Part shown: in pieces, positions 1-64,000 of the stretch | Numbering within the stretch: position 1 is the first letter of the stretch | How the letters are laid out: each line of letters opens with the position of its first letter | Origin: Chloroflexota bacterium | GTDB lineage: Bacteria; Chloroflexota; UBA11872; VXOZ01 | Direction of reading: 5' to 3' | Assembly: GCA_022824225.1 (NCBI GenBank) | Contig: JAJEAH010000068.1 | Span: forward strand, 1 to 64,000 | DNA length: 64,000 bases | Notes under the pieces: generated by a model | Databases searched by the model: none | What the model was told of the DNA's origin: nothing | Seen by the model: only the letters and a program-made list of their open reading frames with translations | Made by a program: the position numbers and the translations under genes

Positions 1-81
1 ACGACATGTCGTGCCCCTACGACAGCGGAACTGAGCAAGTCCTCGGCTTCGCCCCACTGCGGGTGTGCGTCGTGCCCCTAT

Positions 82-174
82 GACAGCGGAACTGAGTCTC
101 AATCGCCTTAGCAACAGAGATTACCATGGCAACCCAAGGCAGGAACTGAATGCGACAGCATCGGGGCTTGCCCC
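82..174. repeat. ~93-bp dispersed repeat (first copy)
   Basis: GACAGCGGAACTGAGTCTCAATCGCCTTAGCAACAGAGATTACCATGGCAACCCAAGGCAGGAACTGAATGCGACAGCATCGGGGCTTGCCCC; 28-bp GTCGTGCCCCTAYGACAGCGGAACTGAG also occurs at 8-35 and 69-96. Confidence 0.92.
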
Positions 175-409
175 CTGCAGACTTTCGGTCGCGCAGTGCG
201 CCCGGTCCTCGCAGTGTATAGAATGCGCAGGGGACGGTACGCCGCGTCCTTTCGCATAGCAGGAAGAAGCCCTGTGCCCAGGATGCGCAGACAGGCCTCC
301 ACAGAACGGGGCATAGGCAAACGCCAAAGTCTCGGATGACGGGGGAGCCGCAGGAAAGCCGGTGCCCGCCTAGCAACCCAACTCCACCAATAACGCCAGA
401 ACGCGAACC

Positions 410-1801
410 ATGGAACAAACGCAGAAGACAAGCACGCGCGACTTCCCGCCTCTCAGCCCGGCCCGGGCGCGGGTTCTCCTAGAAAGCATTGACAGGCTTG
501 CCCTGTACAGTGAGCTTTTCGACGGCCCAATCGGACAGGCCTACCGCGCCCTGCTGCGGTGTCTGGCGTCAGAGGAGCCTGAAGCCGGCTTCCTCACAGC
601 CGTCGCCCGCTTTAGCGGCCTATTGAGCGTCCATGCGGAGCGGTATGGCTCGCCGCCAGCGGGTGACGTTTGGCAAGACTACCTCCTGTCGTGTCTCCTG
701 GAGGCGGAAAACGCCTTTACACGCACGGCGGCCCGGGACGGCGCCCGCGGCCTCAGCCCCGCGCTCACCGCGCTGGCCCGCCAGGACCTCACCATTCTCC
801 ATGCGTTCTTTCTCCTGGAGGCCGGCGCGCTGCGCGCATACGCGGAGAAACACGACGTTCACGCGGCCCTGCCGTATCTGATGTGGGATGGTTTTGAGCC
901 GGATTGCCCAGTTGAGAACAATCACCCGCAACCGGAAGTCTGCCGTTCACTCGTCGCCTTGGCAGACTGGCGTGAGGCCGTGCCGCTGCTGGCCGCGCAC
1001 TACCGCCGGTCCGGCGCCGGCGACTTTGCGCGCTTCCACGCGTTCCGCTGGGTGCGCACGACGCAAGGCGGCCGCTTGCAGGGCATCGCGCACCCGGACC
1101 CCATTCGATTGGAGGAACTCATCGGCGATGAGCGCCAGCGCCGTCTCTTGGTGCAGAACACCGAGCACCTGCTGGCGGGCTACCGTGCCAACAACGTTCT
1201 CTTGTGCGGCGATCGCGGCACCGGCAAGTCATCGTCCATCAAGGCGCTTCTCCACCGCTACGGACGCCGCGGTCTGCGCTTGGTGGAGGTCGCCAAAGAG
1301 CATCTCGGCGACTTTCCGGACATCCTAGCGGCATTGGAAGAACAGCCGCAGGCGTTCATCATCTTCGTGGACGACCTCTCGTTCGAGCCCCACGAGACCG
1401 ACTACAAGGCGTTGAAAGCCATCCTGGAGGGCAGCCTGGCGGCGCAGCCCCGCAACGTCGTCATCTACGCCACCTCGAACCGCAGCCACCTGATCCGGGA
1501 GAATTTCTCCGACCGCACCGGCATCCTGGAGGGGGAAATCCACCCCAAAGAGACGCTGCAGGAGACGTTCTCACTGAGCGACCGCTTCGGCATCCGCATC
1601 TCCTTCGTTGCCCCCACGCAAGGGCAGTATCTCGCCATCGTTACGGCGCTGGCCGCGCAGCGCGGACTAGACGTGGACCCGCCAGCCTTGCGGGCCCGCG
1701 CCCTGACGTGGGCCCAGCAGCAGAACGGCTTCTCCGGCCGCACCGCGCGCCAGTTCGTGGACTATTTGGAAGGCGATCTAGGCACTACTGCCCTGCAATA
1801 G
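410..1801 (+). CDS. AAA+ type ATP-binding protein, DUF815 family
   Basis: 463 aa ORF; Walker A-like LLCGDRGTGKSS, Walker B-like FIIFVDDLSFE, YATSNRSHLI segment typical of DUF815 ATPases. Confidence 0.85.
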   Translation: MEQTQKTSTRDFPPLSPARARVLLESIDRLALYSELFDGPIGQAYRALLRCLASEEPEAGFLTAVARFSGLLSVHAERYGSPPAGDVWQDYLLSCLLEAENAFTRTAARDGARGLSPALTALARQDLTILHAFFLLEAGALRAYAEKHDVHAALPYLMWDGFEPDCPVENNHPQPEVCRSLVALADWREAVPLLAAHYRRSGAGDFARFHAFRWVRTTQGGRLQGIAHPDPIRLEELIGDERQRRLLVQNTEHLLAGYRANNVLLCGDRGTGKSSSIKALLHRYGRRGLRLVEVAKEHLGDFPDILAALEEQPQAFIIFVDDLSFEPHETDYKALKAILEGSLAAQPRNVVIYATSNRSHLIRENFSDRTGILEGEIHPKETLQETFSLSDRFGIRISFVAPTQGQYLAIVTALAAQRGLDVDPPALRARALTWAQQQNGFSGRTARQFVDYLEGDLGTTALQ

Positions 1802-1818
1802 CCGATTACCCCGCGATC

Positions 1819-2043
1819 AGTGGGTATTGACTTAGGCTGCACAGGTATGGGTGTCAACGTGAACGGCTGCTCCCCGAAATGTCATTCTGAGGAGTGCAGC
1901 CAAAGCGTCATTTTGCGGGGTGCAGCCGATTTGTCATTCTGAGGAGTGCAGCGACGAAGAATCTAGTGTCGGGAGCACACCAGATTCCGCGTCTTTGACG
2001 AAGTCAGAGAACCCTGTTCGACGCTGCGCTCGGAATGACATTG
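1819..2043 (+). repeat. Dispersed palindromic repeat element, copy A (inverted partner at 45305-45477)
   Basis: AGTGGGTATTGACTTAGGCTGCACAGGTATGGGTGTCAACGTGAACGGCTGCTCC...GTCATTCTGAGGAGTGCAGCGACGAAGAATCTAG...CGCGTCTTTGACGAAGTCAG...GGAATGACA matches the reverse complement of 45305-45477. Confidence 0.85.
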
Positions 2044-2132
2044 ATTGCCGTTCGGAATGACATAGGGGGTGCAGCGTTCGGCGTGGGTGCGTGCTGCGTT
2101 CGGCGTGGCATGGATGTCGTCCCCTGTCTTTT

Positions 2133-2234
2133 GTCATTCCGAGCGCAGCGAGGAATCTAGCGCCCCCGCAACGTGCCGCCCGCTTGGCGCGGCTCCTTAG
2201 ATTCCTCTCTGCGCTGCGCTCCGTTCGGAATGAC
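2133..2234. repeat. MITE/REP-like palindromic element
   Basis: GTCATTCCGAGCGCAGCGAGGAATCTAG ... TTAGATTCCTCTCTGCGCTGCGCTCCGTTCGGAATGAC: imperfect terminal inverted repeats of about 28 bp. Confidence 0.8.
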
Positions 2235-2447
2235 ATTCGATACACCCTTCGCGCTTCCTCTTCACCCCCCGTCTCCCCGCCTTCTACAACATACAAATGA
2301 CATGAGATCTAGCCCAACAAGGTGATCAAGTCAAGAGCTACTGATTCCCAATTACCCCCACTTGCCAAGGCCGCGGCATCCATAGGCGTAAACAGTCTTC
2401 GACCCGCACATGCTCCCCGGCCGAGCGTCGTCAATGCAGTGACAACA

Positions 2448-2476
2448 TTGACAAACGTACCATAGAATCCTATACT
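2448..2476 (+). promoter_or_regulatory. sigma70-like promoter for the downstream binding protein
   Basis: TTGACA - 17 bp - TATACT, 82 bp upstream of the ATG at 2558. Confidence 0.65.
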
Positions 2477-2557
2477 GTCCACAGCAGCGTTTTTGTCTAG
2501 TTGCATAAACTCCGCTGCATTGAGCCGCAATTAAGTAGCGCAACGAGAGGACTAGCG

Positions 2558-3952
2558 ATGACGAACTCTCAAGTTACACGACGACGTCTGCTCGGTACCG
2601 GCGCCGCCCTTGGCGCTGCCGGACTCCTGGCCGCCTGCGGACAAGCGCAAATGGCCGGCGATGCTGCTCCGATGGCGGAGGAAGAGACTTCCGAGGACGC
2701 CCAGCCGGAGACCATGGAGGTAGTAAACCTCGTCTACTTGTCACCGGAAAGCCCGGCCCGGCAAGAGAAGGAAGTCGCCATCTTTGACGACTTCAACGCC
2801 GAAAACTCCGATATTCAGGTAGAGGTCGTCGGTCAGGCCGGCGGCTGGGGCGGCACCTATGAGAAGGTGATGGTGTCGCACGCCGGCGGCGTGCCGATTG
2901 ACTTCGTGCACAACGGCTGGTTGATCTGGGACCGCATGTGGCAGGCCGGCGCAATCGTCGACCTAACCGAGTTCTTCAAGGCCGACAAGCTCGTGCCGGA
3001 AGAGCTGTTCATCGAATCATCCCTGTTCGAATGGGTGTTCGATGGCGTCATGGGCGGCATGCCCATCAGCACCTCCGCCGACGCGATGGCGTACAACAAG
3101 GACATGTTCGCCGAGGCCGGACTGGAGGAACCGCCGGTAGACGTGAACGCGAAATGGTGGAACATGGAGACGTTCCTCGAATACGCGCAGAAGTTGACGA
3201 ATGAAGAGCAGTTCGGCTTTGGCGGCAGCTTGGGCGGCGGGAACGCGGCAGGCGAGACCACGGGCACGTATTTCGGCCAAGGCCCCTGGGACGACGCCAC
3301 CCGCACGGCATTCATCGACTCGCCCGGCATCATTCAGGGGCTTGAATTCTGGCGGGACGTCACGGAAGTCAAGTACCACGTGCAGCCCAACCCGGACGAG
3401 AGCAACGAGTTGCGCGGCGGTCAGCGCATGAACGTGTTTGTCACCGGCAAGATCGGCATGCAAGTCTCGTACATCAATCAAGATACGAACTTCAACTGGG
3501 CAGTCGCCACGCTTCCCTACAACGGCGAAGGCCCCAGCATGTCGGCGCGCATCTCGAACCACGGCCTGCAGATGGGCAACGCGGAAACCCAGGATGCCAC
3601 GTGGACGGTATTCACCTGGTTCATGTCTCCGGAGAACGCCGGCAGATTCCCGCGCACGGCAGGACACGTGGTCTCGCCTTTCCAGGACCCGGCATATTCC
3701 GAGGTCTCCCAGGCCGAGTTCCGCAACCAGCTTGGCATCGATCCCAAGGCGTTCGTCCTTCAGGCGCAGCATACGCAACCCCACGGTTGGGGTCTGTACA
3801 AGTACAGCGCGTGGGAAGAGGTCACCGCGCTGGCGCGGCCTCGCTATCGCCAGGAATACCAGCTTGGCCAGCTTGATACCCGCGAGTACGCGACCTGGTT
3901 CCAGGATGTCATCACGACGATCATGGACGACTATTTCGCGAGCAGAGGGTAG
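2558..3952 (+). CDS. Extracellular solute-binding protein (sugar-type, family 1), Tat-type lipoprotein
   Basis: MTNSQVTRRRLLGTGAALGAAGLLAACGQAQ: twin-arginine motif plus lipobox; SBP_bac_1-like body. Start placed at internal ATG of ORF 2501..3952. Confidence 0.85.
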   Translation: MTNSQVTRRRLLGTGAALGAAGLLAACGQAQMAGDAAPMAEEETSEDAQPETMEVVNLVYLSPESPARQEKEVAIFDDFNAENSDIQVEVVGQAGGWGGTYEKVMVSHAGGVPIDFVHNGWLIWDRMWQAGAIVDLTEFFKADKLVPEELFIESSLFEWVFDGVMGGMPISTSADAMAYNKDMFAEAGLEEPPVDVNAKWWNMETFLEYAQKLTNEEQFGFGGSLGGGNAAGETTGTYFGQGPWDDATRTAFIDSPGIIQGLEFWRDVTEVKYHVQPNPDESNELRGGQRMNVFVTGKIGMQVSYINQDTNFNWAVATLPYNGEGPSMSARISNHGLQMGNAETQDATWTVFTWFMSPENAGRFPRTAGHVVSPFQDPAYSEVSQAEFRNQLGIDPKAFVLQAQHTQPHGWGLYKYSAWEEVTALARPRYRQEYQLGQLDTREYATWFQDVITTIMDDYFASRG

Positions 3953-3998
3953 CAGCACGCGGCGCAGTACGCGCGGCGATCAGTCTCGGTACGCATGT

Positions 3999-4041
3999 GC
4001 AGAGGGGCGGGAGAATTCCCACCCCTCTGCCTTTATTTTTT
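3999..4041 (+). terminator. Rho-independent terminator after the binding-protein gene
   Basis: GCAGAGGGGCGGGAGAATTCCCACCCCTCTGC followed by CTTTATTTTTT. Confidence 0.85.
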
Positions 4042-4463
4042 GGGTAGCAGCCACCAGTCGCAGGCACGCCCAGCCCGACGCGTCTGGACCGACCGCTTTG
4101 GGCCACAGTAAGATTCATGAACTTCAGCCTATCTGGCGGCCTGCAAGCTCCCCATACGAGTGCCGCAGATCGAAACCACAGCCGACCGGCGCACCGCGGC
4201 CACTAGCCCTGCCGGCTTTCGCACCGAGTACAGCGACGCCGACGTGCGGCACTAGGAGCATTGGCGGCACGGGCGGTCCCATCGGCGTACAATACCTCTG
4301 AGCGCATCGAACGCGCCCATGTTCCGCCTCTCTAGGAATGGCAAACGACGGCGCCGAGTAGAGAGCGACCGGCGCTTCCGGTAACCTAGGGTTCAGCGAA
4401 AGTCACATTCTCAGGAGCATTGGCGACAGCGGCCAAGGGCTGAAGCTTACAAAGGAGCACACC

Positions 4464-5303
4464 ATGCCGAGCAACCTGCTGGAAGTCTTTACGAATTGCT
4501 ACGGCCGCTACGGCGTACGGGCGGCCATCGACCTCGCGCCCCAGGCGGGCATTACGCACTTGGAACTCGCCATGAAACAGCATGGCGGCGTCCTGGAGAT
4601 TCCCGAAGACGTGGTCGCCAGTGAAAAGCTGGGCGACGCCGGTATTCAGAATCTCAAGCGGGAACTCGACGCGCATGGCCTCGCCGTCATTAGCGTCAAT
4701 GGTTCGGACAACATCCTCGATCCGGACGGCTTTGCCCGCATTGCCGAACGCATGCGCCTGGCCGGGGCCATGGGCGCGCAGTACTTCGTCGGCTTAGGCG
4801 GCGAACCGGCAGAAGAAGACCGGCGCGAGTTCTTCGACAAGATGGGCGCCATCGGCGACGTTGCCGCCAAACACGGCCTCACCATCGCCCTGGAGACCCA
4901 TCCCGGCATCACGCAGAATGCCGCTGCCATTCTGGACACCATGCAGGCCCTGCAGCATGACGCGATCCGCGTCAACTTCGATACCGGCAACATCCTGTAT
5001 TACAACGAAGGCGCGAATGTTTACAGCCAGTTGGAAGCCGTCATGGACTACGTGGTGCACATGCATTTGAAGGACAGCAAGGGCGGCTACCGCGAGTGGT
5101 ATTTTCCGGCAATGGGCGACGGCGGAGCGGTGGACTTCGCGCGTATCGGCCGGATTACGAACGACGCCGGTTTCTTTGGGCCGTACAGCCTGGAAATCGA
5201 AGGTATCCGAGATGAACCGGAGCAGACCCTGGAGCAACGCCAGGAGCGCGTGGTCCGCAGTGTAGAACACCTGCGGTCCGTGGGATTCTTGGATTCCAAT
5301 TAG
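4464..5303 (+). CDS. Sugar phosphate isomerase/epimerase (xylose isomerase-like TIM barrel)
   Basis: 279 aa; LALETHPGI, NFDTGNILYYNEG, HMHLKDSKGGYREWYFPAMGDGGAVDF; RBS AAAGGAG. Confidence 0.8.
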   Translation: MPSNLLEVFTNCYGRYGVRAAIDLAPQAGITHLELAMKQHGGVLEIPEDVVASEKLGDAGIQNLKRELDAHGLAVISVNGSDNILDPDGFARIAERMRLAGAMGAQYFVGLGGEPAEEDRREFFDKMGAIGDVAAKHGLTIALETHPGITQNAAAILDTMQALQHDAIRVNFDTGNILYYNEGANVYSQLEAVMDYVVHMHLKDSKGGYREWYFPAMGDGGAVDFARIGRITNDAGFFGPYSLEIEGIRDEPEQTLEQRQERVVRSVEHLRSVGFLDSN

Positions 5304-5315
5304 AGCGTCGCGACC

Positions 5316-7568
5316 CTATTGCTCCACGGCAACCGTGGCTTCCCACGCGAGAGACCCGTCCGCGCCGTATTGGCCGGTGCGTATTTCCTTGATGGGATAG
5401 TCCGGAATCTCAATCTCCGCAAAGCAGTCCTCGCCAGTGCGGGCGCCAACCTCGCTAAAGACGAAGTCGAATACGTCAAATTGCGCGCCATCGCTCTTGT
5501 CCCACAAGTCGTCCTGGTCGACCGGCGTCACCTGCAAGCGAAATCGTGCGTCCGCGTCAGCGGCGGAGCAGGAGTCTTTGACATAGTACAGGGCATTCTT
5601 GCGCCGGTGCACGGAGAATCCGGCCCGCAGTAGCGGCTCGCCGGCCTCTGCCAGCACACGTTCTACGTATGGCGGGGCATAGTAGTGGGCAATCCAGGCA
5701 TGTCCGGCGCCGCTAGGGGCGATTTGACCGGTGCGAATTCTGCCGACGGGATACCACGGCAAGTCTCGGACGGCAAAGCAGTCTCCCTGCGCGCGCCAGC
5801 CGTATTCAGGAAAGTTGAAGTCAAGGGTGCCATGCAACATGCCGGGCGCGTCCCCTGGGTTCAGGGGAAAAAGGTGGAGGAAGAACCGCGTGCCAACTTC
5901 AGCATCGTCGCATCGCTCTTTTATGTAGACTAGTCGATTCTCAACGCGATGTATCGCATAGTCGGCGGCAGTGAGGCGTTCGCCCAAGTCGAGCCGCGGA
6001 ATGTCCTCCCCGGGGTCTCGGAGCACGAAGTCCAGCCAGCGCGGCTGCTCGTACGTTAGGTACTGGTTGTGGAAGCGCGCGCCCAAGGCCGACACGAGCG
6101 AATAGTCGGCGCCAAACTCCCCATAGCGAACAACACTGAAGTCGTGGTCGTTGTTAGACCGAGCCAGGTCGAACAGCGGCGTGACCGCGCCAATGCCCAG
6201 GACGACTGCGAGACCTCCCAACGCGGCACGCTGGTATAGGCGTCCTGTGCGGACCAGCTCACTCCCGTTGCCGACAATGACGTGCGCAACAAAATACGCC
6301 AATAAGACCAGTGCGGGCAGCGCGCCGCGCGTCATCAGGTCGTTCCACAAGCCGAACTTGTACCACGGGATCAATAGCAACGTCGCCAACCCGGCAAGGA
6401 AGAACGGATCGCGCACCAGTCTCGGACGCAACACGCAAAGGAGGGCCGCGGCGACGAGGAATTCGGAGAGATAGAGCGCGGGAATCACCTTTGGCAGCTT
6501 GGGCGCGACATTCTCGTACACCGTCCACAGCCAACCATGGGGCAGAGCGCCGACGGCGCCGCTCAACAGAAAGCCGACGAGCAACAGCGCCAGCGGCGGC
6601 GCAAGCAAGAGATTTTGCCAACTCAGCAGCCGCCGCACGCCATTCACAATGAATAGCGCGGCGACGAACGGCAGTAAGCCAAGGCCTACCATGGGCGACC
6701 AAAAGAGAATTGCCGCTACCAGCACCCCGCTTACCGCCAGGAATCGCGGATGCCGGCAAAGTTGCACGAACGAGAGCACGGCAAGCGCAGCTCCGATCAA
6801 GTGTTGCGGAGTCCAGAGCATTGCGACGAAGGGCGACGTGTATTGCAGAGCAAGGCCAAAGTTGCCACCCCAATCTAGGGGGGACCGGCCAAGGCCAATG
6901 TAGGGCCAACCGTCGAAACTGACGTGCAACGCAAGCCATTGGGTCCCATCGATCAAGACCGTGCGGACGATGTCCATACCGCTGAAGAACACCAGCAGGG
7001 CCGCCGCGGCGATCACTGCCCAACCGCGAAATCGCCAAGCGAATAGCGCAAGCATCAACGCTGCCCCGCACCACGTCCAGAGTGGCACAGCCCAATTCAG
7101 CGCTCCCGGCCCCAAGGCCCTGGCAGCAAGGCCGGGCGCCATGTAGTAGCCCAAGTAGTAGCGCAGATACCCCGGCGCGTCTACGTAACTGGCGATAGTC
7201 GTCGGCCACGAGCCGCGGCCGAGCTCCAGGAAGACGAGCCGGTGCTTGATCCAGTCGAAGTTGTGCACGTCGAAGACGCCGCCGGCAGACGAAACCATCA
7301 CCCAGGCCGCTGCCACCAGCAGCAAGCCGGCCAGCATTCGGTCCGGCGCGACACGCCATGACCCCACCAACGCCGGCCGGAGTCCCAACCCCAGCAATAG
7401 CGCCGCCGGGATGCCAAACCACCACTCAAACCATCCCACCAGCCAGATCAGGAGCGGGGCCATTACGTAGAGAACGACCAGGCGGTGCCGAATCGGCAAC
7501 TCCTCCGGAGGAGCGGCATCCGGCTGCCGTACGGGGTCCCGCGACCGTTCCTTGCCCCAACTCGTCAT
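5316..7568 (-). CDS. Large polytopic membrane protein with duplicated Cys-containing C-terminal module (paralog 1)
   Basis: 750 aa; many hydrophobic segments, WTPQH motif, two C-terminal ~75-100 aa repeats ending IRTGQ; similar to ORF 33951-36296. Confidence 0.7.
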   Translation of the reverse strand: MTSWGKERSRDPVRQPDAAPPEELPIRHRLVVLYVMAPLLIWLVGWFEWWFGIPAALLLGLGLRPALVGSWRVAPDRMLAGLLLVAAAWVMVSSAGGVFDVHNFDWIKHRLVFLELGRGSWPTTIASYVDAPGYLRYYLGYYMAPGLAARALGPGALNWAVPLWTWCGAALMLALFAWRFRGWAVIAAAALLVFFSGMDIVRTVLIDGTQWLALHVSFDGWPYIGLGRSPLDWGGNFGLALQYTSPFVAMLWTPQHLIGAALAVLSFVQLCRHPRFLAVSGVLVAAILFWSPMVGLGLLPFVAALFIVNGVRRLLSWQNLLLAPPLALLLVGFLLSGAVGALPHGWLWTVYENVAPKLPKVIPALYLSEFLVAAALLCVLRPRLVRDPFFLAGLATLLLIPWYKFGLWNDLMTRGALPALVLLAYFVAHVIVGNGSELVRTGRLYQRAALGGLAVVLGIGAVTPLFDLARSNNDHDFSVVRYGEFGADYSLVSALGARFHNQYLTYEQPRWLDFVLRDPGEDIPRLDLGERLTAADYAIHRVENRLVYIKERCDDAEVGTRFFLHLFPLNPGDAPGMLHGTLDFNFPEYGWRAQGDCFAVRDLPWYPVGRIRTGQIAPSGAGHAWIAHYYAPPYVERVLAEAGEPLLRAGFSVHRRKNALYYVKDSCSAADADARFRLQVTPVDQDDLWDKSDGAQFDVFDFVFSEVGARTGEDCFAEIEIPDYPIKEIRTGQYGADGSLAWEATVAVEQ

Positions 7569-7634
7569 CCGCTGCGCACTCTCATCAAGAGTGACGCCGC
7601 CGGTGAATGCCTCAGCCGCCAGGGCCAGGACCGC

Positions 7635-9824
7635 CTACCCATGCGGTTCATGCTCCAGCCACTTGTCCAGGAAGGGGAACGTCTCCTTGGCATAGATTTC
7701 GTGCTTGCCTGCGAAGACGCCCAAGACGCAGCGGTCGCCGAGGCCTAGCCGCTCGTAATGGGTGTGGAGGCGAGCAAACTCGACCTCCGCCTCTTTGTAG
7801 TAGACCGCGCGGTCCTGCGTGCCCTGTTCGATGAAGAGCGGGCGCGGGCAGATCAGGGACCCCAGGTCGGCGTCGGAAAACTCGTTGAGCTGGCCCGGAT
7901 AGTACTGGTGGTACTCGTCCGTGGTAAAGTACGCCCGGTAGTGCTCGGATTCCGTGAGGAGCTTGCGCGTGCGTTCGTTGAAGAAGGCGGAGACCGCTGC
8001 CACCTTGATGCGCGGTTCCAGCGGCGTGAGCCAGAGGGTCATGGTGCCGCCCTGCGAGAGACCGTAGAAGCCGATGCGCTCCGGATCGACTTCCGGCAGC
8101 GACTGCAGGTAGTCGATCACCTTCATTTCGCGCCAGATTTCCAGGCCCATCAGCCGCCTACCGACTACGATCGCCTTGTTGTGCAGGCGCACCCGCCGCG
8201 GCGTCGTATTAATGCAGTGGGGCGCGAAGACGACGTAGCCCCGTTCGGCCAGGCGGCGGCCGAATTGATGGTAGGCATCGTCCTGTTCGAGCAGTCCCGC
8301 CACGGCCTGCACGGCGCCGCCGAGCCCATGCTGCGTCACCACCGCGGCCCGGGGCGATGCTATGCCCTTGGGCACCAGCAAGTAGCCGAAAAGCCGCACG
8401 TCCGGCAGCATGCCGAGGGTGACGGAGTAGACCGTATGGTCGTCCCGCTCAACTACCACCCGCCGGTCGGGGGCCAGGGGCACGCGCTCATGCTCCGGCG
8501 GCAAGCCGCCCATCATGTCCAGCCAGGCCTGGCGATTCGGCGCGACAGAACGTTCATATGCCGCCGCGCTGGTGTAGTCGCGCTGCCACCGGGATTCCCG
8601 CACCTGGTAGGCTTGCTCGGCCAGCGCGTCCAAATAACTATCGTGCTGCGCGTTCGTATCATCGCGCATAGCTTGAATCGCCGCCTGGTCGACGAACACC
8701 GGCGGTGGCGGCGTGGCAGTCTCATCCACGGGCGCGGGCCGCTCGTTGGGCGGCGTGCCGTCGTTCAGCCAGCGGTCGAGAAACGCGAACGACTCCACGC
8801 CGTGGATTTCGTGCGGGCCGTCGAACTCGCCCCACTCGCAGCGCTCGCCGATGCCCAAACGCTCGTAGATATCCTTGAGCGGGTAGAATTCCTCGCGCGC
8901 GCCCTCAATGTAGTACGAACTGTCGTGATGGCCGTGCTCGATCATGACCGGGCGCGGACAGATCAGCGACGCCAGGTCGTAGTCCGAAAACTCGGTGAGG
9001 AAGTCCGGCTCAAAATATGACTGCTCACGCGTTTCGATAAAGGGCCGGTAGTGGGGCGAGGCGCGGAGCTGCTTCTTGGTGCGCTCGCTGTAGAATGCCG
9101 AGACAACGGTCGCGCGAATGCGAGGTTCCAGCGGCGGAAACCACAGCGCCATCTTGCCGCCCTGGGAGAGACCGTAGAACCCGATCCGTTCAGAATCGAC
9201 CTCAGGCAGCGTCTCCAGCAAGTCCACCGCCCGCATCTCCCGCCAAATCTCCAGGCCCATCAAGGTGCGCCCGAAGAGCAGCGCCTTGTTGTGCAGGTGC
9301 GTGCGCCATTCCACGAAGTTGATGCAGTGGGGCGCCAGCACCACGTAGCCGCGTTCCGCCAGGCGCTGACCGAACCGATGGTACGCGTCCTCTTCCTCCA
9401 CCAGACCCGCGATAGCGTGGGGCGTGCCGCCCATGCCGTGCTGGCAAATCACCGCCGGTCGCGGCGCCGCGCTGTGCTTGGGCACAAGCAGGTGGGCGAA
9501 TGAGCGAATGCCGGACAGTGTGCCGAACGTGACCGCGTAGACGGTATGGTCTGCGCGTTCGGCCAACACGTGGCGTTCCGGCGCCAGCGGCACGCGTTCG
9601 TCGGCTGTGGGCCACGTCCCCAGCATTTCGCGCCAGTGGTCGCGATTCGGCGCGACAGATTCCGCATAGGCCCGGAGGTCCGTAAAGTCGCGCTGCCACT
9701 TTGCCTCCCGCCAGGCATAGGCCTGGATCGAGAGTGAGTCCAGGTAGCGCTCCAGTTGTGCCATCTGGTCCCAGCGGACGAATTCCACGGAATTCGGCGA
9801 GGCCACATCTCCTGCTTGCGACAC
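7635..9824 (-). CDS. Tandem-duplicated alpha/beta hydrolase (dienelactone hydrolase/acetyl esterase-like)
   Basis: 729 aa; two homologous ~350 aa halves, each with GFYGLSQGG nucleophile elbow and ICPRP segment; GTG start with GAGGAG RBS. Confidence 0.8.
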   Translation of the reverse strand: MSQAGDVASPNSVEFVRWDQMAQLERYLDSLSIQAYAWREAKWQRDFTDLRAYAESVAPNRDHWREMLGTWPTADERVPLAPERHVLAERADHTVYAVTFGTLSGIRSFAHLLVPKHSAAPRPAVICQHGMGGTPHAIAGLVEEEDAYHRFGQRLAERGYVVLAPHCINFVEWRTHLHNKALLFGRTLMGLEIWREMRAVDLLETLPEVDSERIGFYGLSQGGKMALWFPPLEPRIRATVVSAFYSERTKKQLRASPHYRPFIETREQSYFEPDFLTEFSDYDLASLICPRPVMIEHGHHDSSYYIEGAREEFYPLKDIYERLGIGERCEWGEFDGPHEIHGVESFAFLDRWLNDGTPPNERPAPVDETATPPPPVFVDQAAIQAMRDDTNAQHDSYLDALAEQAYQVRESRWQRDYTSAAAYERSVAPNRQAWLDMMGGLPPEHERVPLAPDRRVVVERDDHTVYSVTLGMLPDVRLFGYLLVPKGIASPRAAVVTQHGLGGAVQAVAGLLEQDDAYHQFGRRLAERGYVVFAPHCINTTPRRVRLHNKAIVVGRRLMGLEIWREMKVIDYLQSLPEVDPERIGFYGLSQGGTMTLWLTPLEPRIKVAAVSAFFNERTRKLLTESEHYRAYFTTDEYHQYYPGQLNEFSDADLGSLICPRPLFIEQGTQDRAVYYKEAEVEFARLHTHYERLGLGDRCVLGVFAGKHEIYAKETFPFLDKWLEHEPHG

Positions 9825-10147
9825 GGCAGTTGCTCCTCTTGGTGATTACGGCGCGTAGGATTTGCGCACTCAATACACAGTTCCCCCTACCGACGCGCGA
9901 CCGCCGTAGACGGGAGGCGCGAACATTGGCGCGGGATTCAAGCCCGGGAAGACAGCACGACGGCAGTCCAGAAGCACTCAGCGGCAGCGCCGGGGACGCG
10001 GGACGTAGCAGGCCAAAGAGCGTTGCGATCGCATGGCGTCTCGGCAGCTTGCCCTGGAGTCCTACCCCGCACGCCGACGTTCACCATGGAGTATACGAAA
10101 ATGTGGCGACGGGTAGGAAACGCGTTTCACGCTAAGCGGAAACAACC

Positions 10148-10573
10148 TTACGAGCCGCTCCCCGCGGGGCGCAAGAAGCGCTCAATTGCCATAGCGGCAA
10201 GCTGATTGACCGTAACGCCGCGCCGTTTGGCTTCCTGTACCAGCCGCTCCATCAGCCACTCGTCGTCCAGTGTCAGGCTGCGCGGCGCTTCCGACGCAGC
10301 TCTCTGCTGCGCCGCCGCCTCGTCCTGCACGATGATTACCTGACCGGTAGACTCCGCCACGTGCCCGCGCCGGGTCTGCAAGAGTGAGCGCCACTTATCT
10401 TCGGTCAGCGGCCGTCCCCATGCCTGCTCCACCTCGGAACGCGTGATAACGAGCCGCTTGCCCTCGATGGTGAGCCAGGGGCCGTTCTGGTGCAACACCC
10501 CTCCGGTGACGTCGGCAAGTATGGCAGCCAGTTCGAGATTCGGGGCGCTCAACTGAATGGTGATACTCGCCAT
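10148..10573 (-). CDS. Hypothetical protein with possible ribbon-helix-helix-like C-terminus
   Basis: 141 aa; LTLDDEWLMERLVQEAKRRGVTVNQLAAMAIERFL tail. Confidence 0.5.
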   Translation of the reverse strand: MASITIQLSAPNLELAAILADVTGGVLHQNGPWLTIEGKRLVITRSEVEQAWGRPLTEDKWRSLLQTRRGHVAESTGQVIIVQDEAAAQQRAASEAPRSLTLDDEWLMERLVQEAKRRGVTVNQLAAMAIERFLRPAGSGS

Positions 10574-10672
10574 GGCGGTTTCTCCTCGCGCGAGGCGTTA
10601 CGTCTGAACCCAAACCCATTAGACCATAGGCAAAGTGTAAGAACAAGCGGCTTGTCCATGCTTTACCGCCTG

Positions 10673-10767
10673 GGGCACACTCGCGACGCGAGGGCACACT
10701 CGCGACGCGAGGATACACCCGTGGCGCGAAGGCACACTCTCAGCGCGAGGGCACACTCGTAGCGCGG
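10673..10767. repeat. 19-bp tandem repeat x5
   Basis: GGGCACACTCGCGACGCGA units at 10673, 10692, 10711, 10730, 10749. Confidence 0.9.
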
Positions 10768-11061
10768 CAGGGCGCGCCTTGACCGTACGCCGTGCGGTCA
10801 GTTACGCTCAGTGCCGGAACGCGGCGCGTGCCCACTGCCGTTACTGCCGTCGGCTGCTACCGTCGTCTGCAATCGTTATCGCTGTCCCGGCGGTCGCGCA
10901 TGGGCGCCTCCTGAGAGTGCACTAACCGTCTCCGCCGCGCCGTGGCGCGGCGGCCGCCACTGAAATCGAGCACCGCGAAATACAACATTGCCGGCAGGAA
11001 TCCCCGCGCGGCGGCGCACGATCCGGGCGCGCCAGACGCCGGCTGACGAAAGGCATAGCCT

Positions 11062-12195
11062 GTGCAAGACATCAACGTTGCCCTGATCGGCCATCGCTTC
11101 ATGGGCAAAGCGCATACCCACGCCTACCGAGACGTGAATCTCTTCTTCCCGTCGGTGCCCTATCGGCCCCGGCTCAAAGTGATTGCCGGACGCGACGCCG
11201 CCGCCGTGCAGGAAGCCGCAGACCAACTGGGGTGGGAGGAGGCGTCGACAAGCTGGGAAGAGACCGTCGCCCGCGACGACATCGACCTCGTGGACGTCGT
11301 CACGCCGAACTATCTTCACGCCGACGTGGCCATTGCCGCCGCGGAAGCGGGCAAACACGTCATCTGCGAAAAGCCGCTGGCCGTGAGCGTACCCGAAGCG
11401 CAGGCCATGGTCGCCGCCGTGGCTAAGGCGGGGGTGCGCAACACCATTTGCTTTCACTTCCGCCGCTATCCGGCCATCCGCTTGGCCAAGCAACTGATCG
11501 AGGACGGCGAACTCGGCGACATCTATCACTTCCGGGGCTGGTTTCTGGCCGAACGCTTCGCCGATCCCGCGACGCCGCTCGGCTGGCGCATGCAACAGGA
11601 GTACGCCGGCTTTGGCGTCTTTGGCGATCTCGGGTCCCACGTGCTCGACATGGCGCGGCACCTCCTGGGCGACGTGTCCAGCGTCTGCGGCAATTTTGCT
11701 ACCTACATCAAAGAACGGCCCACGCCCGAGGGCGGCACCGGCGCGGTGAACGTGGACGACTGCGCGCAGGTGCTCATGCAGTTCGCCAACGGCGCACAGG
11801 GCATCGTGGAAGTGACGAAACTGGCGCGGGGCAACAAGAACAATTTTGGCTTCGAGGTCAACGGCAGCAAGGGCTCCGTGCGCTTCTACTTCGAGCGCAT
11901 GAACGAGTTGCAGTACTACGCCGGCGACGATCCCGGCCCGTTGACGGGGTTCCGCACCATTCACGCCTCGGACTCGGTCCAGCACGATTACATGCACGGC
12001 TACTGGCCTGCCGCCGCCCATAGCATCGGCTATGGCGAGGCCTTCATCCACATCGTGAAAGACTACCTGGAAGCGCTCCACAGCGGCGTGCCGATGAGTC
12101 CCGACTTCGTGGACGGCCTGCGCGTGCAGGAACTCATGGCAGCAGTGGGCGAATCGGTACAATCGCACGGCTGGGTGGACGTAGCCCCCGGCTGA
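11062..12195 (+). CDS. Gfo/Idh/MocA family oxidoreductase
   Basis: 377 aa; NVALIGHRFMGKAH Rossmann start, VTPNYLHADVAIAAAEAGKHVICEKPLA. Confidence 0.9.
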   Translation: MQDINVALIGHRFMGKAHTHAYRDVNLFFPSVPYRPRLKVIAGRDAAAVQEAADQLGWEEASTSWEETVARDDIDLVDVVTPNYLHADVAIAAAEAGKHVICEKPLAVSVPEAQAMVAAVAKAGVRNTICFHFRRYPAIRLAKQLIEDGELGDIYHFRGWFLAERFADPATPLGWRMQQEYAGFGVFGDLGSHVLDMARHLLGDVSSVCGNFATYIKERPTPEGGTGAVNVDDCAQVLMQFANGAQGIVEVTKLARGNKNNFGFEVNGSKGSVRFYFERMNELQYYAGDDPGPLTGFRTIHASDSVQHDYMHGYWPAAAHSIGYGEAFIHIVKDYLEALHSGVPMSPDFVDGLRVQELMAAVGESVQSHGWVDVAPG

Positions 12196-12265
12196 TCGGG
12201 AGCCTAAGTCTTGCGCGGCCAGCCTTGGAGCCTGTATACAATCCTATTGGGGAAAGCCTGCCATT

Positions 12266-12970
12266 CCGTTCGCGCTTAGCCTGTCGAAGCGCTACCGCTC
12301 ATTCTTAGTCCGACAGACCTTGCCTGAGCTTGGCGAAGCGCTCACCTCGCATAGCTCTGTCCGTTCGCGCATAGCCCAATCAAAGTAGGGCGCGGGCCCT
12401 TGGGCAACTTCACCGCCCAGTCCGTTCGCGCACAGCCCAATCCGTTCGCACTTTCCCCTTTCCGTTGACGCCTTCCCAAAATCCGTTCGCGCTGAGCCTG
12501 TCGAAGCGCTACCGCTCATTCTTGATCCGACAGACATTGCCTGAGCTTGGCGAAGCGCTCACCACGCATAGCCCAGTCCGTTCGCGCACAGCCCAATCCG
12601 TTCGCACTTTCCCCTTTCCGTTGACGCCTTCCCCAAATCCGTTCGCGCTCTCCCCAATCCGTTCGCGCTCTCCCCAATCCGTTCGCGCCTACCCCAAATC
12701 CGTTCGCGCTGAGCCTGTCGAAGCGCTACCCCTCACTCTTGATCCGACAGACCTTGCCTGAGCTTGGCGAAGCGCTCACCACGCCCAGCCCAATCAGTTC
12801 GCGCACAGCCCAATCATGCCGAGCGCCTTGGAAACTTCGTCCCAATTAGCCCAATCCGTTCCCACTCTCCCCTTTCTGTTCACGCCTTCCCCAAATCCGT
12901 TCGCGCTGAGCCTGTCGAAGCGCTACCGCTCACTCTTAACCCGGCAGGCCTATACTGAGCCTAGAGAAGC
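12266..12970. repeat. ~217-bp degenerate tandem repeat array (about 3.5 copies) with nested ~20-bp repeats
   Basis: CCGTTCGCGCTgAGCCTGTCGAAGCGCTACCGCTCA at 12266, 12483, 12700, 12897; nested CCCCAATCCGTTCGCGCTCT units. Confidence 0.9.
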
Positions 12971-13104
12971 GCTCAGCACGCACGGCCTCAATTCACCACC
13001 GCGTCCTCCCCCTACCGCTCAGAACGATTCCGGCGCGGCATGGTACCCTAGCGAGTACTGCATCTGCGGAGCTAGCGGCACTCGCATCTTGGAAAGGCGG
13101 CAGC

Positions 13105-13953
13105 ATGTACACCAGGTCTTACGACGGCACGAATAAGAAGGTCTTCTGGCAGGAAATGTGGCGGCACGAGCTCTATGAGGCCCTGAAACACGATCCGGTC
13201 GTGATCATCCCCGTGGGCTCCATCGAGCAGCACGGCCCCCACAGCCCGACCGACATCGACATCAGCATTCCGTATTACCTCGCCGCCGAGGCCGCCACCC
13301 AGGTGGACGACTACCCCATCATCGTAGCGCCGCCGGTGTGGACGGGCTTCACCCACTTCAACATGGGTCATATTGGGACGATTACAGTCACGCTGGAAAC
13401 CTACATCGCCGTGCTGTGCGACGTCTGCCGCAGCATCAAGGCGAACGGATTCGAGCGCATCATCATGCTCAACGGCCACGGCGGCAACGTCGCGCCAACA
13501 CAGTCGATTTCCGTCAAGCTCGCCCAAGAAGACATCTGGGCGCTGCATATTTCTTACTTTCACATGGTGGACGACGAGCTCAGAGAGTGGGGCGACAGCG
13601 ACGACAGCATCGGCCATGGCGGTGAGTGGGAGACCTCGCTGCAGCTCCATCTGCGCGGCCACATGGTGGACCTAGATAAGCGCACACCCGACGGCCTCGC
13701 GCCGTGGTTTCGCGATCCGGTGGTGGGAAAGTTCGCCAAGTGGCCGGAACGCCGCCGCGAAGCCGATGAGGGCGTGATGGGCGATCCGTTCGTGGCCAGC
13801 GCCGAAAAAGGCGAGCGTATCTTCAACCTGGCCGTGGAGCGCCTCATCCTGGCCTGCAACGAACTGCACAACTATCCGGTGCGGGGCTACTTCGAACGCG
13901 GCAGCGACGCCACGCTCGGCCCGCTTTCGCCGGACGCCACGCCGCCGCGCTAG
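13105..13953 (+). CDS. Creatininase family protein
   Basis: 282 aa; PVGSIEQHGPHSPTDIDI, FNMGHIGTITV, MLNGHGGN, HGGEWETS. Confidence 0.9.
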   Translation: MYTRSYDGTNKKVFWQEMWRHELYEALKHDPVVIIPVGSIEQHGPHSPTDIDISIPYYLAAEAATQVDDYPIIVAPPVWTGFTHFNMGHIGTITVTLETYIAVLCDVCRSIKANGFERIIMLNGHGGNVAPTQSISVKLAQEDIWALHISYFHMVDDELREWGDSDDSIGHGGEWETSLQLHLRGHMVDLDKRTPDGLAPWFRDPVVGKFAKWPERRREADEGVMGDPFVASAEKGERIFNLAVERLILACNELHNYPVRGYFERGSDATLGPLSPDATPPR

Positions 13954-13988
13954 TCTGACAATCCATAGAAATAGAGAAGGAACAAACC

Positions 13989-15185
13989 GTGGGAGACTTC
14001 TATCAGGATCTCGGCGTAAAGCGCGTCATCAATGCCGCAGGCACACTCACCCGGCTCGGCGGCACGCCCATGGACGACGACGTGTTGGACGCCATGCGCG
14101 AAGCCGCGCAATGGAGCGTGCGCATCGAGGAACTGCAACAGGCGGCGGGTGACTACCTGGCGTCAGTCACCGGCGCCGAAGCGGGCTACGTCACGGCCGG
14201 CGCGGCGGCGGGCCTGCTGGTCGGCACGGCGGCTTGCATCGCCGGTCTGGATATTCACAAGATGCATCTCTTGCCCGACACGGAGAACATTCCCAACGAG
14301 GTCATCATCCAGCGGCTCCACCGCAATGCCTACGACCACGCGCTGCGCACGGCCGGCGCGAAATTCGTCGAGGTCGGCCACATCGGGCATCCCACCGGCG
14401 GCTACACCGAACCGTGGCACATCGAGACCGCCATCAATGAACGCACGGTGGCCGTGCACTGGGTCGCGATGCCGGTGGAAGGCGCCGTGAGCCTGGAAGA
14501 TACCGTGGCCGTGGCGCACAAACACAACGTGCCCGTCATCGTGGACGCCGCCGGGGGCCTGCCGCCCGCCGAAAACCTGCGCGGCCTGATCGCCACCGGC
14601 GCCGATCTCGTCTCGTTTTCCGGCGGCAAAGCAATCCAAGGCCCCCAAGCTTCCGGCATCCTGGTCGGACGCCGCGACCTGATCCAGTCAGTGGCGCTGC
14701 AGCACCAGGACATGGACGTCATGGCGGCCACCTGGACCCTGCGCGAGGAACTGCTGGGCAGCGGCCTCCTGCTCGGTCCGCCGCTGCAAGGCATCGGGCG
14801 GCCCATGAAAGTGGGCAAGGAAGAGATTGCGGGTCTGCTGGCAGCAGTTAAGAAATACGTGAATCGCGACCATGCCGCCGCGCGGCAGGAGTGGGTGCGC
14901 CGCCTGGACGCAATCGCCGCCGAACTCGACGCGGTTGCGGGCGTTGCGACCGCGGTAGCCGGACGCGACGGCGCCGGCTATCCGACGCTGCGCGTTACGC
15001 TTGACGAAGCGGCGCTCGGCGTGACGGCTATCGACCTGGTCAATCGCTTGTTCGACGACAATCCGGCCATTGCCGTCAGCCAGTACGGCTCCCAGGAAGG
15101 CAGCGTCTCCATCAATCCGCTCAACCTGGACGGCGACAAGCCGCAACTGGTGGCGGCACGCATCCGCGCCATCGTCTCGCCGTAG
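13989..15185 (+). CDS. SelA-like/DgaE-like PLP-dependent enzyme (aminotransferase class V fold)
   Basis: 398 aa; INAAGTLTRLGG, VTAGAAAGLLVGTAACIAG, VDAAGGLPP, FSGGKAIQGPQASGILVGR; GTG start. Confidence 0.8.
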   Translation: MGDFYQDLGVKRVINAAGTLTRLGGTPMDDDVLDAMREAAQWSVRIEELQQAAGDYLASVTGAEAGYVTAGAAAGLLVGTAACIAGLDIHKMHLLPDTENIPNEVIIQRLHRNAYDHALRTAGAKFVEVGHIGHPTGGYTEPWHIETAINERTVAVHWVAMPVEGAVSLEDTVAVAHKHNVPVIVDAAGGLPPAENLRGLIATGADLVSFSGGKAIQGPQASGILVGRRDLIQSVALQHQDMDVMAATWTLREELLGSGLLLGPPLQGIGRPMKVGKEEIAGLLAAVKKYVNRDHAAARQEWVRRLDAIAAELDAVAGVATAVAGRDGAGYPTLRVTLDEAALGVTAIDLVNRLFDDNPAIAVSQYGSQEGSVSINPLNLDGDKPQLVAARIRAIVSP

Positions 15186-15191
15186 CCCATC

Positions 15192-15222
15192 CGTCATTCC
15201 GAACGCAGTGAGGAATCTAGCA
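15192..15222. repeat. Dispersed GTCATTCCGAACGCAGTGAGGAATCTAG repeat (partial)
   Basis: Same family as 2133-2234 and 58103 onward; starts 6 bp after the preceding stop codon. Confidence 0.8.
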
Positions 15223-15510
15223 TCCTTTGGTCTACGAACCTGAAACCCGGACTAGATTAGTCTTCCCTTGCCAAGCTAAACTTGATCCTCGCTAACAACC
15301 CGTAGCGCGGGGGCTTGTCTCCCGCTTCCTGGCGCAAGTAGCACTCACCTTCTTGGGTAAGGTGCTTAGAAAAGCACGTATCACGCATCAAGGGCGTGCT
15401 TGGGGTTGTTTGATGCAAGCCAGTAATGGTCAAACACTTCTCCTAAGCAGGAAGCTCGAAAACGTGAGGCTGTGGGTACACTCGTGAACTCAGTAGAGGG
15501 CCCGTAACCC

Positions 15511-16170
15511 ATGCGACTCCGTGACTTTGGCGCAGACGGCCAACGCTTTGCCGGTATCGTAGGCTTGCGCCGCAACAAGCTGCTCTTCACGGCCCCTGAC
15601 CCAAGCTACGCGCAAGCAGCGGAGGATGGCGCGCGCGTCCTTCCTCTGTGGGGCATTGGCGGCATGTGCGACGCGGGCGAGTCGTGGCAAGACGCCGCTC
15701 AGCGCCATGGCGCGGCCGAGACCGGCTGCGAAGTGCGGCTCTTTGCCAGCCGCGAGACCTACTATCTCAACGTGAAGAGCGACATCTTCGCTATTGACGT
15801 AGACGACGTTCCGGCGCCCGCCCTGCTCTACGCCGCCGCCTACCGGCCGCCGGACAACCCTTACGGCGACCTGCAAACCGTCTACGGCGTGGAGTATTTC
15901 GCCCACGTGCGGGGCACGCCGCAACCGGCCCCCGGAGCGGCGGCGCTCATCGCCCTCGGTCAGCCGTTGCTCGTGGCGGCATCCCAGCAGCAACTCACCT
16001 TGGACCACCTGCTGCAAGCGGGAGCGGAACTCTTCCCAAACCCCGTCGGCCCGGCGCTTGATCCTACGCTCACCATCGTCCCCATGGGCACCCCCCACTT
16101 CATGCTGCAGGTGCTCGATGCCGGACATTGGTGGCAGACACTTTCCCTGGCCGACCTGCCGTTGCTCTAA
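15511..16170 (+). CDS. Nudix-like protein with divergent Nudix box
   Basis: 219 aa; GGMCDAGESWQDAAQRHGAAETGC resembles GX5EX7REUXEEXGU but deviates at key Glu positions. Confidence 0.55.
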   Translation: MRLRDFGADGQRFAGIVGLRRNKLLFTAPDPSYAQAAEDGARVLPLWGIGGMCDAGESWQDAAQRHGAAETGCEVRLFASRETYYLNVKSDIFAIDVDDVPAPALLYAAAYRPPDNPYGDLQTVYGVEYFAHVRGTPQPAPGAAALIALGQPLLVAASQQQLTLDHLLQAGAELFPNPVGPALDPTLTIVPMGTPHFMLQVLDAGHWWQTLSLADLPLL

Positions 16171-16524
16171 GAGTGCCTGCTAAGTCAGCACGAATTGCTC
16201 GTGCTAAGTCGGCTTCACCAAGTCCCTGGTGACGTGTGAACGGTTCTGGATTGGGGGGAGACCTCATCCGTTCGCCCCCGCTATCCAATACGGCGCTGAC
16301 TCTGAGCGTGTCGAGGGATGAACGGATGGAGTATCGACAGCATCTTGGCATACACCTATTACCCATCCCGCTTGCCGTCCCAAGAATTCGCTCGACACTG
16401 CGGACGGGGGAGATTTGGGCTTATATGCTAAGGTTGGAAAGAGAGATGGAAGACTATTACGGGATGGCAGAAAGAAGCGATAGCGGTGGTTGCCCACGAA
16501 CTCGGAAGGAGAAGATGATCGATC

Positions 16525-16749
16525 ATGACCGACGTCATTTCCGAGATTATATTTGAGGTTAGCGAGGACGAGATAGACGGCGGCTACTCGGCGAGCGCGT
16601 TGGGGTATGGTATCCACACCGCTGGCGAAACGATTGAGGACCTCCGTCACAATGTCAAAGAAGCCGTAGACTGCTACTTCGACGCGAGCATGAAGCGACC
16701 CGGCTTGATACGTCTTCACTTCGTCCGCGACGAAGTCCTTGCCCTATGA
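16525..16749 (+). CDS. hicB: HicB-family antitoxin-like protein
   Basis: 74 aa; DGGYSASALGYGIHTAGETIEDLRHNVKEAVDCYF. Confidence 0.8.
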   Translation: MTDVISEIIFEVSEDEIDGGYSASALGYGIHTAGETIEDLRHNVKEAVDCYFDASMKRPGLIRLHFVRDEVLAL

Positions 16750-16988
16750 AACTGCCGCGCAACTTGAGCGGGGCGGACTTGGTGAATGCGTTGCGGCGTC
16801 TGGGGTATACGGCTACGCGGCAACGCGGTTCTCACGTGCGGATAACTACGCAGGCCAGTGGCGAACATCATGAGGTGATTCCCCAACATAGGCCCATCAA
16901 GGCCAAGACGCTGTCGAGCATACTCAAGAGCATCGCAGCCCATCACGGCCTGAGTGTCCCAGAGCTGCTCAAGCGGCTTGATTTGTAG
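16746..16988 (+). CDS. hicA: HicA-family mRNA interferase toxin
   Basis: 80 aa; LRRLGYTATRQRGSHVRI; overlaps hicB by ATGA. Confidence 0.85.
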   Translation: MKLPRNLSGADLVNALRRLGYTATRQRGSHVRITTQASGEHHEVIPQHRPIKAKTLSSILKSIAAHHGLSVPELLKRLDL

Positions 16989-17207
16989 CCCCCATTCAAC
17001 CATGTCTCCCGCTCACGCTTGACTTGAGAGCCTGAACAACCTGCGATTCCACAGACACAACGAACTGTGTCGGCGGTCGAAATCGTCCCACAGAAGCCAC
17101 ACACCAGAATATCCGGAAATAACACGTGTGTAAGCCGACGTGACGTTACAAGAACAGGGCAGTTGCCATCTCGCGGCAACTCGTCCTGCGCGGTGGGACC
17201 CCCTAGT

Positions 17208-18161
17208 TTAGCGGCCGCCGCCAGTATCCGTCCGGCCTGAGCGCATTGCTCGATTCACCTCCTCACGACTCGGCAAGCTGGCGATCGCGCCCCGGCCCCG
17301 CACCTTGAGACCGGCCATGACCACGCCCAATTGCGCTGCTGCCTGCGCCGGCATGTATTCCACCAGCCCGTGCAAGAAGGCGCCGTTGAACGCGTCGCCG
17401 GCGCCGGTCGTATCGACCACATGCGGGACCGTAAGTGCGGGTACCGCCTGCGTTCCGTCTTCCGTGCTCAGATGCACACCGGCATCGCCCTGCTTGACCG
17501 CCACCGCATACGCGCCAAAGCCGCGCAGGTAGTCCGCCGTTTCCGCAGCCGATGCGAGGCCGAACAACTGCTCCGATTCCTCGGGGCCGCTGGGCAGGGC
17601 GATGTCCACGTGGGGCAAGAGTTCTTCCGCCGCAGCCCGCGCCTCCGCCGCCGACCAGAGCGCCGGCCGGAAATTGGGGTCGAACGAAACGCACACGTAC
17701 TTCTCGTTCGCGATGCGCGCCGCCGCCAGCGCGGTCGCCCGTGCTGTCTCCGAAATGGCCTGTGTGATGCCGCTGATGTGCAGCACGCGGGCCTGCGCGA
17801 TGTAGTCGGGGTCCAGGTCCTCAGGCGTCATGGTGCTGGGCGCGCTGCCGGCGCGGTAGTACGTGAATTCCCGCTCACCCCGGCCATGGATTGAAATGAA
17901 GTAGATGCCGTTGCGCCCCTCCACGCGCTTCACGTGCGACGTGTCGATGCCCAAACTCTCCCATCCGTTTAGCAGAAAAGGCTGAAAGGGATCGTTGCCC
18001 ACGCGGGAAAGAAAGCCGCAAGAACTGCCCAAGCGCGACGCCGCTGCCAACAGATTGAGCGCGTCGCCGGCAAAGGCCTTACGCACGTGCCGCGCTTCCG
18101 CCAACGGCTCCTCCGCAAAGAACTCGACCATGCACTCGCCGAGCGAGAGAATGTCCGGCAT
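17208..18161 (-). CDS. PfkB-family carbohydrate kinase (2-keto-3-deoxygluconate kinase-like)
   Basis: 317 aa; VDTTGAGDAFNGAFLHGL PfkB signature. Confidence 0.88.
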   Translation of the reverse strand: MPDILSLGECMVEFFAEEPLAEARHVRKAFAGDALNLLAAASRLGSSCGFLSRVGNDPFQPFLLNGWESLGIDTSHVKRVEGRNGIYFISIHGRGEREFTYYRAGSAPSTMTPEDLDPDYIAQARVLHISGITQAISETARATALAAARIANEKYVCVSFDPNFRPALWSAAEARAAAEELLPHVDIALPSGPEESEQLFGLASAAETADYLRGFGAYAVAVKQGDAGVHLSTEDGTQAVPALTVPHVVDTTGAGDAFNGAFLHGLVEYMPAQAAAQLGVVMAGLKVRGRGAIASLPSREEVNRAMRSGRTDTGGGR

Positions 18162-18244
18162 GAGCGGCCCTCCCCTGTAGCGCGGGCCCGATAGCCTACG
18201 CAGCCGCGCTGTCCCGCAACGCGCATGCCACCGAACACGCGCTG

Positions 18245-18886
18245 TTATGTCGATGCCAGCTCTGCCACAAAGCGCCGCGCGAACGCGGTCAAACCGGCAT
18301 AGTCACCGGCCGCGATGAGTGACGGCGGCATCAGACCCGAGCCCAGCGCGACACCGGCAGCTCCGGCATCCAGATAGGCGCGGTAGTTGTCGAAGCCGAT
18401 GCCGCCGGAAGCGACGATGGGAATGCCGGGCAGGGGGCCCAGCACGGTCTTGACGTAGTTCGGACCGCCCACGCCGTCGATAGGAAAGACCTTCACCATA
18501 TCGGAACCGGCTTCGTGGACGTCAAGGATTTCCGTGGGCGTCAAGCCCGCCATAATGCACGGCACGTCCGCTTCATGGGCTAGGGCGATCAGCGCCGGCC
18601 GGTGCACGGGGCCGACGATGAACTGCGCGCCGGCTCCCAGCGCAGCCTTTGCCTGCACGCCGGTGGTCACAGTGCCAGCGCCAACCAGGCAGCCGGAAGG
18701 CTTGCTTTGGGCCACCGTGTCGATGACGCTCGCGGCGTCGGGCACGGTGAACGTTATCTCCACCAGCCGGATGCCCGCGGCGTACAGCGCCTGCGCCGTC
18801 AACACCGCCTGCGCCGCGGTCTTGGTACGCACCACGGCGGTAACTTTCGCCGCCAACAGATCATCCACCAATTCAGCTCGGGGCAT
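18245..18886 (-). CDS. eda: KDPG/KHG aldolase (2-dehydro-3-deoxyphosphogluconate aldolase)
   Basis: MPRAELVDDLLAAKVTAVVRTK..., VGAGTVTTGVQAKAALGAGAQFIVGP, KVFPIDGVGG; RBS AAAGGAA before ATG at 18886; longer ORF 18245..19012 trimmed. Confidence 0.88.
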   Translation of the reverse strand: MPRAELVDDLLAAKVTAVVRTKTAAQAVLTAQALYAAGIRLVEITFTVPDAASVIDTVAQSKPSGCLVGAGTVTTGVQAKAALGAGAQFIVGPVHRPALIALAHEADVPCIMAGLTPTEILDVHEAGSDMVKVFPIDGVGGPNYVKTVLGPLPGIPIVASGGIGFDNYRAYLDAGAAGVALGSGLMPPSLIAAGDYAGLTAFARRFVAELAST

Positions 18887-19118
18887 TGCCTGTTCCTTTG
18901 GTGTGTGGTGCGCGCCAGGCGTCGCGAGCCCGCCGGAGCCCGCCCTGCCTGCTGGCGCGCGCATGGCGCACCCACCGCGCGTTCTCACTTGAGCCAAGCA
19001 ACAGTCTAGCATTACACTGGCAGTGCTGCTTGTTCGCCGCCGCTTCGCCGCTCAACCGCTTGCGCGCAAGCCGTGGCCGGGCTGCGCGAAGTCAACAGGT
19101 CCACATTCGTAATCCAGC

Positions 19119-20156
19119 TTGATGCGCACTCTATTCCTCGTGCCTAGCGCTTCTGCTCACAAAGTCCGCGTGCTCTCTCGCCTGATAGCTCTGTGGGGCG
19201 CGCTGCCGCTCGTGCTGCCGGCCCTGGTCTTGAGTGCGGTCCTCTCGGCAGCGTGCACTCCTGCGGCCGCGGACCAGGCAGCGCTTGGCCGCACCCCACC
19301 CCTAGCTACCGTTCGTCCGGCCTCTTCTCCGCTCGTGGCTGCCCCAACCACTGCCGCGCGAGAGACCTCGGCTGCGCCCGATACCCCGGCTACACCGCCT
19401 CCAACGCCGGAACCTACGACTACGGCGGAACCGACGCCCGCTCCCTACACCACGCCCGACCCGGCCCAGCTATCCTACGATGTGCTCGCCAATGAGGTCT
19501 TTCTGGGAAGCGCCGACATCAAGGCGGTGGCTCTCACGCTGGACGGTGGCTCCATCGCGACTTACACGGCTGATTTCTTGGCAATTCTGCGCCAACACGA
19601 CGTGCGACTCACCATCTTCCTTACCGGACAGTTCGTCGAACGCAACCCTGAGTTGGTGAAGGAGATGGTTGCCGACGGCCATGAAATCGGCAACCACTCA
19701 TACGGGCATCCGCACTTCACGGAACTCGACGACGCCGCAATTCGGGCGGAGTTGGCGCGCACAGAAGAAATGATCGTGCGGACTGCCGGGGTAAGCACCA
19801 AGCCGTGGTTCCGCGCGCCCTACGGCGCGCGCAATGCCCACGTGCTCGACGTGGTAGCGCGGGAGGGCTACCGCAGTATCTATTGGAGCATCGACACCAT
19901 CGATTGGCGGGAGGACGCCACACCGGACCTGGTCAAGCAGCGCATCCGCGACGGGCTGGAGAACGGCGCCATCATCCTGGCGCACCTGGGCAGTCCACAG
20001 ACGCTGGAAGCGCTCCCCGGGATCTTGACGGAAATCAAAGAAGGGGGCTACCGCATCGTCACCGTCTCTGAACTCCTGTATCCGCCGCCCCAGCCCACGT
20101 CCTCGCCGCGGCCGGCCGCGAGTGCCGCCCCGGCGCTGAACGCAGTCTTCCCCTAG
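19119..20156 (+). CDS. Polysaccharide deacetylase (NodB-like) family protein, exported
   Basis: 345 aa; signal/lipobox-like N-term, FLTGQFVERNPELVKEMVADGHEIGNHSYGHP, FRAPYGARN; motif 1 is TLDGG. Confidence 0.85.
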   Translation: MMRTLFLVPSASAHKVRVLSRLIALWGALPLVLPALVLSAVLSAACTPAAADQAALGRTPPLATVRPASSPLVAAPTTAARETSAAPDTPATPPPTPEPTTTAEPTPAPYTTPDPAQLSYDVLANEVFLGSADIKAVALTLDGGSIATYTADFLAILRQHDVRLTIFLTGQFVERNPELVKEMVADGHEIGNHSYGHPHFTELDDAAIRAELARTEEMIVRTAGVSTKPWFRAPYGARNAHVLDVVAREGYRSIYWSIDTIDWREDATPDLVKQRIRDGLENGAIILAHLGSPQTLEALPGILTEIKEGGYRIVTVSELLYPPPQPTSSPRPAASAAPALNAVFP

Positions 20157-20164
20157 GGCATCTC

Positions 20165-20193
20165 TTGACAGCGCCTCGGGCCTGCACTAGAAT
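20165..20193 (+). promoter_or_regulatory. sigma70-like promoter of the trp operon
   Basis: TTGACA - 17 bp - TAGAAT, just upstream of the T-box leader. Confidence 0.75.
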
Positions 20194-20218
20194 GCACGGT
20201 ACAACTTAATACCCAACA

Positions 20219-20537
20219 AAGGCGATGATCAGGAAGAGTACGCTGCCCAGGCGGCCTCCAGAGAGCCGGTTCACGGTGGAAGACCGGCGGTGCGCGGACA
20301 GCAGAATGGGCCTGTGAGCTGTGACCCAAAAGGTTGAGGGCGAACGGTGAACATAGTTTTCACCGGGTGCGTCCCGGACTGAGTAGGCGTCAACGGAACC
20401 CCTACCGTAGACTTTGGGGCCAGCATGCAACCGCGCGCGGGGAGTGCTTGGAGATTACGAGTGGGCTGCGCTTGCAGCCAAGAAGGGTGGCACCGCGAGA
20501 CGTGTTCTCGTCCCTTTAGGGACGAGATTTTCGTTTT
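20219..20537 (+). ncRNA. T-box leader (tRNA-Trp responsive), upstream of trpE
   Basis: GCGATGATCAGGAAGAGTACG stem I start, AGAGAG apical element, GAA-TGG specifier (TGG 20307-20309), AAGAAGGGTGGCACCGCG T-box (20480-20497), terminator 20507-20537. Confidence 0.92.
20507..20537 (+). terminator. Terminator of the T-box leader
   Basis: CTCGTCCCT-TT-AGGGACGAG followed by ATTTTCGTTTT. Confidence 0.9.
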
Positions 20538-20792
20538 AATGCGGTCGAGGAACGAAACGATGGGAGAGCGATTGGCTGAGGGCAACTGTAGCGCGGGCGG
20601 ACAGGGCGTGCGTGCTCACAGAGTGAGTGCTCACAGAGTGAGTGCACGGTGCGCCTGCGCGCCTGCGGGCGTGCCCGGCCTCCTCATCTGGCGCGGGAAC
20701 GACGCGGCGCGCGAACACACGTTCGCCGCAGTCGCCTGCAAAAGCCCAACTCAGTCCCACCAACTCAGAATTCTAACGCACAAGGAATGACG

Positions 20793-22313
20793 ATGGCAGT
20801 CATGCAAACAACACCGGGCACGGTGTTCGCGGGGGTCCAACCGGGCCTGGACGACGTCCGCGCCCTTGCCGCCCAGGGGCTCACCGTTCCCATCGCCCGC
20901 ACCATCCCCGCCGATCTGGAAACGCCCGTATCGGCCTATCTCAAGATCGCGGAAGGCGACTACTCCTTCCTGCTGGAGAGCGTGCAAGGCAGCGAGAGTC
21001 TGGGCCGGTACTCGTTTATCGGCACCAATCCCACCACGACCATTCGCATGGATAACGGCACGGCGACCCGCACGCAGGCCGGGGCAACTACGGTCTGCGC
21101 CTACGAAGAGCCGCTGCAATTGCTACAGGCAGAACTCGCGCGAATCGATCTCGCCGCCATGCCGGGCTTGCCGCGCTTTCAGGGCGGGGCCGTGGGCTAT
21201 CTCAGCTATGAGGCCGTACGGTACTTCGAGCCCCGCGTGCCCATGCCGGCGGCAAACACGCTGCCCGTGCCGGAAGCGCTGTACATGTTCACGGATAGCC
21301 TGATCATGTTCGATCACGTGAAGCACAGCCTCACCATCATTGCCTACGTGTCACCCCACGGCGACGTGGCGGCAAACTACGCCGACGCCGTTGCCGCCAT
21401 CGAGGACATCAACGCCCGCTTGCGCCGCGCCGTGCCCGAAGTGTACGGCACGCCCAACGTCGGCGCGGCCACGCCGACCAAAACCGAACCCGAGCACCAC
21501 GACATGGTGCGCGCCGCCAAAGAGTATATTGCCGCCGGAGACATCATCCAGACCGTCCTCGGCCTCCGTTGGGCGCGGCCTTTGGGCGTGCACCCGTATT
21601 CGGTCTACCGCGCACTGCGCATGATCAATCCCTCGCCCTACATGTACTACCTGCACTTGGACGACGTGCAGATCGTCGGCGCTTCGCCGGAGATGCTCGT
21701 GCGGGTCGAGGGCGACCACGTCACCACCCGCCCCATCGCCGGTACGCGGCGCCGGGGGGCCACGCCGGAAGAAGACGCGGCCCTGGCCGCGGAACTGCTG
21801 GCCGACGCAAAAGAACGCGCCGAACACATCATGCTTGTGGACCTGGGCCGGAACGACCTGGGACGCGTGTGCCGGCCCGGTTCCGTGCACGTGCCCACGC
21901 TCATGGTGGTGGAAGAGTTTTCCCACGTGATGCACATCGTTTCCCAGGTGGAAGGGGAATTACTGCCGGACAAGACCGCGTTCGACGCGCTGCGCTCGTG
22001 CTTCCCGGCAGGGACGCTCTCCGGCGCGCCCAAAGTCCGGGCCATGGAGATAATCTCGGAGCTCGAAGGCACCACGCGCGGACCATACGGCGGCGCCGTG
22101 GGCTATTTTGATTATTCCGGCAACATGGACATGGCCATCACCATCCGCACGATGACGGTGCACGACGGCACGGCCTACATCCAGGCCGGCGGCGGCATCG
22201 TGGCGGACTCCGATCCGGCAGAGGAATACCAGGAAGTGTGCAACAAGGCCGCCTCTACGATGCGGGCCATCGACGTTGCGGAGGAGATGGAACGTGATCT
22301 TCATGCTCGATAA
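20793..22313 (+). CDS. trpE: Anthranilate synthase component I
   Basis: [37 protein letters not shown], chorismate-binding signature; N-terminal LLES motif. ATG 20793 (RBS AAGGA) preferred over upstream starts. Confidence 0.95.
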
Positions 22314-22917
22314 CTACGATTCGTTTACGTACAATCTGGTGCAGTACCTGGGTGAACTGGGCGCGGAACTGGAAGTGGCGCGCAACGACAAGACGACCGT
22401 AGCGGAGGTGCTGGCGCGGCAGCCCGCCGGCATCGTGGTCTCGCCCGGGCCGTGCACGCCCAACGAAGCCGGTATCTCCACCGCCCTCATCGCGGAGGCT
22501 GCCGGCAACATTCCGTTGCTCGGGGTCTGCCTGGGCCACCAGTGTATCGGCCAGGTGTTCGGCGGCAATATCATACGGGCGGAGACCCTTATGCACGGCA
22601 AGACATCGCTCATACACCACCACGGCGCCGACGTGTTCGCCGGCCTGGAGAATCCGTTCGTTGCCACCCGCTACCACTCGCTCATCGTCGACCCCGCAAG
22701 CCTGCCGGAAGCCCTGGACGTGACGTCACGCGCCGACGACGGCACCATCATGAGCGTGCGCCACACGGAATTTCCGGTCTACGGGGTGCAGTTTCACCCG
22801 GAGTCGATCTTGACGACAGAGGGCAAGAAACTCCTGCAGAACTTCCTCGATATCGTCGAGCAACATGATGCGCGGGATGCGCAAGCGGCTTCCGCGCCCA
22901 AGGGGGCGAAGACATGA
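22294..22917 (+). CDS. trpG: Anthranilate synthase component II (glutamine amidotransferase)
   Basis: [50 protein letters not shown] start, overlaps trpE. Confidence 0.95.
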
Positions 22918-23930
22918 TTCGTGAGGCAACCATCAAAGTGATCGAAGGCGAGTCGCTTGCCCGCGAAGAAGCGGCGGCGGTGATGACCGAGATCATGGAC
23001 GCAACGTGCACGGCGGCGCAGTTCGGCGCCTTTGTTACAGCGCTTCGCGCCAAGGGCGAGACTGCCGAAGAGATCGCCGGCTGCCTCGCTGTCATGCGCG
23101 ACAAAGCGCTGCCGGTCAATGTCAGTCAGCCGGTAGCCGATACCTGCGGCACCGGCGGTGACGGCGTGGGCACATTCAATATCTCCACCGCCAACGCCAT
23201 CGTCTTAGCGGCTGCCGGTCAGCCCGTGGCCAAGCACGGCAACCGCGCCATGAGCAGCGCATGCGGCAGCGCAGACGTGCTGGAGGCGCTGGGGGTGCAG
23301 ATCGAGCTGGGGCCGGATGCGGTGGCGCAGTGTATCGAGAAGGTCGGAATTGGGTTCATGTTTGCGCAGGCATACCATCCGGCGATGAAGTTCGCCGCGC
23401 CGTTGCGCCGCGAGATCGGCATTCGTACGATATTCAACATTCTCGGCCCACTGACAAACCCCGCTGGGGCAAGCTATCGCGTGTTCGGTGTCGCCGACCC
23501 AGGGTTGGCGGAAGACATCGCCCATGCGCTAAGCGCGCTCGGCGTGCGCCGCGCGCTCGTGGTGCACGGTGAAGCCGACGGCGTAGACGAGATTTCCATT
23601 AGCGGTCCCACGTTGGTAACCGAATGGGATGGCAACAGCGTGAAAAGCTACCGCCTGGACCCGCAGGACTTCGGCGTGGCTGTGGCGCCGGTGAGCGACG
23701 TAGCTGGCGGCTCGGTTGACGAGAATGCCCAGTACGTGCGCGACGTGCTGTCAGGCAAGCCGGGCCCGCGCCGGGACGTGGTGGTTATGAACGCCGCCGC
23801 GGGACTCGTCGTCAGCGGCAGAGCACGTGATTGGCAAGATGGCGCGGCCCAGGCCGCCGCCGCTATCGACAGCGGCCAAGCGGCCGCCAAACTCGAAGCA
23901 CTCGCCAGTCTCAGTCAAAGTCTCGCCTAG
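22914..23930 (+). CDS. trpD: Anthranilate phosphoribosyltransferase
   Basis: 338 aa; [47 protein letters not shown] overlap with trpG. Confidence 0.95.
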
Positions 23931-23941
23931 GACCTGCCCCA

Positions 23942-24787
23942 ATGATTCTGGATACTATTCTGCAACACAAGGCAGTGGAACTGGCTGAGCGCAGGGCAGC
24001 CGTGCCCTTGCGGGAGATGGAGCGGCGGGCGGCAGCGGCGGACCCGCCCCGCGATTTTGCAGCGGCGCTGCGCCAAGACGGTATTCGCCTCATTGCCGAG
24101 ATCAAGCGCGCGTCGCCTTCCAAAGGCGTGTTCGCGCCTGACCTCGATCCGGCAGCGCTGGCGCGGACCTATGCCGACAACGGCGCCAGCGCCCTATCCG
24201 TGCTCACTGACGAACGGTTCTTTCAAGGGTCGCTGTCCGATCTGGCCGCCGCGCGATCCGCCGTGTCCATACCGGCGTTGCGCAAGGACTTCACCACCGA
24301 CGAGTACCACATAGCCGAGGCCCGCGCCGCGGGCGCCGACGCGGTGCTGCTCATCGTCGCCGCCCTGCCCCAGCCGCGCCTGCGGGCGTTGCTCCGCTGT
24401 GCAAGAGAATGGGGCATGGCCGCCATCGTGGAAGTGCACACGGCGGAAGAAACTGAACACGCCTTAGCGGTAGACGCGGCCATCATCGGCATAAACAACC
24501 GCAATTTACATACCTTTGCAACCACGCTGGAAACCACGGCGGAGTTGCGCGCGCTCATTCCCGGTGACCACATAGTGATAAGCGAGAGCGGCATCCACAC
24601 GCCCGGCGACGTGGCCAGGCTTCATACCTCGCACGTGGACGCCATGCTCATCGGAGAGGCGCTCGTTACCGCTCCCGACACCGCCGCGAAAGTTGCAGCG
24701 TTGGTTGGCGCAGCGCAAGGCCCTGGCGCCGCGTCCCAGTCCGTCATTCCGGCGAATGCCGGAATCCAGGAGAATGGCGGTCTATGA
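23942..24787 (+). CDS. trpC: Indole-3-glycerol phosphate synthase with repeat-derived C-terminal tail
   Basis: LIAEIKRASPSKGVF, IGINNRNLHTF, SESGIHTPGDV; last residues SVIPANAGIQENGGL are encoded by a dispersed palindromic repeat. Confidence 0.95.
   Translation: MILDTILQHKAVELAERRAAVPLREMERRAAAADPPRDFAAALRQDGIRLIAEIKRASPSKGVFAPDLDPAALARTYADNGASALSVLTDERFFQGSLSDLAAARSAVSIPALRKDFTTDEYHIAEARAAGADAVLLIVAALPQPRLRALLRCAREWGMAAIVEVHTAEETEHALAVDAAIIGINNRNLHTFATTLETTAELRALIPGDHIVISESGIHTPGDVARLHTSHVDAMLIGEALVTAPDTAAKVAALVGAAQGPGAASQSVIPANAGIQENGGL
24741..24769 (+). repeat. Dispersed CCGTCATTCCGGCGAATGCCGGAATCCAG palindromic repeat inside the trpC 3' end
   Basis: Perfect inverted repeat ATTCCGGC-GAAT-GCCGGAAT (24746-24765). 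Confidence 0.9.
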
Positions 24788-25470
24788 CAAACACTCTTGG
24801 ACCCAACAATCCCGGCAATGCGGTGAATTCCCACTCCCCCAAGGTGAAGATCTGCGGCATCATGGCCCCTGCCGACGCGCAGGCGGCCGTGGCAGCCGGC
24901 GCGGACTTCCTGGGGTTTGTCTTTGTCAAAGGCAGACGCCGGTGCATGACGGTGGCGGACACGCGCGAGATCATGCAAGCTCTCGGCCCGTCGCGTCCGC
25001 CTGCGGTGGGGCTCTTCGTGGACGAAGCCCCGGCAACCGTCGGCCAAATCGTGCGGGAGTGCGCGCTCCAATTTGTGCAGTTGTGCGGCGCGGAAACGCC
25101 TGACTATTGCGCAGCCCTCGGCGTTCCCTATTGGAAGGTCATCAACCTGCACTCGCCTGCGGACTACGAGCGCATGGCTCCGTACACTGGCGCCGCGGCG
25201 TTCCTGCTGGAAGGCGCCGACAATGGGCCGGGCGGCACCGGACAGACCTGGGACTGGGGCCTGGCTGCCGACGCCCCCCGCGACCGCCGCGTGCTCATCG
25301 CGGGCGGGCTCAATCCCAATAACGTCGCCGCCGCCATCGCCCAGGCGCGCCCCTGGGGAGTGGACGTAAGCAGCGGCGTGGAAACCGGCGGCAAGAAAGA
25401 CCCTGAGAAGATTGCAGCCTTCATCCGCCTCGCCAAACAGGATCCTGCAATACGGGAGCAATCACCATGA
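24784..25470 (+). CDS. trpF: Phosphoribosylanthranilate isomerase
   Basis: KVKICGIMAPADAQAAVAAGADFLGFVF, VLIAGGLNPNNV, WGVDVSSGVE; ATGA overlap with trpC. Confidence 0.93.
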   Translation: MTNTLGPNNPGNAVNSHSPKVKICGIMAPADAQAAVAAGADFLGFVFVKGRRRCMTVADTREIMQALGPSRPPAVGLFVDEAPATVGQIVRECALQFVQLCGAETPDYCAALGVPYWKVINLHSPADYERMAPYTGAAAFLLEGADNGPGGTGQTWDWGLAADAPRDRRVLIAGGLNPNNVAAAIAQARPWGVDVSSGVETGGKKDPEKIAAFIRLAKQDPAIREQSP

Positions 25471-25676
25471 AACGGCTTGATGAGTTGGTTCGGGAGTTGC
25501 CCCCGGAGTTGCAACAGGAAGTCTACGACTACGCGCAATTCTTGCATGAGAAAAGGGCACAACCAAAACGCAAGGGAAAGCTACGCCTCACCTGGGCGGG
25601 CGCCTTGCGTGAGTATCGAGACCGCTATACTTCGCTCGATCTTCAGAGGAAAGCACTTGAGTGGTGGAGTGACTGA
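25467..25676 (+). CDS. DUF2281-like small protein
   Basis: 69 aa; ELPPELQQEVYDYAQFL pattern; ATGA overlap with trpF. Confidence 0.7.
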   Translation: MKRLDELVRELPPELQQEVYDYAQFLHEKRAQPKRKGKLRLTWAGALREYRDRYTSLDLQRKALEWWSD

Positions 25677-25777
25677 TGAGCGCGTTGCGCCGCGCATGGC
25701 GGCGGGACGCAGGGCGGATTCATGACCGGCCCCTTTGTCATCAAAAGGATCACAGATGAATCAAGGTTAGTTGCTCC

Positions 25778-25865
25778 GGTATCGCGGGTTTGTTGCCCTG
25801 GTATCGCGGGTTTGTTGCCCTGGTAGCGCGGGTTCGTTGCCCTGGTTGCGCAGGTTTGTAACCTG
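25778..25865. repeat. 22-bp tandem repeat x4
   Basis: GGTATCGCGGGTTTGTTGCCCT at 25778, 25800, 25822, 25844 (last degenerate). Confidence 0.9.
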
Positions 25866-25960
25866 CGTCCGGGTCCTCAGTCCTCACGCCTGGGCATACC
25901 CGCCTGAATTCTACCGGGGCTGCAAGAGCGCTCTGCCCAAAAAAGTGCCTGCATCTTGCG

Positions 25961-26285
25961 CCAAGAGGCGGGGGACAAGCCCCCGCGCTACAGCCGGATG
26001 CAAGGCCAAGCCAAAAGGCGAGGGCCAAACCCCCGTGCAATGGCTGACTGCTCGGCCAAGCCTAAGAGCGAGGGACAAGCCCCCGCGCTACAGCCGGATG
26101 CAAGGCCAAACCAAAAGGCGAGGGACAAGCCCCCGCGCGATGGCTGACTGCTCGGCCAAGCCTAAGAGGCGGGGGACAAGCCCCCGCGCTACAGTCGGAT
26201 GCAAGGCCAAACCAAAAGGCGAGGGACAAACCCATGCGCAATGGCTGACTGCTCGGCCAAGCCTAAGAGCGGGGGACAAGCCCCA
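25961..26285. repeat. ~100-bp tandem repeat (about 3 copies) built from GGGGGACAAGCCCCCGCG hairpin subunits
   Basis: CAGCCGGATGCAAGGCCAA at 25991, 26091, 26192; alternating ...CCCCCGCGCTACAGCCGGATG and ...TGGCTGACTGCTCGGCCAAGCCTAAGAG halves. Confidence 0.92.
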
Positions 26286-26376
26286 ATGGTGTCGCATTAA
26301 GGTCTAACGCGCGCGATACACTGTCCCAACTTTTTTTTTCACGCTGTGTTAGGGGAACTAATTGACGTCCCCAAAC

Positions 26377-26470
26377 GACAGCGAAACTGAGTTTCAATCG
26401 CCTTAGCAACAGAGATTACCATGGTATCCCAAGGCAGGAACTTAATGCGACAGCATTAGGGACTAGCCCC
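26377..26470. repeat. ~94-bp dispersed repeat (second copy of 82-174)
   Basis: GACAGCGAAACTGAGTTTCAATCGCCTTAGCAACAGAGATTACCATGGTATCCCAAGGCAGGAACTTAATGCGACAGCATTAGGGACTAGCCCC. Confidence 0.92.
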
Positions 26471-26621
26471 CGCGCTACGGCGGACTGCTAGACCGGACTT
26501 GCACGGGGCAGGTGGACTCCACCCACAGTACAGACTTAAACGGACGAATATCATACAAACCGCGTGAAGCAACCCTTAACTACACGATTGCGAAGACCCA
26601 AACCAGGAGGATAGACGTACC

Positions 26622-27698
26622 GTGCCACGACCACCGCAGAAACGCATTCTCACCGGCATGCGCACCACCGGCGCCGCGCATCTCGGCCACTACGCCGGCG
26701 CCTTGCGCAACTGGGTCGAAATGCAGGGCGAGTATGAGTGTTATTTCCTGCTCGCCGACGTGCAGGCCTTCAGCACGCATTTCGACGACCCGCGCCGCAT
26801 CGTCGATTCCGTATACGAGATGGTGCTCGATTGGCTGGCCGTGGGCCTGGACCCAACCCGGCAAACGAACATCCACTTCGTGCTGCAGAGCCAGATTCAG
26901 GAATTGACGGAACTGACCACGTATTTCTCCATGCTCACACCCATGGCGTACGTGGAGCGCAACCCGACCATCAAGAGCGAGCGCGAGCAGTACGGCGACC
27001 GCGCCGGCAACTTGGGCTTCTACAACTACCCGGTATCACAGGCAGCCGACGTCCTGCTCTTCACGCCGCCGCCGCCCCACCAGAAGGGCGACGAGCTCTG
27101 CGTGCCGGTGGGTGAAGACCAACTGCCGCTGCTCGAACTCACCAACGATATTGCCGGCTGGTTCAACCGAACGTATGACCGCGTATTTCTGGAGTGCACG
27201 CATCGTCTCAGCGAAGTGCCGCGCCTCATGGGCACCGACGGTCAAGCCAAGATGAGCAAGAGCTTGGGCAACGTCATCCTGCTCAGCGACGACACGGAAA
27301 CGGTCCAGAAGAAGGTCATGAGCATGTACACCGACCCCACGCGGCTGCGCGCAACCGACCCCGGCCACGTGGAGGGCAACCCGGTCTTCATGTACCACGA
27401 CGCTTTCAATCCAGACGTGGCGGAAGTGGACGAACTCAAGGACCGCTACCGCAAGGGCCGGGTGGGCGACGTGGAGGTAAAGCGCAAGCTGATCGCGGCC
27501 TTGAACGGCATGCTCGATCCCATCCGCGACCGGCGCAACGCCTTTGCCCAAGACCCGGACATCGTGCCGGCGGTCTTGCAGGGCGGCATCGAGCAGACGC
27601 GCCGGGTGGGCGGCGAGACCATGGCTCACGCCCGCGCCGCAATGTACATCGACTATCCGCAATTGCTGAAACCGCACGCGGTTGCCGGCAAGCCGTAA
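26622..27698 (+). CDS. trpS: Tryptophanyl-tRNA synthetase
   Basis: 358 aa; TGMRTTGAAHLGHYAGAL (HIGH-like), GTDGQAKMSKSLGN (KMSKS); GTG start, AGGAGG RBS. Confidence 0.93.
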   Translation: MPRPPQKRILTGMRTTGAAHLGHYAGALRNWVEMQGEYECYFLLADVQAFSTHFDDPRRIVDSVYEMVLDWLAVGLDPTRQTNIHFVLQSQIQELTELTTYFSMLTPMAYVERNPTIKSEREQYGDRAGNLGFYNYPVSQAADVLLFTPPPPHQKGDELCVPVGEDQLPLLELTNDIAGWFNRTYDRVFLECTHRLSEVPRLMGTDGQAKMSKSLGNVILLSDDTETVQKKVMSMYTDPTRLRATDPGHVEGNPVFMYHDAFNPDVAEVDELKDRYRKGRVGDVEVKRKLIAALNGMLDPIRDRRNAFAQDPDIVPAVLQGGIEQTRRVGGETMAHARAAMYIDYPQLLKPHAVAGKP

Positions 27699-27771
27699 AA
27701 CACGATGCCGGACGTCCTGCTGCAGTCAGGCGCGGGCGGCCCGGCAGTAACCACCTACAGGAGCACACTGC

Positions 27772-28971
27772 ATGGCAACTACCCCACCCCTCACCGTACG
27801 GGGGCAATTCGGTCCCTACGGCGGGCGGTACGTGCCCGAAACCGTCATACCGGCGCTGGAAGAGCTGGAAGCAGCGTACGCCGGCATTGCCGACGACGCG
27901 GCATTCCAACACGAGCTGGACGACCTGCTGGACCACTTCGTGGGACGGCCCACGCCTCTGTATCATGCCGCGCGCTTGAGCGCCGAAATCGGCGGCGCGC
28001 AGATGTACCTCAAGCGTGAAGACCTGGCGCACACCGGCGCGCACAAGATCAACAACGCCCTGGGCCAGGCGCTGCTTGCCAAGCGCATCGGACGCTCCCG
28101 CATCATTGCCGAAACCGGCGCGGGACAGCACGGCGTGGCTACGGCCGCCGCCTGCGCCATGCTCGGCCTGGAGTGCATCGTCTACATGGGCGAGTTGGAC
28201 GTCCACCGCCAGGCCCTGAACGTCTTTCGCATGAAACTGCTGGGCGCTACGGTGGTGCCGGTCACGTCCGGCAGCAAGACGCTCAAGGATGCCATCAACG
28301 AGACCATCCGCGACTGGGTCACCAACGTGGAGACCACCCACTACATTATCGGCTCCGTGGTGGGACCGCATCCCTATCCCACCATCGTGCGCGACCTGCA
28401 GAGCATCATCGGCGCGGAAGCCCGCGAGCAGTGCCTGGCGCAGCTTGGCCGCCTGCCCGACTACGTGGTGGCGTGCGTGGGCGGCGGCAGCAACGCCATG
28501 GGCATCTTCCATCCTTTCGTGGCTGACGCAGCCGTGCGCTTGGTCGGCGTGGAAGCCGCCGGTCACGGCATCGAAACCGGCGAGCACGCGGCAACTCTGG
28601 TGGCCGGTTCGCCCGGCACGCTCCACGGCGCCAAGAGCTACCTGCTGCAGGACGACGAGGGCCAAATCTACGAACCCCACAGCATCTCCGCCGGCCTGGA
28701 CTATCCCGGCGTCGGCCCCGAACACAGCTACTTGAAAGACCTTGGCCGGGCGGAATACGTGGGCGTGACCGACCAACAGGCCTTAGAAGGCTTCCAGCAC
28801 CTTTGCCGGACCGAGGGCATCATCCCGGCGTTGGAACCCGCCCACGCCATGTACCACGCCGCGCAGTTGGCAAGCGAACTCCCGCAGGATCAGACTGTGC
28901 TGATAAACCTCTCCGGCCGGGGCGACAAGGACATGACCATCGTGGCCGAGGGACTGGGGGTGGCGCTGTGA
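27772..28971 (+). CDS. trpB: Tryptophan synthase beta chain
   Basis: 399 aa; [42 protein letters not shown]. Confidence 0.96.
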
Positions 28972-29795
28972 GCCGCCTTGCCGCGACCTTTGCCCAAACC
29001 AGAGCCGAGAACCGCGCCGCGCTCATCACGTTCGCCACGGTGGGCTATCCCTCACCCGCAGACACCAAACACGTCGTCTCCGCGCTGCTTGCCGGCGGCT
29101 CGGACGTAGTGGAACTGGGCATCCCCTTTTCCGATCCCCTCGCCGACGGCGCCACCATTCAACACGCATCGCAAATCGCCCTGGAACAGGGCACGAAACT
29201 GCAAATGGCGTTTGACCTGGTGCGCGAATTGCGAGCGGAAGGCGTGACCACCCCGCTCGTCTTCATGGGCTATTACAATCCCTTCTTGCATTACGGTCTG
29301 GAGCGGGTCGTCGCTGAAGCGGAAGAGATCGGGCTTGACGGCTTCATCGTGCCGGACTTGCCGCCGGAAGAGGGTCAGGAGTTTGCCGCTCTCGCCACAG
29401 CGCGGGGCCTCGACCTCGTCCCGCTCCTGGCCCCAACCAGCACGGAATCGCGCATCCAAGCCAACGTGCAGGCCGGCAGTGGCTTCGTCTATTGCGTCTC
29501 GCTTACCGGCGTTACCGGCGCCCGCGAGCAGATCTCCGCCACGCTGCCGGAATTCCTCGGCCGCGTGCGCAAGCACACCGACCTGCCGCTGGCGGTAGGC
29601 TTTGGCGTGTCTCGGCCCGAGCACGTGGCCACGATTGCGCAGATAGCTGAAGGCGTGGTCAGCGCGAGCGCTTTGATCAACGTCTTGGATGAGACTCCCG
29701 TCGCCCAGCGCTACGACGTGCTGGCAGACCTGGTGCGCGCCATGCGCGCGGCTACTGTCCGCACGGAGACGCCGGTGAAAGGCACAACACCATGA
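28968..29795 (+). CDS. trpA: Tryptophan synthase alpha chain
   Basis: [32 protein letters not shown] start at 28968 in GTGA overlap with trpB; upstream part of ORF 28803..29795 trimmed. Confidence 0.95.
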
Positions 29796-30598
29796 TGCAA
29801 CTCGCCTGCTCGACGCTCTGCTTCACGCAGCTTTCGCTGGCTGACGCATTGGCGCGGAGCGCGGCGCTCGGTTTCACGTACGTCGACCTGGGCGTGCAAG
29901 CGTGGGCGCACGTGAGCGCGCCGGAACTCGTCAGCTCGGGCGAACATTTCGCGGCTTCGTTGCGCGCGGACGCGGCGAACGCCGGCGTCGCCGTCTGCAC
30001 GATGAACGTCGGTCTGGAGCGGGACGTGGATCAGACACTCGCGGAGCAGACGGCAGCCGTGAGCGCGCTGGCCGCCTCACTTGACTTGACCGCGATTTGC
30101 ATCAATGCCCCGGCCAATGACGTGACGCTCGCGGACGCCGTGGCTGAGTTGACGCCCCTAGCGGACATTGCCGCCCGGCACGGCGTCATGCTCTGCCTGG
30201 AAACGCACGTCAACTGTCTCACGGAAACGCCGCCCGTCGCCGCCCGACTTGCCGGGGCCGTCCCCAATCTCGGGCTGGCCCTGGACCCCTCCCACTTCTA
30301 CGGCGGGCCGTGGCAGGGCAAGGACATGGCGGCGGCGTATCCGCACACCCACATCGTGCACTTGCGAGACGCAACTATCTCACCGCCTGCGCTCAAGGTA
30401 CCCGCCGGCACGGGAGACGTGGACTTTGCCGGCATGCTGCGACATCTTGCCGAACAAGGGTACGCTGGCCCGCTCGCCGTAGAGTACATTGACAGCGGCT
30501 TCACCGCCAATACGTACCCCGATCACGTGGCGCAGGTGGCGGGCATGGCCGCGCTAGCGCGGTCCTTGCTGGCGGAGCTAGACGTGCATTGTGCCTGA
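29792..30598 (+). CDS. Sugar phosphate isomerase/epimerase (TIM barrel)
   Basis: 268 aa; LCLETHVN, LALDPSHFYGGPWQGKDM, VHLRDATISPPALKVPAGTGDVDFAGML; ATGA overlap with trpA. Confidence 0.8.
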   Translation: MMQLACSTLCFTQLSLADALARSAALGFTYVDLGVQAWAHVSAPELVSSGEHFAASLRADAANAGVAVCTMNVGLERDVDQTLAEQTAAVSALAASLDLTAICINAPANDVTLADAVAELTPLADIAARHGVMLCLETHVNCLTETPPVAARLAGAVPNLGLALDPSHFYGGPWQGKDMAAAYPHTHIVHLRDATISPPALKVPAGTGDVDFAGMLRHLAEQGYAGPLAVEYIDSGFTANTYPDHVAQVAGMAALARSLLAELDVHCA

Positions 30599-31063
30599 CA
30601 CCGCTACGCGGCAATTTCCGGAAACTCCCGGACTGAACACCGCTCGTTCGAATCGCCATGTGGTATCTGGGTCTCAGCCGCGTGTGGATGCAGACAGACG
30701 TGACGGAGGATCGATTGGCAGGCAAGTAGGCGTGGGCCGCAAGCCCCTATTGGCATTCTCTAAGTAGCCGGCGGGTTCTCGCCATGACTGGCGGACGCGC
30801 ACCTGCTATACTCCCAGTATTCCCTGTCCGTTTCGATACCTGCCCCATGGGCGCGTTCGCTCGCCTTTACTGAAATGGTTGGCAGTGCGTCAGAGCGCAC
30901 GGTCGCGTATAATCGCATGGTCGCATAGCAACTGCACGGTCGCGTAGAATGGGCGCAACCGCCCGAATGCCCATCCGAAACGTGTCCGGGTGCTTGCCAG
31001 GTCTCGTCTGTTTCCGGCCTTACCAGCTATCCGCCGCTCATCCCGTGAGCTAAACAAGCGCAG

Positions 31064-32353
31064 GTGTCTATGGCAGCCACCACGGCCGTCGCCACTCCCG
31101 ATCGTCCCAGGCTTCTGGCAGTCGGAAGCTGGGTGCTCTACGACTTGGCCAACACGATATTCTCCATGAATATCGTGTCACTCTATTTCTCGTTGTGGAT
31201 CGTCAACGACATGGGAGGCAAGGACAGCGACTATGGGCTGGCCAATAGCTTCTCCATGTTCGTCGTCTTTCTGGTCGCGCCGTTCCTGGGGGCGCTCTCC
31301 GATCAAACGCCCCGGCGCATCCCGTTTCTCATTGCCTCGACGTTGGCGTGCTGCGCGGCGACGTTTTTGCTGGGCACGACCGGTGTCTTCCTCGCGCTCC
31401 TGATCTTCATCGTTGCCAACGTCTTCTACCAGTCCGGCCTGATCTTCTACGACGCGCTTTTGCCTGAGGTGAGCACGCCGGAGAACCGCGGGCGCGTGGG
31501 CGGCATTGGCGTCGGCATCGGCTACATGGGATCGTTCATTGGCGTGGTCATGGGCTTGATCGTCTTGGAAAGCAATCCGGACGCGCGGCCACTGGTCTTC
31601 AAGCTCACAGCAGTCCTCTTCCTCCTCTTTGCAATTCCCTGCTTCCTGTGGGTGCGTGAAAAGCCGCGCGCGGGCAAGATAGTGCTGGGCAAGGAGGCCG
31701 CCGGTCGTGCCCTGCGCGATCTACGCGCCACGCTCACCCGTCTCAACGCGCTGCCCAACCTGCGCCGTTTCTTGATTGGACGCGTGTTCTATACCGATGC
31801 GGCCAACACCTTCATCATCTTCATGGGCATCTACCTGACGAACGAGGTGGGGTTCAACGACACAGAGGTGCAGATTGCGTTGATGACAGGGATACTCGGA
31901 GCCACGGTGGGCGGGTTGTCCTGGGGTTTCGTCGTAGACGCCATTGGGCCGCGGCCATCCCTGCTCATCGTGATCGGCCTCTGGTCCCTCGTCATCACGC
32001 TGACGTTCTCGGTGCCGCTCTTCGGCTTAGCGCAGGCCATTCTCTGGGCCGTAGCCCCGCTGGGCGGCTACGCGCTCGGCAGCACCTGGGCCGCCGACCG
32101 GCCCCTGATGCTGCGCCTGGCGCCACACCAAAACATCGGCCAGTTTTACGGCCTGTACGCGATGGTCGGGCGCTTTGCCGCCATTGTCGGACCGCTCATC
32201 TGGGCGCTGATCGTCGATGGGCTGGGCTGGGGTCGTCCCATTGCCGTTGCCGCCTTCTTGCCCATGATGGCGGTTGCCGCGTGGTTCATCTTCCGCGTCG
32301 ATGACACGGCGGACCTGGGCGAAGAGCTAGAGGAGACCCTTCAGCCCACGTAA
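31064..32353 (+). CDS. MFS transporter, UMF1/Atg22-like
   Basis: 429 aa; GSWVLYDLANTIFSMNIVSLYFSLWIV, FLGALSDQTPRRIPFL, multiple TM segments. Confidence 0.85.
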   Translation: MSMAATTAVATPDRPRLLAVGSWVLYDLANTIFSMNIVSLYFSLWIVNDMGGKDSDYGLANSFSMFVVFLVAPFLGALSDQTPRRIPFLIASTLACCAATFLLGTTGVFLALLIFIVANVFYQSGLIFYDALLPEVSTPENRGRVGGIGVGIGYMGSFIGVVMGLIVLESNPDARPLVFKLTAVLFLLFAIPCFLWVREKPRAGKIVLGKEAAGRALRDLRATLTRLNALPNLRRFLIGRVFYTDAANTFIIFMGIYLTNEVGFNDTEVQIALMTGILGATVGGLSWGFVVDAIGPRPSLLIVIGLWSLVITLTFSVPLFGLAQAILWAVAPLGGYALGSTWAADRPLMLRLAPHQNIGQFYGLYAMVGRFAAIVGPLIWALIVDGLGWGRPIAVAAFLPMMAVAAWFIFRVDDTADLGEELEETLQPT

Positions 32354-32629
32354 ACTGCCCAAACCACGTGCACTAACTCCGGTGTCTTGCGGCGCTGGGC
32401 GCGCCACCCCCGGCCGCACCATGGCCTGCAGCGCAACTGTCCCCAAGCTCAGTTCAATGCTACACGATGGCGGCGCTCCCCGGTGTCACTGCGGGGCCAA
32501 CGGACGGGCTGTGCACTCTGGCACGTTAGCCTTACGTTAAACTTTCCTTCATGTTGCTCTCATACTCGTGGCGCATCCTTGAAGTATAGGATCACGAGCG
32601 GCAGTGCAAACAGAAGGAGGCTTGAGAGC

Positions 32630-32902
32630 ATGTCCCTGCGCCGCTTAGAGCAAGAGTTGGAAGAGACGCCCGACACGCGCTACCAAGACCTGCGGGGCTT
32701 GCGGGTGTACGACCAGGACAACCACTTGCTGGGCACGATACGCGCGGTATTGGTTGACACGACAAGCAATGAAACAGTGTACGCCGAGATCGCGTCTTCC
32801 AGCATATTAGGATTGGGCAGCCGCCGCCGCATGGTGCGCCGGAATCGGTTGCACCACAACGCCCGCGGCCTGCGGTTGGCGCGGTCTCAGTCCTACAGGT
32901 AG
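32630..32902 (+). CDS. PRC-barrel-like small protein
   Basis: MSLRRLEQELEETPDTRYQDLRGLRVYDQDNHLLGTIRAVLVDTTSNETVYAEIASS; AAGGAGG RBS; ORF 32387..32902 trimmed to this ATG. Confidence 0.6.
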   Translation: MSLRRLEQELEETPDTRYQDLRGLRVYDQDNHLLGTIRAVLVDTTSNETVYAEIASSSILGLGSRRRMVRRNRLHHNARGLRLARSQSYR

Positions 32903-32907
32903 GCGTC

Positions 32908-33936
32908 CTACAAATAGGTGGTGAAGAAGTCGAAGGCTTTGGCGCCGCTGAACTGGTGCCCGCCATCGAATTCGTCACGCCAGAGGCTTTCCGAAACATC
33001 CGCCGCTGCGTAGATGCTCGCCAAGTGCGCATACGCTTCCCTGGCGGCGGCGATCGGGAAGCCGCCGTCTTGTATGCCGGACTCGATGAGGAGCGGCCGC
33101 GGCGCAATCAAACCGCAGAGGTCCGAGACCTCAGCGTACTTTAGGACTCCAGGGACGAACTGCGAGCCACAGAAGTTGCCTTGGGTGAGCGCGTATTGCT
33201 TGAAGGTCGTAAGGTAGCACACCACGGCAGCGGCTTTCACGCGTTCGTCCACGGCCGCCAGGTACGTCGAGCGCGTACCCCCAAACGAGAGGCCGATGCA
33301 ACCCAGCCGTTCCGCGTCTACCTCCGGTCGGCTTGCCAGGTAGTCAAGACCCCGCATGTCGTCCCAGGTGTTGAGCGCCATCAAGTTCATCCCAAAGAGA
33401 AACGTCTTGATGCCGTTCACGTTGCAGCCGTCGCGGTTGCCGTAGCGCCGGAATTCTTCACTGCGCTCCCCAAAGCCGCGGGCGTCCGGACACAGGGTGA
33501 CAAAACCCCGTTTGGCAAGCTGCAGGCCGTAGTCATAGTTGGCGCGTTGTATCGTGCGGGCCCTTTCTTCCTCGCCGTAGTCCACGTGGGCCACGTTATC
33601 CTTGCCGTGTACCCCGTGTCCGTGCAAGCAAATGATGCCGGGGGCGGGCTGCGCCGCATTCTCCGGGATCAAGAGCCACGCCGGGACCTGTACGTCCTCC
33701 GCAGAGGTATACACCACTTTCTCGTAGTGCACGCCGAATTGCTCGCGCTCCTCCACGACGTGGGCGTCCAACGGCACGTGATCGGGAAACGGCTCCATGA
33801 GATCGAGCAGCCGCGCCCGCAACTGCTGTTGCCACGTGTACCACTCCGCACGGCTTTCGCCGGCAAAATGCAGCAGCGGCGGATGCTTTTCGTAGTGCGC
33901 CAGAATGTATGTGTCAAAGTCGTATACGTCGCTCAC
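32908..33936 (-). CDS. Alpha/beta hydrolase (acetyl xylan esterase/dienelactone hydrolase-like)
   Basis: 342 aa; GIICLHGHG, RLGCIGLSFGGTRSTYLAAVD nucleophile elbow, IAPRPLLIESG, DGGHQF. Confidence 0.85.
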   Translation of the reverse strand: MSDVYDFDTYILAHYEKHPPLLHFAGESRAEWYTWQQQLRARLLDLMEPFPDHVPLDAHVVEEREQFGVHYEKVVYTSAEDVQVPAWLLIPENAAQPAPGIICLHGHGVHGKDNVAHVDYGEEERARTIQRANYDYGLQLAKRGFVTLCPDARGFGERSEEFRRYGNRDGCNVNGIKTFLFGMNLMALNTWDDMRGLDYLASRPEVDAERLGCIGLSFGGTRSTYLAAVDERVKAAAVVCYLTTFKQYALTQGNFCGSQFVPGVLKYAEVSDLCGLIAPRPLLIESGIQDGGFPIAAAREAYAHLASIYAAADVSESLWRDEFDGGHQFSGAKAFDFFTTYL

Positions 33937-33950
33937 AGCAATCTTCTCCC

Positions 33951-36296
33951 TTAGTCTTCATTCGCTCCATCGCCAGTCGTATGGGTGCCTTCCCAAGCCC
34001 TTTCCGCTACCGGGGAACGCTGTCCTGTCGTAATGCGCGCAAGCGCATAGCCGGGCAGTTCATAGACCGCTATGCAACTCTCCCCAATCCGGCCACCATT
34101 CTCCATGAAGTCTATCTCGAATTCCTCGAATCCTTCCTCCCTGCGGTCGTCGGGCAGGTTTTCCAGGTCCGTAGGGGCAGTCTGCAGGAAGAACGGCGCC
34201 GTAGTGTCTTCCGTGCTGCACGCGGCCTTAGTGTACATGATTGTGTCTCGGACGACATACACCGCAAAGTTGGACTGGACAATTGGTTCCCCGGCTTCCG
34301 CAATGAGCCGGTCTCGGTATTCCCGCGTGTAGGAATTTCCCATCCAGCTCTGCCCCGTTTGGTAAAGAGTGTATTGACCGGCGCGAATACGGCCGTACGA
34401 AACGTTTGGCAGCGCCCGTGTCGTTACACATGTTTCCCCAATAGTAATACCCGCGCCCTGCGGGAATTCAAAGTCTAAGGTGTGATGAACTCTGGGACCT
34501 TTCTCATTGGGAAAGATGTGCATGATGAATTTTGCCTGCGTGTCTTTCTCAGTGCACGGCGTCTTCTCAAACACCAGGATGCGTTCGTTGAGAAGGAAGA
34601 CATTGAATTCGGAGGCGATGAGCAGTTCGCTCTTCACCGGCTCAGAGCTTTCGGGTGGATCATCGAGCAGGATTCGATACCAGCGCGGCACATCCTGAGC
34701 CAGGTATTGGTTTATGATGGGGCCGGACACCAGGTGTGCCGTCGAAGACTCCAACCCAAACCGATCATAGCGATAAGTCCCAAAGTCGCGTTGGCTGTTC
34801 GCGTTCGCCAAGTTGATTACCGGCCCAAACGACCCCACCGCCAGTACCGCGACAATTAAGGCCGCAAGCGAGCGCCCCCGGATTTTGCCCGCGCGTGACG
34901 CCCCCCTTGGCGGGGCGCCGGCGATGGTATCGGCGCAGTAGAAGCTGAGCACCGCCAGGGACGGTATCAAGCCACGCATCACGAGGTCATTGTGCAGGCC
35001 AAAGTAGTAGAGGGGCAGAAGCAAGAGCGTGAGCAAAGCGGGAATGAAGAACGGCTGACGCAGGAGAGCCGGTCGTTTGAGCACAAGCAGAGCCGCTAGC
35101 AACAGGAACTCAAACACATACAGGAGTGGCAAGCCTCGCACGACGTTGAGCCTGCCGGCAAACTCCCACAACCAAAAGTGTGGTATGTCGCCGGTGTCGA
35201 TTGTCAGGAATGCGAATAGCAGCGCCGCCAACGGTACGCCCACAACCAGGTTCTGCCAGCTCAAGAACGGCCGCACGCCATTGCCGTAGAGCAAAGCCGC
35301 AACGAACGGCAGCAGCCCAATTGCGACAAATGGCGACCAGAAGACGCTGGCGCCCACCACAACACCGGAGACGGCAAGAAACCGCCGGTGTTCGCGCAGT
35401 TGGACCAATAGGAGGACGCAGAGCACACCCGCCATGAAGTGCTGCGGCACCCACATGAGGCCTACCATGTGGGACAAGAACTGGACTTTCACCTCCCAAT
35501 ACCGGTCCCACTCTAAGAAGCCGCGACCCAGCGAAAGATCCGGCCAGCCATGGAGGTCTAACCGAAATTCAAGCCATTGCCAACCCTCGAACAGCCCAAC
35601 GGTGACAATGTCCATACCGCTGAAGAAAACGAAGACAGCGGCGGCAGCGAGCGACCTCCAGCCAGCAAACCCTCTCGTGAAGAGGGCCAACATCAGCGCG
35701 ACGCCGCACCACGTCCAAAGCGGGACCGCCCAGTTCAGGCTCGCAACGCCAAGCCACTTGCCAATGAAGCCCGGGACCATGTAGTAACCCAGGTAATAGC
35801 GGAGTAGACTGCCGGTCAATTCCACGTCACCCGGGAAGTAGACGGCCATATCCGACACCCAGAGGGGCAACGATACCGGCCAATCTCCACGCGCGAGATC
35901 GAGAAACACGCCGCGGTGCTTCGGCCAGTCAAGATTGAAGACGTTGAAGACGCCGCCGGCCGCCGTGGCCATCACCCAAGCCGCCGCTATGAGCATGAGC
36001 GCCACGTGCAGTGGGCGCACCGAAACCCGCCAAGAGCCCGCAAGCCCACGCCACAGCGCGAGCACGACCGCCGCCGCCGCCGGAACACCCACCCACCACT
36101 CATGCCATCCCACAAGCCAGATGACGACCGGCAACATGAGGTAGACGATGGCAAGCCGATGCAAGAGGGGAATCGCATCGGCACTCTGATTCCCGGCGCT
36201 GGGTGGGCCCAGGAACAATCTCCGCGACACCGCGGCGCAGAGTCGCAAATGGTCTCCGCCACGGAATCCAGGGGCAACGGGAACGAATCTACGCAT
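33951..36296 (-). CDS. Large polytopic membrane protein with duplicated Cys-containing C-terminal module (paralog 2)
   Basis: 781 aa; similar throughout to 5316-7568 (HRLAIVYLMLPVVIWLVGW, YYLGYYM, LNWAVPLWTWCG, FFSGMDIV, WVPQH, RIRAGQ/RITTGQ repeats). Confidence 0.7.
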   Translation of the reverse strand: MRRFVPVAPGFRGGDHLRLCAAVSRRLFLGPPSAGNQSADAIPLLHRLAIVYLMLPVVIWLVGWHEWWVGVPAAAAVVLALWRGLAGSWRVSVRPLHVALMLIAAAWVMATAAGGVFNVFNLDWPKHRGVFLDLARGDWPVSLPLWVSDMAVYFPGDVELTGSLLRYYLGYYMVPGFIGKWLGVASLNWAVPLWTWCGVALMLALFTRGFAGWRSLAAAAVFVFFSGMDIVTVGLFEGWQWLEFRLDLHGWPDLSLGRGFLEWDRYWEVKVQFLSHMVGLMWVPQHFMAGVLCVLLLVQLREHRRFLAVSGVVVGASVFWSPFVAIGLLPFVAALLYGNGVRPFLSWQNLVVGVPLAALLFAFLTIDTGDIPHFWLWEFAGRLNVVRGLPLLYVFEFLLLAALLVLKRPALLRQPFFIPALLTLLLLPLYYFGLHNDLVMRGLIPSLAVLSFYCADTIAGAPPRGASRAGKIRGRSLAALIVAVLAVGSFGPVINLANANSQRDFGTYRYDRFGLESSTAHLVSGPIINQYLAQDVPRWYRILLDDPPESSEPVKSELLIASEFNVFLLNERILVFEKTPCTEKDTQAKFIMHIFPNEKGPRVHHTLDFEFPQGAGITIGETCVTTRALPNVSYGRIRAGQYTLYQTGQSWMGNSYTREYRDRLIAEAGEPIVQSNFAVYVVRDTIMYTKAACSTEDTTAPFFLQTAPTDLENLPDDRREEGFEEFEIDFMENGGRIGESCIAVYELPGYALARITTGQRSPVAERAWEGTHTTGDGANED

Positions 36297-36549
36297 GTGC
36301 TGGGTTACGGATTTCTAGCCGCCGTTCGCTCAAGAATGGGTCTTCGTCGCCTCGCTGCCGAGTTCACGCTCAACAAAGTGGTTTCAGTCCCCGTCTATCT
36401 GTGCGAGACTAATTGCCGCCATTCAGTTCTTCGCCACTCCCGTCCCAATGCTGGGACAAACTCAAGCCTAGGCTTACGTGCCAAGGACACTGCTGATTCG
36501 GCCAAGGGCGCGTGTCGGCTCAACCGGTGCCGGACGGCGCCGGTCATAG

Positions 36550-36800
36550 CCACCGGTGACTTTGAGGCGGCCGCAGCCAGCATCCAACCGCACGCCGTCA
36601 AGAGCAACGCAACGCCAGCCGACTCAGAGACCCGCCAATACGGGCCGCGTTGCGTCCGCCGCCATGACTGGCGCAAAGATCTCTAACCACCCCGCCAACC
36701 GGGTCAGCACCGCCGGCATCGCGTAGATGATAGCAAGCCGGTGCGCGAGAGGAATCCGTTCGGAAGGTCCACCTTTTAGCTGGCCTTGGTCGAGGAGCCG
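36550..36800 (-). pseudogene. Degraded N-terminal fragment of a third copy of the polytopic membrane protein family
   Basis: Frame 1: IPLAHRLAIIYAMPAVLTRLAGWLEIFAPVMAADATRPVLAGL*; frame 2: GPYWRVSESAGVALLLTACGWMLAAAA; align to IPLLHRLAIVYLMLPVVIWLVGW...LAGSWRVSVRPLHVALMLIAAAWVMATAA with a frameshift. Confidence 0.75.
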
Positions 36801-38225
36801 TTCTTTCAGTGCCGTGGGATGGCGTCTCAAGGCGGTCTCCTGCCGTGGGCGAGCACGGTTGCCGGCAGTTCCAGGTTCGAAACGGGCCACGAGTGCGGGC
36901 AATCTCCATTCTGAGCGCCTGTTTGCGATCTTCTTGGCAGTGGTCTGCCAGTCTGATAGCGGCCGCTCGTGCTGAGCACTTCGATAAGCTCAGTGCAGGC
37001 TACTTCGACAAACCCAATGCAGGCCCATGGGAGACATGTTCGGCCATTTGCCTCCTCGCGTCGGCCCAATTCCCCCTTCGACAAGCTCAGTGCGAACGGT
37101 GCTCGTGCAGACAAGCAGATTGTAAACAGGCTCTGACAAGCCGTGCCAAGCTAGACTTGGCTAGCGGCCTCGTGACCAGTACACCGTCCGGGCTGTCCGC
37201 CACGCCCGACGCCGCACTGCCAGAAAGCTCCACCCATCGCGCGCAAGCCGGTTCTGGTTCTCGCCAACGCGTAGCCCGGCCGGCGTGCCGCGTCAAGCCG
37301 GCGTCACGCCACGCGGCTTGTTTTGGCGATCGCGGACTCGCTCTCGATGCGGCGCCGCGTGCCCTGCCTCACCGTACGTCCACCAGCCGTACTACGCGCC
37401 GCTACCAGGTCCAGCGAGCGGACAGGTCGCCGCGTTGCCTGGCATTTAGGCCACCAAACCCGGGTTACCCGCTAGCGCCTGTGCGCTGCCTACGGCACTT
37501 TGACCGTGAGCGAATGCTAAGCCGGTCACCGCCAAGCGCGTGCGCAACCCCAATCTCGCCGCGCTGCACCCGCTAGCCGCACGTTGACCGGCGGGCCCCG
37601 CTCCTGCTCCCGCCGGTCAGCATGGGGAAGTGGGCATGCCGCCGGACAGCCAATGCGCGCTGTTTGCTACCGGCAGACCAGTACGTGCCGCTCTCGTCAC
37701 GGGTGGTGACAACAAATGTGCTACGCAGATCCTCCGGCGGCGCGGCAATTGCTGCCACCATCGCGTGGGCACGCGTGCGTTGCCGTGGCACGGTAGAGCG
37801 CCACCGGCATCGGCTGCGGACCCTCCCCAATCATCGTCTACTCTACCAAATCCTCAGCGCCGGGGAGTTTGCGCGAGCCTGCCCACAGCACGCAACCACG
37901 TCCGTCCGGACGTGCCGCCTGCGGCTCCACGGCTAGAGACTCCTGCCTCAAATCATACCAACTAGCCGCTTGGCGACAATGCGCGCACAGCGGCCTCGAT
38001 CGGCTCCGGCCACGCCGGGTGTCGTGCATGGTGATCGGCCCGGCGTTGCGCGGCAGCCCTGCGTGAGCGCCCGGTGCATGCGTTGCCACCAGCGTGCCCG
38101 GCCCGGTTCTTTACTAAGTCGCTTCATTTAGATAACATACAATGTAGACAGGACGCTGCCCGTGTCCGCGGGCGCGGGTTCACAGATAATAGCTTCGGCG
38201 TCACTCAATCTTCCGGAGGCTCTCG

Positions 38226-38582
38226 ATGGCACAACAGGCAGATTCCGAAATCCCATTTGGCACCGCCGACTGTGCGGAAGCCAAACAGATGATCGACAGC
38301 GGCGAGTACCAGGTCATTGACGTACGCATGCCCAACCAGTTCGCTAAAGGGCACATTCCCAATTCCGTCTTGGCGCCCTTGCCCGACCTCTTGCAAAAGC
38401 CGTGGGAATTCCTGGAAGACGACAAGATCATCTTCGTGTGCGACGTCGGGCAGAGCAGCCAGGTCGCCTGCGAGATCGCCGCCGCCATGGGGTTGGACGA
38501 CCTCTACAATCTGGGGCCCGGCATCGTGGGCTGGCAGCAAGACGGCTTGCCTTTGGAAGAGGGGCTTCCCGCAGAGAGCTAA
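38226..38582 (+). CDS. Rhodanese-like domain protein
   Basis: 118 aa; YQVIDVRMPNQFAKGHIPNSV, CDVGQSSQVACEIAAAMG active-site loop. Confidence 0.87.
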   Translation: MAQQADSEIPFGTADCAEAKQMIDSGEYQVIDVRMPNQFAKGHIPNSVLAPLPDLLQKPWEFLEDDKIIFVCDVGQSSQVACEIAAAMGLDDLYNLGPGIVGWQQDGLPLEEGLPAES

Positions 38583-38777
38583 TCCTGCTCTTTGCGGGCT
38601 GCGGCGATCCCCCCGCGGGCTAATCCGTCCGCTACAGTCACGTACGCAGGCGCCTTGCACCCCCTCCCCGCTCCGGCGCCCGCCGTCGCCCGGCGAGTCT
38701 CTGCCGTATAATGTACGCAGAAATGCTGCGCGTGCGACAGCGGACCGGCAACGCCAATTGCCTGTGATACGGCCCAG

Positions 38778-40352
38778 TTGATGACCGACCAGGTACCTTC
38801 CTTCATCTTCCAGAGCATCGGGGCGACGCTGGCAGTGCTGGCGGCGCTTCTGTTCTGGTGGCTGAGTAGACGCACGGTCGTTGCGGAATCTGCCACTCAT
38901 TCCGGCCCTACCTTCCTGCGGCGCATTGCGCGCAATGCCCTGGTGCCCCTGTTTGCCATGGTGGTTGCCCGCGGGCTTACGTGGGCGTTCGCCATCTACT
39001 ATCTGCGCGTCATCGGGCCGGAAAACAACGGCTTCTACACCGTAGCCGTCAACATCATCGGCTTCTTTGGGCCACTCACCGACTTCGGCCTGGGCACGCT
39101 GCTCACCCGCGAGGTCAGCCGCCGCCCAGGTGACGCCCCGCTCTACGTAGCCCTGGTGCGGCGACTGCGGTTGCTGCTCTCGCTGGCGGCGGTCCCGCTG
39201 GTGCTCCTCATCATGCTCGGCTACTGGCTTGCCGACAAAATTCCGGCGGAGACCATTGTGGCCGCGGGGCTGCTGGCCGTGGCGCTCATCCCCGGCAACG
39301 CGGCCATCACGGCCACCTCGCTCTTTGCCGCCCGCGAGCGCATGGACTACACGGCGCTGGTGCAGATCGGGACCGCCATGCTCACGGTCGGCCTGGGCAT
39401 GGTCGCCATCGCCTTCGGCTGGGGCTACGTCGGCCTGGCGGCCTCGGCCCTCATCGCCAACACTGCTACCGCTGCGGTGCTGCTGCGCGCGCTCGCCCGC
39501 GAAATTGGCACGGCGGCGCCTTGGGATAGCCATCTGGCGCGCGGCCTGCTGCTGGTATCCCTGCCGCTCATGCTCAACGCGTTGCTCAACGGTCTCTTCT
39601 TCCGCATCGACGTGCAAGTACTCCACATTATGCGAGGTGAAGCTGAGGTCGGCGTGTACGGCGCCGCGTACAAGTACATCGAGGCATTTGCCCTGCTCCC
39701 ATCCACGTTGGTGCTGGCGCTCTTCCCGGCGCTGGCGCGGGTGGCGGTCTCGGACCGCGCCGCGCTGCAGGGTATCTATGACAAAGCGCTGCGCCTCATG
39801 CTGGCCATCGCCGTGGGCAGCGCCGTCTGCGTGAGCTTCTACGCCACGTCATTCATCTGGTTGCTGGGAGGCAGCGAGTTCCTACCCCACGGCGCCGCCG
39901 CACTGGCGATCCTCATCTGGTTTCTGCCTATCAGCTACGTGAACGCCATCACCCAGTACGTGCTCATCGCCCTGAACCGGCAGACGTGGATTGCCGTCGC
40001 CTTTGCGCTGGCCACGGCCTTCAATCTGGTGACAAACATACTCTTCATCCCGCACTACGGCTACGCGGCGGCGGCGGCGACCACGGTAATTTCCGAAATC
40101 GTGCTCTTCGTGCCGTTCTTGCTCGTGGCGCGCCGGCTCCATGTGGCGCTGCCCGTGGTCAACGCCGCGTGGCGGCCGGCCTTGGCGGGTGTCGCCATGC
40201 TGGCCGCCGCCATGCTCACACGCGGGCTGCCCGCGCTGCCGAGCATGGCGCTGGCGGGGCTCGTGTACGCCGCCTTGATCGTCGCCCTCGGCGCATTGCC
40301 GCGGGAAGACCTTGCGCGCATCTGGAGCGCGCTACGCGGGGCACGAGACTAG
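38778..40352 (+). CDS. Oligosaccharide flippase / polysaccharide biosynthesis (MOP superfamily) membrane protein
   Basis: 524 aa polytopic; ARGLTWAFAIYYLRVIGPENNGFYTVAVNIIGFFGPLTDFGLGTLLTREVSR. Confidence 0.85.
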   Translation: MMTDQVPSFIFQSIGATLAVLAALLFWWLSRRTVVAESATHSGPTFLRRIARNALVPLFAMVVARGLTWAFAIYYLRVIGPENNGFYTVAVNIIGFFGPLTDFGLGTLLTREVSRRPGDAPLYVALVRRLRLLLSLAAVPLVLLIMLGYWLADKIPAETIVAAGLLAVALIPGNAAITATSLFAARERMDYTALVQIGTAMLTVGLGMVAIAFGWGYVGLAASALIANTATAAVLLRALAREIGTAAPWDSHLARGLLLVSLPLMLNALLNGLFFRIDVQVLHIMRGEAEVGVYGAAYKYIEAFALLPSTLVLALFPALARVAVSDRAALQGIYDKALRLMLAIAVGSAVCVSFYATSFIWLLGGSEFLPHGAAALAILIWFLPISYVNAITQYVLIALNRQTWIAVAFALATAFNLVTNILFIPHYGYAAAAATTVISEIVLFVPFLLVARRLHVALPVVNAAWRPALAGVAMLAAAMLTRGLPALPSMALAGLVYAALIVALGALPREDLARIWSALRGARD

Positions 40353-40448
40353 ACCGGAAAGTGATTCTACGGCAGCCATTCGCCCTGCGACAATCCGGCT
40401 CAAGCCTGCGCAACCGTTCGGCCTGAGCCCGTCGCAGGTTGAACGCGT

Positions 40449-40535
40449 AGGGGCGGTTCTTCACGGTAGCACCTGCTGCGCGCTCTACCGGCAACCCACC
40501 GTCCCGCGTAGGGGCGGTTCGCGAACCGCCCCTAC
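40449..40535. repeat. ~87-bp dispersed repeat ending in the 28-bp palindrome GTAGGGGCGGTTCGCGAACCGCCCCTAC (palindrome 40508-40535)
   Basis: Matches 40720-40806 nearly base for base. Confidence 0.92.
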
Positions 40536-40719
40536 CTGCTACAAGTAACTCAGGCCTTGAACGCGCTCATCGCCCTTCCTACAGTTCTTGCACAATTCCC
40601 GCCAGCCGTTTCTCGCCTGTGCTATGCTCGTATGACGCGCTCCACCGCCAGCACTCTATGCCGCCCTGGGAGTACAAGACGCTTCCGAGAGGCCGCCCAA
40701 TTGACCCACCATCGCGCGA

Positions 40720-40806
40720 AGGGGCGGTTCTCCACGGTAGCACCTGCCGCGCGCTCTACCGGCAACCCACCGTCCCGCGTAGGGGCGGTTCGCGAACCGC
40801 CCCTAC
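40720..40806. repeat. ~87-bp dispersed repeat, second copy (palindrome 40779-40806)
   Basis: GGGGCGGTTCTCCACGGTAGCACCTGCCGCGCGCTCTACCGGCAACCCACCGTCCCGCGTAGGGGCGGTTCGCGAACCGCCCCTAC. Confidence 0.92.
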
Positions 40807-40902
40807 CAAATGAGCGCAGCGCGGGAACGTGTCCCCCGCATCGATATGAAAAGTCAAGAGGAGGCCTTCGCGGTCCCTCCCTACACGCCTGGAGAAGATA
40901 GC

Positions 40903-41718
40903 ATGGCAACGGAGAGTGAGCGAGCAATCGACCACCGCGCGGTTGGCGAACTTTGGGACGAGAACGCCGAGGCTTGGACCACGCTCACCCGCCTGGGCTA
41001 CGATAAGTACCGCGACCACATCAACACGCCGGCCTTCTTGGACATGCTGCCCGACGTGGACGGCTTGCGCGGTCTCGACGTCGGCTGCGGCGAAGGCCAC
41101 AATACGCGCTTGGTTGCGCAACGCGGCGCACGCCTGACTGCCTTGGACATTTCCGGCCGCTTCGTCCGCTACGCCCGGGAACAAGAAGCCCGCGATCACC
41201 ACGGCATCGTGTACCTGCGCGCCAGCGCCGTTGCCTTGCCCTTTGCCGACGCCGCCTTCGACTTTGCCATGGCCACCATGAGCATGATGGACGTGCCGGA
41301 CCAGGGCCGCGCCATCCGCGAGGCAGCCCGTGTCCTGAGGCCCGGCGGTTTCTTCCAATTCTCAATCCTGCACCCCTGCTTCATGACACCGCGCTTCAAG
41401 TGGGTGCTCGATGAGAACGGCCAACGCGTGGCCATGGAGTGCGGCGACTACTTCCATCAGGAGCAGGGCGCAATCGAGGAGTGGATCTTCGGCTCCGCGC
41501 CTGACGAATTGAAAGAGCGTTTCGAGAAATTCCGCATTCCGCGCTTCTTCCACACCCTCAGCACGTGGCTGAACATGCTGACCGCCGCCGACCTCATCCT
41601 GGAAGACAGCGCCGAACCTTACGCCAGCGACGAATCTATCGCCATTCACCCCAAACTCGCGTCCACCCGCGTCATCGCCTGCTTCCTCCACCTCCGCTGC
41701 CGCAAGCCCACCGCTTGA
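40903..41718 (+). CDS. Class I SAM-dependent methyltransferase
   Basis: MATESERAIDHRAVGELWDENAEAWTTLTR...GLDVGCGEGHNTRLVAQRGARLTALDIS; start chosen inside ORF 40810..41718. Confidence 0.87.
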   Translation: MATESERAIDHRAVGELWDENAEAWTTLTRLGYDKYRDHINTPAFLDMLPDVDGLRGLDVGCGEGHNTRLVAQRGARLTALDISGRFVRYAREQEARDHHGIVYLRASAVALPFADAAFDFAMATMSMMDVPDQGRAIREAARVLRPGGFFQFSILHPCFMTPRFKWVLDENGQRVAMECGDYFHQEQGAIEEWIFGSAPDELKERFEKFRIPRFFHTLSTWLNMLTAADLILEDSAEPYASDESIAIHPKLASTRVIACFLHLRCRKPTA

Positions 41719-41965
41719 TTGCCGGGTGAGGCACGCCGGCGCTCGTCCGGTCACATGCCGACGCTACGGCCACGGTGTCATACCCCGGCACTGTGCAGCG
41801 AGGCAAAAGCAACCCAATCCGCAGCCCTGCCGTCCCCTTGCGGTACAGTGCCGCCCAGGCATGCCGGCGCGCGGCACTCTCTGCGTCGTAGCGTCACTTA
41901 TTGTAGCCGTAAATTAAACATACCGGCTCCGTCAGCGTCTTAACCCATAGGATGGGAGCCAATCG

Positions 41966-42583
41966 GTGCAAAGCGCAAGAACCAAACGGACCGTTCATGT
42001 CAAGCGCGATCGTGCGCAGCGGCTTTTCGCCCAACTGCACGCGCAGTTGGAGCCGGCGGTGCGGCGTTTCATCCGGCGGCTCATCGGCGCCTCGGCGCAG
42101 GAGGACGACATTATGCAAGATGCCTTTCTCGCGCTCTATCGCAATTTGCACCGGGTGGACCCGGCCATGCTGCGGCCGTACCTCTTTCGCATCGTGCGCA
42201 ATCTGTGCTACGACGAGTTGCGGCGCCAAGGACGCTACCGCCTGCGCACCCTTTCATTGGACGCCAACAGCGCGGGCGGCGAGTCGTTTGCGATGCGTGA
42301 CGAAAACTCGTTCGGCAATCCCGAGCGCAACCTGGAGCGGCGCTCCGCCTACGCCACGCTGGAGCAGGCCATGGAATTCCTGCCGGAGCCGCAGCGCCAA
42401 GCGGTGATTCTCTACTACTACGAAGACTTCTCCTACGCGGAGATTGCGGAAGCCACGCGCGCGCCGGTCAACACAGTGAAGGCTCGTCTCCATCACGCGC
42501 GCAAGAACCTGCGGCGCATCCTGTCCGTTCGCCCTGAGCTGCCTGTCCTGCGCTTGTCGAAGGATCGAAGGGTGAACGGATAG
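41966..42583 (+). CDS. RNA polymerase ECF-type sigma factor
   Basis: 205 aa; DDIMQDAFLALYRNLHRVDPAMLRPYLFRIVRNLCYDELRRQ (sigma2), VILYYYEDFSYAEIAEATRAPVNTVKARLHHARKNLRRIL (sigma4); GTG start. Confidence 0.9.
   Translation: MQSARTKRTVHVKRDRAQRLFAQLHAQLEPAVRRFIRRLIGASAQEDDIMQDAFLALYRNLHRVDPAMLRPYLFRIVRNLCYDELRRQGRYRLRTLSLDANSAGGESFAMRDENSFGNPERNLERRSAYATLEQAMEFLPEPQRQAVILYYYEDFSYAEIAEATRAPVNTVKARLHHARKNLRRILSVRPELPVLRLSKDRRVNG
42525..42579. repeat. Dispersed CCGTTCGCCCTGAGC...TTGTCGAAGG...GAACGG repeat inside the sigma factor 3' end
   Basis: Inverted CCGTTCGCCCT / AGGGTGAACGG flanking a TTGTCGAAGG core; related to repeats near 12266-12970, 16265-16328, 36970-37100, 40425. Confidence 0.8.
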
Positions 42584-42745
42584 GAGGCGCAAGGCACCGC
42601 TGGCGGCGCGCCTCAGTAGAAACGCCCGACAAGCGGCAGAAAGGAGAATACGCGCATCAATCCCTGCGGCGCGGGGTCGTCCGTCGCCCCGCCACAGCAG
42701 CAGCCAATTTCAGAACTGCTCATTGCCCATAAGGGGAAGACCGAC

Positions 42746-43243
42746 GTGAACCAAACCACGAACGACGTGTCGCAAGCAACCAGAGAAACAGGAGTCAATC
42801 CCATGCCCGAGAGCGCAAACACACTGCGCGCGCTGATCCGCCTTATTCACCCCACGCATACACTCAAAAGCGACCTGGAGACCAGTATTCACGCCGAGGA
42901 GTTTGAGGGTATCGGTGAGATTGCCCTGCGAAACTTCACGCAACTCCAGTCCGCCGCCGCCAGCCTGCTTGCCGATGACCCGTACGTCACCGGACTGGGC
43001 GGCGCGCTGCCCGAGAACAGCAGCGATAAGGAAAAAGTCTGGCATAGCTATCTCGCCGTAGGGCAGCTTGCGGCCTATCTTGAGTCACACGTAGGGGTGA
43101 GCGCCAGCGCGGGCGGGAGCGGCAAAGAAGCCATCTACAACATACAGAAGGGACTCACCGTCGGCTCGCTGCACGCGCAGAACCCTGAGGAGTTGCTCCG
43201 GCAACTGCAAACTGGATCAGAGGTGGCTGCCAACGACGATTAA
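42746..43243 (+). CDS. Hypothetical protein
   Basis: 165 aa ORF; GTG start with AAGGGGAAG upstream; no family recognised. Confidence 0.55.
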   Translation: MNQTTNDVSQATRETGVNPMPESANTLRALIRLIHPTHTLKSDLETSIHAEEFEGIGEIALRNFTQLQSAAASLLADDPYVTGLGGALPENSSDKEKVWHSYLAVGQLAAYLESHVGVSASAGGSGKEAIYNIQKGLTVGSLHAQNPEELLRQLQTGSEVAANDD

Positions 43244-43463
43244 CACCACAGTGAGCCAATAACGGGGCCGCTTTCGGTTGCGTCTGCCGCCTGTGTCCCG
43301 CGATCCAGAGCGGTCCCGGGCAGTCTCGCGCGGGCTGACACGAAATGAGACGTCGTTTCCCTTTGGCTTGCCGCGATGCCCATAGTTGACAGCAACCGCA
43401 AACGGTAGTAGCCTACCGGTGGAACGCCAGTTTCCGGCAGTGCGGCAAGGAGGGGACAAACGA

Positions 43464-43994
43464 ATGCGACTTAGAGCCCGAGGCATCCGGGGGATTCTGC
43501 TTGCGCAGGTGTGGTTGTTGGGCTTTCTCGGTGTGATGCTGCTGCCGCTGCTCGCGGCGGAAGCCGGCTGGATTGCCTCGCTTCTCGGCAGCGAACGCAC
43601 GCTGCTGGTTGCATTCGTCAACGCCATGCTCATTGGCGCGACGACAGGGCTCTTCATCGGCCTCGCCGCCGTGCTGCTGCTCGGGCTGCTCCCCCTCGTC
43701 ACCAAGCGGGATTCCTTTACGGTTAGTCTCGGCCGCATTCCCATCGTCGTGTACACATCCGACGCCGCCGGCTGGTCTCACACGTACTGGCTTGCCGTGC
43801 CCTTGCTTTTCGCCGTGCTCGTAGGGCTGTTGGGCGGCTTCGGCGCGCTGCTCTTGCGTCATAGCGAGCGCGCCGCCCACGAGATGCTCCGCGGCCTGCG
43901 CGCACTGTGCTCTGCCTCTAGGAATCCCCCGCCACGCGCCGGGGCATTCGCCAGCGTGCAACTCGACCAATGGCAGAGAGATATCTGGCCGTGA
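43464..43994 (+). CDS. Hypothetical membrane protein
   Basis: Four or more hydrophobic segments; MRLRARGIRGILLAQVWLLGFLGVMLLPLLA; start chosen inside ORF 43386..43994. Confidence 0.55.
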   Translation: MRLRARGIRGILLAQVWLLGFLGVMLLPLLAAEAGWIASLLGSERTLLVAFVNAMLIGATTGLFIGLAAVLLLGLLPLVTKRDSFTVSLGRIPIVVYTSDAAGWSHTYWLAVPLLFAVLVGLLGGFGALLLRHSERAAHEMLRGLRALCSASRNPPPRAGAFASVQLDQWQRDIWP

Positions 43995-44008
43995 GGAGTG
44001 AAAGGAAA

Positions 44009-44052
44009 AGCACGTACCGACACTTGGCACAGACCAAGTGTCGGTACGTGCT
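44009..44052 (-). terminator. Strong hairpin between convergent genes, likely terminator for the minus-strand binding protein
   Basis: Perfect 19-bp inverted repeat AGCACGTACCGACACTTGG-CACAGA-CCAAGTGTCGGTACGTGCT; minus-strand side followed by TTTTCCTTT. Confidence 0.75.
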
Positions 44053-44109
44053 GAGACCTTAACCCACTCTCCCCCGTCGCGGTCCCGGTAGGCTTACTAC
44101 CTTCTTCAC

Positions 44110-45138
44110 TTACTCGGGATAGAATGCGTTCGCCAGCAATTCAATGGTGTCAATGGTGTAGATGCCCGGGTTCGCGACCGTGAAGCGCACTTCCACCTAG
44201 CGCTTGTTTTGCACGGCCTTGATGGAGTGAAGCGCCTCGGTGTTTTCCAAGTACTCTATCTTCTCCGCAGCCGTAGACCATCCAGGCATATCGAACAGCA
44301 CGATGACGTCGGGGTCCCGTTCGACCACGGTCTCCCAGTTCACCGTCGCGTAGAGGCCCTCGACGTCAGCAAAGATGTTGACCCCACCCGCCTCTTCGAC
44401 CAACGCATTCCCCATGCCCGTACCCACCGCGGCATATGGCGAATCAGTGCCGCCGTCATAGATGAAGACCTTTACCTTCGGATCGGGCGTCCCCACCTTG
44501 GCGCGGATTTCCTCCAGGCGCGCCCGCTGCTCGGCGACGTATGCTTCGGCGCGCTCCGTTACCCCGAAGATCTGGCCGATCTTCACGAAGTCTTCGAAAA
44601 CGTCCTCAATGGTCACCTTGCCGTCCTTGCAGTTGGCGGCCACCTGGTACGACGCGATGCCAAGCTCCAAGAGCGCATCGCGCGGCCCCGCCACGTCTTC
44701 ACGATTCCAGGCGCTTACGAAGGCAGCGTAAACGAAGTCGGTCTCCGTTCCCAGAATGACCTCATGTGAAGGATACTTCTCGGCTAGTATCGGAATCTGG
44801 TCGAAGGCCGCCTGGAAATCAGGGTGCACCCAGTCTCTGAGATACGACGTGCCAACCATGTTGTCTTGCAGACCCAACGCCAGCATCAGTTCAGTCGATT
44901 CCTGAGAGAGAGTGATAGCGCGCTGGGGCGGCTGGTCATACGTAATGGAAAAACCACAGTTTTCGACAGTCACGGGCGTATAAGCGGTTTCGGCTTCTTG
45001 CGCCGGTTCAGCCGGCTCTGCCGGCTCCGCCGCCGGTTGCGGTGCGGCTACCGTGCCGCAACCCGCCAGCAAAAGACTGCCGGCGCCAGCTACACCGATG
45101 GCGATAAGACCGCGACGGGTCACGCGTTGAGAACTCAT
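44110..45138 (-). pseudogene. FecB/BtuF-like periplasmic binding protein (Tat-type lipoprotein) interrupted by an in-frame TAG at 44197-44199
   Basis: ORF 44197..45138 MSSQRVTRRGLIAIGVAGAGSLLLAGCGT...; in-frame downstream VEVRFTVANPGIYTIDTIELLANAFYPE* aligns to the C-terminus of the 48683-49690 paralog. Confidence 0.75.
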
Positions 45139-45182
45139 CCTAATCCAATACCCTTTCGATTTGCACTAGAGCCTCTCACGTA

Positions 45183-45247
45183 CATTCCCAGATATTACTA
45201 GGAATGCCTTTCAGTTGCATTAAAGAAGATTGTGATCGCTTTGTCAA
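45183..45247 (-). promoter_or_regulatory. Promoter (TTGACA-17-TTTAAT) plus inverted-repeat operator-like element
   Basis: Minus strand: TTGACA (45242-45247), TTTAAT (45219-45224), CATTCC...GGAATG IR at 45183-45206; strongly similar to 49733-49790. Confidence 0.75.
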
Positions 45248-45304
45248 GTGCTGTGCCTGGGGGAAATAGTAGAATTAGACTTGAACTCCTTGCTGGGCAA
45301 TAGC

Positions 45305-45477
45305 TCATGTCATTATGAGCGCAGCGTCGATCAGGGTTCGCTGACTTCGTCAAAGACGCGGAATCTAGCGTTTGCCGGGCACTAGATTCTTCGTCGCTGC
45401 ACTCCTCAGAATGACATTTCGAGGAGCAGTCGTTCACGTTGACACTTATACCTGTGTAGTCTAAGTCAATACCTACT
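45305..45477 (-). repeat. Dispersed palindromic repeat element, copy B (inverted relative to 1819-2043)
   Basis: Reverse complement reads AGTAGGTATTGACTTAGACTACACAGGTATAAGTGTCAACGTGAACGACTGCTCCTCGAAATGTCATTCTGAGGAGTGCAGCGACGAAGAATCTAG... Confidence 0.9.
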
Positions 45478-45828
45478 AGTCGCGGCGCCTGGCTTCTGGG
45501 CGTAGTCCGCTTTTCTGCCGCGCGGGCCGCCGGCTGCGCGGCCCGGACACCCGGTAGGCAGTGCGCCGGCGCTCTTGGCGCCTTGGATCATCGAACCGCG
45601 CGCCCTGCGGGCCTTGCGCCACCACCATTTGCACATAGCGCCGCCTGCAGTCTCTGTACGCAGTCTCAGGGCAAAGAAAAACGCCCTGTTCCGCAATGAA
45701 CAAGGCGTCCTTCAAATGACAGATTCGAGGCGATATATCCGGTAGCTTGCGTCAGTAGCCAAAAAGAACTGGGTTCTCTAGTTTTCGGCACATGCTATGT
45801 GCCCGGCGGCGGCGAAGAAATAGCTGCC

Positions 45829-46680
45829 CTAAGACCCTGGCTTGCTCCGCGCCGGCGCGCCGGGTACGCACGCGTATTCCGGCACTGCTTCTCCGTCCAC
45901 GAGGTGCTCGGCCACGATGCGGTCCACGGCGGCCTCGTCCACGCCGCCGTACCACGTGCCGTCCGGATGCACCACCATGATCGGCCCCAGATCGCAGGGA
46001 TACAGGCAACTGGTGCGCACAGTCATCACGCCCTGCTTGCCCCGTAGTTCATTCTCTCTGAGTTTCTCCTGAAAATAAGCCCACGTCTTCGGGGCGTTCG
46101 CCAGCGTGCAGCGGGGCCCGTGGCAGAGAAACACCTGGTGGCTGTGGGCGGGAATCTGATTCCACGACCGCGCCCGATCCTTAATGGTCGGGTCCTTGCC
46201 AATATCCGTGCAGTTCCGCGCATCCATCGCTGCTGCGCTCACCGCATCTCCCAGGTGCTTGCTATCGCCGAGCGGTGGGGCCAATGCGATTTCCACGGTT
46301 CCGTCTGTAATATGCTCCCCCACCCAGTCCCGGATTGCGAGCGGCAGCCACCAACGCAGCGTGCGGTCCATGGGCACCAGGGCGGGCACGATGAGCAGAC
46401 GGCGGGATCCTGCGTCCACGCACGCTGCCAGCACCGCGGGCAAGGCCGGCTTGCCCTGCTCCATAAATGCGTAGCGCACGTCCCGATAGCGCCCGGAATC
46501 CGCAACAGACGAGACAATCCGCTCCAGTTCTTCTCGCGGCGCGGCGCCATACCCGCCGCGACCCACAATCACAACCGTATCAAACGGCATGCTGTTGGCA
46601 TCCAACGGCCTGCCGTTGGGTTCTACTGCGGCTCTTGGGGACGAATCGTTCGTCCCTTGCTCACTTTGGGGGTCTGACAT
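45829..46680 (-). CDS. CbiX/SirB chelatase-like domain fused to a [2Fe-2S] thioredoxin-like ferredoxin domain
   Basis: 283 aa; N-term VVIVGRGGYGAAPREELERIV...FMEQGKPALPAVLAACVDAGSRRLLIVPALVP; C-term VFLCHGPRCT...TSCLYPCDLGPIMVVHPDGTWYGGV. Confidence 0.7.
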   Translation of the reverse strand: MSDPQSEQGTNDSSPRAAVEPNGRPLDANSMPFDTVVIVGRGGYGAAPREELERIVSSVADSGRYRDVRYAFMEQGKPALPAVLAACVDAGSRRLLIVPALVPMDRTLRWWLPLAIRDWVGEHITDGTVEIALAPPLGDSKHLGDAVSAAAMDARNCTDIGKDPTIKDRARSWNQIPAHSHQVFLCHGPRCTLANAPKTWAYFQEKLRENELRGKQGVMTVRTSCLYPCDLGPIMVVHPDGTWYGGVDEAAVDRIVAEHLVDGEAVPEYACVPGAPARSKPGS

Positions 46681-46712
46681 GGTGAAGTGCTTTCACTGCG
46701 TGCGCTTGGGTT

Positions 46713-47546
46713 CTAGCTCCCACCAACCAGCACTGCTGAGGCAGGCGCCTCAGCCGGGGCCGTAGCTGACGGCACGGCGGCGTGTGCGGGTAGGAAGACA
46801 ATGTGGAGTTTGCCGGTGCGGGGATGGACTTGCACCTCGGCCTCTACGCCGAAGACCTTGCGCAGGATCGCAGGCTGCACCACCTCTGCCGGGGTTCCCG
46901 CCGCAACTATCTCCCCGCCCTCCATGAGGTAGAGGCGGTCGCAGTACGTGGCGGCCAAGTTGAGGTCATGCAACGCCGTAAACGTCGTTACCCCAAGTCC
47001 GCGCACGAGATCGAGGACTTCGAGTTGGTAGCGTACGTCCAAGTGATTGGTCGGTTCGTCAAGGATGAGAAAACGCGCTTGTTGCGCCAAAGCGCGGGCT
47101 ATCAGGACTCGCTGCTTTTCGCCGCCGGATAGCGTCGCGAACGAGCGGTCCGCGAATGAGAGCATACCGACTTGCGTCAGCGCGTTCTCCACCAGGTCGT
47201 GGTCCTCTGCGTTTTCGCGCGCGAACATGCTCTTGTGGGGTGTGCGGCCCATCAGCACCATTTCCCACACCACGAACTCAAACTCGCCGGGCGTCTCCTG
47301 CAAGACGGTGGCCGTCCGCCGAGCTGCCTCTTTGGCATCGAGGTTCCACACGTTGTCGCCGTTCAGGGCAATGTAGCCGGCATCGGGCTTGAGCGCCCGG
47401 TAAATGCAACGCAGCAGGCTCGATTTGCCGCTGCCGTTGGGCCCGAGCACGCCGACAAGCTCGCCCGCCGCCACGTCTACGGCAACATCACTTAGAATCG
47501 TCTGATCTTCCACACGCCACGTTACCTTTTCGACGTGCAACGTCAT
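46713..47546 (-). CDS. FecE/BtuD-type ABC transporter ATP-binding protein
   Basis: 277 aa; GVLGPNGSGKSSLLRCIY Walker A, LSGGEKQRVLIARALAQ signature, FLILDEPTNHLD Walker B. Confidence 0.93.
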   Translation of the reverse strand: MTLHVEKVTWRVEDQTILSDVAVDVAAGELVGVLGPNGSGKSSLLRCIYRALKPDAGYIALNGDNVWNLDAKEAARRTATVLQETPGEFEFVVWEMVLMGRTPHKSMFARENAEDHDLVENALTQVGMLSFADRSFATLSGGEKQRVLIARALAQQARFLILDEPTNHLDVRYQLEVLDLVRGLGVTTFTALHDLNLAATYCDRLYLMEGGEIVAAGTPAEVVQPAILRKVFGVEAEVQVHPRTGKLHIVFLPAHAAVPSATAPAEAPASAVLVGGS

Positions 47547-48658
47547 GATCGGCCTCCTCCCAGCGCATTTCGATTCCGGCGCATCAACCAGATGAAGAAC
47601 GGGCCGCCGAGAAAGCCCGTAATCACGCCCAGGGGCATCTCCTCAGGCTGCACGATCGTACGCGCGAGCACGTCCACCCAGACCAAGAAAATGGCGCCCG
47701 CCAGCAAGCTGACCGGCAACACCCGGCGGTGGTCGGAGCCAACGAACAGGCGGACGGTGTGGGGCATCATGAGGCCCACGAAGCCGACGGCACCGGCGAG
47801 CGCAACCATCACGCCGGTGATCATGGCCGCCACCACCATCAGCACACGGCGAAAGCGGTTGGTATCCACGCCGAGACTGATGGCCGTTTCCTCTCCGGCA
47901 ACCAGCGCGTTGAGCGGCCGCGCCTGCAAAATCAAATACGCAGTTCCGATCACCAGCGCAATGAGTGGCAAGGTGAGGTAGCTCCATTTGGCGCCTGCCA
48001 CACTCCCCTGGAGCCAGAAGAGCACCGACCTGATGCCCTCGGCGTCGTCGGCCCGGAAAATGACAAAACTTGTAGCCGCCGAAAGCACGTACGACAACGC
48101 TACGCCAACCAGGATCAGCCGGATTGGCGAGAGGGTGCCGCGGTTTTGCGCCAGCGTGATGACAATGACAAAGGCCATCACCGAGCCAAAGAATGCCGCC
48201 ACCGAGAGGGAATAGATGCCAAAGAACTTGAAGACGCCCATCAAGATTACCAGCACCGCGGCCAGCGACGCCCCCGACGAAATCCCGAGGATGTAGGGGT
48301 CCGCCAAGGGATTGCGCACGGCTGCCTGCATGGCGACGCCAACCACCGCCAGCCCCGCGCCGATGATGGCCGCCAGGAAGACCCGGGGCAAGCGGATGAG
48401 CCACACAATGTTCTCATGGGCGGCAGACCACTCGCCCGCGGCAAGACCGGTCATGCGCGCCAGGGCAATCTGCCACACCGTTAAGGGTGAAATCGCCACC
48501 GGCCCGATGGTCACGGCCAGTGTCAGCGTCACCAACAAGGCCGCCGTTAGGGCGAGCACAGCCAAAGGAAAGCGCGCGTCCCGGCGCTTGGCTCGAGGAG
48601 CCGGCGCCGGGGGCGTTTCGCCTGGGTCCTGGCTCGCTTGTTCTACTGCTGTCCCCAT
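47543..48658 (-). CDS. FecCD-type ABC transporter permease
   Basis: 371 aa; LPRVFLAAIIGAGLAVVGVAMQAAVRNPLADPYILGISSGASLAAV. Confidence 0.93.
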   Translation of the reverse strand: MGTAVEQASQDPGETPPAPAPRAKRRDARFPLAVLALTAALLVTLTLAVTIGPVAISPLTVWQIALARMTGLAAGEWSAAHENIVWLIRLPRVFLAAIIGAGLAVVGVAMQAAVRNPLADPYILGISSGASLAAVLVILMGVFKFFGIYSLSVAAFFGSVMAFVIVITLAQNRGTLSPIRLILVGVALSYVLSAATSFVIFRADDAEGIRSVLFWLQGSVAGAKWSYLTLPLIALVIGTAYLILQARPLNALVAGEETAISLGVDTNRFRRVLMVVAAMITGVMVALAGAVGFVGLMMPHTVRLFVGSDHRRVLPVSLLAGAIFLVWVDVLARTIVQPEEMPLGVITGFLGGPFFIWLMRRNRNALGGGRS

Positions 48659-48682
48659 GCAGTTAGCTTCTCAGCTTCTAGG

Positions 48683-49690
48683 TTACTCAGGGTAGAAGCC
48701 CTGGAACAGGGTTTCAATTACGTCGACGCTGCGAGGACCGGGCTGCGTGGCCGTGAACTCCACGATGACGAAGCGCTCTTCTTGGACAGCCCGCAGCGCT
48801 GCCAGTGCCTCGGTGTTGTTCAAGTACTCGATCTTCTCCTCCGCTGTGGACCACGAAGCATGGTGCAGCACGATGACGTCCGGGTCGCGCTCGATGACGG
48901 CCTCCCAGTTCACCGTGGCGAAGCCGCCTTCCACGTCCGCGAAGATGTTGACGCCGCCGGCCTCTTCCAGCAGCGCATTCACAATGCCGGTGCCGGCGGC
49001 CGTATACGGCGCTTCGTCGCCGCTGTCAAAGACAAACACCTTAACCTTTGCGTCCGCCCCCTGCGTCACGGCGTGAATTTCCGCCAACCGCTCCCGCTTT
49101 TCGGCCACGTATGCTTCCGCTCGCTCCGATACGCCGAAGATCTTCCCAATAGTCAGGAAGTCGGTGAATACGTCCTCGATTGTCGCCTTGCTCTCCAAGC
49201 AATTCGCATGGGCAAGGTAAGAATTGATGTTCAAATCCAGCAAGGCTTCACGCGGTCCGGCCACCTCATCGCGGAAGGCGCTTACCCAACCGGCGTAGAT
49301 GAAGTCAGGCTCCGCTCCCAAGAACACCTCACGGGACGGATAGGTGTCCGAGAGCACGGGTATCTGTGCGTACGCGTCGGCGAGATTGGGCAAGATTGGG
49401 TCTTCCAAGTACGCCGTGCCGACCATGTGGTCTTGCAGTCCCAACGTCAACATCACCTCAGTGGCGTGCTGCGCCATCGCTACGGCCCGCTGCGGCGGCT
49501 GATCGTAGGTAATGGTCACACCGCAGTTTTCGATGGTCACCGGCTCGTAGGCTGACTCACTCATCTGCTCCGGCTCTGTTTCCGCCTGCGGCATAGCCAC
49601 CGTACCGCAGGCAGCAAGCAAGGCGGCGCCGGCATTCGCGAGACCAGCGGCTAGCACCTTACGACGGCTCATTGACCGAACGCGAATCAT
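48683..49690 (-). CDS. FecB/BtuF-like ABC transporter substrate-binding protein, Tat-type lipoprotein
   Basis: SMSRRKVLAAGLANAGAALLAACGTVA; VTITYDQPPQRAVAMAQHATEVMLTLGLQDHMVGTAY; start ATG at 49690 (GGAGG upstream). Confidence 0.9.
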   Translation of the reverse strand: MIRVRSMSRRKVLAAGLANAGAALLAACGTVAMPQAETEPEQMSESAYEPVTIENCGVTITYDQPPQRAVAMAQHATEVMLTLGLQDHMVGTAYLEDPILPNLADAYAQIPVLSDTYPSREVFLGAEPDFIYAGWVSAFRDEVAGPREALLDLNINSYLAHANCLESKATIEDVFTDFLTIGKIFGVSERAEAYVAEKRERLAEIHAVTQGADAKVKVFVFDSGDEAPYTAAGTGIVNALLEEAGGVNIFADVEGGFATVNWEAVIERDPDVIVLHHASWSTAEEKIEYLNNTEALAALRAVQEERFVIVEFTATQPGPRSVDVIETLFQGFYPE

Positions 49691-49732
49691 CTGCAGCAAT
49701 CCTCCCGATTAAGTTTATCACTACTCAGAACC

Positions 49733-49790
49733 ATTCTCATATACTAATGAGAATAGATTTCATTAAAGAGGAGTGCGTTTGCTTTGTCAA
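49733..49790 (-). promoter_or_regulatory. Promoter (TTGACA-17-TTTAAT) plus perfect inverted repeat operator
   Basis: Minus strand: TTGACA (49785-49790), TTTAAT (49762-49767), ATTCTCAT-ATACTA-ATGAGAAT (49733-49754). Confidence 0.8.
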
Positions 49791-49869
49791 GGGCCGGTTG
49801 CGGCTTTTCTGCGGTTTTTCAGGATGCGCCGGTCAGTACTCGCTGTGCCTCACTCACGGAAACTGATCC

Positions 49870-50403
49870 CTAGCTCGGCTTGCCGGTGGGGTAGAGAAAC
49901 GGCACCCAGGTCTCATGGGGTTGGGCCGGGACGTTGCGCAGGTGGGCGAGGTAGCCGTTCAGACGGGGCTTGCCGGGACTGGCCAGCAGCCGCATGCGGG
50001 CCTCATCGGCGGTGCGGCCGCCCTTGCGGTGGTTACAGTCTTTGCAGGCGGAGACGAGGTTTTCCCAGGTATGGCCGCCGCCTCGATGCCGGGGCATGAC
50101 GTGGTCGATCGTCAACTCGCGGGACTGCACCCCGCAGTATTGACACGTATGCCTATCGCGCCGGAAGACCTCCTGGCGCACCAGGCGGGGGCCGGTGGGC
50201 GGCCGCTTGACCAAGTACTGCAGCTTGATGACCGACGGCCGGGAGAAGCGGGCCTCGGCGGACACCAGGTCCTCCGCATAGCGCTCGACCATTTCCGCCT
50301 TGCCGTTCAGCAACAGCAAGAACGCCCGCCGCACGTTGCAGATATTCAGCGGCCGGTAGTCCAGGTTCAAGACCAGAACACGCTTGTCTATGCCGTTCCT
50401 CAT
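49870..50403 (-). CDS. HNH endonuclease family protein
   Basis: 177 aa; CQYCGVQSRELTIDHVMPRHRGGGHTWENLVSACKDCNHRKGGRT. Confidence 0.92.
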   Translation of the reverse strand: MRNGIDKRVLVLNLDYRPLNICNVRRAFLLLLNGKAEMVERYAEDLVSAEARFSRPSVIKLQYLVKRPPTGPRLVRQEVFRRDRHTCQYCGVQSRELTIDHVMPRHRGGGHTWENLVSACKDCNHRKGGRTADEARMRLLASPGKPRLNGYLAHLRNVPAQPHETWVPFLYPTGKPS

Positions 50404-50763
50404 CAGCCGCGCCTACCAAGAACCGCCGACACGTGTCCGGCCTATGCTTGGTCTGTTGGTGGATAAGCTACGGAACTCGCGCCTCCTGACTGCGGTAGGC
50501 GACTCTTGCCGCGCCCTTTTTGCTGTGCCTTAAATGCATTCTAGTCTGCACCGCCCGTGTTCACAATACCGTTGACCGCCAGCATACCCCAAAGTATACT
50601 GAACATTAGGGGCAACATGCTGCGCATACGCAAGAGTCCGATTCGGTCATACCCTACCCCAAGGCACACCAGTGCCGCACGCAGCATGTTCTACACTCAC
50701 TCAGGGGTGCTTCATCGAGAAACGCACATTGCGCTCTCCTGAGCATTTAACAAGGGGGCATGA

Positions 50764-51045
50764 ATGTATTCCAGTCTGATTGGCAAAGTGGAGAAAGCAA
50801 ACCGCTATACGGAAGAGCGGGACCGCTTTAGCTTTACCGCGTTCACCGTCAGTGTCCGGGGTGACAACAACGAGCACGTGGTCGCGTTTCAAGACGGCGA
50901 GTGGCGCTGCGACTGCGACTTCTTCACGATTTACGGACTGTGCAGCCACGGCATGGCGCTCGAGCGCATCCTGGGCGAGATGGTCCCCGCCAAGATGACG
51001 TTCGCCGATCTCATCAAGGCCAAGACCGGCATGGCCCTGCCCTAA
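50764..51045 (+). CDS. SWIM zinc finger domain protein
   Basis: 93 aa; CDCDFFTIYGLCSHGMALE (CxCx8CxH). Confidence 0.8.
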   Translation: MYSSLIGKVEKANRYTEERDRFSFTAFTVSVRGDNNEHVVAFQDGEWRCDCDFFTIYGLCSHGMALERILGEMVPAKMTFADLIKAKTGMALP

Positions 51046-51096
51046 GCTCCGCCCCGCGCTCACCGCGCGCGGACGCGCCGCGCCGCTGATCCCAGC

Positions 51097-51660
51097 ATGG
51101 CGGTGGTTCTGAGCGCGCGGGGCCGGACCGCATCCCACTCCCGCATGTTCAAGCTAGACCCACAAGACATCGAGGTCGTGCGCAGCGTCCAGCGCAGGAA
51201 GACCGTCAGCGGCGCTCTCAAACACGGCAAGCTGCGTGTGCTCGTGCCCGCGCACCTGAGCAAGGCGGAAGAAGCCTATTTTGTTGCAAAGGTGCGCCGC
51301 CGCGTCGAGTTGCAGGAGACCAAGGCGCGGCTCAACCACGGCGATCCACTCCGCAAACGCGCCGACGAACTCAACCGGCGGTACTTTGGCGGCAAACTGG
51401 CATACGCCTCCGTCACCTACGTCACCAACCAGAACAGCGTATTCGGCAGTTGCAGCGTGCGGCGCGGGACGATTCGCCTCTCCCACCATCTGGCCGGGAT
51501 GCCGGAGTGGGTGCGGGACTATGTCCTGATGCACGAATTGGCGCATCTCGTCGAGCCCGGGCACAACCGGCGCTTCTGGGAGATCGTGAACCGCTACCCC
51601 CGCACGCGGGAGGCCCGCCGCTACCTGAGGGCGTACGCCAAGGGCGAGCCGGTCTCCTAG
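51097..51660 (+). CDS. YgjP/SprT-like zinc metallopeptidase
   Basis: 187 aa; LMHELAHLVEPGHNRRFWEIVNRYP (HExxH...H). Confidence 0.85.
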   Translation: MAVVLSARGRTASHSRMFKLDPQDIEVVRSVQRRKTVSGALKHGKLRVLVPAHLSKAEEAYFVAKVRRRVELQETKARLNHGDPLRKRADELNRRYFGGKLAYASVTYVTNQNSVFGSCSVRRGTIRLSHHLAGMPEWVRDYVLMHELAHLVEPGHNRRFWEIVNRYPRTREARRYLRAYAKGEPVS

Positions 51661-51813
51661 CGGCGCACAGCGCCGCGACCCGATGGGCAGTTGGCGTGCG
51701 CGCCAATCCGCGGTCTCCTAGCCGCACGCAGCGCCGCGTCGCACCGTCCCGTTGGCGCGCCGGCCTCGCGCCGTCACGTTCCATCCACGGCAATCCTATG
51801 GCATGCTGAACCA

Positions 51814-52329
51814 ATGGCAACCGCAAAGAAGAAGAAAGCGCGCCGGGCCGCCGAGGTCCGCGACCCCAACAATATGGCGGTGGCGGCCAATCGCCGCGCG
51901 CACCACAACTACCACATCGACACCACCTTCGAGGCCGGTCTGGCCCTGCTCGGCACGGAGGTCAAATCGATTCGGGCCGGCCGTGTCAACCTGGCCGAGG
52001 GCTTTGTGCGCGTCATCGACAGCGAGGCATGGCTGTGGAACGTGCACATCTCGCCCTATCGGCGCGGGGGGTACGTCAACCACGAGCCGACCCGGCCCCG
52101 CAAGCTGCTGCTGCACAAAGACCAGATCGCCGTTCTCCAGCAGCATTCCCAACTGAAGGGCCACACCGTAATCCCGCTGCGCCTGTATCTCCGCAACGGG
52201 CGGGTTAAAGTCGCCGTGGCCGTCGCGCGGGGCAAGAAGCTCTACGACAAGCGGCAGGCCTTGGCGGCCAAAGACGCCCGGCGGGACATGGACCGCGCGG
52301 CGCGGGAGTTTGCCCGGAACCGCTGGTGA
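51814..52329 (+). CDS. smpB: SsrA-binding protein SmpB
   Basis: NRRAHHNYHIDTTFEAGLALLGTEVKSIRAGRVNLAEGF...RGKKLYDKRQALAAKDARRDMDRA; start trimmed from ORF 51691..52329. Confidence 0.96.
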   Translation: MATAKKKKARRAAEVRDPNNMAVAANRRAHHNYHIDTTFEAGLALLGTEVKSIRAGRVNLAEGFVRVIDSEAWLWNVHISPYRRGGYVNHEPTRPRKLLLHKDQIAVLQQHSQLKGHTVIPLRLYLRNGRVKVAVAVARGKKLYDKRQALAAKDARRDMDRAAREFARNRW

Positions 52330-52739
52330 TGAAAGCGTCCGCACTGCGGTGACCGGCAAGCCCGCGCGTGCACTTGGCTTTAGGCGCGGAGAGTGCGCGT
52401 TCCGGACCCAACAGGCGGAACACCCGGGCAGTCACGTGCCGGACTCTGCCCACCCTCCCAAGCCGGCCCGCCGCCAATTCAGCTTGCGCGCCGCCAATTC
52501 AGCTTGCGCGCCGCCGCTGGTATACTTGACCCACCACGCACGGCGCATGCCATGCCGCGTGCACGCAACGTGGTTTCCGGCGGACGCCGGAGAATAGCAA
52601 CCGGCAACGCAAGCGCACGCAGAGCAGGGCGCGTGGATCAATTGTGCGCGTTTTCCATTGCGATGGGAATCCACCTCCCCCAAATCACTGAGGCCCTTGC
52701 CCATCGTTTCTTGCACCACCCACAAACTGGAGTACACCT

Positions 52740-53906
52740 GTGGACGAAATCCGAGTTGGTCTCACCGGACTGGGCGCCCGCGGCCGCCACTGGCTGAAGA
52801 CGCTGGACAACTTCAACGGCTACCGGGTGACGGCGATCTGCGACCCAATCGAGGAACTTCACGGCATTTCGTTGGACGCCCTCAGCGACCCGGATTCGGT
52901 GAAGGTATACGCCGAGTATAAAGACCTGCTGGCGGACCCCAACGTGGACGCGGTGGCGCTGACGGTGCGCTGCCAAGAGCAGGGCGCGCTGGCCGCCCAG
53001 GCCCTGGAGGCCGGCAAGCACGTCAACTCAGAGGTGCCCGCGGCGCACACGCTGGAAGACTGCTGGCGCATAGTAATCGCGGCGGAGCGCAGCGGCAAGG
53101 TCTATCAACTTGGGGAACAGCGGCGTCACTCCGGCGAATTCGCCGCCTGGCGCGAACTGGTGCAGGAAGGCAAGCTCGGCAAGATCACGTTTTGTGAGGG
53201 CCAGTACATTGGCTACAAAGAACCGGCGCGCTACCACCGGCTGCCGGGCACGGCGCAGCTTGTGCCCATTGCCGATCTGCCCAATCACCCCGAGGCGGAA
53301 CCCACCTGGATCAACCTCATGCCGCCCATTCACTATCTGCCCCACGAGCTCAGCCCCATCCTCATGGTGCTCGACGACCGCGTGACCGAGGTTACCGCCA
53401 TGAGCACGCGCTCGCCAAGCTATATTCATGAGGAAATTCAACAGCCGGACATCCAACTGGCAATAATGAAGACGGCGAAAGACACGCTCATGCGCCTGGC
53501 CGTAGCCTACACGCAACCCACCCCCCCGCGAGACAACCACTGGTGCCACATCATGGGCACCAAGGGCTCGGTGGAATTGGCGCGCTCGCTGAAGGACTCC
53601 CCCAAGCTGTGGCTGGCGGATGCGCAAATGCACGATCACGCGGAAGTTGATTGGAAACCCCAACGCACGGATGCCCCCGCGGAAGCGCGCGGCAGCGGCC
53701 ACAGCGATACCGACTTTTACATCCACGCCACGTTCCGCGATGCGGCGCTGCACGACAAGCCGCTGGAATTCGACCTCTACAAGGCCATGGACACCGCCGC
53801 GCCGGCCGTCTTGGCCTCAGAGTCCATCGCCCAGGGCAGCAAGCTCATGCACGTGCCGGACTTCCGCCCCGGCCCAAACCGGCGCAAAGGCGAATTGCCA
53901 AGGTAG
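52740..53906 (+). CDS. Gfo/Idh/MocA family oxidoreductase
   Basis: 388 aa; EIRVGLTGLGARGRHWLKTL, VDAVALTVRCQEQGALAAQALEAGKHVNSEVPAAHT; GTG start. Confidence 0.88.
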   Translation: MDEIRVGLTGLGARGRHWLKTLDNFNGYRVTAICDPIEELHGISLDALSDPDSVKVYAEYKDLLADPNVDAVALTVRCQEQGALAAQALEAGKHVNSEVPAAHTLEDCWRIVIAAERSGKVYQLGEQRRHSGEFAAWRELVQEGKLGKITFCEGQYIGYKEPARYHRLPGTAQLVPIADLPNHPEAEPTWINLMPPIHYLPHELSPILMVLDDRVTEVTAMSTRSPSYIHEEIQQPDIQLAIMKTAKDTLMRLAVAYTQPTPPRDNHWCHIMGTKGSVELARSLKDSPKLWLADAQMHDHAEVDWKPQRTDAPAEARGSGHSDTDFYIHATFRDAALHDKPLEFDLYKAMDTAAPAVLASESIAQGSKLMHVPDFRPGPNRRKGELPR

Positions 53907-54029
53907 GACTACGTCAACCTGACGAGCGCCAAAACATGCGTTAGTATTGCGCCAATAGAGGCGAACCGCCGTAGCACGGGGGCTTGCCTCCGGAGAGAAG
54001 GATGGCCTCGTCATTTCCATGAAAACAGA

Positions 54030-54515
54030 ATGCCGACCTCCGTCATTGCTATGAAGATAGACTGCAACCGCGACCTCAAGGACGTGCTGGACGAGCGGCT
54101 CTTTGGCAAGATCGGCATGGCGCCCACTAGCTGGGACTGGTACAGCGGCGAGACCGTGCAGTCGCAGCAATACTTCTATCCCACCATCCCCGATTCCTAC
54201 ACCTATCTCGATCCGCCGTACCGCGTCAACGGTCACGTGGTGCGGAGCGGTCCCGGCTGGGCGGTGATGTGCGCCGCCGACATCGCCCGCTTCGGCCACC
54301 TGCTCGCCACGCAGGGCCTCTGGCAGGGCGAGCAACTCATAGACCCCCAATGGCTGCGCGGCCACGGCGGCGGCACCCGCAGCGGCGTCAGCGGCGAAAG
54401 CACCCACTATACTGCCTTGGCCCAAGTCACCACCGAGGGCGTCGAGCACGTCCACTCCAGCGCGAGAGAGAGCTTCATACCCGAGCACGTATTTGCAGGA
54501 CCCGTGCAAGTGTAG
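54030..54515 (+). pseudogene. C-terminal fragment of a class C beta-lactamase-like serine hydrolase
   Basis: DLKDVLDERLFGKIGMAPTSWDW..., RSGPGWAVMCAADIARFGHLLATQGLWQGEQLIDPQWL; the SxxK-bearing N-terminal half is absent upstream. Confidence 0.65.
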
Positions 54516-54691
54516 GGCAGATCATGGTTGGTTGGGAGCCGGTCAGTCAGCGGGGCCTCAACCACTCTTATTTTAAATCCCACGCCTATCCGGTACCGCA
54601 GGTTTGCAGCCTGCGCCCATCCCCAGCAAAAGGAGCCTGAATGGGCATCCTTCACTCCAGAGCAGCTATTGGCCCAATTCTTGGTCGTCCA

Positions 54692-55411
54692 ATGGTCAGG
54701 TCGTTAGCGATAATCGGCGCGTTCTTGCTGGCCCTCACGGCTTGCAGCGCAAGCGTACAACCCGCGTCACCTACGACTATGCCAACCACAGCGCCTGAAG
54801 TCCAATTGCTCGCCACTGCTACGTCCGTGGCGCCATCCGCGCCGGAAGTGCGGATACGCCTTGAGCAAGAGTGCCGCCAGTACGGGAATTGTGGTGATCC
54901 AACCAATTGGGACGCACTGGTTCTCGCGCTGGAGCAACGTCCGCTGCAACTTCCCGATCTGAATCCGGGTGAGGCCTGTCCGGAACCATCCCTCCGCCCG
55001 GTGGAAGGCTACCCGTTTGAAGTCGTCGGCGACGGGCCCGTCTACGAACTAGGGTATCTGGCAGTGGTGAGCATCGATGGGAACGTCGCTTATGCGCATG
55101 AGGGATGGCATTGGAATAAAGTGGTCTGGGCGCGCGACCCGCAGTATACGGGCCCCATTGTCATGCGGGGCCGCCAACTGAACGGCCCGGAAACGCTGCG
55201 CTTCCAGAGAATCGAGGGCGCCGGCCCGACGCCGGAGCTTGCGCTTCCCTCGCTGCATATCCCCGCGTACACCACCGGCAACCGTGATGACGCGCCGGGT
55301 TGGGAAGACATCATGACCTGGGTAGTCGTCCGCGCATCGGGCTGTTACGGCGTGCAAATCGACGGCGCCGGCTTCAGCACGACAATTGTCTTCGAGGTGT
55401 TAGCGCAGTAG
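54692..55411 (+). CDS. Hypothetical lipoprotein
   Basis: MVRSLAIIGAFLLALTACSASVQPASP lipobox; no family recognised; start chosen inside ORF 54641..55411. Confidence 0.6.
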   Translation: MVRSLAIIGAFLLALTACSASVQPASPTTMPTTAPEVQLLATATSVAPSAPEVRIRLEQECRQYGNCGDPTNWDALVLALEQRPLQLPDLNPGEACPEPSLRPVEGYPFEVVGDGPVYELGYLAVVSIDGNVAYAHEGWHWNKVVWARDPQYTGPIVMRGRQLNGPETLRFQRIEGAGPTPELALPSLHIPAYTTGNRDDAPGWEDIMTWVVVRASGCYGVQIDGAGFSTTIVFEVLAQ

Positions 55412-55433
55412 GCATAGAGAACGTATACCAGCC

Positions 55434-56282
55434 TCAGGCCATTTCGTTCTGCGTGGACAGGATAAAGGCGTCGTAATCCTCGCGATCGCGCAGGAATGAA
55501 ACCGGTGAATCTTCCGTGAGAAACCCCGCCGTGCCGCCGTATGCTGCCAGTTCCGATGCATATTGCTCCGCCAGATACGACTCCTCCTGTGAATCCTCAG
55601 CATCCCCGTCAACGGTAACAGTCTGATCTAATGCAAAATGATCGATTCCACTCAGTTCGCGAAATCGGTACCCCATAGGTAGATGTCCCCAGAACGCGGT
55701 TTTTGCATGGTGACCCCAGCCACACCAAACAAGTAGTCTCGTTCCTGGCGGTAGTTCATCAAGAGTGTTGGCGATGGCGCGTGCCTGCTGGTCTTCGCGC
55801 CAATTTTGACTCTCCATGAGAGCCTTGCTACGGCTGTGCGCCTGCTGCTCTTGGTTCAGGTTGATACTCTCCCATTTCTCGAGTTTTGCAGGATGCGCCT
55901 CATAGTCCGCCTCATACGGCACCAGAGTCCAACCGAGGTCGAGTGCCGCTTGGATGAATAACCGCATCTCCGGTTGGGTCAGATACCCTTCTTCAGGCAT
56001 GGCCGGTACCTGCCGCGTGCGATTCGCCTCAGCGGCAAACGAATACGGCCACAACACCTCCATGGCCAAGTGACGCGCACCGGCCTGATGGGCAGCAGAC
56101 AAGATACACCGGCCAATCTCCCGCGTACGGATGCACCGCTGCAAGCCACTGTGCGCCTCATTCATCATGACGACAGAGGAACGCTGAAATCCAATGGCGA
56201 CCAGGGCTTCAGGGCTGCGCCAGACCGTTGTGTCATTCACATTCAGCCGACCCACAATCCGCATAGATCTATGGTAAACCAA
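55434..56282 (-). CDS. Hypothetical protein, possibly erythromycin esterase/ChaN/TraB-like superfamily
   Basis: 282 aa; VVMMNEAHSGLQRCIRTREIGRCILSAAHQAGARHLAMEVL; TRLLVWCGWGHHAKT. Confidence 0.5.
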   Translation of the reverse strand: MVYHRSMRIVGRLNVNDTTVWRSPEALVAIGFQRSSVVMMNEAHSGLQRCIRTREIGRCILSAAHQAGARHLAMEVLWPYSFAAEANRTRQVPAMPEEGYLTQPEMRLFIQAALDLGWTLVPYEADYEAHPAKLEKWESINLNQEQQAHSRSKALMESQNWREDQQARAIANTLDELPPGTRLLVWCGWGHHAKTAFWGHLPMGYRFRELSGIDHFALDQTVTVDGDAEDSQEESYLAEQYASELAAYGGTAGFLTEDSPVSFLRDREDYDAFILSTQNEMA

Positions 56283-56392
56283 AGCCTACCATATCAAGAG
56301 GCACAAGCCTTAGGGCCAAGAATCGCAAGGCATCCCACGCTGCCGCCTAGGAATTACTCGTCGGCGCCCAGTATAGAAGATCTGCGTCTCGC

Positions 56393-57949
56393 TCAAAGCT
56401 GCAAGGGGCGGTTGACTTCGGGTAGAACAACCTCGACGTCATCGTCCGCTAACGCTTCTTGAAAGAACTTGGGATCTTGGGTGTGGATGGGAACGAGACG
56501 CTGGGGGCGAACTTGGCGGATAATGTCGATCAATTCCCCGCCGCTGGCGTGGCCGGAGGCGTGCAGCGGGCCGTCCTGCGATTCGTCGAGACCGTGGATC
56601 TCTACTCCGAAGTGATCAAGCCAGTTTCGCAAGCGTTTGCGGTCCATTTCCATCTCCTCATCGTACGCCTCGCTGCTGGAGTAGATGTAGGTCGCCGGTA
56701 CCGGCGCGAGGCTGGCGAGTTCGTTGATGTCCCAGAACGAGAAGCAGAGGATGTAGTCGCCGGGATTGCAGCGAATGTCGTCTGCATGCACTAACCTCGC
56801 GCTGTGGCGTTCCAGCAGATTCTTCTCCCAGCCGCTGACGCGCGCGCGCGCCTTTTGGTAGAGCACAAAGCCCGGCACAGAACCGAAGTCCGGCACCTCG
56901 TCCGGCGCGGCGTAATGCATCGCTTCAAGCAGGTAGGCGTCCCTATTCAGCACGGCCAGTTGACGGTTCGTGTTCTGCGCTATCTCGTGGAATATGAGGA
57001 GCCGTTCCACGTTGCGCGGGCCGAAATCGGCAAAGACGAGCTTCCCCGCGGCCTGCCGGACAATTCCCTCCGCGGTCTTGTGCACGTCCTCTTCTGTTCT
57101 TGGTGCGCTTGCCCGGCCCGCGCTCGTGCCTTCACACAACAGCACCGCCGGTTCGAGCGCCGCCATCTCCGCTGCCGCCTGCCGGGTCTGCGCGCCGTGC
57201 CGACCGTGCAGGCGCAGATCGCCGGTATAGGCTACCCAACCCGCCGACGTTTCCACCGCGAACGCCGCGGCGCCATAGATGGAGTGGTCCACCGGAAACC
57301 AGCGCAGCCTGTTGCCCGCGCCAATCGTCTCGCCGGCGGCTGCCAGTGGCGCGGGGGCCATCTTTCTGCTGGCCTGCGGCGAATCGTGCCAGAACCGTTC
57401 GGCTGCCAGCGATAGGGGTCCATCGAGCACGCGCAACGGCCGCTGTTGCAACGGCGCGCCGCGCACGGTCCGCAGCACGCCGTCTTTGCTCTCGCGCGGC
57501 ACGGCATACACCAACTCCCGCTCTAGGTCAGTCGGGGCGCTATCCTGAATGGCCTTGGAGATAAGCGCGGTGAGGGCCGTAGTATAGAGCGGAATCTCCG
57601 GGCGCAGGAACGAGACGGAACCGGTGTGGTCCACGTGGGCGTGGCTGAGCAGCACGCCATCCACGTGATCAAGCGTGCGATGCAGGCCATGTGTTTGCCA
57701 GCGTGACCAAAAGTCTGCGTCTGGTTCTAGATCGGACCGGTAGATGCCCTGCAGCAAAGGCAACATGCCGGTCTGGAAGAAGTCATTCAGACCGTAGCCG
57801 GGCCGCGGATTGAGGAACTCCTCAAAGTACTTGCCCCGCACTTTGAAGGAGATGCCAAAGTCGAAGAATAGGCGAGTGGCGCCGTCAACGAGCAGAATCT
57901 TGTTGCCGCCAATCTCGTTGCGACCGCCGTAGAAGTGCAATTCAGGCAC
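56393..57949 (-). CDS. MBL-fold metallo-hydrolase, RNase J/CPSF-like
   Basis: 518 aa; FYGGRNEIGGNKILLVDG, LLSHAHVDHTGSVSFL, VAYTGDLRLHGRHG, GHASGGELIDIIRQVRPQRLVPIHTQDP. Confidence 0.87.
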   Translation of the reverse strand: MPELHFYGGRNEIGGNKILLVDGATRLFFDFGISFKVRGKYFEEFLNPRPGYGLNDFFQTGMLPLLQGIYRSDLEPDADFWSRWQTHGLHRTLDHVDGVLLSHAHVDHTGSVSFLRPEIPLYTTALTALISKAIQDSAPTDLERELVYAVPRESKDGVLRTVRGAPLQQRPLRVLDGPLSLAAERFWHDSPQASRKMAPAPLAAAGETIGAGNRLRWFPVDHSIYGAAAFAVETSAGWVAYTGDLRLHGRHGAQTRQAAAEMAALEPAVLLCEGTSAGRASAPRTEEDVHKTAEGIVRQAAGKLVFADFGPRNVERLLIFHEIAQNTNRQLAVLNRDAYLLEAMHYAAPDEVPDFGSVPGFVLYQKARARVSGWEKNLLERHSARLVHADDIRCNPGDYILCFSFWDINELASLAPVPATYIYSSSEAYDEEMEMDRKRLRNWLDHFGVEIHGLDESQDGPLHASGHASGGELIDIIRQVRPQRLVPIHTQDPKFFQEALADDDVEVVLPEVNRPLQL

Positions 57950-58105
57950 GGTAGAACCTCGGCAAGACTACACTCATGGTTGACACTCCCCAATCAGTCC
58001 TTTCAATGGCTTTCTGAGGCGCGCAATTTGGCGAGTGCCGTTGAGATGCCGTTCGCCCTGGCCCTCTTCCCTGAAAGAGGGCTGACAGGCGGATGAAAAT
58101 GTCAT

Positions 58106-58317
58106 TCTGAGGAGTTGAGCGACGAAGAATCTAGGCTGGTGAGTGCACTAGATTCCTCGCTGCACTCGGAATGACATAGGTGTAGCTTCGCATAGTCATC
58201 AAGTCTGGTGCTCTGAGGAGCTGAGCGACGAAGAACTTAGGCTGGTGAGTGCACTAGATTCCTCGCTGCACTCGGAATGACATAGGTGTAGCTTCGCATA
58301 GTCATCACGTTTGGTGC
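58106..58317. repeat. 106-bp tandem duplication of the GTCATTC palindromic element
   Basis: TCTGAGGAG(T/C)TGAGCGACGAAGAA...GGAATGACATAGGTGTAGCTTCGCATAGTCATCA at 58106 and 58212. Confidence 0.92.
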
Positions 58318-58493
58318 TACTTATTCCTCTCTTGATTACACTTGACCTCTAACACAGATACTCCTAGCGCAGCGTCGCATAGGGCTCGCGGAACGCAATG
58401 ACGCTGACTTCCCTGGGATGTACTTTAGATTCCTCACTCCGCTGCGCTGCGTTCGGAATGACACGTGAAGTCGAATATATTACACACACCACT

Positions 58494-58659
58494 GTCAGTC
58501 CAGGAGAGAGAATGGTGTCTTGTCAGTCTAGGAGAGAGTAGGGTTTCTCATCAGTCCTGGAGGGAGGAGGGTCTCTTGTCAGTCCTGGAGAGAGGGGTTA
58601 CCTACCAGTCCTGGAGAGAGGAGGGTTTCTTATCGGTCCTGGAGAGAGGGCGGGTCTCC
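58494..58659. repeat. 28-bp minisatellite, about 6 copies
   Basis: GTCAGTCCTGGAGAGAGGAGGGTTTCTT variants starting 58494, 58522, 58550, 58578, 58604, 58632. Confidence 0.92.
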
Positions 58660-58701
58660 TTTGACCGCCGGCCCGGACTACGAGTGGTCTGCAAATGAAA
58701 C

Positions 58702-58729
58702 GTAGGGGCGGTTCGCGAACCGCCCCTAC
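58702..58729. repeat. Third copy of the 28-bp palindrome GTAGGGGCGGTTCGCGAACCGCCCCTAC
   Basis: Identical to 40508-40535 and 40779-40806. Confidence 0.93.
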
Positions 58730-58775
58730 CGTACTCAATACTCTTGTCGGCAACGCTACACGTACATCGGCGACT

Positions 58776-60887
58776 CTAGATGAACAACGGCGCCAGCACG
58801 AGCGTAATCGTGGAAAACAGCTTGATGAGCACGTGCAGCGAGGGGCCGGCCGTATCCTTCAGCGGATCGCCCACGGTATCGCCGACCACGGCCGCATGGT
58901 GGGCCATGGAGTTCTTGCCGACGGGGTTGCCGTCGTCGTCTTTCAGATTACCCGCCTCGATGAACTTCTTGGCGTTATCCCACGCGCCGCCGCCGTTATT
59001 GAGGATGGTCGCCAGGATGATGCCGGACATGGTACCCACCATGAGGAAGGCCGCTTCCGCCTCCCAGCGGAGCGCAACGCCGACGACGATGGGTGCGGCG
59101 ACCGCCAGCAGACCCGGCAAGATCATCTCACGCAGAGCCGAGCGCGTCGTGATGTCCACGCAGCGGGCGTAGTCCGGCCGCACGGTGCCTTCCAAGATGC
59201 CTGGTTCTTCCTCGAACTGCCGGCGGACCTCCTGGATGATGTCGCCGGCCGCGCGACCCACGGCGCGAATAGCCAGCGCGCTAAAGAGGAAGACCACCAT
59301 GGCGCCGATGAAGCCGCCGATGAAGACCTCCACCTTTACCAAGTCAACCTGAATAGCCTCGTGGGGCAGGCCCAGTTTGTGCCGCACCTCATCCAGAAAC
59401 GCCTGGAAGAGCAGGAACGCCGCCAGGCCCGCCGAGCCGATGGCGTAGCCCTTGGTGAGGGCCTTGGTGGTATTGCCCACCGAGTCGAGTTGGTCGGTAA
59501 TCACCCGGGCTTCTTCCGGCGCGTCCGACATTTCGGTGATGCCGCCGGCATTGTCGGTGATGGGCCCAAACGTATCCATAGACAGCACGTACGCCGCGCT
59601 CATGAGCATGCCCATGGTCGCCACCGCCGTCGCGTAGATGCCCTGCACCGCCGCGCTCACGCCTTCCACTTCGGCCAACGTGCCCAGCCAGAAAGAGAGA
59701 CCGAGGGCAAAGACGATTGCCAACACGGACGTTGCGGTCGTCTCGAGTCCGATAGCGAAACCGCTAATGATATTCGTCGCCGGCCCGGTGCGGGATGCCT
59801 CGGCAATCTCCTTCACCGGCCGCCAGCTACCCGAGGTATAGTATTGCGTTATGTAAACAAACGCCAAGCTGGTCAGAATGCCAACGGTCCCTGCCCAGAA
59901 GAACATCATGTCTCCCAAGAGGTAGTAGACCGACACGAACATAAACACGATCGAGAGTACCGTAATGACGTAGTAGCCCTTATTGAGGGCATTCATCGGG
60001 TTCTTCGGATCTGCGCCCCGCGCCAGCATGACGCCCACCACAGACGCTACCAGCCCAAATGCTCGTACGATGAGCGGGAAGAGCACCCAGGCCAGGTTGT
60101 TGGTCGCCACCGCCAGGCTCGCGCCGAGGATCATGGCGCCGATGTTCTCAGCAGCAGTAGACTCGAAGAGGTCGGCGCCGCGGCCGGCGCAGTCGCCGAC
60201 GTTGTCACCCACCAGGTCTGCCACCACCGCCGCATTGCGCGGGTCGTCCTCAGGAATGCCCTGTTCGACCTTGCCGACCAAGTCCGCGCCCACGTCGGCG
60301 GCTTTGGTGTAGATACCGCCGCCAAGCTGAGCGAAGAGCGCCACGAAACTGGCGCCGAAGCCGAAACCAACGATACTGCTGACCACTGCCAGCGAATTCT
60401 CCGGCGTCAGATCGTTGCCGCCGTAGACCAGCAACATGGCGCCCACACCGATGAGGCTCAGCGCCACCACCAGGAAACCGGAAACCGCGCCGCCGCGCAG
60501 CGAGACTTTCAGCGCTTCTTCCAGACTCGAACGCGCCGCATTGGCCGCGCGGCCGTTGGACTGCACGGCAATGTACATGCCCACAAACCCGGAAAGCGCG
60601 GAGCAGACCGCGCCCACCAGGAAGGCGATGGCGGTCTTGATGCCAAGTTCGGTGTCAGAAGCAAAGTAGCCAATGATGCCGCCAATCACGACGGCAGCGA
60701 TGATTGAGAGAATGCCGATGGTGCGGTATTGCCGGTTTAGGAAAGCGGTCGCGCCTTCGAAAATCATGCCGGCGATTTCCTGCATCTGCTCGGACCCGCG
60801 GTCGCGGCGCAGAACATCGTATGCCAACCAGATCGCGAAAATAACAGAAATAAGACAGGCTATCGGGACTGCCCAGACTAGTTCCAC
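58776..60887 (-). CDS. hppA: Membrane-bound proton-translocating pyrophosphatase
   Basis: 703 aa; GGGIYTKAADVGADLVGKVEQGIPEDDPRNAAVVADLVGDNVGDCAGRGADLFES, GNTTKALTKGYAIGSAGL. Confidence 0.96.
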   Translation of the reverse strand: MELVWAVPIACLISVIFAIWLAYDVLRRDRGSEQMQEIAGMIFEGATAFLNRQYRTIGILSIIAAVVIGGIIGYFASDTELGIKTAIAFLVGAVCSALSGFVGMYIAVQSNGRAANAARSSLEEALKVSLRGGAVSGFLVVALSLIGVGAMLLVYGGNDLTPENSLAVVSSIVGFGFGASFVALFAQLGGGIYTKAADVGADLVGKVEQGIPEDDPRNAAVVADLVGDNVGDCAGRGADLFESTAAENIGAMILGASLAVATNNLAWVLFPLIVRAFGLVASVVGVMLARGADPKNPMNALNKGYYVITVLSIVFMFVSVYYLLGDMMFFWAGTVGILTSLAFVYITQYYTSGSWRPVKEIAEASRTGPATNIISGFAIGLETTATSVLAIVFALGLSFWLGTLAEVEGVSAAVQGIYATAVATMGMLMSAAYVLSMDTFGPITDNAGGITEMSDAPEEARVITDQLDSVGNTTKALTKGYAIGSAGLAAFLLFQAFLDEVRHKLGLPHEAIQVDLVKVEVFIGGFIGAMVVFLFSALAIRAVGRAAGDIIQEVRRQFEEEPGILEGTVRPDYARCVDITTRSALREMILPGLLAVAAPIVVGVALRWEAEAAFLMVGTMSGIILATILNNGGGAWDNAKKFIEAGNLKDDDGNPVGKNSMAHHAAVVGDTVGDPLKDTAGPSLHVLIKLFSTITLVLAPLFI

Positions 60888-60888
60888 G

Positions 60889-61974
60889 TTACTGTGTACC
60901 TCCCGTCGTTGGCACGTTGCTTTGCTTCAACACCTCGCTCAAGGCCTTGAAGAACTCATTCATTTCTTCTTCTGTCCCAATTGTGATGCGCAGGTAGCGC
61001 TCCAATCCGTGTTGCCGGAAGTAGCGCACCAGCACCTTTCGCTCTTTCAGTGCTTCGAAAACGTCAGCCGCCGTGTGCGTCGTGGGCTCGACGAAGAGAA
61101 AGTTGGCGTCCGAAGGATACACCTTGCAGGGGAATTCCCGCGCCAGGCGCGCGGCCACGCGCTCGCGCCGCTCCCGGATCTCCGCGCACACTTTCCGCAT
61201 CCACCCGTAGTCATCCAGGGTTGCCAGCGCTATCGCCTGGCTGGGTCGGCTGACGCTGTAGGAATCGCGCAGCTTCCACAAGGGCTCCAGTAATTCCGGG
61301 CGGGCAAACGCGTAGCCCACCCGCACGCCGGCGAGCCCAAAAGACTTAGACATGCTCCGTGACACGATGATGTTGTCGTACTTCTCAATCAACGGAAGCG
61401 CGGAAGCCGAGGCAAAATCCACGTACGCCTCATCCACCACGACCAAACCGGCGCATTGTTCCGCCAATCGTTCTATCTGGTCTGGCGGCGTAAACGTGCC
61501 CGTCGGTGAATTGGGGTTAGATATGGCAGTCAACGTCGCCTGTTCCGCGGCCAGGGCGTCGATGGGAACGGCAAAGTCGGGGCCGGGTTCAACGGTCTTG
61601 ATGGCCGCGTCCTGCATGTGCGCCCACACTTCGTAGTACGGGTACGTGGGAAAAGTGTAGGCTACGGTCTGACCCCGCTCGACGTAGGCGCGGAAGATGA
61701 GGTTGAGGATTTGGTCCGAGCCGTTATCCACATACACCCAGCCCACGTCCAGGTCATAGATCTGGGATAGTTTCTCTCTCAGGTCCGCGGCCAGAGGATC
61801 TGGATACCGCGAGAGCGCCTGGCTGGCTTGGCCTTCCAACGCCGCCAACGCTTTAGGCGACGTGTAGGGATTCTCGTTCGTATTGAGCTTGGTCCACCCA
61901 GCGCCTTGGGGTTGCTCCCCGGGCACATAGGGCGCCAAGTCCTGTACTGCTTTTCGCGGGGCCGGGATCACCAA
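60889..61974 (-). CDS. hisC: Histidinol-phosphate aminotransferase
   Basis: 361 aa; KLNTNENPYTSPKAL, AISNPNSPTGTFTPPDQI, VVVDEAYVDF, SRSMSKSFGLAGVRVGY. Confidence 0.93.
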   Translation of the reverse strand: MVIPAPRKAVQDLAPYVPGEQPQGAGWTKLNTNENPYTSPKALAALEGQASQALSRYPDPLAADLREKLSQIYDLDVGWVYVDNGSDQILNLIFRAYVERGQTVAYTFPTYPYYEVWAHMQDAAIKTVEPGPDFAVPIDALAAEQATLTAISNPNSPTGTFTPPDQIERLAEQCAGLVVVDEAYVDFASASALPLIEKYDNIIVSRSMSKSFGLAGVRVGYAFARPELLEPLWKLRDSYSVSRPSQAIALATLDDYGWMRKVCAEIRERRERVAARLAREFPCKVYPSDANFLFVEPTTHTAADVFEALKERKVLVRYFRQHGLERYLRITIGTEEEMNEFFKALSEVLKQSNVPTTGGTQ

Positions 61975-62511
61975 TCGTCTCGTTTCCTGGGAGCGAAACC
62001 TGCCGCACCACGCGCCGTGGTCTGCGATTCAGCGCCGGACTTCGCCGCACGTACGGGCCAACCACCTGGCTGGATGGCGCGACATACCAACGCCAAGCCT
62101 ACTGGCAACTGAGGCATTATAGCGAAGATTGTGAATAATGTCACGTGTGGAGGGTGCGCCCACGGCGAGTGGGCGTACGCCTACGGCGAGCGGGCGCATG
62201 CCCCGCCGCCTCGACGCTCTGCCCCCCAAATCCACTGCTTGCCGGCGGCAAAACTCGGGACGAGACTGGGCCGTCTCGTTCGCGAACACCCCGCCACACG
62301 CCCAACCGTCATGCGCGGCCGCGAGGCAGCCTCGCGCCGAGATCACGCGCTGATTCCTTGCGTGGGAGCCGGCATGCGCAGCGCCGCGTCGCCCTGGCAG
62401 GCTGCGCCCCATCCGCACACCCGCACGTCGGCAGATGAACGGTCGGCGCCGTAGCAGCGGCCCTTGATATCGGCGCACTCTTAGCGGCGCTCTCGCAGCG
62501 GCGCAAAAGTG

Positions 62512-62550
62512 CAAAGGCAGAGCATCCCGCTAAAGAATGCTCTGCCTTTG
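62512..62550 (-). terminator. Hairpin terminator after the minus-strand binding-protein gene
   Basis: Perfect 14-bp inverted repeat CAAAGGCAGAGCAT...ATGCTCTGCCTTTG; TTTT on the minus-strand distal side. Confidence 0.75.
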
Positions 62551-62572
62551 GTCTCGCCGATTGATACTGAGA

Positions 62573-63922
62573 CTACTGGATGCAGCCGCCTTCGGCCAGC
62601 CAGTTCTCCAACTGACCCTGCGTGCGATCGAGAGCCTCGGGCACCGTCAGGGCGCCTTCCATCATCTCCGCCCACGTCTCTTGCCAGGCAGCGTTAAATT
62701 CAGACTGCATGAAGATCGTGGGGGTAATGCGGCTGTTGGCAGCCTGCATGAGATAGACGTCAATGTCCTCGTAGTCCGTAGTCGTAGCCGGCGTAACGTT
62801 CTTGTTGGCCACGTAGCGGCCGCCGCCGAGCGCCGCCACCTGATCGACCACGTCGGCGCTGACGGTATGCTTCAGGAATTCCCAGCCACCGTCGGGGTTC
62901 GCACCGGAACCGCCGAGGTACATGGCGTTGTTCGCCAGCGCGATTTCACGGCCGGCAGGACCATTGGGCATCGGCGCCATGCCGATCTCGAAGAGCGCCT
63001 CCGGCGTGATGTTGGCCTCAAACGTGCGCACGTTGAAAGAGCCCGTGTTGAACATGGCCTGGGTGCCCGCAATGTAGGAGCCGCCCATGACCTTGTGCAC
63101 CAACCCCACGTCCACGTGGAATTGCACGGCCTCACGGAACGCGTCTGAGGTAAACGTGGGCATGGTGCAGCCTGCGTCCCAGAAGTCCGCGCCGTACGCC
63201 CACGCGTACATGCACAGATAGGACGTGAAATTCGCATAGAGCTGCACGCCGCCCTGCACGATCTCATCGCCGTCCACCTTGGTCAGCACCTTGGCAGACT
63301 CCAAGAGCGCTTCCCAGGTCCACTCGCCGTCCGCTTCCATCTCTTCCGGGTTCTTCAGGCCGGCTTCGGTGAAGAGATTCTTGTTGAACCAAATCTCCTT
63401 GCCGTTGCTGAACCAGGCCAAGCCATACGTCTGGCCCTGATACCGCTCCTTGGTCGCTTCGTAGAAGTCATCAGGAGAAACGTCGGCATCCGCAGCCAGG
63501 TAGGGATCGATGTTTGTAATGATCTCGGAATCGATGAAACCACCCAACCAAGCAAAGTAGCCGTAAACGGCATCAAAGGCGATGCCACCCGCCTGCGCGG
63601 CGCCGGCCTTGGCTGGCAGCTCACCAAAGCTCGTACCCGTCACCGTGAGTTCCAGGTCCGGGTGCTTCTCCTTGAACGTATCGAAAATATCGCCGAAAGA
63701 ATTCTGCCAAATCTCGTTCTGGGCCAGGTCTACGTGCAGGTAATTTACGACCTTAGCATCCATGGCCTCGGTCGATTCTTCAGCCTTTGGCTCCTCTGCC
63801 ATTTCCTCTTCGGCCGGAGCCGATTCGGCCATCTGCGCCTGGCCGCAGGCAGCTAGCAGCAGTCCCGCGCCCGCCAGCGCGCTGCCGCCGAGAAACGCGC
63901 GGCGTGATAGTCCCTTACGCAT
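62573..63922 (-). CDS. Extracellular solute-binding protein (sugar-type), Tat-type lipoprotein
   Basis: MRKGLSRRAFLGGSALAGAGLLLAACGQAQ; SBP_bac_1-like body; GGAGGTGGAGC before ATG at 63922. Confidence 0.87.
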   Translation of the reverse strand: MRKGLSRRAFLGGSALAGAGLLLAACGQAQMAESAPAEEEMAEEPKAEESTEAMDAKVVNYLHVDLAQNEIWQNSFGDIFDTFKEKHPDLELTVTGTSFGELPAKAGAAQAGGIAFDAVYGYFAWLGGFIDSEIITNIDPYLAADADVSPDDFYEATKERYQGQTYGLAWFSNGKEIWFNKNLFTEAGLKNPEEMEADGEWTWEALLESAKVLTKVDGDEIVQGGVQLYANFTSYLCMYAWAYGADFWDAGCTMPTFTSDAFREAVQFHVDVGLVHKVMGGSYIAGTQAMFNTGSFNVRTFEANITPEALFEIGMAPMPNGPAGREIALANNAMYLGGSGANPDGGWEFLKHTVSADVVDQVAALGGGRYVANKNVTPATTTDYEDIDVYLMQAANSRITPTIFMQSEFNAAWQETWAEMMEGALTVPEALDRTQGQLENWLAEGGCIQ

Positions 63923-64000
63923 GCTCCACCTCCTAATGTGGCACATGATCTCTCTGTTTCCGGTTCGCACCATCTAACAGAGACTTACCCTCAATCGAAA

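Follow-up and report, generated by a model that had tools for sequence, protein, structure and literature searches.

A C-terminal domain of predicted Ig-like fold on putative glycosyltransferases and other predicted extracytoplasmic enzymes in bacteria of at least seven phyla

Introduction

Glycosyltransferases of the GT-C type such as PglB combine a polytopic membrane domain with an outer catalytic loop that carries an aspartate and with a C-terminal domain outside the membrane. The arabinosyltransferases EmbC and AftD bear C-terminal carbohydrate-binding modules (CBMs). Ig-like domains at the C-terminus are also known from type IX secretion, where the C-terminal domain (CTD) occurs in many paralogs on diverse exported proteins, as a single copy on soluble secreted proteins. 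Accessory domains on extracytoplasmic enzymes are therefore a kind with precedents, and it is the distribution of the domain described here that is unusual.

We analyzed a window of 64,000 nucleotides from a Chloroflexota bacterium (contig JAJEAH010000068.1), which encodes a protein, P0001, with the layout of PglB-type enzymes: a polytopic membrane domain, an outer loop with a candidate catalytic Asp, and a C-terminal part predicted to lie outside. Unlike GT-C enzymes with a soluble C-terminal domain, P0001 belongs to an N-terminal family that has no Pfam match, and its C-terminal module is also carried by enzymes that are not of the GT-C type. Several module proteins (L116, L046 and L027) pass the Pfam cut-off for PMT_2, of the GT39-like PMT_2/PMT family, whereas P0001 and its paralog P0002 do not. 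The module differs from the type IX secretion CTD in its carriers, 107 of 147 of which have at least five transmembrane (TM) helices and 49 of which have two to four copies; it also crosses phyla and has no sequence match in Pfam or NCBIfam. With Ig-like, FN3 and carbohydrate-binding beta-sandwich modules it has a predicted sandwich in common, but the structural matches do not exceed a TM-score of about 0.49 and their E-values lie above 1e-3. Unlike that of known Ig, FN3 and CBM modules, its signature (two spaced cysteines, an invariant Trp and TGQ) is in no library searched.

Results

P0001 and its paralogs

P0001 is encoded on the minus strand of the window (5316..7568) by an open reading frame of 750 codons, which runs from an ATG at 7568 to 5316 and has paralogs in its own genome; the plus-strand reading of the same interval contains many stops. 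The preliminary description had not named the strand. Its paralog P0002 (33951..36296, minus strand, 781 aa) aligns with it over 739 columns at 44-45% identity and shares its architecture, the duplicated module included. Upstream of P0002 lies a fragment of the N-terminal domain (36609..36815, minus strand; E 2.2e-6), which has one TGA in its frame and is the remnant of a further copy of that domain. A third copy of the family in this genome (L044, contig C3, 2558-4304) has a single module and is broken over two reading frames, either by a frameshift or as a pseudogene. Single-module paralogs of P0001 were also found. P0001 and P0002 each adjoin an alpha/beta hydrolase gene: the neighbor of P0001 (7635-9824, minus strand) has two tandem AXE1/dienelactone-hydrolase-like domains, and that of P0002 (32908-33936, minus strand) one Abhydrolase_7-like domain. 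Among 78 ORFs flanking module genes, no family occurred in more than two, and no conserved neighborhood was found.

The C-terminal module

The C-terminus of P0001 consists of two copies of a module of about 110 residues with two cysteines each. The preliminary description of the locus had proposed these two similar modules and their recurrence in P0002, and both statements hold. In P0001, module 1 (about aa 527-634, 5667..5990, minus strand) contains C553 and C597, and module 2 (about aa 641-749, 5322..5648, minus strand) contains C667 and C715. Local alignment of the two gives a score of 175, whereas 500 shuffled versions average 25.9 and never exceed 54. In P0002, internal alignment places module 1 at 34314..34637 (minus strand; cysteines 581 and 623) and module 2 at 33969..34298 (minus strand; cysteines 693 and 741), with a score of 101 against a shuffled mean of 25.9 and maximum of 52. 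The C-terminal repeat is beyond chance, and it is also present in the predicted structure: in the full-length AlphaFold model of P0001 (mean pLDDT 73) the strand order of the module occurs twice.

The cysteine pair is conserved throughout the family. Exactly two cysteines are present in 226 of 238 module matches, and the pair is complete in 214 of the 216 unique modules in which both positions are readable, the remaining modules lacking both cysteines in one case and the second in the other. The module devoid of both (L034, 9971-12085, minus strand) keeps the remainder of the signature. Since the two cysteines are conserved together and were once lost jointly, they probably form a disulfide. 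A Trp near the end of the module is invariant (233/233) and a TGQ motif nearly so; such strong residue conservation indicates selection at the protein level.

Module 2 of P0001, modeled alone by AlphaFold from a 62-row alignment, is predicted to be an all-beta sandwich (pLDDT 90.5, pTM 0.81), and the model suggests an Ig-like beta-sandwich. A Foldseek search of the PDB with this model gave only generic Ig/FN3-type matches, the best at a TM-score of about 0.49 and none with E <= 1e-3; the nearest were Ig-like domains, FN3 domains and an Amuc_1438 mucin-glycopeptidase linker construct. Sequence searches agree with the initial impression that the module is no named domain. Neither the module nor the full proteins have a meaningful match in Pfam, NCBIfam, PHROGs, PADLOC or the PDB sequences, P0001 and P0002 match no Pfam family at E <= 1 and do not reach the PMT_2/GT39 profile cut-off, and 62 modules compared with Pfam and NCBIfam gave chance-level matches only. 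Weak matches to GABA-A receptors (E 0.13 and above) were dismissed as chance. No earlier description of the module was found in the sponge-symbiont literature searched, and as far as these libraries and this literature show, it is an undescribed domain family.

The N-terminal membrane domain

Hydropathy, loop charge and Foldseek all point to a GT-C-like membrane domain in the N-terminal part of P0001 (aa ~26-468, 6165..7493, minus strand), with about 13 TM helices. Lys and Arg account for 15 of 67 residues in the inside loops versus 8 of 143 in the short outside loops; with the 13 helices predicted from hydropathy, this bias would put the modules on the outer face of the membrane, together with the loop that contains D105. 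That loop, the first large outer one, reads NFDWIKHR (aa 103-110, 7239..7262, minus strand), and a motif WTPQH lies at aa 252-256 (6801..6815, minus strand). FDWIKHR (aa 104-110) and the pattern WxPQH had been quoted in the preliminary description, and both are present. N103 is invariant, and D105 is a candidate for the catalytic Asp of a GT-C enzyme. Residue 105 is Asp in 9 of 11 homologs, Glu in one and Asn in another; the two exceptions, each in a close paralog, speak against this assignment. The WTPQH site is more variable: close paralogs have PQH (PKH once), and distant homologs NQA, NQF or QQA.

A resemblance to GT-C enzymes had been suspected from the sequence, and the predicted topology fits, its 13 helices falling in the range of about 9-15 expected of this superfamily. 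Foldseek matches the full model, which is of moderate confidence in the membrane part (mean pLDDT 73), to PglB and ALG12 over 443-500 columns, weakly (E 0.016-0.03, TM-score 0.24-0.37). Because of this weak likeness and because other module proteins pass the PMT_2 cut-off, the N-terminus of P0001 is likely, though not proven, to be a GT-C glycosyltransferase, and sugar-transfer chemistry is predicted. The N-terminal family is narrow. Distant relatives of the domain in another class of the phylum (L041, L042, L134-L136) are about 515-546 aa long and have no module.

Module partners and architectures

The module was first seen apart from a P0001-type N-terminus on a GT39-like protein of the same genome (contig C57), and then on many other proteins. 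Since the N-terminal family has relatives without the module, and the module is carried by many unrelated proteins, the module appears as a separate family. The preliminary description had taken the polytopic domain and the duplicated module together as one new family; the module is indeed new, but the two parts do not form a unit. By these comparisons it is the module, an independent domain, that constitutes the new family, and its duplication is incidental, a pair being only one of the copy numbers seen. A survey of 147 module proteins whose N-terminal part spans 200 aa or more gave one module in 98, two in 41, three in seven and four in one. Besides the polytopic majority, 31 of these proteins have no or one TM helix and nine have two to four. 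The soluble partners include, by Pfam, an arylsulfotransferase (ASST; PF05935), a glucose/sorbosone dehydrogenase with cytochrome c (GSDH and Cytochrom_C domains; PF07995, PF00034) and GDSL/ALGX-like (SGNH) proteins. At the N-terminus, several partners have a lipobox-like sequence or a single helix; a simple lipobox rule is passed by 6 of the 31. In another genome of the same class (G009, 3.0 Mb, 36 module copies), proteins with two or three tandem modules were found, and several clusters of similar PMT-like proteins (L027-L030) have two or three modules each.

In 143 of the 147 proteins no more than 25 aa separate the module from the stop codon. Such a placement at the extreme C-terminus is what one would expect of a sorting or retention signal that resembles the type IX secretion CTD and is recognized by machinery of its own in every cell. 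The Ig-like fold would agree with this role, as would the occurrence of the module on unrelated proteins, tens of times per genome, and the observation that modules on unrelated N-termini are 60.0% alike within a genome and 52.8% between genomes (the pairs are not independent), as if they were fitted to a resident partner. However, most carriers are polytopic and already anchored by their own helices, arrays of two to four tandem copies are common, and one copy is internal, lying at 7929-8270 (plus strand) of L037 within a 2,788-aa extracellular protein of the FN3/cadherin type, an exception to the C-terminal rule. Carriers also range from Chloroflexota to typical diderm phyla. A sorting signal is the main rival to a ligand-binding domain, but polytopic carriers and tandem copies count against it, and we consider it unlikely.

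Distribution among genomes

We scanned one genome per species across 84,980 species with a narrow alignment, which may therefore miss distant carriers. The scan returned 178 relatives, of which the best 80, corresponding to 77 loci, were used. These 80 all belong to two series of metagenome-assembled genome accessions, OY282xxx and CATQHx, and their records are named as Dehalococcoidia and other Chloroflexota, Nitrospirales, 'Ca. Entotheonella', Gammaproteobacteria including Pseudomonadales, Bryobacterales, Latescibacteria and Spirochaetia, at least seven phyla in all. Carriers hold many copies: all 28 genomes tested have between 6 and 56 modules, most of them 17-56. Among their sampled relatives the module is rare. 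It is present in 6 of 400 Chloroflexota, 1 of 5 genomes of the Entotheonella class, 2 of 47 of the Latescibacteria class, 1 of 197 of the Nitrospirales class, 2 of 245 of the order Pseudomonadales (one of them weak), 1 of 200 of the order Bryobacterales and 1 of 148 of the class Spirochaetia, or 14 of 1,242 in total, query genomes counted. Within the genus of the window, two of six genomes have it.

The confinement of the named carriers to two accession series could point to misassembly or mis-binning of a single metagenome as the source of a module in so many phyla. This is extremely improbable: copies are found all along single-contig chromosomes (from 72 kb to 5.56 Mb in G538), they differ in sequence and cluster by genome, and the module is also present in the genome of the window, in G001 and in others outside both series.

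The mix of carrier taxa is typical of sponge communities. From the joint presence of 'Ca. Entotheonella', Latescibacteria and Dehalococcoidia, we infer that the carriers and both accession series come from sponge metagenomes and that the carriers are probably sponge symbionts, although this is not proven. The module itself is no general mark of sponge symbionts, since other genomes of the Entotheonella class do not have it. 'Ca. Entotheonella' is described as a sponge symbiont (PMC12858407).

Horizontal spread and recombination

The N-terminal parts of module proteins fall into a few groups that are common to several phyla, with a top identity of 84% over 543 aa between Acidobacteriota and Latescibacterota. 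Identities of this order between phyla mean that the genes move horizontally. Short stretches of DNA are 94-97% identical between phyla, as in Nitrospirales and Gammaproteobacteria (96.6% over 415 bp). The tree of modules, with few columns and many weak forks, requires 31 phylum changes, where the minimum is 6 and shuffled labels give 53.5. Module relatives were found neither in viral contigs nor in plasmids or phages, and a phage or plasmid origin was rejected on this ground.

Modules are also partly homogenized within genomes. At 60-70% identity of the N-terminal parts, they are 78.5% identical within a genome compared with 64.0% between genomes (again, pairs are not independent). N-terminal part and module can also part ways. 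Two Latescibacteria have N-terminal parts that are 97% identical and modules that are 60% identical, and in the pairs L091/L107 and L075/L097 a nearly identical N-terminal part runs on into a divergent module. In the latter pair, from two Dehalococcoidia genomes, the DNA is ~99.7% identical over 2378-4079 of both loci and the identity ends 90 nt into the module. A diversity-generating retroelement was rejected as the source of module variation, since close paralogs of one genome differ equally in the N-terminal part (87% identity) and the module (86%).

Such breaks at the module, in the Latescibacteria as in L075/L097, would suit shared, repeatedly recombining DNA in the form of a mobile gene cassette anchored by homology at its conserved 3' end, so that the distribution would owe nothing to selection for a function of the domain. 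The GC content of module genes, similar whatever that of the host (0.57-0.68, with neighboring host DNA at 0.54-0.72; for example, 0.569 versus 0.722), would fit as well. But modules are not recombination hot spots overall: of the 122 points at which highly similar stretches end, 17 fall in modules, which make up 12.5% of the bases. Together with the residue conservation noted above, and with neither a phage or plasmid link nor a recurrent neighbor gene, this makes a cassette quite improbable.

Discussion

Of the readings considered, we put at about even chances the one in which P0001 is a GT-C glycosyltransferase with two Ig-like modules on the outside, and the module a horizontally spread accessory domain whose most likely role is ligand binding. 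P0001 would then be a polytopic enzyme of the GT-C type using a lipid-linked sugar as donor, and its two modules, beta-sandwiches stapled by disulfides, would lie outside the cytoplasmic membrane on the side of the catalytic loop. The module would have been freely recombined onto the C-termini of extracytoplasmic enzymes, mostly membrane-anchored at the N-terminus: glycosyltransferases, ASST, GSDH-cytochrome c and SGNH/acyltransferase-like proteins. It would have spread gene by gene, by horizontal transfer, among at least seven phyla whose carriers probably have a host habitat in common. By binding an extracellular ligand, for which a glycan from the bacterial envelope itself or from the host matrix would be the most natural candidate, it could keep the enzyme close to its substrate or attached to a surface.

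We read the module as a binding domain because it is a compact and probably disulfide-bonded sandwich present once to four times at the free terminus of its carriers. Similar features could also belong to a structural or oligomerization domain that stabilizes or pairs extracytoplasmic enzymes and binds no ligand, for which the conserved cysteine pair, the invariant Trp, the compact predicted fold and the tandem arrays would be apt. A purely structural role would, however, leave the all-or-nothing distribution and the cross-phylum spread of the module unexplained, and we regard it as rather unlikely. For ligand binding, which we conjecture, the nature of the ligand is a further conjecture. Sugars or polymers are the substrates of many module carriers. 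Because neither ASST nor GSDH builds glycans, a common glycan ligand is a guess.

A broader and more tentative proposal, which we hold to be possible though on the whole doubtful, is that bacteria from at least seven phyla, co-resident in a single sponge host or a small number of hosts, share an Ig-like domain, acquired by gene transfer and used on dozens of surface enzymes per genome, for a ligand specific to the host or the consortium, with relatives elsewhere lacking the domain. The presence of the module in at least seven phyla and its near absence from their relatives make it a strong and testable marker of a shared lifestyle. The family would bring with it a large new group of sugar-modifying enzymes bound to the membrane, and would clearly exemplify gene exchange between phyla at the level of domains. 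If the module binds a ligand of the host or the consortium, it would offer molecular access to the question of how such different bacteria come to colonize one host.
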